Shown piece after piece: positions 1 through 39,879 of a stretch of 39,879 nucleotides of DNA. The notes beneath the pieces are model-generated. The model searched no databases, had not been told where the DNA came from, and saw nothing but the letters and a program-made list of their open reading frames with translations. Numbering within the stretch: the stretch's first letter is position 1; the number at the start of each line of letters is the position of its first letter. Where the stretch lies: the NCBI RefSeq assembly GCF_018613155.1, contig NZ_JAGGQU010000006.1:1-39879 (forward strand), in the 5' to 3' direction. Source of the stretch: Bacillus sp. ISL-55 (GTDB lineage Bacteria > Bacillota > Bacilli > Bacillales > Cytobacillaceae). Both the position numbers and the translations under genes were made by a program.

Positions 1-42
1 TAAAAGTTTTGACAATACGATGTTCTTATTGGAGGTGATTTT

Positions 43-270
43 ATGGAAAAAGAAACACTTGCCTTCCATGAAACGATGGAAGCTCATGAAATATTGAACC
101 TTAAAACGATTAGTGTCCTTAAATCAAAATTAATGCAGGGTCTCTGTTTTGATAACGACCTGAAAGCATTGATGGAAAAAGATGTCCAACAGTCGATTGC
201 GGCAATTGAAGAATTGAAAGTATTTTATCAAGGTGCCAGGACAAAACCCATGCAGGAGGGTGAAATCTGA
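43..270 (+). CDS. yraG: YraG-like spore coat protein (75 aa)
   Basis: This small soluble protein resembles Bacillus subtilis YraG, a short relative of the CotF-type spore coat proteins. It is mostly predicted helix, with no signal peptide or membrane segment. The GGAGGTGAT ribosome site lies six to eight bases before the ATG. Its stop overlaps the start of the next gene by one base (TGATG), which implies translational coupling with the yraF-like gene. The order yraG-yraF-adhB matches the known B. subtilis cluster and is the main support for the name. The role is inferred from family and context: probably a component of the spore or its coat, made in sporulation. The promoter would be at or beyond the left window edge. 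Confidence 0.7.
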   Translation: MEKETLAFHETMEAHEILNLKTISVLKSKLMQGLCFDNDLKALMEKDVQQSIAAIEELKVFYQGARTKPMQEGEI

Positions 271-632
271 TGGAAATGGATTATCTAGATCCCCAGGGCG
301 CAGAACACATGCCAGAGATGGCCGATGCATCTTTTGCGCTGGATTTTTTGCTCTGGATTAAAACTGGTATACACACTTACGGTATCGCCCTGACTGAAAC
401 AGCCAATGGAGAGCTTCGAAAAACTTTATACAAACAAATGGAACAAGCGATTGATCTTCACGCTGAAGTTTCTGATTTGATGATGGAAAAGGGCTGGCTT
501 TATCCTCATGACGTGGGCAAACAAGTGGAACTGGATTTAAAATCGGCAGACATGGCAGTCAGCATCGGGAAGATGAACCTCTTCCCGATTGACACGGATC
601 GGCTTGGAATGTTCGCTACACCGGATAAATAA
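270..632 (+). CDS. yraF: YraF-like spore coat protein, CotF family (120 aa)
   Basis: This protein belongs to the CotF/YraF coat-protein family, related to ferritin-like four-helix proteins. Its helical core includes a stretch FALDFLLWIKTGIHTYG and a C-terminal part rich in Asp and Lys. Start ATG overlaps the yraG-like stop by one base, with GGAGGG about ten bases upstream inside that gene. The stop is directly before the ribosome site of the adhB-like gene, so the three genes form one operon. The family is known from spore coats; the specific function here is inferred from homology and gene order only. Confidence 0.75.
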   Translation: MEMDYLDPQGAEHMPEMADASFALDFLLWIKTGIHTYGIALTETANGELRKTLYKQMEQAIDLHAEVSDLMMEKGWLYPHDVGKQVELDLKSADMAVSIGKMNLFPIDTDRLGMFATPDK

Positions 633-648
633 AGGAGGAATGTCTGTT

Positions 649-1785
649 ATGAAAGCCGTTACGTATCAAGGGAGCAAAAATATACAGGTCAAGAATGTAA
701 AAGATCCCGAAATAAAGAATTCAGATGACATTATCATAAAAGTAACTGCTTCAGCTATTTGCGGTTCTGATTTGCACCTTTTGCATCAAATGATCCCGAA
801 CTTGCCTACTGACTATGTAATTGGGCATGAACCAATGGGTGTAGTCGAAGAAGTTGGACCGGGTGTGAATAAACTAAAGAAAGGCGATAGAGTAATCATC
901 CCTTTCAATGTCAGCTGCGGAGAATGCTGGTACTGTAAAAATGACATTACTTCGCAATGCGATAATTCTAATCCCCATGGAGAAATGGGAGGTTTCTTTG
1001 GCTACTCAGAAACAACGGGCGGTTACGCTGGCGGGCAGGCAGAATATATGCGGGTGCCTTACGGTAACTTCACTCCTTTTAAAATACCTGAGGATTGTGA
1101 AGTAGAGGATGAGAAGCTCGTCCTGCTGGCTGATGCTGCCGCCACGGCATTGTGGAGTGTCGACCATGCCGGGGTGAAATCGGGCGACACAGTAGTGGTT
1201 TTAGGCTGCGGTCCGGTTGGTCTGCTCGCGCAAAAGTTCGCCTGGTTAAAAGGAGCAAAGAGGGTCATAGCTGTTGATCATTTGAATTACCGTTTAGAGC
1301 ATGCGAAAAAGACAAATAAAGTTGAAACAGTTAACATTGAGGAACACCAGAATACAGGCGAATACCTTAAAGAAATTACTAAGGGCGGCGCGGATATTGT
1401 CATTGATTGCACGGGCATGAGCGGGAAAATGTCTCCGCTTGAATACCTGGCTACTGGCTTGAAGCTGCATGGAGGTGCCATGGGCGGTCTTGTCATAGCT
1501 ACTCAAGCTGTTCGAAAGGCAGGGACTATTCAAATCACCGGGGTCTATGGAGGAAGGTATAACGCTTTTCCATTGGGAGACATCTTCCAGAGAAACGTGG
1601 ACCTTAAAATGGGACAGGCCCCGGTAATCCCTTATATGTCCTATCTTTATGATATTATTTCCACTGGCAAAATGGATCTGAGTGATGTCATCACTCATGT
1701 GTTACCGCTCGATCAGGCGAAACACGGTTATCAGATTTTCGATACCAGGACTGACGGCTGCATCAAGGTAGTTCTTAAGCCATAA
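649..1785 (+). CDS. adhB: Zinc-dependent alcohol dehydrogenase, AdhB-like (378 aa)
   Basis: This is a medium-chain, zinc-dependent, NAD(P)-linked alcohol dehydrogenase of the formaldehyde-dehydrogenase-like subgroup. Catalytic zinc ligands are visible at Cys38 (in ICGSDLH) and His60-Glu61, and the structural zinc site at Cys90, Cys93, Cys96 and Cys104. The Rossmann motif LGCGPVG follows near residue 187. The chosen ATG sits ten bases after AAAGGAGG; an in-frame ATG at 640 is too close to that site, and the longer reading frame from 589 lies inside yraF. The long insert GGFFGYSETTGGYAGGQAEY is typical of this subgroup. Its place after two coat-protein genes matches B. subtilis adhB. The physiological substrate cannot be told from sequence; a short-chain alcohol or aldehyde is likely. 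Confidence 0.85.
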   Translation: MKAVTYQGSKNIQVKNVKDPEIKNSDDIIIKVTASAICGSDLHLLHQMIPNLPTDYVIGHEPMGVVEEVGPGVNKLKKGDRVIIPFNVSCGECWYCKNDITSQCDNSNPHGEMGGFFGYSETTGGYAGGQAEYMRVPYGNFTPFKIPEDCEVEDEKLVLLADAAATALWSVDHAGVKSGDTVVVLGCGPVGLLAQKFAWLKGAKRVIAVDHLNYRLEHAKKTNKVETVNIEEHQNTGEYLKEITKGGADIVIDCTGMSGKMSPLEYLATGLKLHGGAMGGLVIATQAVRKAGTIQITGVYGGRYNAFPLGDIFQRNVDLKMGQAPVIPYMSYLYDIISTGKMDLSDVITHVLPLDQAKHGYQIFDTRTDGCIKVVLKP

Positions 1786-1795
1786 ATCTCCCATA

Positions 1796-1824
1796 AAAAA
1801 ACGTCCCATGTCAGGGACGTTTTT
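1796..1824. terminator. Bidirectional terminator between adhB and the esterase gene
   Basis: A-run, 7-bp GC-rich stem ACGTCCC/GGGACGT with a six-base loop, then a T-run. A/T tracts on both sides let it serve the convergent adhB (+) and erythromycin-esterase-family (-) genes. Confidence 0.85.
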
Positions 1825-1828
1825 CGAT

Positions 1829-3070
1829 TCATTTGAATATTGGTGACAAGGCTGTTGTTTCATTGATAAAAATGAAGCTATCATACCTTCTGGCAACAAA
1901 GGAAGGTACATAGTTGCCTAAATGTTCTAGTTCAGGATCATAAACAACTCCTATGGCGCGATGCCCCAGAACACATTCAAACTCTCTTTCGTTTTCCTTA
2001 TGAAATAAAATATATTTATCGAAAGCTCCTGCCTGATGCAAAGCCTCCTCCCAGCTGCCAGCCTGGGCATCCGGTACCTCCTTCACTTCAACAGCGCCGC
2101 CCCATTGATCAGACGCGATCACAGTACCATGGTGCGTTCCGAAACCAACTGCATAAACCTGCTGTCCATATTTTTCTCTTAGAATTTGTCCAACATTTAT
2201 CATGCCTTCCTCTGCCATATCTGTTGCCCTTGCATCCCCAATATGGGTATTATGCTCCCAGATGATGGCTTTTGCACCTTCACCATGGGCATGCACTACT
2301 TTTTCCAAAGCGCTTACCATGTGAGTATCACGGATGTTCCAGTCCTCTGCACCGCCTTTTGCCATAGCCCGGTAATAACGTTCAGCATCAAGCATGACCA
2401 GGCTGTTAACCTTCAAATTCAAGTCACCCTCTTGTTCTTTCGGGTAATTTTTTCGTTTTTTCTGAAGGTCAATCAGGACTTTAATTACTTCTTCCGTACA
2501 GTCTTCTCCATAATACGCCGAAGAAATCGCATAATTCTCACCTCGGCGCTCGAATGGTTCGAAGCAGGAAAAAGCCTGCTTTGCTGATTCTACGTCTCCT
2601 GGAGATATTCTTTCAAGCTGCTTGATGATTTCTTCCATCGACTCCCACAAACTATATACATCAAGACCGTAGAAACCAACATGTTTATCCGCCGATTCAT
2701 TGTGTTTCTTCATCCACTCTACAAGATCCAGAATTTCTTCATTTGCCCACATCCAGGAGGGCCAGCGGTCGAAATCCTTTAAGGCTGTCTGAGCATCTCT
2801 GTCTCTAAACCCTTTAATATATTGATTCACTGTGAAACACGAAGGCCAGTCACCTTCTACAGCAATAAATGAAAACCCATGCTCTGCAATTAATCTTTTA
2901 CTGATTTCTGCCCTGATTGTATAGAATTCCGAAGTTCCATGAGAAGCTTCTCCCAGCATCACATACTGTTTATTTGCTGCCGCTTCTACAATCGCGTCCA
3001 AGTCGTCATATGTATCAAATTTTACTGCATGATTTTTAATAGATTGGACCAAATCGGTATTCGAAGCCAT
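1829..3070 (-). CDS. Erythromycin esterase family protein (413 aa)
   Basis: This is a soluble protein of the erythromycin esterase (EreA/EreB) family. The family motif is at residues 40-50 (GEASHGTSEFY, with Glu41 and His44), followed by Arg53, the VEGDWP motif at 71-76, and a second histidine pair in WEHNTHIGDA (His273, His276). These match the conserved acid/histidine set of EreB-type hydrolases, and the length of about 410 residues is normal. There is no signal peptide. A GGAGG site lies seven bases before the ATG. The gene is a single unit ending at a shared terminator. Chromosomal members of this family in bacilli usually have no shown macrolide-esterase activity, so the substrate is unknown and antibiotic resistance should not be assumed. 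Confidence 0.85.
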   Translation of the reverse strand: MASNTDLVQSIKNHAVKFDTYDDLDAIVEAAANKQYVMLGEASHGTSEFYTIRAEISKRLIAEHGFSFIAVEGDWPSCFTVNQYIKGFRDRDAQTALKDFDRWPSWMWANEEILDLVEWMKKHNESADKHVGFYGLDVYSLWESMEEIIKQLERISPGDVESAKQAFSCFEPFERRGENYAISSAYYGEDCTEEVIKVLIDLQKKRKNYPKEQEGDLNLKVNSLVMLDAERYYRAMAKGGAEDWNIRDTHMVSALEKVVHAHGEGAKAIIWEHNTHIGDARATDMAEEGMINVGQILREKYGQQVYAVGFGTHHGTVIASDQWGGAVEVKEVPDAQAGSWEEALHQAGAFDKYILFHKENEREFECVLGHRAIGVVYDPELEHLGNYVPSFVARRYDSFIFINETTALSPIFK

Positions 3071-3301
3071 GCTGTACCTCCAATCTTAATAGCCTGCATT
3101 ATTGTTGGTCTCTGGACTGTTTTCCTCCTGGCCTAAAATCCACCAGTAACCGTTAAAGCATTTGGGTGAGAAAGCAACTTTACGATAAAGCCTTTATTAA
3201 TTTACCCTTATTTATATTAAAGAATCTATATTATGGAGAATTAGAGGGGTTTTCAGCTTCGCATAGAACTATACTTAGTAAATAATATTAGGAGGTTGAC
3301 A

Positions 3302-3628
3302 ATGGAGTTTAAAGATTATGAAGAGTTCTGGCCTTTCTATTTATCACAGCATAGTAAACGTTCAACAAGAGGTTGGCATTTTGTAGGAACGAGTTTTGTT
3401 TTCGTATTTATTATTGCAGCGATTATTACTCTGAACTTTTGGTTGATATTGCTTGCGCCTATAACTGCTTACGCGTTCGCATGGTTTAGCCATTTCTTTA
3501 TCGAAGGCAACAAGCCAGCTACTTTTGGCCACCCCGTCTGGTCCCTCCGTGCAGATTTTCGTATGTACCGGTTAATTCTTTTGGGGAAATTGAACAAAGA
3601 ACTAGACAAATTTAAATTGGCAGGATAA
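3302..3628 (+). CDS. Mpo1-like (DUF962) membrane protein (108 aa)
   Basis: This small membrane protein matches the Mpo1/DUF962 (YGL010w) family. Two hydrophobic segments lie at about residues 29-43 and 46-63, flanked by conserved histidines: His17, His26 (in RGWHFVGT), His64 (WFSHFFIEGNKP) and His77 (FGHPVWSLRAD). In yeast Mpo1 is an iron-dependent dioxygenase acting in alpha-oxidation of 2-hydroxy fatty acids; whether bacterial members do this is not established. The ATG follows AGGAGG by six bases; a TTG at 3296 touches the ribosome site and is unlikely to be used. The gene stands alone between two terminator-bounded minus-strand genes. Confidence 0.8.
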   Translation: MEFKDYEEFWPFYLSQHSKRSTRGWHFVGTSFVFVFIIAAIITLNFWLILLAPITAYAFAWFSHFFIEGNKPATFGHPVWSLRADFRMYRLILLGKLNKELDKFKLAG

Positions 3629-3657
3629 GGGCTCTTCAGAAAAAGCTGAAACTAAAA

Positions 3658-3690
3658 AACAAACCCATTCTTTTCTAGAATGGGTTTGTT
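3658..3690. terminator. Bidirectional terminator, Mpo1-like gene / yebC-like gene
   Basis: Perfect 13-bp stem, AACAAACCCATTC paired with GAATGGGTTTGTT around a seven-base loop. It lies between convergent genes, with A-rich sequence on the left and T-rich sequence in the right arm. Confidence 0.85.
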
Positions 3691-3708
3691 CTTGTATAAA
3701 GTATGAAA

Positions 3709-4425
3709 TTAAACTAAATCTACATTATGATATACCTGCTGGACATCCTCTAAATCTTCCAGGGCATCAATAAGCTTCTCGAATTGTTCCTGTGTTTCTT
3801 CGTCAAGAGTAACCTCGTTCTGAGGCAGCATTGTCAGTTCAGCAACAGTAAAGTCAGTGATACCGCCATTCCTGAATGCTTCCTGAATAGCGTGAAATTG
3901 ATCAGGCTCACCATAAATAATGATGGAGTCGTCTTCTTCAAGGATATCTCGCGCATCAATATCCGCTTCCATCAAAATTTCAAGTGCCTCATCTGCCGAT
4001 TTCCCTTCAAAACCGATAACAGCAGTCTTATCGAACATATAAGAGACAGATCCAGCTACTCCCATGTTGCCGCCATTCTTTCCGAAAGCAGCTCGTACAT
4101 TGGATGCAGTACGGTTTACATTGTTCGTAAGTGCATCAACGATCACCATGGAGCCATTAGGGCCAAAGCCTTCGTAACGAAGCTCTTGATAATTTTCTTC
4201 AGCTCCGCCCTTGGCTTTTTCGATCGCGCGGTCAATGATTACTCTTGGCACATTATATGTCTTTGCTCTTTCCAAGACGAATTTCAGCGCCTGGTTGGAT
4301 TCTGGATTTGGTTCCCCTTGTCTGGCTGCAACATAAATCTCAAGCGCGAATTTTGAATAAACTCTGCTTGTATTTGCATCCTTGGACGCCTTCTTCTCTT
4401 TAATGTTGTTCCATTTACGACCCAT
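3709..4425 (-). CDS. yeeN: YebC/PmpR family regulator, YeeN type (238 aa)
   Basis: The protein belongs to the YebC/PmpR family, known as DNA-binding transcriptional regulators and, for several members, as factors that help ribosomes through polyproline stalls. It begins [19 protein letters not shown], the usual start of the B. subtilis YeeN-type paralog, and carries the diagnostic [18 protein letters not shown] and [19 protein letters not shown] segments in its first half. Normal length is about 240 residues. The start at 4425 is chosen because homologs begin there and the AGAGAG site is then correctly spaced; a GTG at 4434 would leave no spacing. It is a single gene. Which of the two family functions it has cannot be told. 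Confidence 0.85.
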
Positions 4426-4570
4426 ATATTCCACTCTCTTTCAACTTAGATCAGATAGCTGCATTGTCTATATACATGTTGCAGCAGCTCACAGATAATA
4501 TTATACCTTAAATGGAAGATTTGTTAAGAGGTTAGTATACATCGGGGAATTAAATGGAACGTCCCCGCAT

Positions 4571-5563
4571 CTATAGTAATTCTTCCGCTAACAATTCATA
4601 GGATTTGATTCGGTCCTCTGGTGAATATGTGATAGTCAGAATCATGATTTCATCAGGCTTATATTTCTGATGCAATTGAAGCAATCGATCTTTCACTTGC
4701 TTTGGATTCCCTATGATCATTTTTCGCTTCATGTTTTCAACAGTTTCGTAATCTTCGGGAGAGAGCTTGTAATCCTTTGCGTCTTCAATAGTAGGTACAC
4801 CGGATGAACCTTCTCCTTTTCCCTGCTGGATTCTCCATATAAGTGAGCTTAGTGCGATTTTCTCAGCCTGTTCAGTGGTTTCAGCACAAATGGCCGAAAT
4901 CGTTAAAATGGATTGCGGAGATTCAATGCTTCCTGGCTTGAAAGAGTCATAGTAGACTTGCAAAATGTCTTGAGGTTCCTTGTCACTCATAAATAAACCG
5001 AACGCATAAGCCATTCCGTACTCAGCTGCGAGCATTGCACTTTTTTTGCTTGTTCCAAGTAGCCAGGGTTCTGGACGGACTTCTGGTAAGGGAGCTGCCT
5101 TTATTCTTGCTGATTCGCTTCCTTCTGGGTGGTCATTATTAACAAAATGAAGCAATTCTTTCAATGATTCTGGAAGTTTCCAAACGTTTTGCAGGAAGTT
5201 GTCTGACAAGGCATTGGTGACTTCCGCAGAGCCGCCTGGAGCCCGGCCGATTCCAACATCAATCCGGCTTGGGAACATTGTTGCAAGCAAATTATAAAGC
5301 TCCGCCACTTTGTACGGCTTGTAATGTGGAAGCAGGACAGCGCCTGAACCAATACGGATTTTTCTGGTCCTTGCGCCAATATACGGAAGCATCACTTCAG
5401 GTGCCGGACAGGCTAGCCCCGGGATATTGTGGTGCTCAGCAATCCAGAACCGCGTATATCCCAATTTTTCGGCAGTCTGTGCAAGCAAAACAGATTCCTC
5501 CAGCGCATCTTTGGCTGTCTGGTTCGCTGAAATTGGAGCCTGATCAAGTATGCTTAATTTCAT
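4571..5563 (-). CDS. LLM-class flavin-dependent oxidoreductase (330 aa)
   Basis: This is a bacterial-luciferase-like (TIM-barrel) FMN-dependent monooxygenase of the 'group 1' LLM family. Typical segments are LDQAPIS near the N-terminus, TRFWIAEHHNIPG (about 37-49), IRIGSGAVLLPHYKPYKVAE, RIDVGIGRAPGG, and EPWLLGTSKKSAMLAAEYG. The length fits the family. It starts three bases after the DUF3219 gene stop and has its own GGAG site, so the two are co-transcribed. A second family member lies at 21006-22022. The substrate is unknown. Downstream there is only a weak 6-bp hairpin without a T-run. Confidence 0.85.
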   Translation of the reverse strand: MKLSILDQAPISANQTAKDALEESVLLAQTAEKLGYTRFWIAEHHNIPGLACPAPEVMLPYIGARTRKIRIGSGAVLLPHYKPYKVAELYNLLATMFPSRIDVGIGRAPGGSAEVTNALSDNFLQNVWKLPESLKELLHFVNNDHPEGSESARIKAAPLPEVRPEPWLLGTSKKSAMLAAEYGMAYAFGLFMSDKEPQDILQVYYDSFKPGSIESPQSILTISAICAETTEQAEKIALSSLIWRIQQGKGEGSSGVPTIEDAKDYKLSPEDYETVENMKRKMIIGNPKQVKDRLLQLHQKYKPDEIMILTITYSPEDRIKSYELLAEELL

Positions 5564-5566
5564 AGC

Positions 5567-5860
5567 TTACTCCTTTACTTCCAGTAAGGTTAATTGAAAG
5601 GTACCGACCTGGCCGCTTTCATATAAATTCGTAACAGAGGTCGAGTACTCGACAATTTTTCCTCTAAAGGTTATTTCTTTAGCAGGAACGTGTACATCAA
5701 ATTCGCCTTTATATAATAATGTGGTGACATTATGATAGTCTTCGCTTGTAACAGGAAAATGCGCTGCAATTCGCCTTTGTCCGCCAGTATTGTCCATTTC
5801 AAAATGACTGATTAAAATTGTTTCTCCATCTAAAATAATTCTGTCAACCAAAATATCCAC
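5567..5860 (-). CDS. DUF3219 family protein, YkvR-like (97 aa)
   Basis: This small soluble protein resembles the DUF3219 family (B. subtilis YkvR), with the conserved C-terminal part FRGKIVEYSTSVTNLYESGQ and a terminal beta-rich segment. It has no signal peptide, membrane segment or catalytic motif that I recognise. It is the first gene of a two-gene operon with the LLM oxidoreductase, whose start follows after three bases. GGAGTG lies upstream of the ATG. Family assignment is from remembered sequence character; the function is unknown for the whole family. Confidence 0.65.
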   Translation of the reverse strand: MDILVDRIILDGETILISHFEMDNTGGQRRIAAHFPVTSEDYHNVTTLLYKGEFDVHVPAKEITFRGKIVEYSTSVTNLYESGQVGTFQLTLLEVKE

Positions 5861-5904
5861 TCCTATACACTTGCTGAATTACATTTTATCACTCATGAAC
5901 TTTA

Positions 5905-5935
5905 AATAAAAAATGCCTGCCCTAAGTGGACAGGC
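5905..5935 (-). terminator. Terminator of the alpha/beta hydrolase gene
   Basis: On the minus strand a GCCTG/CAGGC stem (extended past one mismatch by a further pair) is followed by ATTTTTTATTT, 13 bases after the hydrolase stop. Confidence 0.7.
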
Positions 5936-5947
5936 TGTACCGACTCG

Positions 5948-6739
5948 TTATATTTTTGCAAGATAATCTTTCATCACCTTAACAAGCTCTTCAGGCTGTT
6001 CATACATGCTCATATGGCCGGCATTTTGAATGACTTTCTTCTCAATATTATCTCTCGATACAGTAAATGTTTTTTCAGGAGGGATAATTTGATCCTGTTC
6101 ACCAGCAATCAAGAGCACAGGAAGGTCCGTTTCCTCTAACACTTTACTCCGTTCTGGTCGATCCTTCATCGCCATCAAGGCGCTGACAAGGCCTTCCACC
6201 TTGGTCATCCTGCCAATTTTGACTGTCTCTTCGATTTCCTTCGCATTCACTTCTGTATTTTCAGGAGAAAAGAGCTTCCTGGAAAGTCCTTCGATAAATG
6301 CTCCAGCTCCCTCTTCCTGAATCTTCTTCGCATTGTTTTCTCGGGCTTCCTTCGCTTCTTCTGAATCCGGATTTGCTGTTGAGTGTACCAAAGAGAAAGC
6401 TTTTAAATGCTGCGGATACAAATCGGCAAATGCCAGGGTGATATATCCGCCCAGTGAATGACCGAACATTGTTACCTTATCCAACCCTAGCTGATCCAAT
6501 AATTCTTTAATTGTACTGGCCATGTCCTCAATGGAATAGCTGTCCTTCCCCATGCCTGAGTCACCGTGTCCCGGAAGGTCGACTGCGACGACTCTATATT
6601 CTATGGCCAATTCGGGAATGATTCTGTCCCAATAGTGCTTGCTGCCGGCAAATCCATGTATGAGGACGATTGGATCACCTTTACCTTCATCATAAAAACT
6701 CATTTCCGTGCTCCCAGTTCTTACTAACTTTAAGTCCAT
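5948..6739 (-). CDS. Alpha/beta hydrolase (263 aa)
   Basis: This is a soluble alpha/beta-hydrolase-fold enzyme. The oxyanion motif is VLIHGFAG (about 25-32), the nucleophile elbow is GHSLGG with Ser95, and the likely triad partners are Asp216 (AGEQDQIIP) and His242 (NAGHMSMYEQP). Length is normal for this esterase/lyase-like group. The substrate is not predictable. It is a single gene with a terminator behind it and a SigB-like promoter in front (6775-6799), which suggests induction in general stress. ATG was taken as the start; GGAG-type sequence (GGGAGCGGAAGG) lies upstream. Confidence 0.8.
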   Translation of the reverse strand: MDLKLVRTGSTEMSFYDEGKGDPIVLIHGFAGSKHYWDRIIPELAIEYRVVAVDLPGHGDSGMGKDSYSIEDMASTIKELLDQLGLDKVTMFGHSLGGYITLAFADLYPQHLKAFSLVHSTANPDSEEAKEARENNAKKIQEEGAGAFIEGLSRKLFSPENTEVNAKEIEETVKIGRMTKVEGLVSALMAMKDRPERSKVLEETDLPVLLIAGEQDQIIPPEKTFTVSRDNIEKKVIQNAGHMSMYEQPEELVKVMKDYLAKI

Positions 6740-6774
6740 ATCCTTCCGCTCCCATCATAAAGTATATTTATTAT

Positions 6775-6799
6775 ATTCCCCGATTCTCGTTTATTAATC
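6775..6799 (-). promoter_or_regulatory. Possible SigB-type promoter for the alpha/beta hydrolase
   Basis: On the minus strand GATTAA, a 13-base spacer and GGGAAT match the general-stress consensus GTTTAA-N12-15-GGGWAW at 11 of 12 positions. The implied transcript start is about 30 bases before the ATG at 6739. This is a pattern match only. Confidence 0.4.
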
Positions 6800-6893
6800 T
6801 ATTGCTGAAATCGATAGGCTGATATTTCCACAGCTAAAATGGTGTATTCTCTGTTACAATTTTGAGGTTGATAAACCACAGGAGGATATCCAT

Positions 6894-8042
6894 ATGAAAA
6901 AACTTTTCCTGCCTCTGATGATTGTTTTACTCATCTTCATGGGCGGTTTTATATCTGGAGTATTATATTCAAATACAGATGATACTAAAACGATTGCAAC
7001 CAGTGATGAAGCAGCACATTCCACCAAAATACCTGGAGTGAAAAAAGAACCACAATTGAAAGAGCAAGAATCAAAGGTTTTAATTGGCTATGTCCAGGAT
7101 TTCAGGAAACCGGACGAGATTGATTACAAAAGCCTGACTCATGTGATTTTTTCCTTCGCGCACCCAAACTCGGATGGCAGCCTGTTAATGAATGGAGATC
7201 ATGCTGTCAAAAATTTAAGGGCGATTGTTACTAATGCACAAAAACATGATACGAAGGTTATGCTGGCAATCGGCGGCTGGTACCATATCAATGGAGGGGA
7301 ATCTTATGACTATTTCAAGGCAGCCATCTCAAATCCTGTTTCAAGAAAAAAGCTAGTTCAAGAGCTTGTTAGTTTTGCAGAAAAAGAAAAGCTAGATGGC
7401 ATAGATATCGACTTTGAGCATCCGCGCTCAACAGATGATGCTCAATATCTGGCTGTTTTTGCAAAAGAATTAAGTGAAAAGCTGAAACCGAGCGGTATGG
7501 AACTGTCCATCGCTGTAAATGCCAAGGTGCACAGCGTGACAGGGACTGAAATTCACTCTGTCGTGTTTGATCCCTCCATGTTCAAGTACTTTGATCATGT
7601 CAATTTGATGGCTTACGATGGACAATGGGATGGAGAATATAACGCTGCAAATTTATCACCTTACTCTTATTCTGCTAATATAGTAGCCTATTGGACAGCA
7701 CTTTTTGACAAACATGGATTTTCAAGAGAGAAACTTGTCCTGGGTGTGCCGCTATACGCACAGCCTGAGGATCCTTCGATCAAACAGGTCTCATACGAAG
7801 CTCTTATCAATCACAACCCTGCTAATATCGGTAAGGACCAGGTCAGGATGAATGGGACAACATACCATTATAATGGCCACACCACATTGAAAAAGAAAAC
7901 CGTTCTTTCACTTTCACAACAGTTGGGCGGCATGATGATATGGGAAGCAGGTCTGGATGCTAAAGGGAATCAAAGTGCCACAGCTTTACTCTCAGGAGAA
8001 TTAAAAAAACAGGAAGATCCTCGATACTATACCCGGAAATAA
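6894..8042 (+). CDS. Membrane-anchored glycoside hydrolase family 18 protein (382 aa)
   Basis: This is an exported GH18 (chitinase-like) protein. Residues 1-26 form an uncleaved signal anchor or signal peptide with no lipobox, followed by a charged linker to about residue 60. The TIM barrel then starts at VLIGYVQDF. The family active-site motif DGIDIDFE is intact: Asp168, Asp171, Asp173 and the catalytic acid Glu175. The end of the barrel, GGMMIWEAGLDA, is also typical. Possible substrates are chitin-like or peptidoglycan GlcNAc-containing glycans; related bacilli use GH18 proteins in cortex or wall hydrolysis, but no LysM domain is seen. It has a GGAGGA site eight bases before the ATG and its own terminator. 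Confidence 0.85.
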   Translation: MKKLFLPLMIVLLIFMGGFISGVLYSNTDDTKTIATSDEAAHSTKIPGVKKEPQLKEQESKVLIGYVQDFRKPDEIDYKSLTHVIFSFAHPNSDGSLLMNGDHAVKNLRAIVTNAQKHDTKVMLAIGGWYHINGGESYDYFKAAISNPVSRKKLVQELVSFAEKEKLDGIDIDFEHPRSTDDAQYLAVFAKELSEKLKPSGMELSIAVNAKVHSVTGTEIHSVVFDPSMFKYFDHVNLMAYDGQWDGEYNAANLSPYSYSANIVAYWTALFDKHGFSREKLVLGVPLYAQPEDPSIKQVSYEALINHNPANIGKDQVRMNGTTYHYNGHTTLKKKTVLSLSQQLGGMMIWEAGLDAKGNQSATALLSGELKKQEDPRYYTRK

Positions 8043-8044
8043 AC

Positions 8045-8070
8045 AAGGAAGCTGCTATTGGCTTCCTTTT
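8045..8070 (+). terminator. Terminator of the GH18 gene
   Basis: AAGGAAGC and GCTTCCTT form an 8-bp stem with an eight-base loop, followed by TTCTTT just after the stop codon. Confidence 0.75.
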
Positions 8071-8150
8071 CTTTATGCGCCTATTGGACACCGTTTTGTT
8101 ACTGCATGAATAAGTTAGCAGTAAAGAACTATACGGTGGTGAACTAACGA

Positions 8151-10220
8151 ATGAGATTACCAACTATATTGTCCGGACCGGTCATTAGAAGGGTCGACCC
8201 TTCGTCGGTATATATTTGGATTGCTTTAAGCCGTGATGTTGAGATCGATGCTCAATTATTCCAGATCGATATTACTGGTTCAGACGAAGAGAACAGGTAT
8301 ATTCCTTTAGAAATCCATACTGAAACCAAAGTGTTTAAAGCTGGAGAGCAGTTATTTATATATTTGGTCAGAATCTCTCCCGCCGATTACCATTTCCCAC
8401 CCTGCACTCTCCTTGGTTATGATTTGCTTTTTAAAAGAGGTCGATCTGTCAAAAATCTAGGCAGTTATAACCTGCTCAATCCTGATAGTCCTCGTTCAAT
8501 CGTATATGGAGACCTTAAATACCCTGCGTTTTATATAAACCATGAAAGCGAGCCGACAAACTTGCTATATGGCTCTTGCCGAAAACCGCATGGACAGGGG
8601 GATGATGCCCTGTTTGTAGCAGACGTGCTCGTAGAAAATAAACATCTTGATCTTTCAGCGAGACCTAATGCCTTATTTTTAATGGGAGACCAGATATATG
8701 CTGATGATGTTGCAGACCCGCTTTTTCCCATTCTGACTGAACTTGGCAAGGAATTGATTGGTGATAGCGAAAGCGACAAATTACATGAGCTCCTGCCAGA
8801 GAACTTAATTTCCCGGCTAGACCAGGTCAATGGACGGCAATTCCTGATCGAGCATCTCGCCAACTTTTCTACCAGGAAGGGCGATAATCATCTGATCACT
8901 TTGGGTGAATATACAGCCATGTATTTATTCAGCTGGGGTCCGGAGATCTGGGATTACATTCATGAGAATGATTTGCTCCCTACCTTTCAAGAGTTACTGG
9001 AGAGGAATAAACTTTATCTTAAATTGGATAAAGATGAAAAGAAGAGAACGAAGGAACTGTCAATCTTGGAAGCAAGGTATAATGAGCAAATCGAGAATAT
9101 AAGGGAATTCGTTGTCTCACTGTCTGCAGCAAGGCGTTTGATGGCTAACACGCCTACCTATATGATCTTTGATGATCATGACATGACAGATGATTGGAAT
9201 ATATCCGAAAAGTGGACTTCATCTGTCAGAGAATCCTCTTTGGGAAAGCATATCATAGGCAACGGTCTTACAGCTTACTGGCTGTTCCAGGGGTGGGGCA
9301 ATGAACCGGAAGGATTTGATGAGACATTTTTTCAGAAAGTAAATAGCTATATTGCCTCAACCAGCATTGAATCAGTCGGTTATAATGATGGTTTGAATTA
9401 TCTTTGGGATTATCATTCATGGCATTTCATCGCTCCTACAGTTCCGAAGACAGTCTTCCTTGATACAAGGACCCAGCGAGAGTTCGATCCTAGACCCCAG
9501 GCAATTAAGCTGGGCAGAGTGATAGAAGAAACGACGCGCACGCCCCTGTTGATCAGCGGAGGAGGCTGGGAGGCTATTTCTCAAAAATTGATTCAAAGTG
9601 GCTGGAAAAGCAAGACTCCCCTGAATATCGTTTCACCAACTCCTATTTATGGAATGGGACTGATCGAATCCTTTCTCCATAAGTATGTATATCCTTTCAA
9701 AGTATTAGGCTTCCCTGTCCAGACTTCATTCGATTTTGATGGGTGGAAATATAATGGCAAAGGCTTTCATATGTTTATAAACCAAATTGCCTCATGGGAT
9801 CCTGCGTACTGTATATTACTTTCCGGCGATGTGCACTTCTCTTCATCCGTGAAATCAGAGGTTCAGTTTCAATCCGGTAAAAAACATTCATTCTATCAAT
9901 TTACAAGCAGTCCCATTCATAATGAAAGCTTTACAGGGTTGTGGGGAGTCTTAATGAAGTCAGTGCTTTTGCTTAACTCCCGCAAGAGACGAGAACAGAA
10001 TATTCACCGCAGCTGTGGGGCTTCTTACACTCTCACCCTTGGAAAGAGTGATGTGAATCCAGATGAAAGACTTTTGTGGGAAGAAAAAATAAACTATCAT
10101 ACTTTTGAAGATGGCAGCGTGGCCGAAACGAAAAACTCAATTGGTTATCTGGAGGTCGAAAAAGGCAGATTGGAGAATACTTTGCTTATGACAGTGGATT
10201 ACGGTGAAAGTCTGGAATAA
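8151..10220 (+). CDS. PhoD-like metallophosphatase (689 aa)
   Basis: This protein carries the metal-binding motifs of the PhoD-like (alkaline phosphatase D) phosphodiesterase family: GSC at 141-143, MGDQIYADD at 178-186, FDDHDMTDDW with Asp341-Asp342-His343-Asp344, and SGDVHFS at 558-564. An N-terminal beta-sandwich (about 1-130) precedes the catalytic domain, as in the family. Unlike B. subtilis PhoD it has no Tat signal (no twin arginine plus hydrophobic stretch), so it is probably cytosolic. It is also longer than classical PhoD, with an insert between the second and third motifs (about 200-330). The substrate is unknown. The GGTGGTG ribosome site is about eight bases before the ATG. Confidence 0.85.
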   Translation: MRLPTILSGPVIRRVDPSSVYIWIALSRDVEIDAQLFQIDITGSDEENRYIPLEIHTETKVFKAGEQLFIYLVRISPADYHFPPCTLLGYDLLFKRGRSVKNLGSYNLLNPDSPRSIVYGDLKYPAFYINHESEPTNLLYGSCRKPHGQGDDALFVADVLVENKHLDLSARPNALFLMGDQIYADDVADPLFPILTELGKELIGDSESDKLHELLPENLISRLDQVNGRQFLIEHLANFSTRKGDNHLITLGEYTAMYLFSWGPEIWDYIHENDLLPTFQELLERNKLYLKLDKDEKKRTKELSILEARYNEQIENIREFVVSLSAARRLMANTPTYMIFDDHDMTDDWNISEKWTSSVRESSLGKHIIGNGLTAYWLFQGWGNEPEGFDETFFQKVNSYIASTSIESVGYNDGLNYLWDYHSWHFIAPTVPKTVFLDTRTQREFDPRPQAIKLGRVIEETTRTPLLISGGGWEAISQKLIQSGWKSKTPLNIVSPTPIYGMGLIESFLHKYVYPFKVLGFPVQTSFDFDGWKYNGKGFHMFINQIASWDPAYCILLSGDVHFSSSVKSEVQFQSGKKHSFYQFTSSPIHNESFTGLWGVLMKSVLLLNSRKRREQNIHRSCGASYTLTLGKSDVNPDERLLWEEKINYHTFEDGSVAETKNSIGYLEVEKGRLENTLLMTVDYGESLE

Positions 10221-10295
10221 ATATGAAAAATTGGTTATACATCCTCAGAAAAGTGATATGATGAAAGTACTATATGTCAAATTGGAGGAGTTGTT

Positions 10296-11618
10296 GTGAG
10301 AGTTATTACAGCACTTTTAATAGTATTTTCTTTAACCCTGACAGGGTGCACTAATCAAGAAAAAGAAAGCGGTGAAAAAATCGTTCCCGCAAGCAACCCC
10401 TCAGAGAAAATGACTCCTATAGAATATCTGGAAGGCTATCATCAAAGCATAAATACAACTAATTTGAACGACTTCTCAGATTTGGCGCTGCTTGAAGAAG
10501 ATCTCCAAACTCATAAAGTCTTCTTTACAGGCGAGTTCCATTCCGTCGCAGATAATTTTCCTACTCAAACGAAATTATTGTTCTACTTGAACCAAAATGC
10601 AGGGGTAAATTATTATCTCGCCGAATTGCCATTTGCATTTGCTGAATATATCAACCTGTACCTTCAGTTCGGTGATGAAAAGATACTTGAATATCTGGCT
10701 GCGGAATCTAAAAACACCCATTCTGAAGCTGCTGGACATTATCAGATGTACAGAGACATTTACAAATATAATCAGGAACAGCCAGAGGGTCGACGCATTC
10801 AATATTTGGGTATTGACGGAGACACTTTACCTAATCTGGCGTTAAATTATTTGGGACATCTTGCAAGCATGAAAGTCATACCAACAGAAATATCCAGTCA
10901 TTTCAGTTCACTAAAAGATAATATTCACCCCGATTTACCAAGGAATGATCAATCTACCCCTGAGTTAAAGGCATTCATCAAGTCTTGGAAACTAGAAGTG
11001 AATACAAATGAAGAATTGTATAAAAAAGCCTTTGGTAAGGATTTTGATAAATTTTTGTTTACTTTAATTAGTATTGAGAACGGATTAAAAGAGATTGATG
11101 CCAACAAAAAAAACTATGGTGATTTTAACGTCTTCCGTGAAGGTGTTCTTAAAGAAGCCTTCAGCTACTGGATTGGAAAATTACCAAGTGAGGCGAAATT
11201 TTTTGGTGAATGGGGCCGTGCCCATATACTTTTATCAATGGAAGAATCGATGCTTTTGAACGGCACTTATACAACCCTTGTCCCTACGATTGCCCAATAT
11301 ATTAATGAAGAAGTTCCTCAGACAAAAGGCAGAGTTCTATCGATTCCATATATGTATGATCAGTCTTTTTTGAATCCTTTCAGGGAGTCAGAAGAAGATT
11401 CCGTTGGTTTTACAGAGGAATATAATCATTTGAATTTATTGACGGAATACGGCAAAGACGGAGTTACCTTATTTAAGTTGAATGGAGAGCAATCACCTTT
11501 TGATGCACCGAATATTTTTATACCAAATCCAACTGTCAATGGTACTTTGAATTATTTTCAATATGTGATCCTCATCAAAAACTCAGAAGCATCTAAATCC
11601 TATTTTGACGCGAAATAA
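10296..11618 (+). CDS. Lipoprotein, probable distant EreA/ChaN-fold protein (440 aa)
   Basis: The protein begins with a lipoprotein signal peptide; the lipobox LTGC gives lipidated Cys18, so it should sit on the outer face of the membrane. The body carries FFTGEFHSVADNF (Glu80, His82) and YYLAELPFAF (Glu110), which parallel the GEASHG and VEGDWP motifs of the esterase at 1829-3070. A late histidine lies in GEWGRAHILLS. This suggests a distant relative of the erythromycin esterase/ChaN/TraB superfamily; I rate that as inference. Start is GTG, seven bases after GGAGG; no ATG alternative precedes the signal peptide. It follows the PhoD-like gene by 75 bases and may be co-transcribed with it. The activity is unknown. 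Confidence 0.6.
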   Translation: MRVITALLIVFSLTLTGCTNQEKESGEKIVPASNPSEKMTPIEYLEGYHQSINTTNLNDFSDLALLEEDLQTHKVFFTGEFHSVADNFPTQTKLLFYLNQNAGVNYYLAELPFAFAEYINLYLQFGDEKILEYLAAESKNTHSEAAGHYQMYRDIYKYNQEQPEGRRIQYLGIDGDTLPNLALNYLGHLASMKVIPTEISSHFSSLKDNIHPDLPRNDQSTPELKAFIKSWKLEVNTNEELYKKAFGKDFDKFLFTLISIENGLKEIDANKKNYGDFNVFREGVLKEAFSYWIGKLPSEAKFFGEWGRAHILLSMEESMLLNGTYTTLVPTIAQYINEEVPQTKGRVLSIPYMYDQSFLNPFRESEEDSVGFTEEYNHLNLLTEYGKDGVTLFKLNGEQSPFDAPNIFIPNPTVNGTLNYFQYVILIKNSEASKSYFDAK

Positions 11619-11650
11619 CCCAGGGGGATCATGCCTCTGGGTTTCTATTA
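11619..11650 (+). terminator. Terminator of the lipoprotein gene
   Basis: CCCAGGGG and CCTCTGGG pair (one G-T) around a short loop directly after the stop codon and are followed by TTTCTATTATTT. Confidence 0.75.
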
Positions 11651-11723
11651 TTTATGATTTTTCTTAATACTTCGCTTCTCTTACATGAAAAAAGTAGGAA
11701 CAAGAAATATCTTAACTTCATTG

Positions 11724-11993
11724 TTATGAGCTGATCTCTTCGAATTCTTTAATTTTCTCGAGCCTTTCTACGAGCACCATGCACTTTCTGTCGCCAATTT
11801 CATAGATATACATTTTATGGCCGTTTTCCTTCAGGAGCTTCTTGAATTGGATTTCGCCTGATAAGTCATATCCGTTTGCTAAATCCGAAATTTTCTTGAG
11901 TATTTGCTCCCTGCTTGGTTCGTTAGTAGATGCTATTTTAATAGGTATCGGAATCCCTTTTATTTTAAAGGTTACAAGGACGACGCTTTCCAA
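11724..11993 (-). CDS. Small protein of unknown function (89 aa)
   Basis: I do not recognise this protein. It is short, soluble, lysine- and glutamate-rich, with alternating beta and helix character and a C-terminal acidic helix. No motif or signal peptide is seen. The frame is open to 12002, but TTG there touches the AAAGGAG ribosome site; TTG at 11993 has a nine-base spacing and is preferred. No ATG exists in the first half of the frame. It stands alone on the minus strand, downstream of the DUF1292 gene. Confidence 0.5.
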   Translation of the reverse strand: MESVVLVTFKIKGIPIPIKIASTNEPSREQILKKISDLANGYDLSGEIQFKKLLKENGHKMYIYEIGDRKCMVLVERLEKIKEFEEISS

Positions 11994-12088
11994 TTGAATC
12001 AACTCCTTTCAAAAACAATTCGACAAACTCGTTTAATTTCCTTCTATTTACAAGTTTTTTTACGATAATGCCTTTACAATATAATACC

Positions 12089-12118
12089 AAAAAAGGAGCG
12101 AGGCTTAGCCTCCCTCCT
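12089..12118 (-). terminator. Terminator of the DUF1292 gene
   Basis: On the minus strand GGAGGGAGGC pairs with GCCTCGCTCC (one mismatch) around a three-base loop and is followed by six T, six bases after the DUF1292 stop. Confidence 0.8.
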
Positions 12119-12123
12119 CCTCA

Positions 12124-12393
12124 TTATTCTTCTTCATTCATCATTTCATCAAACGCTGAAGACACCTTTTCAAATTCGTCATCAGATTCAATTGCTGCAA
12201 AATCTCCATCTTCGTCCACTTTCAAGAAAAAGATATCAATATCTTCGTCCGTTTCGGCCTTAAGATCTTCGACAAAACTGACAGCTGCATAGTCAGACCC
12301 TTCAATTGTCAAAGTGCCAATCACCTCGACCTCTTGCTCCACATCATTCTCATCACTAATTGTGAATACCTCGCCAACTTCTAGTTTATCCAT
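12124..12393 (-). CDS. DUF1292 family acidic protein (89 aa)
   Basis: This small, strongly acidic soluble protein fits the DUF1292 (YrzB-like) family common in Firmicutes. It opens with a short beta region (GEVFTISDENDVEQEVEVIGTL) and ends in a run rich in Asp and Glu. The ATG at 12393 lies eight bases behind AGGAGGT; the reading frame is open to 12453, but the extra N-terminal part has no ribosome site and does not resemble the family. It is a single gene with its own terminator. The function of the family is not known. Confidence 0.75.
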   Translation of the reverse strand: MDKLEVGEVFTISDENDVEQEVEVIGTLTIEGSDYAAVSFVEDLKAETDEDIDIFFLKVDEDGDFAAIESDDEFEKVSSAFDEMMNEEE

Positions 12394-12501
12394 CGATAGT
12401 ACCTCCTGTCTTTTTTTATACACAGCATAGTATCTCAAAACTATGTAATCCACATTCTGTTTAAGACTAAGTTAAAAATAAGTTTTTAGCCAGCATAAAG
12501 C

Positions 12502-13416
12502 CTAATTACCTGATAAAAAAGATGCTATTTTGTCTTTGTTATCTTGAAAAACCTGCCGTCCCAGAAACTTTAGTTCTGCCATATTAGTAAAATCATCAAA
12601 AGGGACTTCTTCTGATAGCTCTGTATTCAGTCTGAGGTAATGATCGCCTAGCAAAAGCCGACAGTGATATGAAACTGATTCAGAGGATAAATCCATCGCC
12701 AGATCCAATAATTTTGGCGTAACCTTTAAAGTCGGAAAATGGAAAGGCAGCCATTGCCGGATGCCCCAATACTTTTCCTCTCCTATGGAAAAATCGATAT
12801 TCTGTTGGCCAGTTCCAATCGATAGTATATGGATGTCAGCTAAGTCGGTTTTAAAGTGGTGCAGGGCTTCCGTCACACAAACTAACGAAGGATTATTAGC
12901 CCATAGTCCCCCATCGATCGATAAATATTGATTGTTTACATTGTTTGGCGGAAAGTAGATTGGCGCTGAACAAGACGATAAAACAGCATCCCACAACTTT
13001 ATCGATAATTCATTTTCGGACGAGTAACCAAAGTCTGTTCGATGGACATACGGTTTTCCGTGGGTTATATCAACAGCCGGTATCAACAAAGGCTTTGCGA
13101 TATCGCCAAGCGTAATTTCCTTAAAGGCTTGTTTTAACAGCCGACGTAAATACCTGTCACTATAAACACTTTTGAAAAGACCAATCTTGGATTTTCTCAC
13201 AAAAATCTTTTCGCCATAAGTTTCGTACCTGCTCATCACTTCTTCCATCGATGTGTTCAAAGCAGCTGAAGCAGCAATGATTGATCCTGTACTTGTACCT
13301 GAGATGACATCAAAGCGTTCACCCACAGGCTTTCCAAACTCTTCCTCTATCGCTTGCAGGATTGCAATCGGGAAAATGCCTCTTATACCGCCACCATCGA
13401 TGCATAACATTTTCAT
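12502..13416 (-). CDS. Patatin-like phospholipase (304 aa)
   Basis: This soluble lipid acyl hydrolase of the patatin family starts MKMLCIDGGGIRG, where DGGGIRG is the oxyanion hole. The nucleophile motif GTSTG follows at about residues 39-43 (Ser41), and the dyad aspartate lies in SIDGGLWANNP near residue 170. Length and the motif layout are close to bacterial patatins such as those used as CBASS effectors, but there is no cyclase or other defence gene beside it. ATG at 13416 follows GGGGGAA and matches the family start; the frame is open to 13458. The likely reaction is release of fatty acids from glycerolipids. Confidence 0.85.
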   Translation of the reverse strand: MKMLCIDGGGIRGIFPIAILQAIEEEFGKPVGERFDVISGTSTGSIIAASAALNTSMEEVMSRYETYGEKIFVRKSKIGLFKSVYSDRYLRRLLKQAFKEITLGDIAKPLLIPAVDITHGKPYVHRTDFGYSSENELSIKLWDAVLSSCSAPIYFPPNNVNNQYLSIDGGLWANNPSLVCVTEALHHFKTDLADIHILSIGTGQQNIDFSIGEEKYWGIRQWLPFHFPTLKVTPKLLDLAMDLSSESVSYHCRLLLGDHYLRLNTELSEEVPFDDFTNMAELKFLGRQVFQDNKDKIASFLSGN

Positions 13417-13491
13417 GAAATTCCCCCGATTCGTCCTTAATGCTCTCATTCTTCCCATTCCATCGGGACAATATAATCAAACTGAATAAGC

Positions 13492-13527
13492 AAAAAAAGA
13501 AGAGCTGCCCATTGAGAAGGCAGCTCT
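13492..13527 (-). terminator. Terminator of the agcS-type gene
   Basis: A perfect 9-bp stem AGAGCTGCC/GGCAGCTCT is followed on the minus strand by CTTCTTTTTTT, 15 bases after the symporter stop. Confidence 0.85.
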
Positions 13528-13541
13528 CCAGAAAAAACAAC

Positions 13542-15002
13542 TTATGATACTTTATCCTTCTCATGGTTGAAGGAGTATTCTTCTTCCCAATACTCAGCAT
13601 TTTTGATGCCAAGTTTTTTTGAGTTGAAGACTGGATCAAGTCCTTGCTTTTTCTGTTCCTCATAATCTTTTAAAGCAATTAATGCTGGTTTCGCGAGCAG
13701 GACAATGGCGATCAGGTTGAGCCATACCATCAATCCCAGACCAGCATCTCCAAGCGCCCATGCGAGTGACGCTTCTTTCACAGCACCGTAGAAAGTTGCT
13801 CCAAGGATGACGACTTTCAGGACAAACATCGGAACCTTACCATTTCTCCCTCTGAGAAGATAAGCGATATTCGTTTCAGCCATATAATAGTATGCCATGA
13901 TTGTTGTGAAAGCGAAGAAGAATAGTGCTACAGCAACGAATTCTGCGCCGAACCCAGGAAGAACCGCATCTACTGCAGCCTGTGTATATCCTGGACCTGC
14001 TTCCACTCCCTTAAGGTTTTCAACAATGAATGCCCCGTCAGCACCAACCGTATTGAACATTCCTGTGAACAGGATCATGAATGCTGTTGCGGAACAAACA
14101 AATAGTGTGTCAATGTATACAGAGAATGCCTGGACCAAACCTTGTTTTGCCGGGTGTGAAACCTCTGCAGCAGCAGCTGCGTGTGGGCCAGTACCCTGTC
14201 CTGCTTCATTAGAGTAGATACCTCGTTTTACACCCCATGCAATCGCGCTGCCAAGAATACCGCCGAACATTGAATCAGCACCGAAAGCGCTTTTGAAAAT
14301 CAAGGCGAAAACGGCAGGAACTTCTGAAATATTCATTCCGATAATGACTAGGGCTACAAGGATGTATCCGACAGCCATAAATGGAACTGTGTATTGCGCG
14401 ACGGTCGCGATCCTTTTTACGCCTCCAAAAATGATTAAGGCCAAAAGTGCGATTACGACAAAACCTGTCACTGACTTGCTAACGCCAAAAGCATTCTCAA
14501 GACCAAGCGCAATCGAATTGGACTGAATTCCTGGCATTAACAGAGACATTGCCAGCAATGCAGCTATGGCAAACACAATCGCGAACCATTTGATTCCAAG
14601 ACCTTTTTCGATGTAGTAAGCAGGACCCCCTCGGTAGAGACCATCTTGCTTTACTTTGTAAATCTGAGCAAGTGTTGATTCTACGAACGCGCTTCCTGCC
14701 CCGATAAACGCAATTGTCCACATCCAGAAAACCGCACCAGGACCACCCATGGCGATAGCCGTGGCAGTACCTGCGATATTACCTGTTCCGACCCGGCCGG
14801 ATAAAGCGATAGATAAGGCCTGAAAAGATGATACACCAGCATCGGAACTTCTTCCTGTGAACATAAGTTTAACCATGTCCTTCAGGAGTCTAACTTGCAG
14901 AAAACGTGTCAGGATTGAGAAAAGCAAGCCGATTCCCAGAATGATGTAAATGACCGGGTTGCTCCACAAAATCCCATTGAGCCAAGAAACAAAAGCTTCC
15001 AA
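13542..15002 (-). CDS. alsT: Sodium:alanine/glycine (AGCS family) symporter (486 aa)
   Basis: This integral membrane protein of the amino acid carrier (AGCS/AlsT) family imports alanine, glycine or glutamine with sodium. Family hallmarks include FQALSIALSGRVGTGNIAGTATAIAMGGPGAVFWMW (about 59-94), GGPAYYIEKGLG, and GVKRGIYSNEAGQGTGPHAAAAA in the middle. About eleven hydrophobic segments are visible, and the charged C-terminal tail (after about 450) is cytoplasmic. The start is TTG, six bases behind GGGGG; no better start is available. It is a single gene with a strong terminator. No glycine riboswitch or TnrA box was found in the leader. The exact amino acid cannot be told from the sequence. 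Confidence 0.85.
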   Translation of the reverse strand: MEAFVSWLNGILWSNPVIYIILGIGLLFSILTRFLQVRLLKDMVKLMFTGRSSDAGVSSFQALSIALSGRVGTGNIAGTATAIAMGGPGAVFWMWTIAFIGAGSAFVESTLAQIYKVKQDGLYRGGPAYYIEKGLGIKWFAIVFAIAALLAMSLLMPGIQSNSIALGLENAFGVSKSVTGFVVIALLALIIFGGVKRIATVAQYTVPFMAVGYILVALVIIGMNISEVPAVFALIFKSAFGADSMFGGILGSAIAWGVKRGIYSNEAGQGTGPHAAAAAEVSHPAKQGLVQAFSVYIDTLFVCSATAFMILFTGMFNTVGADGAFIVENLKGVEAGPGYTQAAVDAVLPGFGAEFVAVALFFFAFTTIMAYYYMAETNIAYLLRGRNGKVPMFVLKVVILGATFYGAVKEASLAWALGDAGLGLMVWLNLIAIVLLAKPALIALKDYEEQKKQGLDPVFNSKKLGIKNAEYWEEEYSFNHEKDKVS

Positions 15003-15202
15003 ATGAATCCCCCTTTACAGATTTGATTTCTTTCTATTTCGAATTATAAGATAATTTAACTTAAAGGACAATCAAAAAGTGATATTTAACAGCAAATAAT
15101 TTATATAGCTGTATATAAACAGGGGTTCGATTATAGAATTTGATGGTTTCGTACGAGAGGTTTATATGAGTTTGTTTCGATTCCCTTTGCTTTCATTTAA
15201 AC
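15003..15202. other. Gene-free leader of the symporter gene
   Basis: This stretch holds the symporter ribosome site and presumably its promoter. It is A/T-rich. No coding frame, riboswitch or clear operator was seen. The tandem repeat array begins at its far end. Confidence 0.5.
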
Positions 15203-15790
15203 ATGTCAGAAGCCGCTCCAGGTTCGGACAGGATTCAGCTGATTTCCTCTAAAGCTGTCCGAAGTTGCTCCATGTTCGGACAGGTTTTCGCTGATTTGAT
15301 TCAAAGCTGTCTGAAGTAGTCCCATGTTCGGACAGGTTTCAGTTGATCTCCTCTAAAGCTGTCTGAAGTAGCCTGTGTTCGGACAGGTTTCAGCTGATTT
15401 CCTCTAAAGCTGTCCGAAGTAGCCCCAGGTTCGGACAGGTTTTCGCTGGTTGTCTTCAAAGCTGTCTGAAGTTGCCCCGTGTTCGGACAGGTTTTCGCTG
15501 ATTTGATTCAAAGCTGTCTGAAGTTGCACCATGTTCGGACAGGTTTTTGCTGGTTGCTTTCAAAGCTGTCCGAAGTATCACCGGGTTCGGACAGGTTTCA
15601 GCTGATCTCCTCTAAAGCTGTCTGAAGTAGCCCTGTGTTCGGACAGGTTTCAGCTGATTTCCTCTAAAGCTGTCCGAAGTAGCACCATGTTCGGACAGGT
15701 TTTCGCTGATTTCCTCTAAAGCTGTCAAAAGTTACACCAAGTTAGGACAGCTATTCGCTGGTTTCCTCCAAACCAATCAAAAGCTATCCA
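15203..15790. repeat. Tandem array of about eleven 52-bp units with internal inverted repeats
   Basis: TTCGGACAG recurs at 15223, 15275, 15327, 15378, 15430, 15482, 15534, 15586, 15638 and 15690, with a variant (TTAGGACAG) at 15742, so the period is 52 bp (once 51). Each unit is a left arm CTGTCCGAA or CTGTCTGAA, an 11-base spacer, the right arm TTCGGACAG, and a 23-base linker such as GTTTCAGCTGATTTCCTCT plus AAAG. The first and last units are degenerate, and a decayed half unit follows. 52 is not a multiple of three and no open frame crosses the array, so it is not coding. It lies between the symporter promoter region and the terminator of the next gene. The function is unknown. Confidence 0.9.
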
Positions 15791-15796
15791 TAAACG

Positions 15797-15824
15797 AAAA
15801 AAGCGAGAGACCACTGTCTCCCGC
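15797..15824 (-). terminator. Terminator of the DDAH-like gene
   Basis: On the minus strand GCGGGAGAC pairs with GTCTCTCGC (one mismatch) around a four-base loop and is followed by TTTTTT, ten bases after the stop. Confidence 0.8.
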
Positions 15825-15833
15825 ATTGTTTTC

Positions 15834-16700
15834 TTAATGTCCACTTTTCTCTCGTAAAATCGGAAGTGTGCAGCATCGGAATGAACCTCCAGATTTTATT
15901 ATTTCTGTTATATCCACTTCAATTACTTCGAATCCCTTATTTCTTAGTTGTTCATTAACTCCTTTATTCACAGGCAAGCTGAGGATTCTTTTGTTGCCGA
16001 TACAGAGCACATTCGTTCCGAGTGTGAATTGTTCTTCCTCGCTCACATCAATCAAAACATATTTAGAACTGAACAGATTAATATCATCCTCTGTCAAAGC
16101 TGGTCGATAGATTAATGCGACTTCCGGGGAAACGACATTGAAGACGCAGTCAAGGTGAAGATACTCTGCCTTAAAAGGAATGGCACGAACTTTAAACTGT
16201 GGAAGTAATCCTTGTAAATGATCAACTGCTTGCTGGTTGGTACGGTTGCTTAATCCAACGTACACTGTATCCTGGTCGATGACAACATCTCCACCCTCAA
16301 TCTGGTCACCTAACAAGTTATAGTAGGAGATTTCCTCATCCTCGAGCCACTGTTTCAGGACATCCTCCTCTCCCTTACGTACTTCGCTGGCCATTTCCGC
16401 AACAAAAATTGTTTGGCCGAGTGTAAACCCTATATCCCTTGTGAAAACTTGCTCAGGGTATTTCTTATGGTATGGAAGAAGGATAACTTCTACCCCATAA
16501 TTTTTCAAAGTATTCACGAATTTATTGTGCTGTTCCAAGGCAACTTCTATATGTATGCCCTCATCCTTGAAATGTTTCTGAGTTTCATTAATTACATCAC
16601 GTATTGTCATATACTGTGGGCTGCAAAGAATGACTTTCTTAAGTACGTCATATTCATTTATGACATACCCTCTATTTTCGGGATGCATATTCTGTTCCAT
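15834..16700 (-). CDS. ykgA: DDAH / arginine deiminase family hydrolase, YkgA-like (288 aa)
   Basis: This is a guanidino-group-modifying enzyme of the dimethylarginine dimethylaminohydrolase/amidinotransferase superfamily. Motifs in order are FTRDIGF (Arg88-Asp89), EGGDVV (Glu135-Asp138), LHLDCVFN (His182, Asp184) and the catalytic SGGSFRCCTLP, where Cys276 aligns with the nucleophile of relatives and a second cysteine follows. Such enzymes hydrolyse arginine, methylarginines or other guanidines to citrulline or a ureido product; the substrate here is not settled. ATG at 16700 is seven bases from AAGGAGGA, whereas the in-frame ATG at 16706 is one base away. It is a single gene with a terminator, resembling B. 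subtilis YkgA. Confidence 0.85.
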   Translation of the reverse strand: MEQNMHPENRGYVINEYDVLKKVILCSPQYMTIRDVINETQKHFKDEGIHIEVALEQHNKFVNTLKNYGVEVILLPYHKKYPEQVFTRDIGFTLGQTIFVAEMASEVRKGEEDVLKQWLEDEEISYYNLLGDQIEGGDVVIDQDTVYVGLSNRTNQQAVDHLQGLLPQFKVRAIPFKAEYLHLDCVFNVVSPEVALIYRPALTEDDINLFSSKYVLIDVSEEEQFTLGTNVLCIGNKRILSLPVNKGVNEQLRNKGFEVIEVDITEIIKSGGSFRCCTLPILREKSGH

Positions 16701-16872
16701 CCTCATTCCTCCTTATATACAAATCACTTTAGGTTTTCCGGATTTTACTTTAATCATAACTTCACATTGAAAAAATCCTGTCAGATATCCTGACGAACCT
16801 GCTGACTTTTTATCAAGAATTCTTTACGCTTAAGAAAAATTTACAACTCTTTCAGGAAATGAGGAGATGAAG

Positions 16873-17016
16873 GTGGAAAGGCAGAATACATTAGATTTGG
16901 CACAATTGATTATCATGCTCGATCTTTTTCGGGATGAATTGTATGAAGAGCTTTTGAAAAGACATGGAAAGCACGCTGTAGAAATATTACGTGCTGCTCA
17001 AAATGAAACTTTTTAA
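16873..17016 (+). CDS. Very small protein of unknown function (47 aa)
   Basis: This short open frame was found by eye. From GTG at 16873 it reads MERQNTLDLAQLIIMLDLF and continues to a charged helix ending LRAAQNETF. GAGGAG lies six bases upstream; an in-frame ATG at 16867 is directly next to that site. It would form a single amphipathic helix. Its stop overlaps the ribosome site of the FbpA-like gene behind it, which suggests a two-gene operon and is the main support that it is real. The function is unknown. Confidence 0.5.
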   Translation: MERQNTLDLAQLIIMLDLFRDELYEELLKRHGKHAVEILRAAQNETF

Positions 17017-17029
17017 GGAGGGGTTCTCT

Positions 17030-17176
17030 GTGTCCTTGCATTTGCGTACTGCCGTAGAAAAACTAAAGGACCATTATATCCAGCATCTGATCAAATCGAA
17101 AATGACAAATGAAAGCGAAGAAGAATTAAGGAAATTAACATTAACAGAACTAAAAAATTTAATTAATAGGTATTAA
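17030..17176 (+). CDS. FbpA-like small basic protein (48 aa)
   Basis: The sequence LHLRTAVEKLKDHYIQHLI, followed by EELRKLTLTELKNLI, matches the pattern of the Fur-regulated basic protein A (FbpA) family: a basic helix, then L-x-x-LTLxELxxxxxRY. In B. subtilis such proteins are small partners of the FsrA small RNA in iron sparing. GTG at 17030 lies eight bases behind AAGGAGG and removes a 13-residue extension that overlaps the preceding tiny gene. No Fur box was found upstream, so iron control is not supported here. The family assignment rests on a short sequence. Confidence 0.6.
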   Translation: MSLHLRTAVEKLKDHYIQHLIKSKMTNESEEELRKLTLTELKNLINRY

Positions 17177-17197
17177 CGGTTTTAAAATACAAATCAA

Positions 17198-17226
17198 TAG
17201 CCATGTGAGGAAATATAACATATAAT
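17198..17226 (+). promoter_or_regulatory. tnrA promoter with TnrA/GlnR box in the spacer
   Basis: TGTGAGGAAATATAACA (17204-17220) matches TGTNAN7TNACA at every defined position. It is followed immediately by a perfect -10 TATAAT (17221-17226); TAGCCA (17198-17203) is a fair -35 at 17-base spacing. The box thus fills the promoter spacer, a layout expected to repress. Confidence 0.7.
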
Positions 17227-17245
17227 ATTTAAAACTGTTAAAAGC

Positions 17246-17584
17246 GTGGTGTATCAATTGGCTGCAGACCCATCTTCCTTTAAAGAAAAGAAAGTCATAA
17301 CCATAGGCATTGTCAGAGAGCTGACCGGACTTTCTGAACGACAAATACGATATTATGAAGAAAGGAAATTAGTCTTTCCGGACCGAACTCCTGGTGGAAG
17401 CAGAAGATATTCATTCTTAGATGTTGAACAATTAGTTGAGATAGCCAACAAAATCGAAGATGGCGTCCAGACATATGAGATCCGGCAAGAGATGATAAAG
17501 GAAAATAAAAAACATAAAGACGAGGCACATAAGAAAATGATACAAGGACAATTGAATGCTCAATTCGGCGTTCGAAAATACTAA
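17246..17584 (+). CDS. tnrA: MerR-family nitrogen regulator TnrA (112 aa)
   Basis: This is a MerR/GlnR-type DNA-binding regulator. The winged helix-turn-helix is clear: IGIVRELTGLSERQIRYYEERKL followed by the wing FPDRTPGGSRRYSF. The C-terminal tail, ending GQLNAQFG, resembles TnrA, whose tail binds feedback-inhibited glutamine synthetase; GlnR normally lies next to glnA, which is absent. TnrA activates nitrogen-scavenging genes when nitrogen is limiting and represses others. The start is uncertain: GTG at 17246 or 17249, or TTG at 17258 (108 aa, nearer the usual family start); none has a strong ribosome site. Perfect TnrA boxes lie before this gene and before amtB. It has its own terminator. 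Confidence 0.85.
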   Translation: MVYQLAADPSSFKEKKVITIGIVRELTGLSERQIRYYEERKLVFPDRTPGGSRRYSFLDVEQLVEIANKIEDGVQTYEIRQEMIKENKKHKDEAHKKMIQGQLNAQFGVRKY

Positions 17585-17588
17585 CTTT

Positions 17589-17620
17589 AAAACCTTCAAT
17601 CTTGGAGGTTTTTTCTTTTT
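17589..17620 (+). terminator. Terminator of tnrA
   Basis: AAAACCTTC pairs with GGAGGTTTT (one G-T pair) around a six-base loop, followed by a long T-rich run. Confidence 0.8.
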
Positions 17621-17632
17621 GTTTAAAAAACA

Positions 17633-17684
17633 TGTGAGGTTTTCTGACACAAACGTAGATTGATTGAAAAATACATGCGAGAAT
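17633..17684 (+). promoter_or_regulatory. amtB promoter with upstream TnrA box
   Basis: TGTGAGGTTTTCTGACA (17633-17649) matches TGTNAN7TNACA perfectly. A plausible -10, GAGAAT (17679-17684), puts the transcript start near 17691, so the box is centred about 50 bases upstream. This is the position known for TnrA-activated promoters. Confidence 0.75.
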
Positions 17685-17720
17685 ACAAACTACATTCACA
17701 ATTTGAAAGGGGACGAAAAA

Positions 17721-19040
17721 ATGGATACGGTGTTTTTAATGAATAGCTTATGGGTTATGATTTCCGCGGTTTTGGTTATTTTGATGATTGGAGGTTTTAT
17801 CCTGCTTGAAACAGGATCAACAAGAATGAAGAACGCCGGCCACATTGCCGGTAAAACGATACTGACATTTGGAATTTCATCAATCGTTTTCTGGGCTGTC
17901 GGTTATGGACTTATTTTTGGGGATGGTAACTCGATAGTTGGTTTTTCGGACTTTTTCTATTCTGGCTATGATGTAGAGGGCTTAGGACTTTCAGGTGCAG
18001 TATTCTTTCTGTTCCAGTTGGCTTTTGCCGGGATATCCTTAACGATTGCCTTTGGCGGATTTGCTGAGAGAGCAAAATTGTCTGTATACCTTGTCTTTGC
18101 GCTTCTATTCTCCGTGTTAGTTTATCCGTTCATTGCTCATTGGATTTGGGGCGGCGGCTGGCTTGCAGAACACGGAAAACAGGATTTCGCCGGTTCAACT
18201 GTAGTCCACCTGACTGGAGCAATGGCGGCACTGGCAGCGACAATCCTCTTGAAGCCCCGTATTGGCAAATTTAATAAAGACGGTTCAGCTAATAATATTG
18301 AAGGTCACAATCAAGTTTTCACAGCATTGAGCGTATTGTTATTATGGGTTGGCTGGTTCGGGTTTAATGCAGGAAGCACCGTTTCTGTCGATGGAGCATT
18401 CTTTGGGTTTGTTGCTCTAAACACGAATCTTGCGGCAGCTGCTGGTACTGTTGCAGCCATGCTAATCTCCTGGATTGTTTTAGGCAAAGCGGATGTTCCA
18501 ATGATGCTCAACGGAGCGCTCGCAGGCCTGGTTGCCATTACGGCATCCTGTGCATTTGTTGATACTTGGGCATCGGTTGTCATCGGATTGATTGCCGGCA
18601 TCCTTGTTTTCTACAGTATTCGCTTCTTTGAAAGCAGAAAGATAGATGATCCTATCTTTGCGCTATCAGTACACGGTACAGCTGGTGTTTGGGGAACTCT
18701 ATCGACAGGATTCTTTGCGACCCCCGAGTTAGCCACAGTCGGAAATCCTGGATTGTTTTATGGCGGCGGCCTTGAACAGCTGGGAGTACAGGCGTTGGGT
18801 GTTGTGGCCTCAGGCGCTTTCGCTTTCATCGTATCTTATATCATCTTATCGATTATGAAGGTAACAATGAAGGGCTTGCGGGTGACAGAAGAGGAAGAAA
18901 TCATCGGCCTGGATATTAGTGAACATGGAAGCTATGGGTATCCTGAATTGGTCAATAAAGAATCAGTTGCAAAGGGATCAATCGAAATCCCCTCAACAGG
19001 CAATGTTCCTTTAAATTCACAGCAACCATCTGTCAATTAA
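17721..19040 (+). CDS. amtB: Ammonium transporter, Amt family (439 aa)
   Basis: This integral membrane channel takes up ammonium (Amt/MEP/Rh family). About eleven membrane segments are visible. The twin histidines of the pore are present: His163 in STVVHLTGAMAAL and His318 in LSVHGTAGVWG. The signature FQLAFAGISLTIAFGGFAERAK is also there. The C-terminal cytoplasmic tail, which contains GLDISEHGSYGYPE, is the part that PII proteins bind in relatives. ATG at 17721 follows GAAAGGGGA; the upstream extension contains promoter sequence. It is the B. subtilis nrgA counterpart, but no glnK/nrgB follows; a terminator and a DUF294 gene do. Expression should be TnrA-activated in nitrogen limitation. 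Confidence 0.92.
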   Translation: MDTVFLMNSLWVMISAVLVILMIGGFILLETGSTRMKNAGHIAGKTILTFGISSIVFWAVGYGLIFGDGNSIVGFSDFFYSGYDVEGLGLSGAVFFLFQLAFAGISLTIAFGGFAERAKLSVYLVFALLFSVLVYPFIAHWIWGGGWLAEHGKQDFAGSTVVHLTGAMAALAATILLKPRIGKFNKDGSANNIEGHNQVFTALSVLLLWVGWFGFNAGSTVSVDGAFFGFVALNTNLAAAAGTVAAMLISWIVLGKADVPMMLNGALAGLVAITASCAFVDTWASVVIGLIAGILVFYSIRFFESRKIDDPIFALSVHGTAGVWGTLSTGFFATPELATVGNPGLFYGGGLEQLGVQALGVVASGAFAFIVSYIILSIMKVTMKGLRVTEEEEIIGLDISEHGSYGYPELVNKESVAKGSIEIPSTGNVPLNSQQPSVN

Positions 19041-19056
19041 TGTTTGAGGTAATAAA

Positions 19057-19088
19057 GCGGCGGCCCCTTTGTGGGCCAGCCGTCTTTT
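19057..19088 (+). terminator. Terminator of amtB
   Basis: GC-rich hairpin with GGC-GGCCC pairing to GGGCC-A-GCC (one bulged A), followed by TCTTTT, 17 bases after the stop. Confidence 0.8.
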
Positions 19089-19117
19089 GATGATTGAGAA
19101 AGGAGTCCGTCCGACTT

Positions 19118-20086
19118 ATGAATGTGAGTGACGATTCAAATAGAAATGGAATAAAAGTCAAAATGCTGGCTGACGCTTCTTTTAGCAATGAACAATTAAA
19201 CCATTTTCATGATTTAGTCTATGATCAAGTCTTAACTGCTGCATTAAGCAAAGTCTCAAATGAATATGGGCCACCCCCTTCCCCATTCTCCTTCTTCGTC
19301 ATGGGCAGTGCTGGTCGAATTGAGCAGTCAATTTGGAGTGACCAGGACCATGGATTGGTTTTCACACTAAACACAGATGAAGCGCAGGAGTACTTTTTAA
19401 AGGTAGGAGTCGAGATTTCCGAAGGATTAGAAAATGCTGGCTATAAAAAATGTTCGGGTTCTGTTATGGCCAGCAATCCATTGTGGTGTAAATCAATGGA
19501 CGATTGGGAGACTCAACTGGTACTTTGGGTGGGTGAATCTACATGGGAGTCCATCCGCTATTTGCTCATATTCGCAGATGCCAGGTCGATCTACGGCACA
19601 CCTGGCATGGTAAGCAGATTGAAAGAAAAAGCATTTGATGAAGTTAAAAGGGAGCAATTGCTGTTAAGAATGCTTGATAACACAATGTATATGAAAAAAG
19701 GGGTCGGAGTACTTGGCCAGCTGCTTGTAGAAACTCATGGAGCTTATTCTGGATCTATTAATCTTAAGGAAACTGCATTCCTTCCCTTCGTGAATGCAGC
19801 AAGACTGTTATCATTTTACGAAGGGATAAAAGAAACTCCCACACTCTCTCGTATCAGCCGTGTATCTATAGACTTGATGCCTGTTCAAGATAAATCTTTG
19901 TACAGCAAGAATTTCACTGCACTGCTTGACTATCGCCTTAAACATGGAAGCAACAGTGATTATGACTCCGGCCACTACGTAAATACCAGTAAGCTCACGA
20001 AAGATGAAAAGAAATCTTTGAAGGAAATTCTTAAAGTTGGTGAACAATTTTATGAACACGTCCGAAAGATGCTTGAAAGGATGTAA
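19118..20086 (+). CDS. DUF294 GlnD-like nucleotidyltransferase protein (322 aa)
   Basis: The N-terminal half is a GlnD-type nucleotidyltransferase domain (DUF294) with the motif GSAGR at 63-67, then Glu69, Gln70 and the metal-binding aspartates Asp75 and Asp77 in SDQDHGL. The C-terminal half is the partner domain DUF294_C, mostly helical. There are no CBS or cyclic-nucleotide domains, which some relatives carry. It should transfer a nucleotide to a protein or small molecule; the target is unknown. ATG at 19118 follows GAAAGGAG with a 12-base gap; an upstream TTG at 19094 lies before the ribosome site. The exonuclease gene follows after five bases, so the two form an operon. Confidence 0.8.
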   Translation: MNVSDDSNRNGIKVKMLADASFSNEQLNHFHDLVYDQVLTAALSKVSNEYGPPPSPFSFFVMGSAGRIEQSIWSDQDHGLVFTLNTDEAQEYFLKVGVEISEGLENAGYKKCSGSVMASNPLWCKSMDDWETQLVLWVGESTWESIRYLLIFADARSIYGTPGMVSRLKEKAFDEVKREQLLLRMLDNTMYMKKGVGVLGQLLVETHGAYSGSINLKETAFLPFVNAARLLSFYEGIKETPTLSRISRVSIDLMPVQDKSLYSKNFTALLDYRLKHGSNSDYDSGHYVNTSKLTKDEKKSLKEILKVGEQFYEHVRKMLERM

Positions 20087-20091
20087 GTTTT

Positions 20092-20826
20092 ATGGGAATG
20101 AATGATATGGTTCGGTTCTTTCGGCAAATGACCGGGAAGCTTGGTTCGCACATCTATGCAGGAATGCCCCCTAACTCAAATCCGCAGCAGATGTCTTTTT
20201 TAAGGCAGCTGCAAAAAGAAATGAAAGAAGGAAATAGCCTCGACTGTCCGTTGGAAGAATTACCAGTCGTCGTTTTTGACCTCGAGACAACAGGCTTTTA
20301 TCCTGAAAAAGGCGATGGGATCATCTCAATAGGAGCTGTCAAAGTAATTGGTTCCAGGATACTAGATGATGAGGTTTTTTACTCATTAATCAACCCTGAA
20401 TTTCCAGTGCCGATTGATGTCCTTAGACTGACCTCTATTACTGAGGAAGAGCTCATGGATGCCCCGCATACTTCAGAAGTGCTGATGGAATTTTTAAATT
20501 TTATTGGCAGCTCAGTGCTTGTTGCTCACCATGCAAAACATGAGCAAGCCTTTATGAAGAAATTTACAAGCAGCCATTTACGTTTTAATTTCGAACACAG
20601 AGTGATAGATACTTTATTTTTAATAAGATTATTCCAGCCTGTTGTCAGTTCCTTGCCTTTGGAACAAGTTTGCCTCGAGTGCGGCATTGAAGTAAACGGT
20701 AGGCATCATGCATTGGCAGATGCTAAAATGGCAGCGAAGCTTTGGACTTTTTATATAAAAAAAGCCCGTGAGCAGGGTTACCGGAATTTGCGTGAGGTAT
20801 ATGAATACCTATCCTTGATAAGATAA
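20092..20826 (+). CDS. DnaQ-like 3'-5' exonuclease (244 aa)
   Basis: This protein has a DEDDh exonuclease domain (about 57-225) like the epsilon subunit of DNA polymerase III, after a 55-residue leader. The first motif is VVFDLETTGF with Asp63 and Glu65. The third motif is GRHHALADA with His205/206 and Asp210. The second motif reads VAHHAKHEQAFM, where the usual Asn and Asp are His and Glu151. It is the second gene of a pair with the DUF294 nucleotidyltransferase; this pairing is also known beside acetate-transporter operons in Proteobacteria. The substrate (DNA, RNA or a small nucleotide) is unknown. Confidence 0.8.
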   Translation: MGMNDMVRFFRQMTGKLGSHIYAGMPPNSNPQQMSFLRQLQKEMKEGNSLDCPLEELPVVVFDLETTGFYPEKGDGIISIGAVKVIGSRILDDEVFYSLINPEFPVPIDVLRLTSITEEELMDAPHTSEVLMEFLNFIGSSVLVAHHAKHEQAFMKKFTSSHLRFNFEHRVIDTLFLIRLFQPVVSSLPLEQVCLECGIEVNGRHHALADAKMAAKLWTFYIKKAREQGYRNLREVYEYLSLIR

Positions 20827-21005
20827 CCTTGCTCCGCGCATCCCTCCCCAAATTTCCTTTCTTTAATTTCTTTATTCCATTTAGCTCAAATCATTTTATT
20901 TTGATTACCGAAAGATAATTGTTACTATTGAATTGTATAACCGCTGGGAATAGTAAAAATGCTAATCCTATCAGTTAATATTATTCAATGAAGGAAGTTG
21001 AAAAA

Positions 21006-22022
21006 ATGACCGAAAATAAACGTTTAAACGATATAAAATATTCCGTGCTCGACTTGGCTCCGATTGTTGAAGGCGGCACAGCAGCAGATGCGTTAAAAAA
21101 CACACTGGATCTTGCCCAGCATGCTGAAAAATGGGGCTTTAACCGCTATTGGTTAGCAGAACATCATAACATGCCTGGCATCGCAAGTTCTGCTACATCG
21201 GTCGTCATCGGCCATGTTGCAGCCGGTACATCCTCTATTAGAGTTGGTTCAGGCGGTATCATGCTGCCGAACCATGCTCCTTTAGTGATAGCTGAACAAT
21301 TCGGTACACTTGAATCACTCTTCCCAGGGCGAATTGATCTTGGTCTTGGTCGCGCTCCGGGAACTGACCAGGTGACGGCCTATGCGTTACGACGCGAACG
21401 CCGCAGTGATGGTCAGGATTTCCCTGAGCAATTGGATGAACTTCGCGCATATTTTAATCCTGAGCTCGATTCTCAATATCGAAGTGTCAGGGCGATTCCC
21501 GGCGAAGGATTGAATATTCCCATCTGGTTATTAGGCTCAAGTGGCTATAGTGCTCAGCTTGCAGGACAACTAGGGTTGCCGTTTTCTTTCGCCAGCCACT
21601 TCTCACCTGAAAATACTTTAGGTGCACTCAAGCTTTACCGAAGGAGTTTCCAGCCTTCAGAAGTTTTGCAAGCGCCATACGCAATGGTCGGTGTTAATGT
21701 GATTGCTGCCGAAACCGATGAAGAAGCAGAATTCCTGGCAACATCGATGCAGCAGCAGTTCCTTAACTTGTTCAGGAATAATCCAAGTCCATTGCTGCCT
21801 CCTGTAAATAATCTGGAAAACCAGCTGAGTGATTATGAAAAAATGCTGCTGGACAGCCGTATCGGGTCTTCAATCGTAGGCAGCCCTGAAACCATCAAAA
21901 CAAAGCTGCAGCAATTCCTGGATGAAACACAGGCAGACGAAATGATCGTCAACGCGCAGATTTTTGACCATAAAGCTAGGTTGAAATCATTTGAAATCGT
22001 TTCTGATGTTTTTAAAGGATAG
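21006..22022 (+). CDS. LLM-class flavin-dependent oxidoreductase (338 aa)
   Basis: This second luciferase-like FMN-dependent oxidoreductase of 'group 1' shares with the 4571-5563 protein the segments [55 protein letters not shown] and [17 protein letters not shown]. Length is normal. ATG at 21006 is preferred over the ATG at 20988, which lies before the GAAGGAAG ribosome site. It is a single gene, with 179 bases of unassigned A/T-rich sequence in front and a terminator behind. The substrate is unknown. Confidence 0.85.
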
Positions 22023-22041
22023 ATAAAGTAGATCATGGTAG

Positions 22042-22075
22042 AAAGAGGAGAATCCGATTGATTCTCCTCTTTTAA
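22042..22075. terminator. Terminator between the LLM gene and coaW
   Basis: A perfect 13-bp stem, AAAGAGGAGAATC paired with GATTCTCCTCTTT around a five-base loop, is followed by T-rich sequence. It serves the plus-strand gene and probably also the convergent coaW. Confidence 0.85.
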
Positions 22076-22091
22076 TTTTGGCCTATACGCA

Positions 22092-22895
22092 TCACTTGAA
22101 TATTGCCCCGATTGCTCCGCTGAATTCGCCATTTTGAAGAAAGATTGGTTCCAGCCCCGACATTTTACAATAGTAATCAAGATTTTCTTGCAAGGGCTTA
22201 TTGCCTGCCAGCGTACTACCGATGAATACCACTTTCTTTGTGTCGTGCAAAGCAGCAGTTTGTACGGTTAAAAGAGTGATGGTCTCTGCAATCATATTCA
22301 ATATTGAAGCCATTTTGTCAGCCTCAGAGCTTGAAGAAACCGCTTCTGACTTTGCGAAATTGCTTGCGGTTAACTCGCCATGGATCGGTGGTTCTTCGGG
22401 GTGATAAATATCCTTCACCAAAAGGTCAACGTTTCCTTTTTCACCTGAGTCAGACAAGCTTACCAGACTTGCAAAATCACTCCGATCAGACAGAAGTTTC
22501 CCCATTCCCATAAAAGTACCGCCGCCAATGCCGCTGCCAAGAACCCTGTCATATTGTTCGCCTTCAATTTTAAACCAGGAAGTGCCAGTACCAATATTAA
22601 CGAGCAAGGATTTTTCACGACTAGGCAATCCTTCCTTCATTATTAAGTAATTCGCACCTTCACAGGCTGCAGTAAATTCATCGACTATCTCTGCATTCGG
22701 AAAGAATTCGGCTTTAATTTTTCCTGCTCTCCCGCCCGTCAGGAAGACCTTTTTGTTAGCCGAAAATAGTTTCAGCCACCCTAATGATTCGGCCATTTCT
22801 CCTATCGGTTGTTTGCGAAAATGCAGACTGCCATTTTCCTCATAAGCAATTTTAATTAATGACCCTCCAGCGTCAATGCCTATTCTATTATACAT
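22092..22895 (-). CDS. coaW: Type II pantothenate kinase CoaW (267 aa)
   Basis: This cytosolic enzyme phosphorylates pantothenate, the first step of coenzyme A synthesis. It shows the acetate/sugar kinase fold of type II enzymes: the phosphate loop GIDAGGSLIK at 6-15, VDEFTAACEGANYL near 71-84, LVNIGTGTSW near 98-107, and GSGIGGGTFMGMGKLL. Length matches Staphylococcus and Bacillus CoaW. Type II kinases are not feedback-inhibited by CoA. GGGGAG lies seven bases before the ATG. It is a single gene, near but separated by a terminator from the acyl-CoA island, which would place demands on CoA supply. Confidence 0.88.
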   Translation of the reverse strand: MYNRIGIDAGGSLIKIAYEENGSLHFRKQPIGEMAESLGWLKLFSANKKVFLTGGRAGKIKAEFFPNAEIVDEFTAACEGANYLIMKEGLPSREKSLLVNIGTGTSWFKIEGEQYDRVLGSGIGGGTFMGMGKLLSDRSDFASLVSLSDSGEKGNVDLLVKDIYHPEEPPIHGELTASNFAKSEAVSSSSEADKMASILNMIAETITLLTVQTAALHDTKKVVFIGSTLAGNKPLQENLDYYCKMSGLEPIFLQNGEFSGAIGAIFK

Positions 22896-22970
22896 GAGGT
22901 CTCCCCTTTCATAGGAAATTTGCCAAGTTAACCTTTTTTCTATTGTAAGTCACTGTGAAACTTGAAAGCA

Positions 22971-23000
22971 AAGAAAAGCGGCAGTCATTTTCCCTGCCGC
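22971..23000 (-). terminator. Terminator of the liv/acyl-CoA gene row
   Basis: On the minus strand GCGGCAG and CTGCCGC form a 7-bp stem with a nine-base loop, followed by TTTTCTTT. It lies about 105 bases after the binding-protein stop. Confidence 0.75.
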
Positions 23001-23105
23001 CTTCACATTGTGTATGTTTTGTACCTCTCCTTTAGCAAGCTGCTTTATTATAAAAAGCAATGGGGACAGTTGGCCGGTATCTATACTGACTACACAATGG
23101 CCCTA

Positions 23106-24302
23106 TTAATCAGCCTTGATTGGCACTACTTTCCCATCCTCGATCGCTGCGACGATCAGCTCAGCTTCAAACCCACCATTAGGATCAATCTTTGGAATGA
23201 CATATACTTTTTTATCTTCTGGAAGATTATCCAAACCATCCTGCATATGCGCCATGATTTTTTCTGGATCGTCTACTGATCCTGCTGCTTTTATCGCTTC
23301 AGCGAAAACATACATTGCAATATAATTCAAGCCAGCTTCTGAACCTGGATCTTCCTTATGTTTTGCCTGATAATTCTTCACGAATTCTGGGATGCCAGGA
23401 CTGTCAGAATTAACAAGCGGCATTACACCAATCGCTCCATTAAGGACATCATAGCTGCCTGTAACCTTCTTCATTTCATCGAACTTTGCCTGGTCCATGA
23501 CAATGAATCCGCCTTTGAAGCCTAGTTCTCTCGCTTGTTTCGCAACTTTTGCGGTTGGCTCTGACGGCCCGCCGATAAACAATACATCAGGCTTCTCTTT
23601 CAGGGCATTAGTTATGATCGTAAAGAAATCAGTATCTTTGGCGAAGTCAATAGAAGAGTTATACACGACTTCTCCGCCTGCTTTTTCCCAATGAGGCTGC
23701 AGCTTTTCTGCCCAGTCTTTACCATATTGAGAGGCAGTCGGCAGGAAGGCGATTTTCTTGCCGAATTTCTCCATTGAATAACTTGTGAACGGCTCAAGAT
23801 AGCCATCATAACGAGGAGGGATTCGCACTGTTAATTTATTGCCGCCTTCAGTTACCTTAGGTTCACTTGTGTAGGCGCCAATAATGAATTTTTCCTGCTG
23901 GTTAAATACCTGCATGGCTGCCACCCCACCGCTGTGCGGTGTGAAAATAATCGGTGTCTTATTCTCCTGCATCAGTCGCTTGGCATTCGCTCCTGCTTCA
24001 TTTGGCAAATATTTGTCATCAAGGGAGACGACATTGAATTTATACTTCTTGCCATTTACTTCGACTCCGCCAGCATTGTTAATTTCCTCAGCTGCCATTT
24101 GTACACCGTTTAAAGTCCGCTCTCCATAAAAGGCTGCTGGTCCGCTTAACGGCCCTGTATATCCGATATTAATAGTACCTTCCCCTGATGCTTCGCCATT
24201 CGATCCTCCCGTATTGGTTTTTTCAGAGCTGTTGCAAGCGGCAAGGCTGAAAATTAAAGCAAACATCATACTCAAAAACAGTAACAGTTTAAATTTTTTC
24301 AT
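23106..24302 (-). CDS. Branched-chain-type ABC substrate-binding lipoprotein (398 aa)
   Basis: This is a periplasmic-type type I binding protein of the LivJ/amide family, attached to the membrane as a lipoprotein: signal peptide with lipobox LAAC, Cys23. The mature part starts with a Ser/Gly/Asn-rich linker and then INIGYTGPLSGPAAFYGERTLNGVQMAAEEINNAGGVEV, the classical family opening. It is the last gene of the row, downstream of livF with an 89-base gap and its own AAGGGGGA site. Its ligand may be an amino acid, but the operon context (CoA ligase, acyl-CoA dehydrogenases) suggests a carboxylic acid; such Liv-type importers for aromatic or short acids are known. Confidence 0.85.
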   Translation of the reverse strand: MKKFKLLLFLSMMFALIFSLAACNSSEKTNTGGSNGEASGEGTINIGYTGPLSGPAAFYGERTLNGVQMAAEEINNAGGVEVNGKKYKFNVVSLDDKYLPNEAGANAKRLMQENKTPIIFTPHSGGVAAMQVFNQQEKFIIGAYTSEPKVTEGGNKLTVRIPPRYDGYLEPFTSYSMEKFGKKIAFLPTASQYGKDWAEKLQPHWEKAGGEVVYNSSIDFAKDTDFFTIITNALKEKPDVLFIGGPSEPTAKVAKQARELGFKGGFIVMDQAKFDEMKKVTGSYDVLNGAIGVMPLVNSDSPGIPEFVKNYQAKHKEDPGSEAGLNYIAMYVFAEAIKAAGSVDDPEKIMAHMQDGLDNLPEDKKVYVIPKIDPNGGFEAELIVAAIEDGKVVPIKAD

Positions 24303-24391
24303 TTGCTTTTCCCCCTTAATTTGTTTTCTTAATATTTAGAAATATAATTATAGACCGCTTCGCACCCACCTCCCTAAAGACAGAAGTTGTT

Positions 24392-25099
24392 CTAAGCACC
24401 GATATAAGCTTTCTTGATCTCATCATTCGCGAAGAGTTCCTCCGAAGTACCTTCCAGCACAACTTCACCGTTTTCAAATACATAGCCTTTATCAGCAATC
24501 CTCAAGGCAGCATTAGCATTTTGTTCGGCCAGGAGGATTGTGGTGCCTTCGCTATTGATGGTTTTGATCACTTCAAACATCTGCTCAACAATCAACGGAG
24601 CCAGTCCAATGGAAGGTTCATCGAGAAGCATAAGCTTCGGCCTTGCCATGAGTGCTCTTCCAATAGCCAGCATTTGCTGCTGGCCTCCACTCAGTGAACC
24701 AGCCATATCATCCTGCTTTTCTTCTAAAATTGGGAAAAGTTCGTATACGTGCTTCATCGATTCCTTTATCCCTTTTTTATTCTTTCTGTGGACATAGGCT
24801 CCCATCTTCAAATTCTCTTCTACTGTCATCGAAGGGAACAGTTTACGGCCTTCTGCGCACTGTACAATGCCTGACTGGACAATTTTATCTGGAGAGCGTT
24901 TGTTCAGGGATTCACCTTCAAATTCGATTACTCCTGAAGACGCCTTGTTCAGGCCGCTGATCGTCTTGAATATTGTGCTTTTTCCTGCCCCGTTCGCACC
25001 TAGCAAAACAACGATTTGACCAGGAAATACCTCAAGATTTACATTATGGACAGCTGTGAAGCTTCCGTAGTTTACTGAAACGTCCTGGAGTTTAAGCAA
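24392..25099 (-). CDS. livF: LivF-type ABC ATPase (235 aa)
   Basis: This is one of two ATP-binding subunits of a branched-chain-type importer. Walker A GANGAGKST (about 34-42), signature LSGGQQQML, Walker B LMLLDEPSIGL and the switch region LLAEQNA are all intact. The start is taken as TTG at 25099, which is behind GGGAGGGAG and fits the usual family start; it overlaps the end of livG by eight bases. The reading frame is open further upstream inside livG without a good start. It pairs with LivG, whose signature motif is degenerate. Confidence 0.88.
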   Translation of the reverse strand: MLKLQDVSVNYGSFTAVHNVNLEVFPGQIVVLLGANGAGKSTIFKTISGLNKASSGVIEFEGESLNKRSPDKIVQSGIVQCAEGRKLFPSMTVEENLKMGAYVHRKNKKGIKESMKHVYELFPILEEKQDDMAGSLSGGQQQMLAIGRALMARPKLMLLDEPSIGLAPLIVEQMFEVIKTINSEGTTILLAEQNANAALRIADKGYVFENGEVVLEGTSEELFANDEIKKAYIGA

Positions 25100-25856
25100 T
25101 TGCGCTCCCTCCCAGGTAAGCCTTGATGACAGCGGGGTCATTCTGGATTTCTTCAGCAGTACCCTCTGCGATTTTCTCCCCGTAGTTGAGAACCATGATT
25201 TTATCAGCCAGTTTCATGATCATTTGCATTTTGTGTTCTATCAGACAGACAGTGATCCCGATATCAACCATTCTTTTCATTAATTCTGCTAAACCCTCTG
25301 TCTCATCAGGATTGACACCAGCAGCAGGCTCATCAAGAAAAATAATTTCTGGATCTGTCGCCAGAGCCAGCGCGAAGGCTGTCCGTTTCTTTTCTTCCTG
25401 AGTCAGGCTGCCAACCAATTTTCCGGAAACCTTTTCTAACCCGGTAAATCGAATCACTTCGTGCGCTTTTTCATGACATAGGTCTTCTTCTCTTTTCAAC
25501 CTCTTTGTTCTTAAAACAGCATCTAGCAAATTGGACTTTGTCCTCAATCTGTGTCCGACCACCACGTTGTCAAGCACAGTTGACTGTTCAAACAGATTGG
25601 TGGTTTGAAAGGTGCGGGCTATTCCCATTTCAGCTATTTTATTAGAAGGCATCCCGGTGATATCCTGACCTTTTAAAAAAATGCTGCCTGAACTCGGAGG
25701 GTGGAAGCCGCTGATTAAATTAAAAAACGTAGACTTACCGGCGCCATTAGGTCCGATGATGGCATTGATCTTCCCCTTTTCAATAGAAAAATCAACATTA
25801 TGAACGGCTGTTAAACCGCCAAATTTCTTCGTTAAATTCTTTGTTTCAAGAAACAT
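25092..25856 (-). CDS. livG: LivG-type ABC ATPase with degenerate signature motif (254 aa)
   Basis: This is the second ATPase of the importer. Walker A GPNGAGKST (35-43) and Walker B IIFLDEPAAG (171-180) are intact, and the C-terminal LivG extension (CLIEHKMQMIMKLADKIMVLNYGEKIAEGT) is typical. In place of the LSGGQ/LSYGQ signature it has LTQEE (151-155), without the glycine that normally contacts ATP. It starts two bases after livM with a GGAGGG site, and overlaps livF by eight bases, so H-M-G-F is one translation-linked unit. Confidence 0.88.
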   Translation of the reverse strand: MFLETKNLTKKFGGLTAVHNVDFSIEKGKINAIIGPNGAGKSTFFNLISGFHPPSSGSIFLKGQDITGMPSNKIAEMGIARTFQTTNLFEQSTVLDNVVVGHRLRTKSNLLDAVLRTKRLKREEDLCHEKAHEVIRFTGLEKVSGKLVGSLTQEEKKRTAFALALATDPEIIFLDEPAAGVNPDETEGLAELMKRMVDIGITVCLIEHKMQMIMKLADKIMVLNYGEKIAEGTAEEIQNDPAVIKAYLGGSAIA

Positions 25857-25858
25857 CC

Positions 25859-26884
25859 TTATCCCTCCTTCACATGATTTTCTGCAGAGATTGAGTTATG
25901 TGAGAACACTTCGTCCAGTTGGGCTTTTGCATTCTTTTTTTCCGTGCGTTTTGCATTCCATCCAGCAATCGATCCTGCAATTCCTCGGGGGTAAAAGATC
26001 ACCAGCAATGTAAGAATCGGACCGAATATAAGCATGCGGTAATCCTGGAGAAATTGCAGCTGCTGTGAAATCCATACGACCAAAATAGTTCCCACAATTG
26101 GACCTGAAAGCGTGCCGATTCCGCCAATCAGCAGATATGTCAGCAAATCAAAAGTGATGACGATGTTGCCAATATCAGGACCGATGAAGCGGATGAAAGA
26201 GGCGTAAAGTGCTCCTGATAAGCCGGCAAAAAAAGTTGAGAGTACGAATACTTCTAGTTTATTTTTCATTGTCGATATACCGATTGTTTGTGCGAGCTCC
26301 TCACTATTGCGGATCGCAATGTAAGTCCTTCCGGTCAGGGAATGGACGATACGATAAACAATGAGAATGACAACTAGCAGAATCGTAAGGACTAGGTAAT
26401 ATTGTGATAATGGTGTTTCGAAGGAAATTGGCCCGATATTTCCTGGTGCTGGTATTCCGATAAGACCGCGGACTCCTTCTGTTAAGCTGTCCCACTTATC
26501 GATGACAAGGTAAAGGATATACCCTACGCAAAGCGTATAAATGGCAAAGAAGTGCTCTTTTGTCCTTAGAGCAATCAGGCCAACCAAAAATCCAAGAATG
26601 CTTGTGATCATCAGGGCAAGAACAAAAGCCAGCCAGAAATTCATCTGCGCTTTTACTGTTAAAAGCCCTAAGGAATAGGCACCAACCGCAAAGAATCCCG
26701 CATGCGCCAATGACAGATACCCTGTATACCCAGCCAAAAGATTAAGCCCGTAAACACCAATCATCCAGATAAAAGAAAGAGTCATAATATGGATGAAATA
26801 GTCATTTTGCGCTACAAATGGAAAGACGATGGCAAAAAGCACAAGGGCCAGAATGATATTCCGTTTATTGATAATCTTCGCCAC
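25859..26884 (-). CDS. livM: LivM-type ABC permease (341 aa)
   Basis: This membrane subunit of the branched-chain-type importer has about ten hydrophobic segments. The family motif GLNLLAGYTGYLSLAHAGFFAVGAYSLGLLT lies near residues 46-76. A cytoplasmic coupling region lies near the middle (TGRTYIAIRNSEELAQTIGI) and a charged tail at the C-terminus. The start is GTG at 26884, overlapping the livH stop by one base (TAGTG), with GGGGGG just upstream inside livH. Substrate choice is mainly set by the binding protein. Confidence 0.88.
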   Translation of the reverse strand: MAKIINKRNIILALVLFAIVFPFVAQNDYFIHIMTLSFIWMIGVYGLNLLAGYTGYLSLAHAGFFAVGAYSLGLLTVKAQMNFWLAFVLALMITSILGFLVGLIALRTKEHFFAIYTLCVGYILYLVIDKWDSLTEGVRGLIGIPAPGNIGPISFETPLSQYYLVLTILLVVILIVYRIVHSLTGRTYIAIRNSEELAQTIGISTMKNKLEVFVLSTFFAGLSGALYASFIRFIGPDIGNIVITFDLLTYLLIGGIGTLSGPIVGTILVVWISQQLQFLQDYRMLIFGPILTLLVIFYPRGIAGSIAGWNAKRTEKKNAKAQLDEVFSHNSISAENHVKEG

Positions 26885-27747
26885 TAGTGTCCCCCCTTTG
26901 CAAAGAGACCTGTTGGTTTTACCGAAAGAATGACAACCAGCAGGACGAACGCGATGATATCTTTATAATCGTTTGATATATATGTTGCACCAAGGCTTTC
27001 GCTGAAGCCTAAAATGTAACCGCCGATGATGGCTCCTGGAATGCTGCCCATGCCTCCAAGAATGATGATGACAAACGCTTTTAGGATGACGAGCTGTCCC
27101 ATGCCTGGAAAAACGAGATTGATCGGCGCAGCCAGAGAGCTGGCGATCGCCGCCAGTCCTCCGGAAATCAGGAACGTCAGCATCGCGACCCGGTTCGTAT
27201 TGATTCCTACAAGGTTCGCTCCATCTCGGTCCTGTGACATAGCGATGATGGATGCCCCCGTATACGTCTTTTTCAGGAAAAGGTAAAGCAGCACCATGAC
27301 GGCAATTGCCGCAATGATGATTAGCAGTCTTTGCATAGTAAAGGTCAAACCGAATAACTGTACGACCTGGCCATATGGCGTGGGCATTGTTTGGTAGTCA
27401 GCTCCCCAGACATATTGGGCAAAAGCTTCCAGGAACAACAGGATTCCAATTGCCGCAATCTTGTCGTGGATCGGCGGGGCGTGCCGTAAAGGGTAAAAAA
27501 CCAACCGTTCCATCAGTACGCCTATAAGTCCTACAACGATGATAGAAACAAGAATCGCCAGCCAATAATGAAGACCGTACTGTACCATCATCATCAAGGT
27601 GATATAGCCCCCCATCATATACAGGGCACCATGTGCGAAATTGGGGATGTGAAGGATACCGTAAACTAGAGTCAGTCCAAGGGCCACCAGTGCATATACA
27701 CTTCCGATCGTAAGACCATTGAACAGCTGCTGAACCAAAATCTCCAT
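26884..27747 (-). CDS. livH: LivH-type ABC permease (287 aa)
   Basis: This is the second membrane subunit, with about eight hydrophobic segments. The family opening LFNGLTIGSVYALVALGLTLVYGILHIPNFAHG is present from about residue 8, and the late motif AFVIIILGGMGSIPGAIIGGYILG is complete. ATG at 27747 is six bases behind AAGGAGG; a TTG three bases earlier is too near. It follows the acyl-CoA ligase gene after about 45 bases with no terminator between, so the importer is probably transcribed with the catabolic genes. Confidence 0.88.
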   Translation of the reverse strand: MEILVQQLFNGLTIGSVYALVALGLTLVYGILHIPNFAHGALYMMGGYITLMMMVQYGLHYWLAILVSIIVVGLIGVLMERLVFYPLRHAPPIHDKIAAIGILLFLEAFAQYVWGADYQTMPTPYGQVVQLFGLTFTMQRLLIIIAAIAVMVLLYLFLKKTYTGASIIAMSQDRDGANLVGINTNRVAMLTFLISGGLAAIASSLAAPINLVFPGMGQLVILKAFVIIILGGMGSIPGAIIGGYILGFSESLGATYISNDYKDIIAFVLLVVILSVKPTGLFAKGGH

Positions 27748-27792
27748 CAAGATCCTCCTTAAAATTTGATAGCTGCCTTCGACGGAGTGCTT

Positions 27793-29472
27793 TTACCTTA
27801 CCTGCTTTTCAGCTTTTTCCCGTTCTTCCTCCTGTAATTTACGCCATAATATCTTGCCGCTGCTTGTCATTGGGAAGTGTGACCTGAACTCGACCTCCCG
27901 CGGATATTTGTAGGCTGCCATATGCTGTTTGGACCATTCGATGATTTCATCTTCACTTATTTCCCCTTCGTACCCTTCATTTAGAATCACGAAGGCCTTT
28001 ACAGATTCACCTCTTCTTGGATCTGGAATACCAACCACCACAGCCTGTTGTATGGCAGGGTGCTTGTAAAGATATGATTCTACTTCTGTAGGCCACACCT
28101 TATAACCTGAGGCGTTGATCATTCTTTTCACCCGGTCGACCATGAAGTAATAACCTTCTTCATCGAAGCGGCCAATGTCTCCTGTCCGGAAAAACTTTTT
28201 ACCGTCTATTTTAATGAACGAATTCCTGTTTTCGTCATCCCTGTTGTAATAGCCAACCATTACCTGCGGGCCATTTACAACGATTTCACCAATGTCTCCT
28301 GCACCAAGTTCTTTTCCTGTTGATGGTTCAATGACTCTTGCATCGACATCAAAGGACGGGATGCCAAGGCACTGCATTTTAGGCCTGTCAGGCGGGTTGA
28401 AGTGGGTCTGGGCAATGGTTTCTGAAAGTCCATATCCTTCCACAAACCTTAGACCTGTGAGATTGTACAGTTTTTCTCCAACAGCCTCAGGGAGTGCTGC
28501 ACCGCCGCCTGAAATAGAAGTTAACGTTGAGATATCCTCTGGTTTCAGTTTAGGATTAGCAAGGAAGTCAACAATCATTGTTGCGATCGCCACCCAGTGC
28601 GTGCATCCTTGCGATTGAATCAATTCAACTGCTGCCTCGCGGTTCCATCTTGTCATCAGTACCATTGTGCTGCCTGAATAGATCGGCATATGCATGCTGT
28701 GGACCATTCCGGTAACATGGAATAATGGCAGGGTAGTTAAATGAACTGCACTTGTGGTAGAACTCGACCAGTGATACGCACCGATGGTATTCGCCTGGAC
28801 GGTTCGGTTCGTATGCATACAGCCTTTTGGCAGCCCGGTTGTTCCAGAAGTATATGGAAGTACAACAAGGTCATCTGCCATGGTCGTATGCTTTCCAGGT
28901 TCATACTGTGCCGCGATCGCTTCCTTCCAGTGAAAGTGACCCGGCTGGTTGTAAACCTTTCTTGCTGCCTCTGTCTCCGGGGGCACTGTTCCGTAGAAAC
29001 TATCCCCTTTATAATCAGAATAAGCAGCAACTACCACATTATTTAATGGAGTTGTTCCTACGAGTGGCCCGACCTTGTCATAAAGCTCCTGTCCGACAAG
29101 CGCGGTATTGATTCCACAATCCTTGATGTAAAAGCTCAGCTCGTCTGCGGTCAGCATTGGATTGATAGGCACCACCACTGCATCTGCTCTCGAAATGGCA
29201 TAGAATCCAATCACGAATTGCGGTGAGTTCTGCATGAATAACAGGACTCTTTCTCCTTTTACAACACCCAGCTTTTGCTGAAGGAAGCCTGCCAGTGCGG
29301 TGACTTCTTCATCAAGCTCCTTATAGGAAATAGTATTGCCGTAATAGTAGATTGCGCTCTGGTCAGGATAACGGGCTGCACTGACTCTTAAATTTTCATA
29401 TAGTGATGTTTCTGGCAATTTCAGAGATTTAGAGATTTTCGGCCAATGCTCAAAATGTAGATTAGGCATCAT
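27793..29472 (-). CDS. Acyl-CoA synthetase / AMP-dependent ligase (559 aa)
   Basis: This cytosolic enzyme activates a carboxylic acid with ATP and CoA (ANL superfamily). The AMP-binding motif YTSGTTGLPKG lies near 207-217, the A5 region is GYGLSETIAQTHFNPP, the hinge region is RTGDIGRFDEEGYYFMVDRVKRMINASGYKVWP, and the catalytic lysine lies in SSGKILWRK near the C-terminus. Length and motifs fit medium/long-chain acyl-CoA ligases. It starts 17 bases after the HSL-type hydrolase gene, with AAGGAGGA upstream of two adjacent ATGs. It would supply the acyl-CoA for the dehydrogenases of this row. Confidence 0.85.
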   Translation of the reverse strand: MMPNLHFEHWPKISKSLKLPETSLYENLRVSAARYPDQSAIYYYGNTISYKELDEEVTALAGFLQQKLGVVKGERVLLFMQNSPQFVIGFYAISRADAVVVPINPMLTADELSFYIKDCGINTALVGQELYDKVGPLVGTTPLNNVVVAAYSDYKGDSFYGTVPPETEAARKVYNQPGHFHWKEAIAAQYEPGKHTTMADDLVVLPYTSGTTGLPKGCMHTNRTVQANTIGAYHWSSSTTSAVHLTTLPLFHVTGMVHSMHMPIYSGSTMVLMTRWNREAAVELIQSQGCTHWVAIATMIVDFLANPKLKPEDISTLTSISGGGAALPEAVGEKLYNLTGLRFVEGYGLSETIAQTHFNPPDRPKMQCLGIPSFDVDARVIEPSTGKELGAGDIGEIVVNGPQVMVGYYNRDDENRNSFIKIDGKKFFRTGDIGRFDEEGYYFMVDRVKRMINASGYKVWPTEVESYLYKHPAIQQAVVVGIPDPRRGESVKAFVILNEGYEGEISEDEIIEWSKQHMAAYKYPREVEFRSHFPMTSSGKILWRKLQEEEREKAEKQVR

Positions 29473-29489
29473 TTATTCCTCCTTATTTC

Positions 29490-30443
29490 CTACTCAACTG
29501 GTTTAAGAGAGCTTCTTTTCTTGAAGGCTTTTGCAGCATCCTTGATTGCTTTCTTTCCGTCCGGCAGAAACTCGGTCATTCCGAGGAATCCATGGAGCAT
29601 TCCAGGAACGCAGACATATTCTGTTTCTACACCGGCATTTTTCAATTTCAAGGCAAAGTGCTCACCGCCATCGCTTAGAGGATCAAGTTCTGCTGTCATA
29701 ATAAAAGCTGGCGGTAGCTTTGCAGTGACATCATCAGGAATCAGCATCGGTGCGGCCAGAGGATTTTGTGTATCAGCTGGTGTGTTCAGGTATTGTTCAC
29801 GAAACCAGTTCATTGTGGACTTCGTTAAATAGTAGCCTTCGCCGTATTTTTCGTAAGATGGTGTATATTCAAAGCCTGTAGATGGGTAAAACAGCATTTG
29901 GTAAGCAATCGACGGTGTCTGCCTTTCGACTGCAAGAAAGCTGACAACAGCTGCAAGATTTCCTCCTGCACTATCACCCGCGACAGCAATAAAGTTTTCA
30001 TCGATATTCAGCTCATGAGCGTTTTCAAAAACCCATTGAGCAGCTAGATATGAATCTTCTACTGCCACCGGGAATTTGCTTTCTGGTGCAAGACTGTAAT
30101 CAACAGAAACGACTATACATTCAGCTTCATTAGAAAATGTGTGGCAGAGAGCATCATGAGTTTCGATGTTGCCGATCACCCAGCCGCCTCCATGATAATA
30201 AACTACGGCTGGAAGCTTTGACTCTCCAGCTCCTTGAGGTGTATAGATCCTGATATCAATTTCTCCGTCAAATCCATTGATTTTCCGATCTTCCGTTTTT
30301 GCTAGTTTTTCAGCCCTGCTCATTTGTTTAGCAGATTGTTCAAATCCCTTTCTGGCTTCCTCCAATGGCAGCTGTTCCAGCGGCGGTACTGGGTTATTGG
30401 CAAATGCTTCGAGCAACGCTTTCACTTCAGGTTTTAATTGCAT
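29490..30443 (-). CDS. Alpha/beta hydrolase, hormone-sensitive-lipase family (317 aa)
   Basis: This is a soluble carboxylesterase of the HSL/family IV type. The oxyanion motif HGGGW is at 84-88, the nucleophile motif GDSAGG at 156-161 (Ser158), and the other triad residues are Asp254 (DPLSDGG) and His284 (LHGF). Such enzymes cleave esters of short and medium acyl chains. Inside this row it may free the acid or hydroxy acid from an ester or lactone before the CoA ligase acts; that is inference. ATG follows AAAGGAGGA, and a CRE-like site lies 18 bases further upstream. Confidence 0.85.
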   Translation of the reverse strand: MQLKPEVKALLEAFANNPVPPLEQLPLEEARKGFEQSAKQMSRAEKLAKTEDRKINGFDGEIDIRIYTPQGAGESKLPAVVYYHGGGWVIGNIETHDALCHTFSNEAECIVVSVDYSLAPESKFPVAVEDSYLAAQWVFENAHELNIDENFIAVAGDSAGGNLAAVVSFLAVERQTPSIAYQMLFYPSTGFEYTPSYEKYGEGYYLTKSTMNWFREQYLNTPADTQNPLAAPMLIPDDVTAKLPPAFIMTAELDPLSDGGEHFALKLKNAGVETEYVCVPGMLHGFLGMTEFLPDGKKAIKDAAKAFKKRSSLKPVE

Positions 30444-30460
30444 ATACTCTCCTCCTTTTA

Positions 30461-30474
30461 TGTAAACGCTATCA
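30461..30474. promoter_or_regulatory. CRE-like catabolite site
   Basis: TGTAAACGCTATCA agrees with the CcpA-binding consensus TGWAANCGNTNWCA at all fixed positions. It lies in the short gap between the ComB-like gene stop and the hydrolase ribosome site, where it could act as a roadblock in the operon. Confidence 0.65.
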
Positions 30475-30476
30475 TT

Positions 30477-31205
30477 TTATACTGCGATAATCCGTTTTTT
30501 ATCTATAAGCTTAGGAACCTTATTAAATATATTTTGCTGGGAAACGAACTCAATTTCCCTGTCAAAGCCATGTTTGCTCAGCATCCGGCCGACTCGGGAA
30601 GCTTTTAAAATATGATCACTGTTTTGATTGTGCCCATGGTAGAAACTATACGCAGCATAAGCTGAGTCAGTTAGAAAGAATTCGTCGCTCAATTGCTTGA
30701 TGAGACAGTCAATGAAGCAGCCGGCTCCCTGGAAGTCTTCGACATTGAATTCATTGGAAGAACCCGAGCATACAACCACGATCGTCTCACCCTGATATTC
30801 TTTTAAAATATGATTGGCGACTGCCTGGCAGTTCAGTAGCGAAGCAGCATAAACCGCATTCGCACCGGCGGAGTTTTTGAGAGCAACTGTTCCATTAGTG
30901 GTAGAAAGAATGACAGACTTCCCTCCAATCTTCTCTTTCAATTCTAGAGGATTTGGCGATAGAAACCCGTCGATTGTTTTGCCTTGATACTCTCCAACGA
31001 GGACGATACTGTCATTTTCCCTGCCGGCAGCTTCCTGTTCCGCAGCCTTTCCATCCAGGACAGGGATTACTTCTTTCGCGCCGAACTCAAGTGCTGAAGC
31101 AATAGTGGAAGTAGCCAGCAGAACATCGAAAACAACAGCGATTTTGTTGTCGGCCATTTTCTGTTTATCAATGTCCTCTTTTTTTAGCAAAAGGTGGACC
31201 TTCAT
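30477..31205 (-). CDS. 2-phosphosulfolactate phosphatase (ComB) family protein (242 aa)
   Basis: The protein matches the ComB family of magnesium-dependent phosphatases: KIAVVFDVLLATSTIASALEFGA (about 22-44), LVGEYQGKTIDGF, then LSTTNGTVAL, and VVCSGSSNEFNVEDFQGAGCF. ComB makes sulfolactate in archaeal coenzyme M synthesis, and a relative (YitC) belongs to the sulfolactate route of Bacillus spores. No phosphosulfolactate synthase lies nearby; instead the neighbours are a kinase-like gene (21 bases upstream) and a hydrolase. It may act on a phosphorylated intermediate made by that kinase; this is inference. Confidence 0.8.
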   Translation of the reverse strand: MKVHLLLKKEDIDKQKMADNKIAVVFDVLLATSTIASALEFGAKEVIPVLDGKAAEQEAAGRENDSIVLVGEYQGKTIDGFLSPNPLELKEKIGGKSVILSTTNGTVALKNSAGANAVYAASLLNCQAVANHILKEYQGETIVVVCSGSSNEFNVEDFQGAGCFIDCLIKQLSDEFFLTDSAYAAYSFYHGHNQNSDHILKASRVGRMLSKHGFDREIEFVSQQNIFNKVPKLIDKKRIIAV

Positions 31206-31225
31206 CTTCCTTCATCCCCTTTCTG

Positions 31226-32281
31226 TCATTTTTTTTCTGCGGTGTAAAGGGCATATTGGATCAGGCTGCTGACAAACCTGTCAAGGTGCGCAAACCGGGG
31301 ATCCTTCGTCTGTCCCTGTTTCCATCTGTAATAGATTTGCTGACAAATGACTGCAAGCTTGAAATAAGCAAATGTTTGATAAAAATTCATGTTAGCCAGA
31401 TCTCTGCCGCTTTTTCTTGCGTATTGCTCCATAAATTCATCACGAGTCATGAAACCGGGGGTCACCGTAACAGGCGGTTTACCCATCCCTTTTTTCAAAA
31501 GGTCAGAATCGTCAGGTTGTATCCAGTAGCTCATCGCAACACCCAAATCGGCAAGCGGATCACCTACAGTTGTCATCTCCCAGTCGAATAATCCAACCAT
31601 TTCGGTCATTTCCTCATTGAACATGGCATTATTCAATTTGTAATCATAATGGATAATTGCCGGCGTTTCAGATTCAGACACATTCTTCAGCATCCATTGC
31701 TTTAACTGCTCAACGCCTTGGACGATATCCGTTTCCGCCCGCTCATACCGGCGAATCCACCCTATCACCTGTCTTTCCATGAAGCCTTCTGGTTTTGTCA
31801 TTTCCGTAAGCCTTGTTTTTGTATAATCAATGCTGTGCAGCTCGACAAGGTGGTTGACCATCGTTTCTGACAGACTCCTACCTATCTCTCGGTCTGGCGT
31901 CATGCCTTCAGGGAAATCGGTGTCAAGGACAATGCCGCGCTTCCTTTCCATCACAAAAAATGGACTGCCGATCACACTTTCATCTGCAAACAGATAAGGT
32001 TTAGGAGCAGCTGCGAAATGAGGGCTGATCTCTTTCAGGATTTTATATTCCCTTTCCATATCATGCGCTTTTGGTGCTACAGGACCAAGAGGGGGACGCC
32101 GCAGGACCGCTTCCCACTCTCCCATCTTGAGCTGATACGTTAAATTCGATTTTCCAAAACTGAATTGTTCAATCGTCAGGTTTTCATCTGGAAGATCCGG
32201 CAGTTGCTCCCTCAGGTATTGTTCAATAGTGGTAGTATCCAGTTCTTCCCCTTGCCTGATTGGAATCGTATCAGAAGCCAT
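31226..32281 (-). CDS. APH-type phosphotransferase, ACAD10/LvaA-like (351 aa)
   Basis: This is a kinase-fold protein of the aminoglycoside phosphotransferase superfamily, in the subgroup related to the kinase domain of ACAD10/11 and to LvaA. The catalytic loop HYDYKLNNAMF has Asp213 and Asn218, and the metal motif is LFDWEMTTVGDPLADLG with Asp233. The N-terminal lobe has FSFGKSNLTYQL and an ATP-anchoring EAVLRRPP. LvaA-type enzymes phosphorylate the hydroxyl of hydroxyacyl-CoAs. It is not expected to give aminoglycoside resistance. ATG at 32281 is ten bases from AGGAGGA; the ATG at 32290 is one base away. The thiolase and ComB-like genes flank it. Confidence 0.85.
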   Translation of the reverse strand: MASDTIPIRQGEELDTTTIEQYLREQLPDLPDENLTIEQFSFGKSNLTYQLKMGEWEAVLRRPPLGPVAPKAHDMEREYKILKEISPHFAAAPKPYLFADESVIGSPFFVMERKRGIVLDTDFPEGMTPDREIGRSLSETMVNHLVELHSIDYTKTRLTEMTKPEGFMERQVIGWIRRYERAETDIVQGVEQLKQWMLKNVSESETPAIIHYDYKLNNAMFNEEMTEMVGLFDWEMTTVGDPLADLGVAMSYWIQPDDSDLLKKGMGKPPVTVTPGFMTRDEFMEQYARKSGRDLANMNFYQTFAYFKLAVICQQIYYRWKQGQTKDPRFAHLDRFVSSLIQYALYTAEKK

Positions 32282-32310
32282 AAGTACCATTCCTCCTTTT
32301 AGGTGAATAT

Positions 32311-33480
32311 TTATTCTCGTTCAATGATAGTGGCGATTCCCTGGCCGCCGCCGATGCATGCAGTGACAAGGGCGTACCGTCCGCCTCTCCGCTCAAGCTC
32401 ATAAACTGCTTTCGTGATCAGGATTGCTCCTGTTGCTCCTAATGGATGTCCATGGGCAATCGCCCCGCCATTGACATTGACTTTGGCTTTATCCATTTTC
32501 AGCTCTCGGTCACAGGCAATCACTTGTGCAGCAAATGCTTCGTTAATTTCGATGATGTCCATGTCATCAAGAGTCAAACCAGACCTTTCAAGCACCTTTC
32601 TGACTGCAGGTACCGGACCGATGCCCATAATGTTTGGATTCACTCCGGCTACTGCCTGCTCCCTTACTACTGCCATTGGCTTCACACCTAACTCCTGTGC
32701 TTTTTCCCTTGACATGACAATAAGAGCTGCCGCTGCATCATTCAGGCCCGAACTGCTTCCGGCTGTGACCGTCCCATTCGGTATAAAAGCTGGCTTGAGT
32801 TGGGCCAGGGCTTCCAAAGTCGTTTCTGGTCGTGGATGCTCATCCTTATCAAAAAGGACCGGTGTCCCTTTTCGGACAGGAATCGTGATGGGTAGGATTT
32901 GCTCATTAAACCGGCCTTCCGCCATCGCTGCTGACATTTTTTGTTGGCTCTCCAGCGCGAATTCATCCTGTTCTTCTCTGCTGATTGCATACTTGGTTAC
33001 TAGATTTTCAGCTGTGATTCCCATTGGCGGGTCACCGATTTCTTTCGGTGACAGCTGGGACTTCCTGAAACTTGGAGGCACAGGACTGTAAGGTCTTTCT
33101 GGTTTATCCATTAAATAAGGTGCCCTGCTCATGCTCTCGATCCCTCCAGCAACATAGACATCACCAACACTCGCCTTTATTGCCTGGGCCGCGAGATTGA
33201 GAGCATTAATTCCCGACCCGCACTGGCGGTCGATCGTCAGGCCGGGCAATTCTAGGGAAAGTCCTGTTTGCAGCGCTGTGAGTCGGGCAATGTTCCCGCC
33301 GCCGCTGATGACATTCCCCATGATGACATCCTCGATCATTTCAGGCTGTAAGTTTGCCCTCCTGATTGCTTCCTTGATTACCTCTGCCCCGAAGACATGA
33401 GCAGGTACTGAAGCAAGAGCTCCTCCCTGCCTGCCGATTGCTGTCCTGACTGCAGATACGATCACTGCATCTCTGTTCAT
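32311..33480 (-). CDS. Thiolase / acetyl-CoA acetyltransferase (389 aa)
   Basis: This cytosolic thiolase cleaves 3-oxoacyl-CoA with CoA (or condenses two acyl-CoAs). The nucleophile Cys87 lies in [11 protein letters not shown], the His345 motif is [14 protein letters not shown], and Cys375 lies in CIGGGQG. The length is standard. It starts after GGAGGCAG and follows the SDR gene by 15 bases. It provides the final step of a beta-oxidation-like spiral in this row; the chain length it accepts is not known. Confidence 0.9.
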
Positions 33481-33495
33481 GGATCCTGCCTCCTT

Positions 33496-34269
33496 TTACA
33501 GTACATGTGTTCCGCCATCGACTACCACTACATCACCGGTAATATAATCCGATGCTGATGCTGCCAGGAATACTGCGACACCCTTAAGATCCGTATCAGA
33601 ACCAAATTTCCTTAATGGAGTTCCTTCAAGAATGGCCTGCCCGCCTTTTTCAAGCAGACCCTTTGACATCTTTGTCGGGAAAAAACCTGGTGCAATGGCA
33701 TTGACGTAAATGCCGCGCGGCCCCCATTTTGCTGCCAGATCCTTTGTAAAAGTAATGACAGCCCCCTTGCTTGCGTTATATCCAATGGCATCCATAACTT
33801 TAGGATTGGAACCCTTCAGCCCCGCAACTGAAGCGATATTGATGATTTTTCCTGATCCTTGCTCAAGCATGACCCTGCCAGCAGCCTGAGACATGAGGAA
33901 CGTTCCTGTCACATTGACATTCAAAACCTTTTGCCATGCTTCAAGCGGCATTTCTTCCGCGGGTGCGCCCCAGGAGGCTCCGCTGTTATTGACAAGGATA
34001 TCAATCCTGCCGAATCTCTCAACGGTCTGTTCTACCACATTTTTCACATCTTCGGGGTTGGTGATGTCACATTTCAAAGCCAGGGATTCAACTCCGATCT
34101 CCTTCAGCTTCCCGCTGACTTCTTCACAGGCGTCTACTCGCCGTGAGCAAACCACGACATTGGCACCCGCTTCTGCGAAACCAATCGCGATTTGTTCTCC
34201 AAGTCCTCGTCCTCCGCCAGTGACAATCGCTACTTTTCCTTTTAGTGAAAACAGTTCTGATACATGCAT
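33496..34269 (-). CDS. SDR family oxidoreductase (257 aa)
   Basis: This classical short-chain dehydrogenase has the cofactor motif TGGGRGLG (17-24), NNSG at 94-97, and the catalytic Ser147, Tyr164 and Lys168 in NIASVAG and GYNASKG. Arg43-Arg44 after the second strand suggests NADP(H). It would oxidise or reduce a hydroxy/oxo group of an acyl-CoA; in an Lva-like scheme it would correspond to the 4-oxoacyl-CoA reductase, which is inference. It starts with AGGAGGAA, 13 bases after the dehydrogenase gene. Confidence 0.85.
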   Translation of the reverse strand: MHVSELFSLKGKVAIVTGGGRGLGEQIAIGFAEAGANVVVCSRRVDACEEVSGKLKEIGVESLALKCDITNPEDVKNVVEQTVERFGRIDILVNNSGASWGAPAEEMPLEAWQKVLNVNVTGTFLMSQAAGRVMLEQGSGKIINIASVAGLKGSNPKVMDAIGYNASKGAVITFTKDLAAKWGPRGIYVNAIAPGFFPTKMSKGLLEKGGQAILEGTPLRKFGSDTDLKGVAVFLAASASDYITGDVVVVDGGTHVL

Positions 34270-34282
34270 AGATGTTTCCTCC

Positions 34283-35488
34283 TTACAGATATTTTTTCAG
34301 CTCGTATCTTGCGATCGCTCGTTTGTGTACTTCATCCGGACCATCTGCCAATCTTAGTGTCCTGATATTCGCCCATGCAGCTGCGAGCGTGAAGTCATCA
34401 CTTACCCCAGCCGCACCAAAGGCCTGAATCGCCCTGTCAATGATTTTGAGTGCCATATTAGGCGCAATCACTTTGATCATCGCGATCTCAGCCTTGGCCT
34501 CTTTGTTTCCGACTGTATCCATCATGTAGGCTGCCTTTAATGTAAGGAGTCTTGCCTGCTCGATATCGATCCTTGCTTCCGCGATCCATTCTTGGATGAC
34601 GCCCTGATCGGCGAGCTTTTTACCGAATGCAGTTCTTTGGAGAACCCGTTTAGACATCTCTTCAAGAGCTCGTTCAGCTGCGCCGATCGTTCTCATGCAA
34701 TGATGAATCCTCCCTGGTCCAAGCCGGCCCTGTGCAATGGCGAAGCCTTTTCCTTCACCCCAAAGCATATTGGAGGCAGGCACTCTCACATTCTTGTATT
34801 CTATTTCCGCGTGTCCATGAGGAGCATGGTCGTATCCGAATACAGGCAGGATCCTTTTAATCGTTACTCCTGGTGTATCAAGAGGAACTAGAATCATAGA
34901 TTGCTGCTCGTGCTTCGGGGCATCGGGGTCATTTTTGCCCATCACAATGGCAATCTTGCAGCGTGGATCTCCAGCACCTGAAGACCACCATTTCGTTCCG
35001 TTAATGACGTACTCATCTCCATCACGGATGATGCTTGCCTGTATGTTCGTAGCGTCTGAGGAAGCGACGTCTGGCTCTGTCATCGAGAAGCAGGACCTGA
35101 TTTTGCCGTCGAGGAGCGGTTTCAGCCATTGCTCCTTGTGCTCTTCAGTGCCGTATCGTACAAGCACTTCCATATTGCCCGTATCAGGCGCAGCGCAATT
35201 GAACACTTCAGGCGCGATGCTTGATCTTCCCATGATTTCGCAAAGCGGTGCGTATTCCAGATTGGTAAGACCTTCACCGTATTCGCTCTCTGGTAAAAAC
35301 AGATTCCAAAGCCCTTTTTCCTTCGCCTTCTCCTTCAGTTCTTCCATGATTGGCGGTACTCTGGAGAATGGGTCGTTTTTGTCAATCTGGTCTTTATAAA
35401 GCTTTTCATTCGGATAGACATATTCATCCATGAACTCAGTCAGCTTGGCCTGGTATTCCTTGACCTTTTCCGTATGGTTAAAATTCAT
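34283..35488 (-). CDS. ACAD10/11-like acyl-CoA dehydrogenase family protein (401 aa)
   Basis: This FAD protein has the acyl-CoA dehydrogenase fold. Features of the ACAD10/11 and LvaC subgroup are [43 protein letters not shown] and [20 protein letters not shown]. At the position of the usual catalytic Glu of MCAD-type enzymes it has Asp382 (ADGPDEVHK). Relatives act on phosphorylated hydroxyacyl-CoA to give an enoyl-CoA rather than as simple dehydrogenases. ATG at 35488 is five bases from GAGGTGG. A palindromic operator lies directly upstream (35513-35530), so this gene may begin its own transcript. The downstream SDR, thiolase and kinase genes are tightly linked. Confidence 0.85.
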
Positions 35489-35512
35489 CCATACCACCTC
35501 TTTCTTTTTTTT

Positions 35513-35530
35513 ATACTAACTAGTAGGTAT
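35513..35530. promoter_or_regulatory. Putative TetR-type operator, copy 2
   Basis: ATAC-TA-ACTAGT-AG-GTAT has the same layout as the site at 39775-39792. It lies 25 bases upstream of the ACAD10/11-like gene and, on the minus strand, abuts a TATAAA that could be a -10. Confidence 0.6.
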
Positions 35531-35542
35531 GTTCAGTTGTTA

Positions 35543-36685
35543 CTATTCTTTTTCCAGCTGAGCAGCGATAATGTTTTTCTGGATTTCCGACGTTCCCTCA
35601 TAAATCCTTGTGATTCGTGCATCACGGAAAAATCTTTCGACTGGAAAATCAGATATATAACCGAGACCTCCGTGAACCTGGACTGCTTTGTCGGCGATCC
35701 TGTTGTATACCTCCGAGCCATAGAGCTTTAACATGGCAGCTTCCTTAATGACCTTCTGGCCGGAATCGACCATCCAGGCAACTCGGTATGTAAAAGACCT
35801 GAGTGCTTCGATTTCAACCGCCATTTCCGCCAGCATATGACTGACAGCCTGATGCTTGATGATCGGCTTCCCGAATTGGATTCTCTCTTTGGCATAGGCG
35901 ACAGACATGTCAAGCAGCTTCTGTGAGGACCCCAGATTACGCGCCGCGAGTCCCGCCCTGCCATTGGCCAGTATTTTCAAGGCATTAACATAGCCCTGGC
36001 CTTCAGTGCCAAGAACATTTTCAACAGGAACCTCGCAATCCTCGAATACCAATTCAGCAGAATGGGATCCCTTCAGGCCCATCTTTTTTTCCACTTTGCC
36101 GAGCTTGAAGCCAGGAAAGTCCTTCTCGACGATAAAAGAAGTGATTCCTTTTGCTCCTTTTTCAGAGTCCGTCACTGCCATCACTGTAAAAACACTACCC
36201 TCTAATGCATTTGTAATATAGTGCTTCAAACCGTTCAGTACATATTTATCGCCTTTCCTCACGGCGGTCGTTTTTAAGTTGGCCGCGTTCGATCCGGCAT
36301 CAGGTTCTGTCAGGGCAAAGGCACCGATTCTTTCTCCGCTGGCCATTGCAGGCAAGTATTTTCGCTTTTGCAGCTCGTTGCCAAGCTCGACGATCCCGAC
36401 TGTGCCAATCCCGGTATGGGCACCAATCAAAGTCGTATAGCCATTGTGCGTCTGGCCGATTTCCTCATACAGTGCACATTTTTCCACCATGCCGATACCA
36501 AGTCCGCCGAATTCTTCCGGTATGCTTAGTCCGAACAGGCCCATTTCCCTGGATAGCCGGATGATGTTTTCAGGAATTTTGTCTTCTTCTTCGATTTGCA
36601 TCGCAAAAGGCTCGACTTCATTCTGGATAAAATCACGGACGTTTCTTTTTAAAGCCAGTAAGTCCTCATCAAAATCAAAGTTCAC
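35543..36685 (-). CDS. Acyl-CoA dehydrogenase (380 aa)
   Basis: This is a standard FAD-dependent acyl-CoA dehydrogenase of the short/medium-chain type. The FAD and substrate motifs ALTEPDAGSNAANLKTTAV and NGLKHYITNA lie in the middle domain, and the C-terminal signature AVQVHGGLGYISDFPVERFFRDARI is complete. The catalytic base Glu363 is present in IYEGTSEIQ. The start is GTG, about eleven bases behind GAGGTG; homologs begin FDFDEDLLALK at this point. A 159-base gap with a hairpin separates it from the MaoC gene, so it may start its own transcript. Likely role: first oxidation step of the acyl-CoA spiral. Confidence 0.9.
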   Translation of the reverse strand: MNFDFDEDLLALKRNVRDFIQNEVEPFAMQIEEEDKIPENIIRLSREMGLFGLSIPEEFGGLGIGMVEKCALYEEIGQTHNGYTTLIGAHTGIGTVGIVELGNELQKRKYLPAMASGERIGAFALTEPDAGSNAANLKTTAVRKGDKYVLNGLKHYITNALEGSVFTVMAVTDSEKGAKGITSFIVEKDFPGFKLGKVEKKMGLKGSHSAELVFEDCEVPVENVLGTEGQGYVNALKILANGRAGLAARNLGSSQKLLDMSVAYAKERIQFGKPIIKHQAVSHMLAEMAVEIEALRSFTYRVAWMVDSGQKVIKEAAMLKLYGSEVYNRIADKAVQVHGGLGYISDFPVERFFRDARITRIYEGTSEIQKNIIAAQLEKE

Positions 36686-36808
36686 TTTGGTTTAACACCT
36701 CGTTTCTGCTATTTCTAAACTGAAATTTTAGATTAAGTAGAGTATCAGAAACCATTAATTCTGAAACTCGGGGCTTTATTCCTGAAGCGTCCAAGCGATC
36801 GCTATAGC

Positions 36809-36840
36809 CATAAACCCAGCAATTCTCTGCCGGGTTTATG
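36809..36840 (-). terminator. Hairpin after the MaoC gene, possible attenuator
   Basis: CATAAACCCAGC pairs with GCCGGGTTTATG (one mismatch), four bases past the MaoC stop. No T-run follows on the minus strand, so it may reduce read-through or protect the 3' end rather than terminate fully. Confidence 0.5.
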
Positions 36841-36844
36841 GTTA

Positions 36845-37252
36845 TTAAGAAGCATACCGATGATAGAGGACATCTCCTTTTATGACTTCATTGCCATTTT
36901 GATTGACTGCTCTAACCTTGAATCTAAGGATGTTCTCATTTTCCTCTGCCAGTTCTGCCTGGAGAGTGACGACGTCATTCAGGAAGACCATCCCTTTAAA
37001 ACGAATTGTATAGTCCTGAATGAATCCTTCCTCGTAAAATTCGGTGAAAAGCTTTGCCAGGTTCCCCATTGTCCACATGCCGTGAGCAATGATTCCAGGC
37101 AGACCTGCTTTTTTTGCTTCTTCATCGATTGTGTGGATTGGATTGTAATCTCCCGAAGCACCGGCATACTTAATCAGGGTAATCCGGTCGACCGGATCAA
37201 GCTGTACCTCCTTCAGGAATTCTCCCACCTTCAATTCTGCTAAGCTGCTCAT
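36845..37252 (-). CDS. MaoC-like dehydratase, HadB type (135 aa)
   Basis: This single hot-dog domain protein has the (R)-specific hydratase motif GASGDYNPIH (31-40), with the catalytic Asp35 and His40, followed by GLPGIIAHGMWTMG. It should hydrate an enoyl-CoA or dehydrate an (R)-3-hydroxyacyl-CoA. Its ATG overlaps the stop of the preceding MaoC gene by four bases (ATGA). The arrangement resembles HadA-HadB or ChsH1-ChsH2 type heterodimers, where this subunit carries the catalytic pair. Confidence 0.85.
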   Translation of the reverse strand: MSSLAELKVGEFLKEVQLDPVDRITLIKYAGASGDYNPIHTIDEEAKKAGLPGIIAHGMWTMGNLAKLFTEFYEEGFIQDYTIRFKGMVFLNDVVTLQAELAEENENILRFKVRAVNQNGNEVIKGDVLYHRYAS

Positions 37253-37698
37253 CCGATCAACACCTTCCTTACTGCTTCTGTGATAATGACTGTTTGCGTG
37301 GAGGAAAAGACAAGTTTCCCCATTTCGTCTTCACCGAAGCTTTCCAATACCAGGAAGCCCATTTCCCCCTGGGTTCCTTTCTTTTCGAAATAATTTTTGA
37401 TTACCGAATAACAGGTTATTTCCTCACCTACAAGCAAAGGGCGCTCGTAATGATAAGTCTGTTCCCCATGGATCAGGCCTTTATTAGGAAGATTTAGTCC
37501 CTCGATTGTTCCGTAATCAAAAACCCTCGGGAAAGTAGGAGGAGCAATGTTCCTGTTATATCTTGAGTTTTTGCCTGTTTCCTCATCAATGAAAATCGGG
37601 TGAAGATCTCCGATGGCTTCGGCAAATTTCCTGACAGCGCCGCGTTCCACAATGTTTTTGACTTTATTGGACTGTTTGCCAATATGCTCTTTAAACAC
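37249..37698 (-). CDS. MaoC-like N-terminal dehydratase, HadA type (149 aa)
   Basis: This hot-dog domain protein belongs to the FAS1-like/HadA N-terminal dehydratase family: VRKFAEAIGDLHPIFIDEE (about 22-40), then NIAPPTFPRVFDYG, and HGEQTYHYERPLLVGEEI, which resembles the substrate-binding partner of mycobacterial HadAB. Family partners usually need the second subunit, here the overlapping HadB-like gene. The start is GTG, eight bases behind GAGGTGA. fabG-like gene lies 17 bases upstream. The acyl substrate is unknown. Confidence 0.82.
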   Translation of the reverse strand: MFKEHIGKQSNKVKNIVERGAVRKFAEAIGDLHPIFIDEETGKNSRYNRNIAPPTFPRVFDYGTIEGLNLPNKGLIHGEQTYHYERPLLVGEEITCYSVIKNYFEKKGTQGEMGFLVLESFGEDEMGKLVFSSTQTVIITEAVRKVLIG

Positions 37699-37715
37699 TG
37701 ACTTTTCACCTCACA

Positions 37716-38480
37716 TTAATTTTTTGGCCCGCCAGCGACATAAATGACCTGGCCGTTGACAAAGGACGATTTTTCATCCGCAAAGAAAGCAACTGCATTG
37801 GCGATATCGGCTGGTTTACCGCTCCTGCCGACAGGAATGCTTGCCACACTGTGCTTAATCAGGTCATCGAACGGGATTCCGATTCGAGCTGCAGTTTCTT
37901 TCGTCATTTCTGTCTCGATGAAGCCTGGAGCGACTGAATTGGCTGTTATCCCGTAACGTCCCAGCTCGATTGCAAGTGTTTTAGTAAAACCCTGAAGGCC
38001 AGCTTTTGCGGCTGCATAATTTGCCTGGCCCCTGTTTCCAAGTGCGGAAGTTGATGAAATATTGATGATTCGTCCATATTTCTGTTCAACCATATATTTT
38101 TGAGCTGCTTTCGCTGCATTGAACGAACCTTTCAGATGGACGTCCATGACCGTTTGCCAGTCAGAATCACTCATTTTGAAAAGCAGGTTATCGCGGATGA
38201 CTCCTGCGTTGTTCACTAGGATGTCAACAGAACCAAACGTATCATGCACTTCCTTCACTGCTTGTTCAACCTGCCCGGAGTCCGTTACGTTCGCTACTTT
38301 GGAGTAAACTTCGTATCCTTTTTCACGCAACTCGTTTGTCGTTTCCGCCAGGGCTTCCTCATTCAAGTCGATAAATGCGACCTTTGCGCCTTCCTCTGCG
38401 AAAAGCTGAACGATACCTTTTCCGATTCCTCTGCTGCCTCCCGTCACAAAAGCAACTCTTCCCTCAAACCTTCCTGCCAT
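37716..38480 (-). CDS. 3-oxoacyl reductase, FabG-like SDR (254 aa)
   Basis: This classical SDR most resembles 3-oxoacyl-ACP/CoA reductase. The cofactor motif is TGGSRGIG (13-20), NNAG is at 90-93, and the catalytic residues are in ISSTS (Ser143 likely), Tyr155 and Lys159 (YAAAK). Together with the HadAB-like dehydratase pair it forms a three-gene (R)-3-hydroxyacyl module. Start: ATG with GGAGGAGG about seven bases upstream. A CRE-like site lies in the 48-base gap in front. Because the main fatty-acid synthesis fabG normally lies with fabD-acpP, this is likely a catabolic copy. Confidence 0.87.
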   Translation of the reverse strand: MAGRFEGRVAFVTGGSRGIGKGIVQLFAEEGAKVAFIDLNEEALAETTNELREKGYEVYSKVANVTDSGQVEQAVKEVHDTFGSVDILVNNAGVIRDNLLFKMSDSDWQTVMDVHLKGSFNAAKAAQKYMVEQKYGRIINISSTSALGNRGQANYAAAKAGLQGFTKTLAIELGRYGITANSVAPGFIETEMTKETAARIGIPFDDLIKHSVASIPVGRSGKPADIANAVAFFADEKSSFVNGQVIYVAGGPKN

Positions 38481-38506
38481 TCTAGTTCCTCCTCCATCTA
38501 TTAAAC

Positions 38507-38520
38507 TGTTAACGCTTTCA
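38507..38520. promoter_or_regulatory. CRE-like catabolite site
   Basis: TGTTAACGCTTTCA fits the CcpA consensus TGWAANCGNTNWCA with one deviation. It lies between the first dehydrogenase stop and the fabG-like start. Confidence 0.5.
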
Positions 38521-38528
38521 TTTCCTCG

Positions 38529-39704
38529 TTATACAAACTGACCGATTTTCACATGGCCTTTTAATAGGTCCCTGGCGATGATCATCCGCTGGATTTCATC
38601 CGTGCCATCGTAAATTCTCCAAAGTCTTGCTTCACGATACCAGCGTTCAATTGGGAGTTCCCTTGTGTAGCCCATACCGCCATGAATTTGCATGACACGG
38701 TCGACCACCCTGTTCCCCATGTTGGAGCCATACAATTTTGCCATCGATGCCATATGCCTGTTATCCTCACCGGCATCAAGTGTATAAGCGGCATTAAGCA
38801 CGAGCCATCTTGCGGCTTCGATTTCCACAGCTGAATCGGCGATCATCCACTGGATAGCTTGTCTTTCGGCAATCGGTTTGCCAAAGGTAATACGCTCCTT
38901 CGAATAGTCAATCGCCATTTGCAGCAAGCGTTCAGCGGATCCTATCGCCCTGGCGCCAACAACCCATCTTGCAAACCCGATCCATTCCAGTCCCAGTTTA
39001 TAGCCGCCATCGATTTCGCCCAGGATATTTTCTTCTGGTACGCGGACGTTATCGAACACCAGCCCCGCCGGTCCCCATTCGCCCATCGTATGTATGAATT
39101 CTGATTTCCAGCCCATTTCACGGTCGACAATAAAACAGGTGACCCCGTCACGGCCAGTGGCACGGTGTTTTTCTTTATCAGTGATCGCGATGACCATAAC
39201 AAAATCAGCTTCATTTCCACCTGTAATGAATGTCTTTTCACCATTCAGGACCCATTCATTGCCGTCCTTCACAGCCGTCATTTTAATGTTTCGGGTATCC
39301 GAACCCGCACCCGGCTCTGTCATCGCGAAGCACGATTTTTTTTCCCCATTGATGGTTGGGATCAGATACTTCTGCTTTTGCTCTTCATTGCCATAATAAA
39401 GAATGTTGTCAGCTGACCCTCCAAATTGGAAAGGCACGAATGTTTTAGATACTTCCATCAGGACGATTGCCATCATCATCTGTCCCAGATCTGCACCGCC
39501 ATATTCTTCAGGTGTATTGATTCCCCAGAAACCTGCTTCTTTAGCTTTCATCTGCAGTTCATGCATTTTTCCAGGAGGAAGGCTTGGACGTCCTTCTCTT
39601 TCATTTCTTAACACTTCATTTTCAAGCGGAATTAATTCCTTTTCTACAAATCGTCGAATTGTCTTTTGTACCATTTTCTGTTCTTCCGTAAGCCTTAAAT
39701 GCAT
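38529..39704 (-). CDS. Acyl-CoA dehydrogenase with Asp at the catalytic-base position (391 aa)
   Basis: This FAD-dependent acyl-CoA dehydrogenase family protein is the first gene of the row. Motifs are MTEPGAGSDTRNIKMTAV and NGEKTFITGGNEADFV in the middle domain and MQIHGGMGYTRELPIERWYREARLWRIYDGT at the end. At the catalytic-base site it has Asp366 (IYDGTDEIQ) where most family members have Glu; the base may lie elsewhere, as in some relatives. ATG at 39704 is behind GGGAGTGA. The palindromic operator 70 bases upstream marks this as the likely start of a regulated operon with the fabG-like and MaoC genes. Confidence 0.88.
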   Translation of the reverse strand: MHLRLTEEQKMVQKTIRRFVEKELIPLENEVLRNEREGRPSLPPGKMHELQMKAKEAGFWGINTPEEYGGADLGQMMMAIVLMEVSKTFVPFQFGGSADNILYYGNEEQKQKYLIPTINGEKKSCFAMTEPGAGSDTRNIKMTAVKDGNEWVLNGEKTFITGGNEADFVMVIAITDKEKHRATGRDGVTCFIVDREMGWKSEFIHTMGEWGPAGLVFDNVRVPEENILGEIDGGYKLGLEWIGFARWVVGARAIGSAERLLQMAIDYSKERITFGKPIAERQAIQWMIADSAVEIEAARWLVLNAAYTLDAGEDNRHMASMAKLYGSNMGNRVVDRVMQIHGGMGYTRELPIERWYREARLWRIYDGTDEIQRMIIARDLLKGHVKIGQFV

Positions 39705-39774
39705 TCATAGTCACTCCCATCTTATTCTTTAAATCTGATAGTCTATTAAAATGTATGCCTTAACTCCACCATAC

Positions 39775-39792
39775 ATACCTACCGGTTGGTAT
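39775..39792. promoter_or_regulatory. Putative TetR-type operator, copy 1
   Basis: ATAC-CT-ACCGGT-TG-GTAT, extendable by two further pairs on each side into a near-perfect 22-bp palindrome with one mismatch. It lies about 70 bases upstream of the first acyl-CoA dehydrogenase gene. Confidence 0.65.
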
Positions 39793-39844
39793 GTTAGTTC
39801 TATTTTAGAGTGAAATTTCTGAAAAATCAAGTTATTTTAACAAA

Positions 39845-39879
39845 AAGCGCAAGCGCCTTGTCCAGCCCCGACAAGCGCT
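39845..39879. repeat. Hairpin-forming GCGCTTG element, cut by the window edge
   Basis: AGCGCCTTGTC (39852-39862) pairs with GACAAGCGCT (39870-39879) with one bulge around CAGCCCC; AAAAAGCGC precedes it. On the minus strand it ends in GCGCTTTTT, so it could terminate a gene lying to the right. Similar elements occur many times in Bacillaceae genomes by my recollection. Confidence 0.5.

What the first reader, a model, noticed from the sequence alone, without database searches (positions are those of the whole stretch)
15203..15790. Eleven-unit tandem array of a 52-bp dyad repeat in a gene-free gap
Each unit carries 9-bp arms CTGTCYGAA and TTCGGACAG around an 11-base spacer, and the right arm can also pair with the next left arm across the 23-base linker. 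The array could therefore fold into two alternative series of hairpins, or present eleven evenly spaced (five helical turns) protein-binding dyads. It is noncoding and does not match a named repeat family that I know. Even spacing of near-integral helical turns would suit a nucleoid protein or a phased DNA structure.
Basis: seen in the sequence. Interest (0 to 1): 0.75.

Follow-up and report, generated by a model that had tools for sequence, protein, structure and literature searches.

The report
Satellite DNA of five-helical-turn units

Summary
In detail: 11 head-to-tail units (15203-15773, period 52) lie between the terminator of a DDAH/arginine-deiminase-like gene and a promoter-like site of a Na/alanine symporter gene. 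The class is not new: 52-nt tandem repeats of constant length, variable sequence and unknown function are published for Bacillus (PMC8161180), including a family with these arms. Found here: (1) one genome carries several arm sequences at the same period; (2) many families share a frame, TGTC-N19-GACA plus a 25-nt linker; (3) A/T content oscillates five times per unit (10.4 bp) in the focal family, a second family and 16 of 27 published consensus units; (4) indels per substitution are about 35 times rarer than in one flank; (5) arrays of one family follow replication (60 of 68 on the leading strand); (6) divergent gaps are under-represented; (7) arrays recur at this locus across species with turnover. 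RAYT transposases, SpoIIIE octamers and obligate terminators fit poorly. Best reading: phased DNA modules of five helical turns, bound or wrapped by a DNA-bending or topology protein (gyrase is the best guess, unproven). Main rival: replication-slippage satellites without function.

The parts
15203..15773 (.). Array of eleven 52-bp units (one 51-bp step); first and last units degenerate
   Evidence: TRF 15204-15772, period 52, 11.0 copies; arm positions; sequence
15255..15283 (.). Example dyad (unit 2): arms of 9 around a spacer of 11; its inner 27 nt are TGTC-N19-GACA
   Evidence: sequence; arm positions; frame
15223..15698 (.). Ten exact right arms TTCGGACAG, starting at 15223, 15275, 15327, 15378, 15430, 15482, 15534, 15586, 15638, 15690
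15255..15678 (.). Nine exact left arms CTGTCYGAA, starting at 15255, 15307, 15359, 15410, 15462, 15514, 15566, 15618, 15670
15803..15824 (-). Intrinsic terminator of the gene at 15834-16706; the array lies beyond it
   Evidence: 9-pair stem, loop of 4, then TTTTTT; hairpin-T sequences seen at this place in the orthologues printed in gene direction
15043..15071 (-). Promoter-like site (TTGTCC-17-TATAAT, 10 of 12) before the symporter gene; the array ends about 130 bp upstream of it
   Evidence: consensus match only (3 such sites found in the stretch, 1.4 expected)
15834..16706 (-). Flanking gene, DDAH/arginine-deiminase-like, 290 aa (its 3' end faces the array)
   Evidence: Pfam PF19420, PF02274; match in 21 of 21 genus genomes
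13542..15002 (-). Flanking gene, sodium:alanine symporter family, 486 aa (its 5' end faces the array)
   Evidence: Pfam PF01235

Best explanation
The array is a block of the 52-nt satellite class of Bacillaceae. Shown: the unit is a palindromic core plus a linker, in many families TGTC-N19-GACA plus 25 nt; five A/T-rich patches per unit are spaced about one helical turn apart in the focal family, a second family and most published ones; unit length is conserved far better than sequence; arrays sit in intergenic gaps, mostly with at least one gene ending towards them, and are under-represented in divergent gaps. Inferred: the array works as double-stranded DNA, as a ladder of equal faces every five turns on which a DNA-bending or wrapping protein loads side by side, serving DNA topology or nucleoid organisation between neighbouring transcription units. 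My best single guess for the protein is DNA gyrase, by analogy with its phased, degenerate motif and with E. coli BIME-2; HBsu or another architectural protein is nearly as likely. No binder has been shown.
For: Phasing at five cycles per unit: 138 arrays, W 2.47 against 1.17 +- 0.08 and WW 4.68 against 2.57 +- 0.18 with arms fixed and loop and linker columns shuffled, 100 shuffles; 32 of 42 consensus units from complete-genome loci that have the exact frame, W 3.51 against 1.88 +- 0.21 with only the linker shuffled; 27 published consensus units, mean W 2.94, next harmonic 1.48, five the top of the first 13 harmonics in 16 of 27; 9 family representatives from two 400-kb samples, 2.28 against 1.01 +- 0.33; 1843 intergenic 52-mers 1.28. 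Length: 61 of 1371 neighbouring pairs are not 52 bp, 0.0050 indels per substitution against 0.173 in one flank of 11 orthologues. Arms 0.046, loop plus linker 0.227 substitutions per site between neighbours. Frame: exact TGTC..GACA at spacing 19 in 13 of 28 sampled arrays and 5 of 27 published units, against 2 and 1 occurrences at all other spacings from 6 to 38. Position. Gyrase analogy: PMC6379681 reports phased 10-bp G/C variation in the gyrase motif, and cleavage sites enriched in BIME-2 and downstream of highly transcribed operons (abstract and passages).
Against: No binding, footprint or transcript data. Gyrase and HU have no known strand polarity (recalled), yet one family follows the leading strand. 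11 of 27 published units have no significant five-cycle signal, among them alkalitelluris_71, the published family with the same arms (W 0.76, p 0.48), nor do 3 of 9 sampled families (L219, L246, L234:16193). The 138 and 32 arrays share ancestry and are not independent tests. The general 27-nt span is not distinct in the published units (at least 7 of 8 outer pairs in 9 at span 27, 10 at 23, 10 at 45). Divergent gaps are not always avoided: 3 of 12 genus loci and 6 of 42 complete-genome arrays. Arrays are lost or reduced in some species at this locus. 52-nt arrays are reported as transcribed in B. coagulans (PMC8625621, parts 1 and 2 of 3 read).
Confidence: 0.4

Rival explanations
1. Function-free hairpin satellite: palindromic units are copied by slippage or template switching, mostly on the lagging-strand template, and persist wherever they harm neither terminator nor promoter.
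For: Orientation with replication: 34 of 37 (E<=1e-40), 60 of 68 (E<=1e-20) and 85 of 112 (all kept rows) arrays of one family have the query strand as leading strand in six complete genomes; 10 of 11 fetched exceptions in tandem gaps have flanking genes on the leading strand, so transcription does not explain them. Turnover at one orthologous locus. Location beyond the gene's terminator in the window, and in 23 of 63 gene ends elsewhere.
Against: Indels are about 35 times rarer per substitution than in the flank; arms are conserved; the TGTC-N19-GACA frame and five-cycle phasing recur in families of different sequence. Slippage alone does not fix a length or a phase.
Confidence: 0.28
2. RNA function: transcribed hairpin arrays acting as terminators, 3' UTR elements, sponges or small RNAs.
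For: Arms stay complementary across families; pair 8/20 is Watson-Crick in 171 of 171 array consensus units with two pair types, shuffled mean 0.77, though the second type (23) looks like mainly the CTATCGGACA family and so few events. On the strand opposite the purine-rich one some families are a hairpin followed by TTTT; the T-tail is longer on that side in 18 of 22 own-sample arrays. Transcripts of B. coagulans arrays are reported (PMC8625621).
Against: Hairpins are weak in several families (dG about 0 to -4), and the G001 array at this locus has poorly paired arms. In complete-genome loci the T-tail is longer on the lagging side in only 25 of 42 (loci half chosen as exceptions). 23 of 63 gene 3' ends facing an array have a terminator-like site before it, like 103 of 260 control ends, so arrays do not replace terminators. 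A ten-bp A/T phase has no evident role in RNA. No Rfam family. A homodimer site would also covary.
Confidence: 0.15
3. Binding sites of a small serine recombinase: inverted TGTCYRNTA-like half-sites (consensus recalled, not found in print here) spaced five turns as in Tn3-type res sites (recalled), read by the conserved SOS-operon recombinase YneB.
For: Half-sites TGTCYGAA, TGTCCGATA, TGTCCAATA. A Resolvase-domain ORF of 204-239 aa, taken as YneB-like from length and score, occurs in 20 of 21 genus genomes, the miss being G010, 66% complete. In the own genome it stands between ORFs that I recognise as yneA and ynzC, beside one like lexA (names recalled).
Against: B. subtilis also has yneB (recalled) but is listed as poor in tandem repeats (PMC8161180). 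HTH_7 is not detected in the own genome and 6 others of 21. Some families have other ends, such as GGGC..GCCC. A search for the consensus in print found none on resolvases among the 15 papers shown of 61.
Confidence: 0.07
4. Polarity signals for the DNA translocase SpoIIIE/FtsK.
For: Leading-strand orientation of one family; purine-rich on the same strand in 22 of 22 arrays of the own sample; GAGAAGGG with one mismatch 31 times against 14.5 +- 4.0 in shuffles.
Against: The B. subtilis octamer GAGAAGGG (recalled) has 0 exact copies in 7441 array bases (0.9 expected).
Confidence: 0.04

Closest known systems
52-nt tandem repeats of Bacillus (Subirana and Messeguer 2021, PMC8161180; whole text read)
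   Same: Period 51-53, noncoding, many loci and several families per genome. Family 71_52_7 of B. alkalitelluris, TGTCTGAAGTaGCCT...GTTCGGACAGcTTT, has the same arms; B. selenatarsenatis shares its repeats with boroniphilus and subterraneus. The authors note that short signals and their reverse often stand in one repeat, and they propose nucleoid proteins or small RNAs.
   Different: The paper reports no sequence conservation beyond species-specific signals and no obvious explanation for the length; here a shared TGTC-N19-GACA frame, five-cycle A/T phasing, replication-linked orientation of one family and a gap preference are found.
E. coli BIME-2/REP arrays
   Same: Repeated palindromes in intergenic gaps; gyrase cleavage sites are enriched in BIME-2 (PMC6379681, passages).
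   Different: Head-to-tail units of fixed 52 bp; the REP-associated transposase family does not track the arrays; the GTAG/CGTC tags of REPs (PMC3733652, start of abstract in listings) were not searched for.
Tn3-type res sites
   Same: Inverted TGTC-type half-sites and five-turn spacing (recalled; only one passage of PMC9943657 seen, which did not give them).
   Different: Eleven like units; no recombinase gene beside the array; the palindrome spans 27, an odd number.
Intrinsic terminators
   Same: Some families are a hairpin plus T-tract on one strand.
   Different: Tandem; beyond the gene's own terminator in the window; weak hairpins in several families.

Membership tests
52-nt tandem repeats of Bacillus (PMC8161180) | At least four head-to-tail repeats of 51-53 nt, at least 60% of equal length (+-1) | tested here: met
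   11 copies; steps of 52 with one of 51
52-nt tandem repeats of Bacillus (PMC8161180) | Noncoding, many loci and several families per genome, Firmicutes | tested here: met
   69 blastn matches in the own genome, merged by hand to 39 places; 22 arrays of 51-53 bp in a 400-kb own sample, 1 with focal arms; named hits are Bacillaceae apart from Sporosarcina globispora and one 'Chryseobacterium' label thought wrong (capped list)
52-nt tandem repeats of Bacillus (PMC8161180) | Consensus matches a listed family | tested here: met
   71_52_7 has arms TGTCTGAA..TTCGGACAG, spacing checked
REP/BIME with RAYT | REP-associated Y1 transposase in genomes with the element | tested here: not met
   G006 and G015 have focal matches but no PF01797 match; G008 has PF01797 matches but no focal match
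REP/BIME with RAYT | Gyrase binding (BIME-2) | not testable with these tools
   needs Topo-seq or ChIP
Intrinsic terminator | Stable hairpin followed by a T-tract, acting at gene ends | tested here: inconclusive
   pattern met in some families only; does not replace gene terminators; the scan found none inside the window array
Tn3-type res subsite | Cognate recombinase binds and recombines | not testable with these tools
   only half-site resemblance to a recalled consensus, plus a conserved recombinase of unknown target
SpoIIIE recognition sequence | Exact GAGAAGGG (recalled) enriched on the leading strand | tested here: not met
   0 exact in 7441 bases, 0.9 expected
CRISPR array | Repeats separated by unique spacers, with cas genes | tested here: not met
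   loop and linker are themselves repeated, 0.227 substitutions per site between neighbours; cas genes were not searched

The most novel reading that the evidence does not exclude
A shared five-turn DNA grammar (a palindromic core, commonly TGTC-N19-GACA, plus a 25-bp linker with helically phased A/T patches) defines one kind of chromosomal element across Bacillaceae, read by one conserved DNA-wrapping or DNA-bending protein that assembles on it like a ladder, with a direction set by replication: a repeated, nucleosome-like loading platform in bacterial intergenic gaps.
Probability: 0.2. Interest if true: 0.85.

Novelty: new member of a known kind. Interest (0 to 1): 0.58.

Why it matters
[quoted passage not shown] A unit of five helical turns with phased A/T patches would explain constant length with variable sequence, points to DNA rather than RNA, and gives simple predictions: half-turn insertions should destroy function and full-turn changes should not. 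If a gyrase-like or architectural protein binds, these genomes carry built-in tracks for mapping DNA topology or nucleoid structure in Gram-positive bacteria.

Tried and rejected
REP/RAYT system: PF01797 has no match in G006 and G015, which have arrays. Plasmid or phage cargo: no match in 72,556 plasmid or 50,697 phage records. Known RNA family: best two Rfam matches E 0.055 and 0.057, far below gathering scores (window 14900-16000). SpoIIIE octamer: 0 exact. Obligate terminator or 3' UTR function. G-U wobble as a sign of sense-strand RNA: left-T and right-A variants show no consistent orientation to flanking genes (read by eye, no statistic). Small resolvase with a detectable HTH_7: no match in 7 of 21 genomes. 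Transcription as the cause of array direction: in 4 gaps with both genes on the lagging strand, 3 arrays keep the purine-rich strand leading, but those 3 come from the 20 loci picked as regular; the unpicked count is. The focal family follows the rule less well: purine-rich on the locally dominant strand in 23 of 33, against 24 of 28 for the sampled arrays.

Weak points. Gene calls are my own codon-score ORF picks, not annotation; a called ORF overlapped 8 of the 152 arrays. Divergent gaps: 1 of 24 sampled arrays with both neighbours known, 1 of 30 own focal, 7 of 76 genome-contig loci, 3 of 12 other genus loci, 6 of 42 complete-genome arrays, against 71 of 337 array-free gaps; Fisher p 0.06, 0.015 and 0.015 for the first three, convergent enrichment 0.002 and 0.009 for the first two, not corrected for several tests and with one array in both of the first two sets. 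The samples of G000 and G014 are 400 kb each; those of G014 are mostly contig starts. My nine-family clustering is coarse and lumps different arms. The 13 sampled arrays with the frame are about five families by eye. Harmonics above 13 were not printed. The indel comparison uses one flank of one locus, and copying between units lowers both of its terms. The 138 and 171 'focal' arrays were taken with up to three arm mismatches, which lets in units of the CTATCGGACA family. The J. Bacteriol. 2020 paper of the same authors is not held, so what it says is unknown to me. Statements on what is in print rest on searches.

Full report
WHAT IS THERE. The window holds eleven head-to-tail 52-bp units at 15203-15773 (TRF 15204-15772, 11.0 copies). 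Ten exact right arms and nine exact left arms are 52 bp apart except for one 51-bp step; the end units are degenerate. The array overlaps no ORF of 80 aa or more. On one side lies the intrinsic terminator (15824-15803, minus strand) of a DDAH/arginine-deiminase-like gene, on the other a promoter-like site (15071-15043, minus strand) before a Na/alanine symporter gene. The array thus fills the space between the end of one transcription unit and the likely start of the next.

IT IS ONE OF MANY. blastn with the array gives 69 matches, some overlapping, in the own 4.52-Mb draft genome; I merged them by hand to 39 places. The exact dyad occurs 228 and 199 times on the two strands against 0 and 0 for the reversed control. 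Of 61 genomes searched (own, 20 of the genus, 16 of the family, 24 of the order), 24 have a match: 19 of 21 in the genus and 5 outside it. Their names are Neobacillus, Mesobacillus, Cytobacillus, Texcoconibacillus, Peribacillus, Halalkalibacter, Natronobacillus, Bacillus species, an uncultured Bacillaceae, Sporosarcina globispora, and one 'Chryseobacterium' with a contig of the same length as one of this genus. Plasmid and phage collections have none.

IT IS A KNOWN CLASS. Subirana and Messeguer (PMC8161180, whole text read) catalogued 52-nt tandem repeats in about 30% of the Bacillus species they studied, with constant length, variable sequence and unknown function; they noted that short signals and their reverse often share a repeat, and proposed nucleoid proteins or small RNAs. 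Their family 71_52_7 of B. alkalitelluris has the arms seen here. PMC8625621 (parts 1 and 2 of 3 read) reports transcripts in B. coagulans. I therefore file this array as a new member of a known kind.

SEVERAL ARM SEQUENCES IN ONE GENOME. In a 400-kb sample of the own genome (280 kb of contig 11, 120 kb of contig 69) TRF found 22 arrays of 51-53 bp, 1 of them with the focal arms; 400 kb of G014, which has no focal match, has 6. A protein reading only the focal arms cannot explain the class.

A SHARED FRAME. Exact TGTC and GACA stand 19 apart in 13 of 28 sampled arrays (about five families by eye); all other spacings from 6 to 38 together occur twice. In the 27 published consensus repeats of 50-54 nt the spacing of 19 occurs in 5 (7 with one mismatch), other exact spacings once. 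With TGTC-N19-GACA (27 nt) the linker is mostly 25 nt. Some families with other ends, such as GGGCACATA..TATGTGCCC and GGGCTCATAGAA..TTCTATAAGCCC, can be laid out on the same 27 nt. As a general rule the span of 27 is less sharp: at least 7 of 8 outer pairs in 16 of 27 sampled arrays at span 27 and 15 at span 41 (which is the same arms read across the linker), but in the published units 9 at 27, 10 at 23 and 10 at 45. Several published families (kochii, indicus, alcalophilus_11 and _41 among them) do not fit.

FIVE HELICAL TURNS. Fourier analysis of A/T content around the unit gives the strongest of the first 13 harmonics at five cycles, 10.4 bp. For 138 focal-type arrays W is 2.47 against 1.17 +- 0.08, and WW 4.68 against 2.57 +- 0.18, with arms fixed and the other columns shuffled. 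For 32 of 42 consensus units from complete genomes, those with the exact frame, W is 3.51 against 1.88 +- 0.21 (largest of 500 shuffles 2.44) with only the linker shuffled. For the 27 published units the mean W is 2.94 and the next harmonic 1.48; five is the top harmonic in 16, and 16 have p below 0.05 by letter shuffling; some of these families are related. 11 show no significant signal, among them the published family with these arms. For nine family representatives from the samples the mean is 2.28 against 1.01 +- 0.33, the highest of 2000 shuffles reaching the same value to two decimals; three of the nine show nothing. 1843 ordinary intergenic 52-mers give 1.28, slightly above their other harmonics. 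A phase of one helical turn is meaningful for duplex DNA; I see no reason for it in RNA.

LENGTH IS GUARDED. Among 1371 neighbouring unit pairs in 171 focal-type arrays, 61 are not 52 bp, while neighbours differ by 8.86 substitutions: 0.0050 indels per substitution. In the promoter-side flank of this locus in 11 orthologues (55 pairs) the figure is 0.173. Copying of neighbours inside an array lowers both numbers, so the ratio is a guide rather than a rate. Arms differ at 0.046 of sites, loop plus linker at 0.227. Inner arm pairs vary together across arrays (pair 8/20 Watson-Crick in 171 of 171, shuffled mean 0.77; pair 10/18 0.48 against 0.31; pairs 11/17 and 12/16 not above shuffles), which fits base pairing or symmetric reading by a dimer; the 23 second-type cells at pair 8/20 look like mainly one family.

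WHERE ARRAYS LIE. Unbiased sample: 14 tandem, 9 convergent, 1 divergent, 4 undetermined of 28; array-free gaps of 100 bp or more: 227, 39, 71. Own focal arrays: 20, 9, 1 and 6 undetermined of 36; other genus loci 7, 2, 3 of 12; genome-contig loci 46, 23, 7 and 28 undetermined of 104. Complete-genome arrays: 24, 12, 6 of 42. Divergent gaps are thus under-represented, not excluded. Median distance is 95 bp from a stop codon to an array and 153 bp from an array to a start codon. Of 63 gene 3' ends facing an array within 300 bp, 23 have a terminator-like site before it, like 103 of 260 control ends. Arrays do not stand in for terminators.

DIRECTION. Arrays are purine-rich on one strand: 22 of 22 in the own sample on the plus strand of two contigs rich in plus-strand genes, mean 0.64, against 0.52 in control tandem gaps; over both samples 24 of 28 on the locally dominant strand. 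In six complete genomes (dnaA located), arrays of the CTATCGGACA family have the query strand as leading strand in 34 of 37 (E<=1e-40), 60 of 68 (E<=1e-20) and 85 of 112 (all kept rows). Fetching 20 exceptions and 20 regular cases showed that flanking gene direction does not explain the exceptions (10 of 11 in tandem gaps have leading-strand genes) and that many of them have little purine bias. The focal family is less strict (23 of 33). The window array itself is mildly purine-rich on the minus strand, 0.545, the strand of both flanking genes.

EVOLUTION AT THIS LOCUS. The flanking gene is found in 21 of 21 genus genomes. In the 20 loci compared (G008, whose gene gives two split matches, was left out), three or more dyads stand at this place in 9 (G000, G018, G005, G019, G016, G013, G001, G020, G011), one or two in 4 (G007, G004, G017, G009), and none by my criterion in 7, of which G006 and G003 show recognisable remnants; for G002, G014, G015 and G010 the sequence itself was not read in gene direction. 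Unit sequences differ between species while the period stays; the G001 arms are poorly paired. Arrays therefore persist at a place, are homogenised within each species and are sometimes lost.

MECHANISM. The facts to explain together are fixed length with free sequence, helical phasing, a recurrent frame, few divergent gaps, and replication-linked direction in one family. A DNA platform for a bending or wrapping protein explains the first four. Gyrase is the best-documented candidate type: its E. coli motif has phased 10-bp G/C variation, and its cleavage sites are enriched in BIME-2 and downstream of highly transcribed operons (PMC6379681, abstract and passages). It does not explain direction. 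A slippage satellite explains direction, turnover and location but not length, phase and frame. Both could be true: arrays may arise by slippage and be kept when they phase well. Recombinase sites (YneB) remain an open guess.

VERDICT. Real, widespread and already described as a class; the present comparison supplies a testable reason for its length. Steps shown: anatomy, frame, phasing, length constraint, position, orientation of one family. Steps inferred: that a protein binds, which one, and what it does.

Noticed in passing
L228:9706-9817, L237:6523-6655 (own genome); L250:16167-16280, L249:16286-16397 (G014): A second satellite class of 20-21 bp (two helical turns) sits in the same genomes, matching the 20-21-nt class of PMC8161180; its phasing was not tested.
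   Followed up: no
L229:14050-14694: Small serine recombinase (214 aa, PF00239) in what I read as a lexA / yneA / yneB / ynzC order; a similar-sized Resolvase-domain ORF is present in 20 of 21 genus genomes, target site unknown.
   Followed up: partly
L231:18673-19161 and relatives in G009, G011, G015, G016, G018, G019: A second family, TGTCCGATAG..CTATCGGACA, shares the TGTC-N19-GACA frame; in its strongly purine-biased arrays it looks like hairpin plus T-tract on the lagging-direction strand.
   Followed up: yes
L213, L214 (G008:C9:24911-25749): The orthologue of the flanking deiminase-like gene in G008 gives two overlapping matches in different reading frames, as if broken; G008 also has no focal repeat match.
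   Followed up: no
L051, L059, L118 (JAGGQZ010000003.1): 'Chryseobacterium sp. ISL-80' has a contig of the same length (470,914) as G013:C30 of this genus, so the public name is probably wrong.
   Followed up: partly
window:15204-15772: A 156-bp (three-unit) period scores higher than 52 bp, and 104- and 156-bp periods recur in other arrays: higher-order units, perhaps steps of recent expansion.
   Followed up: no
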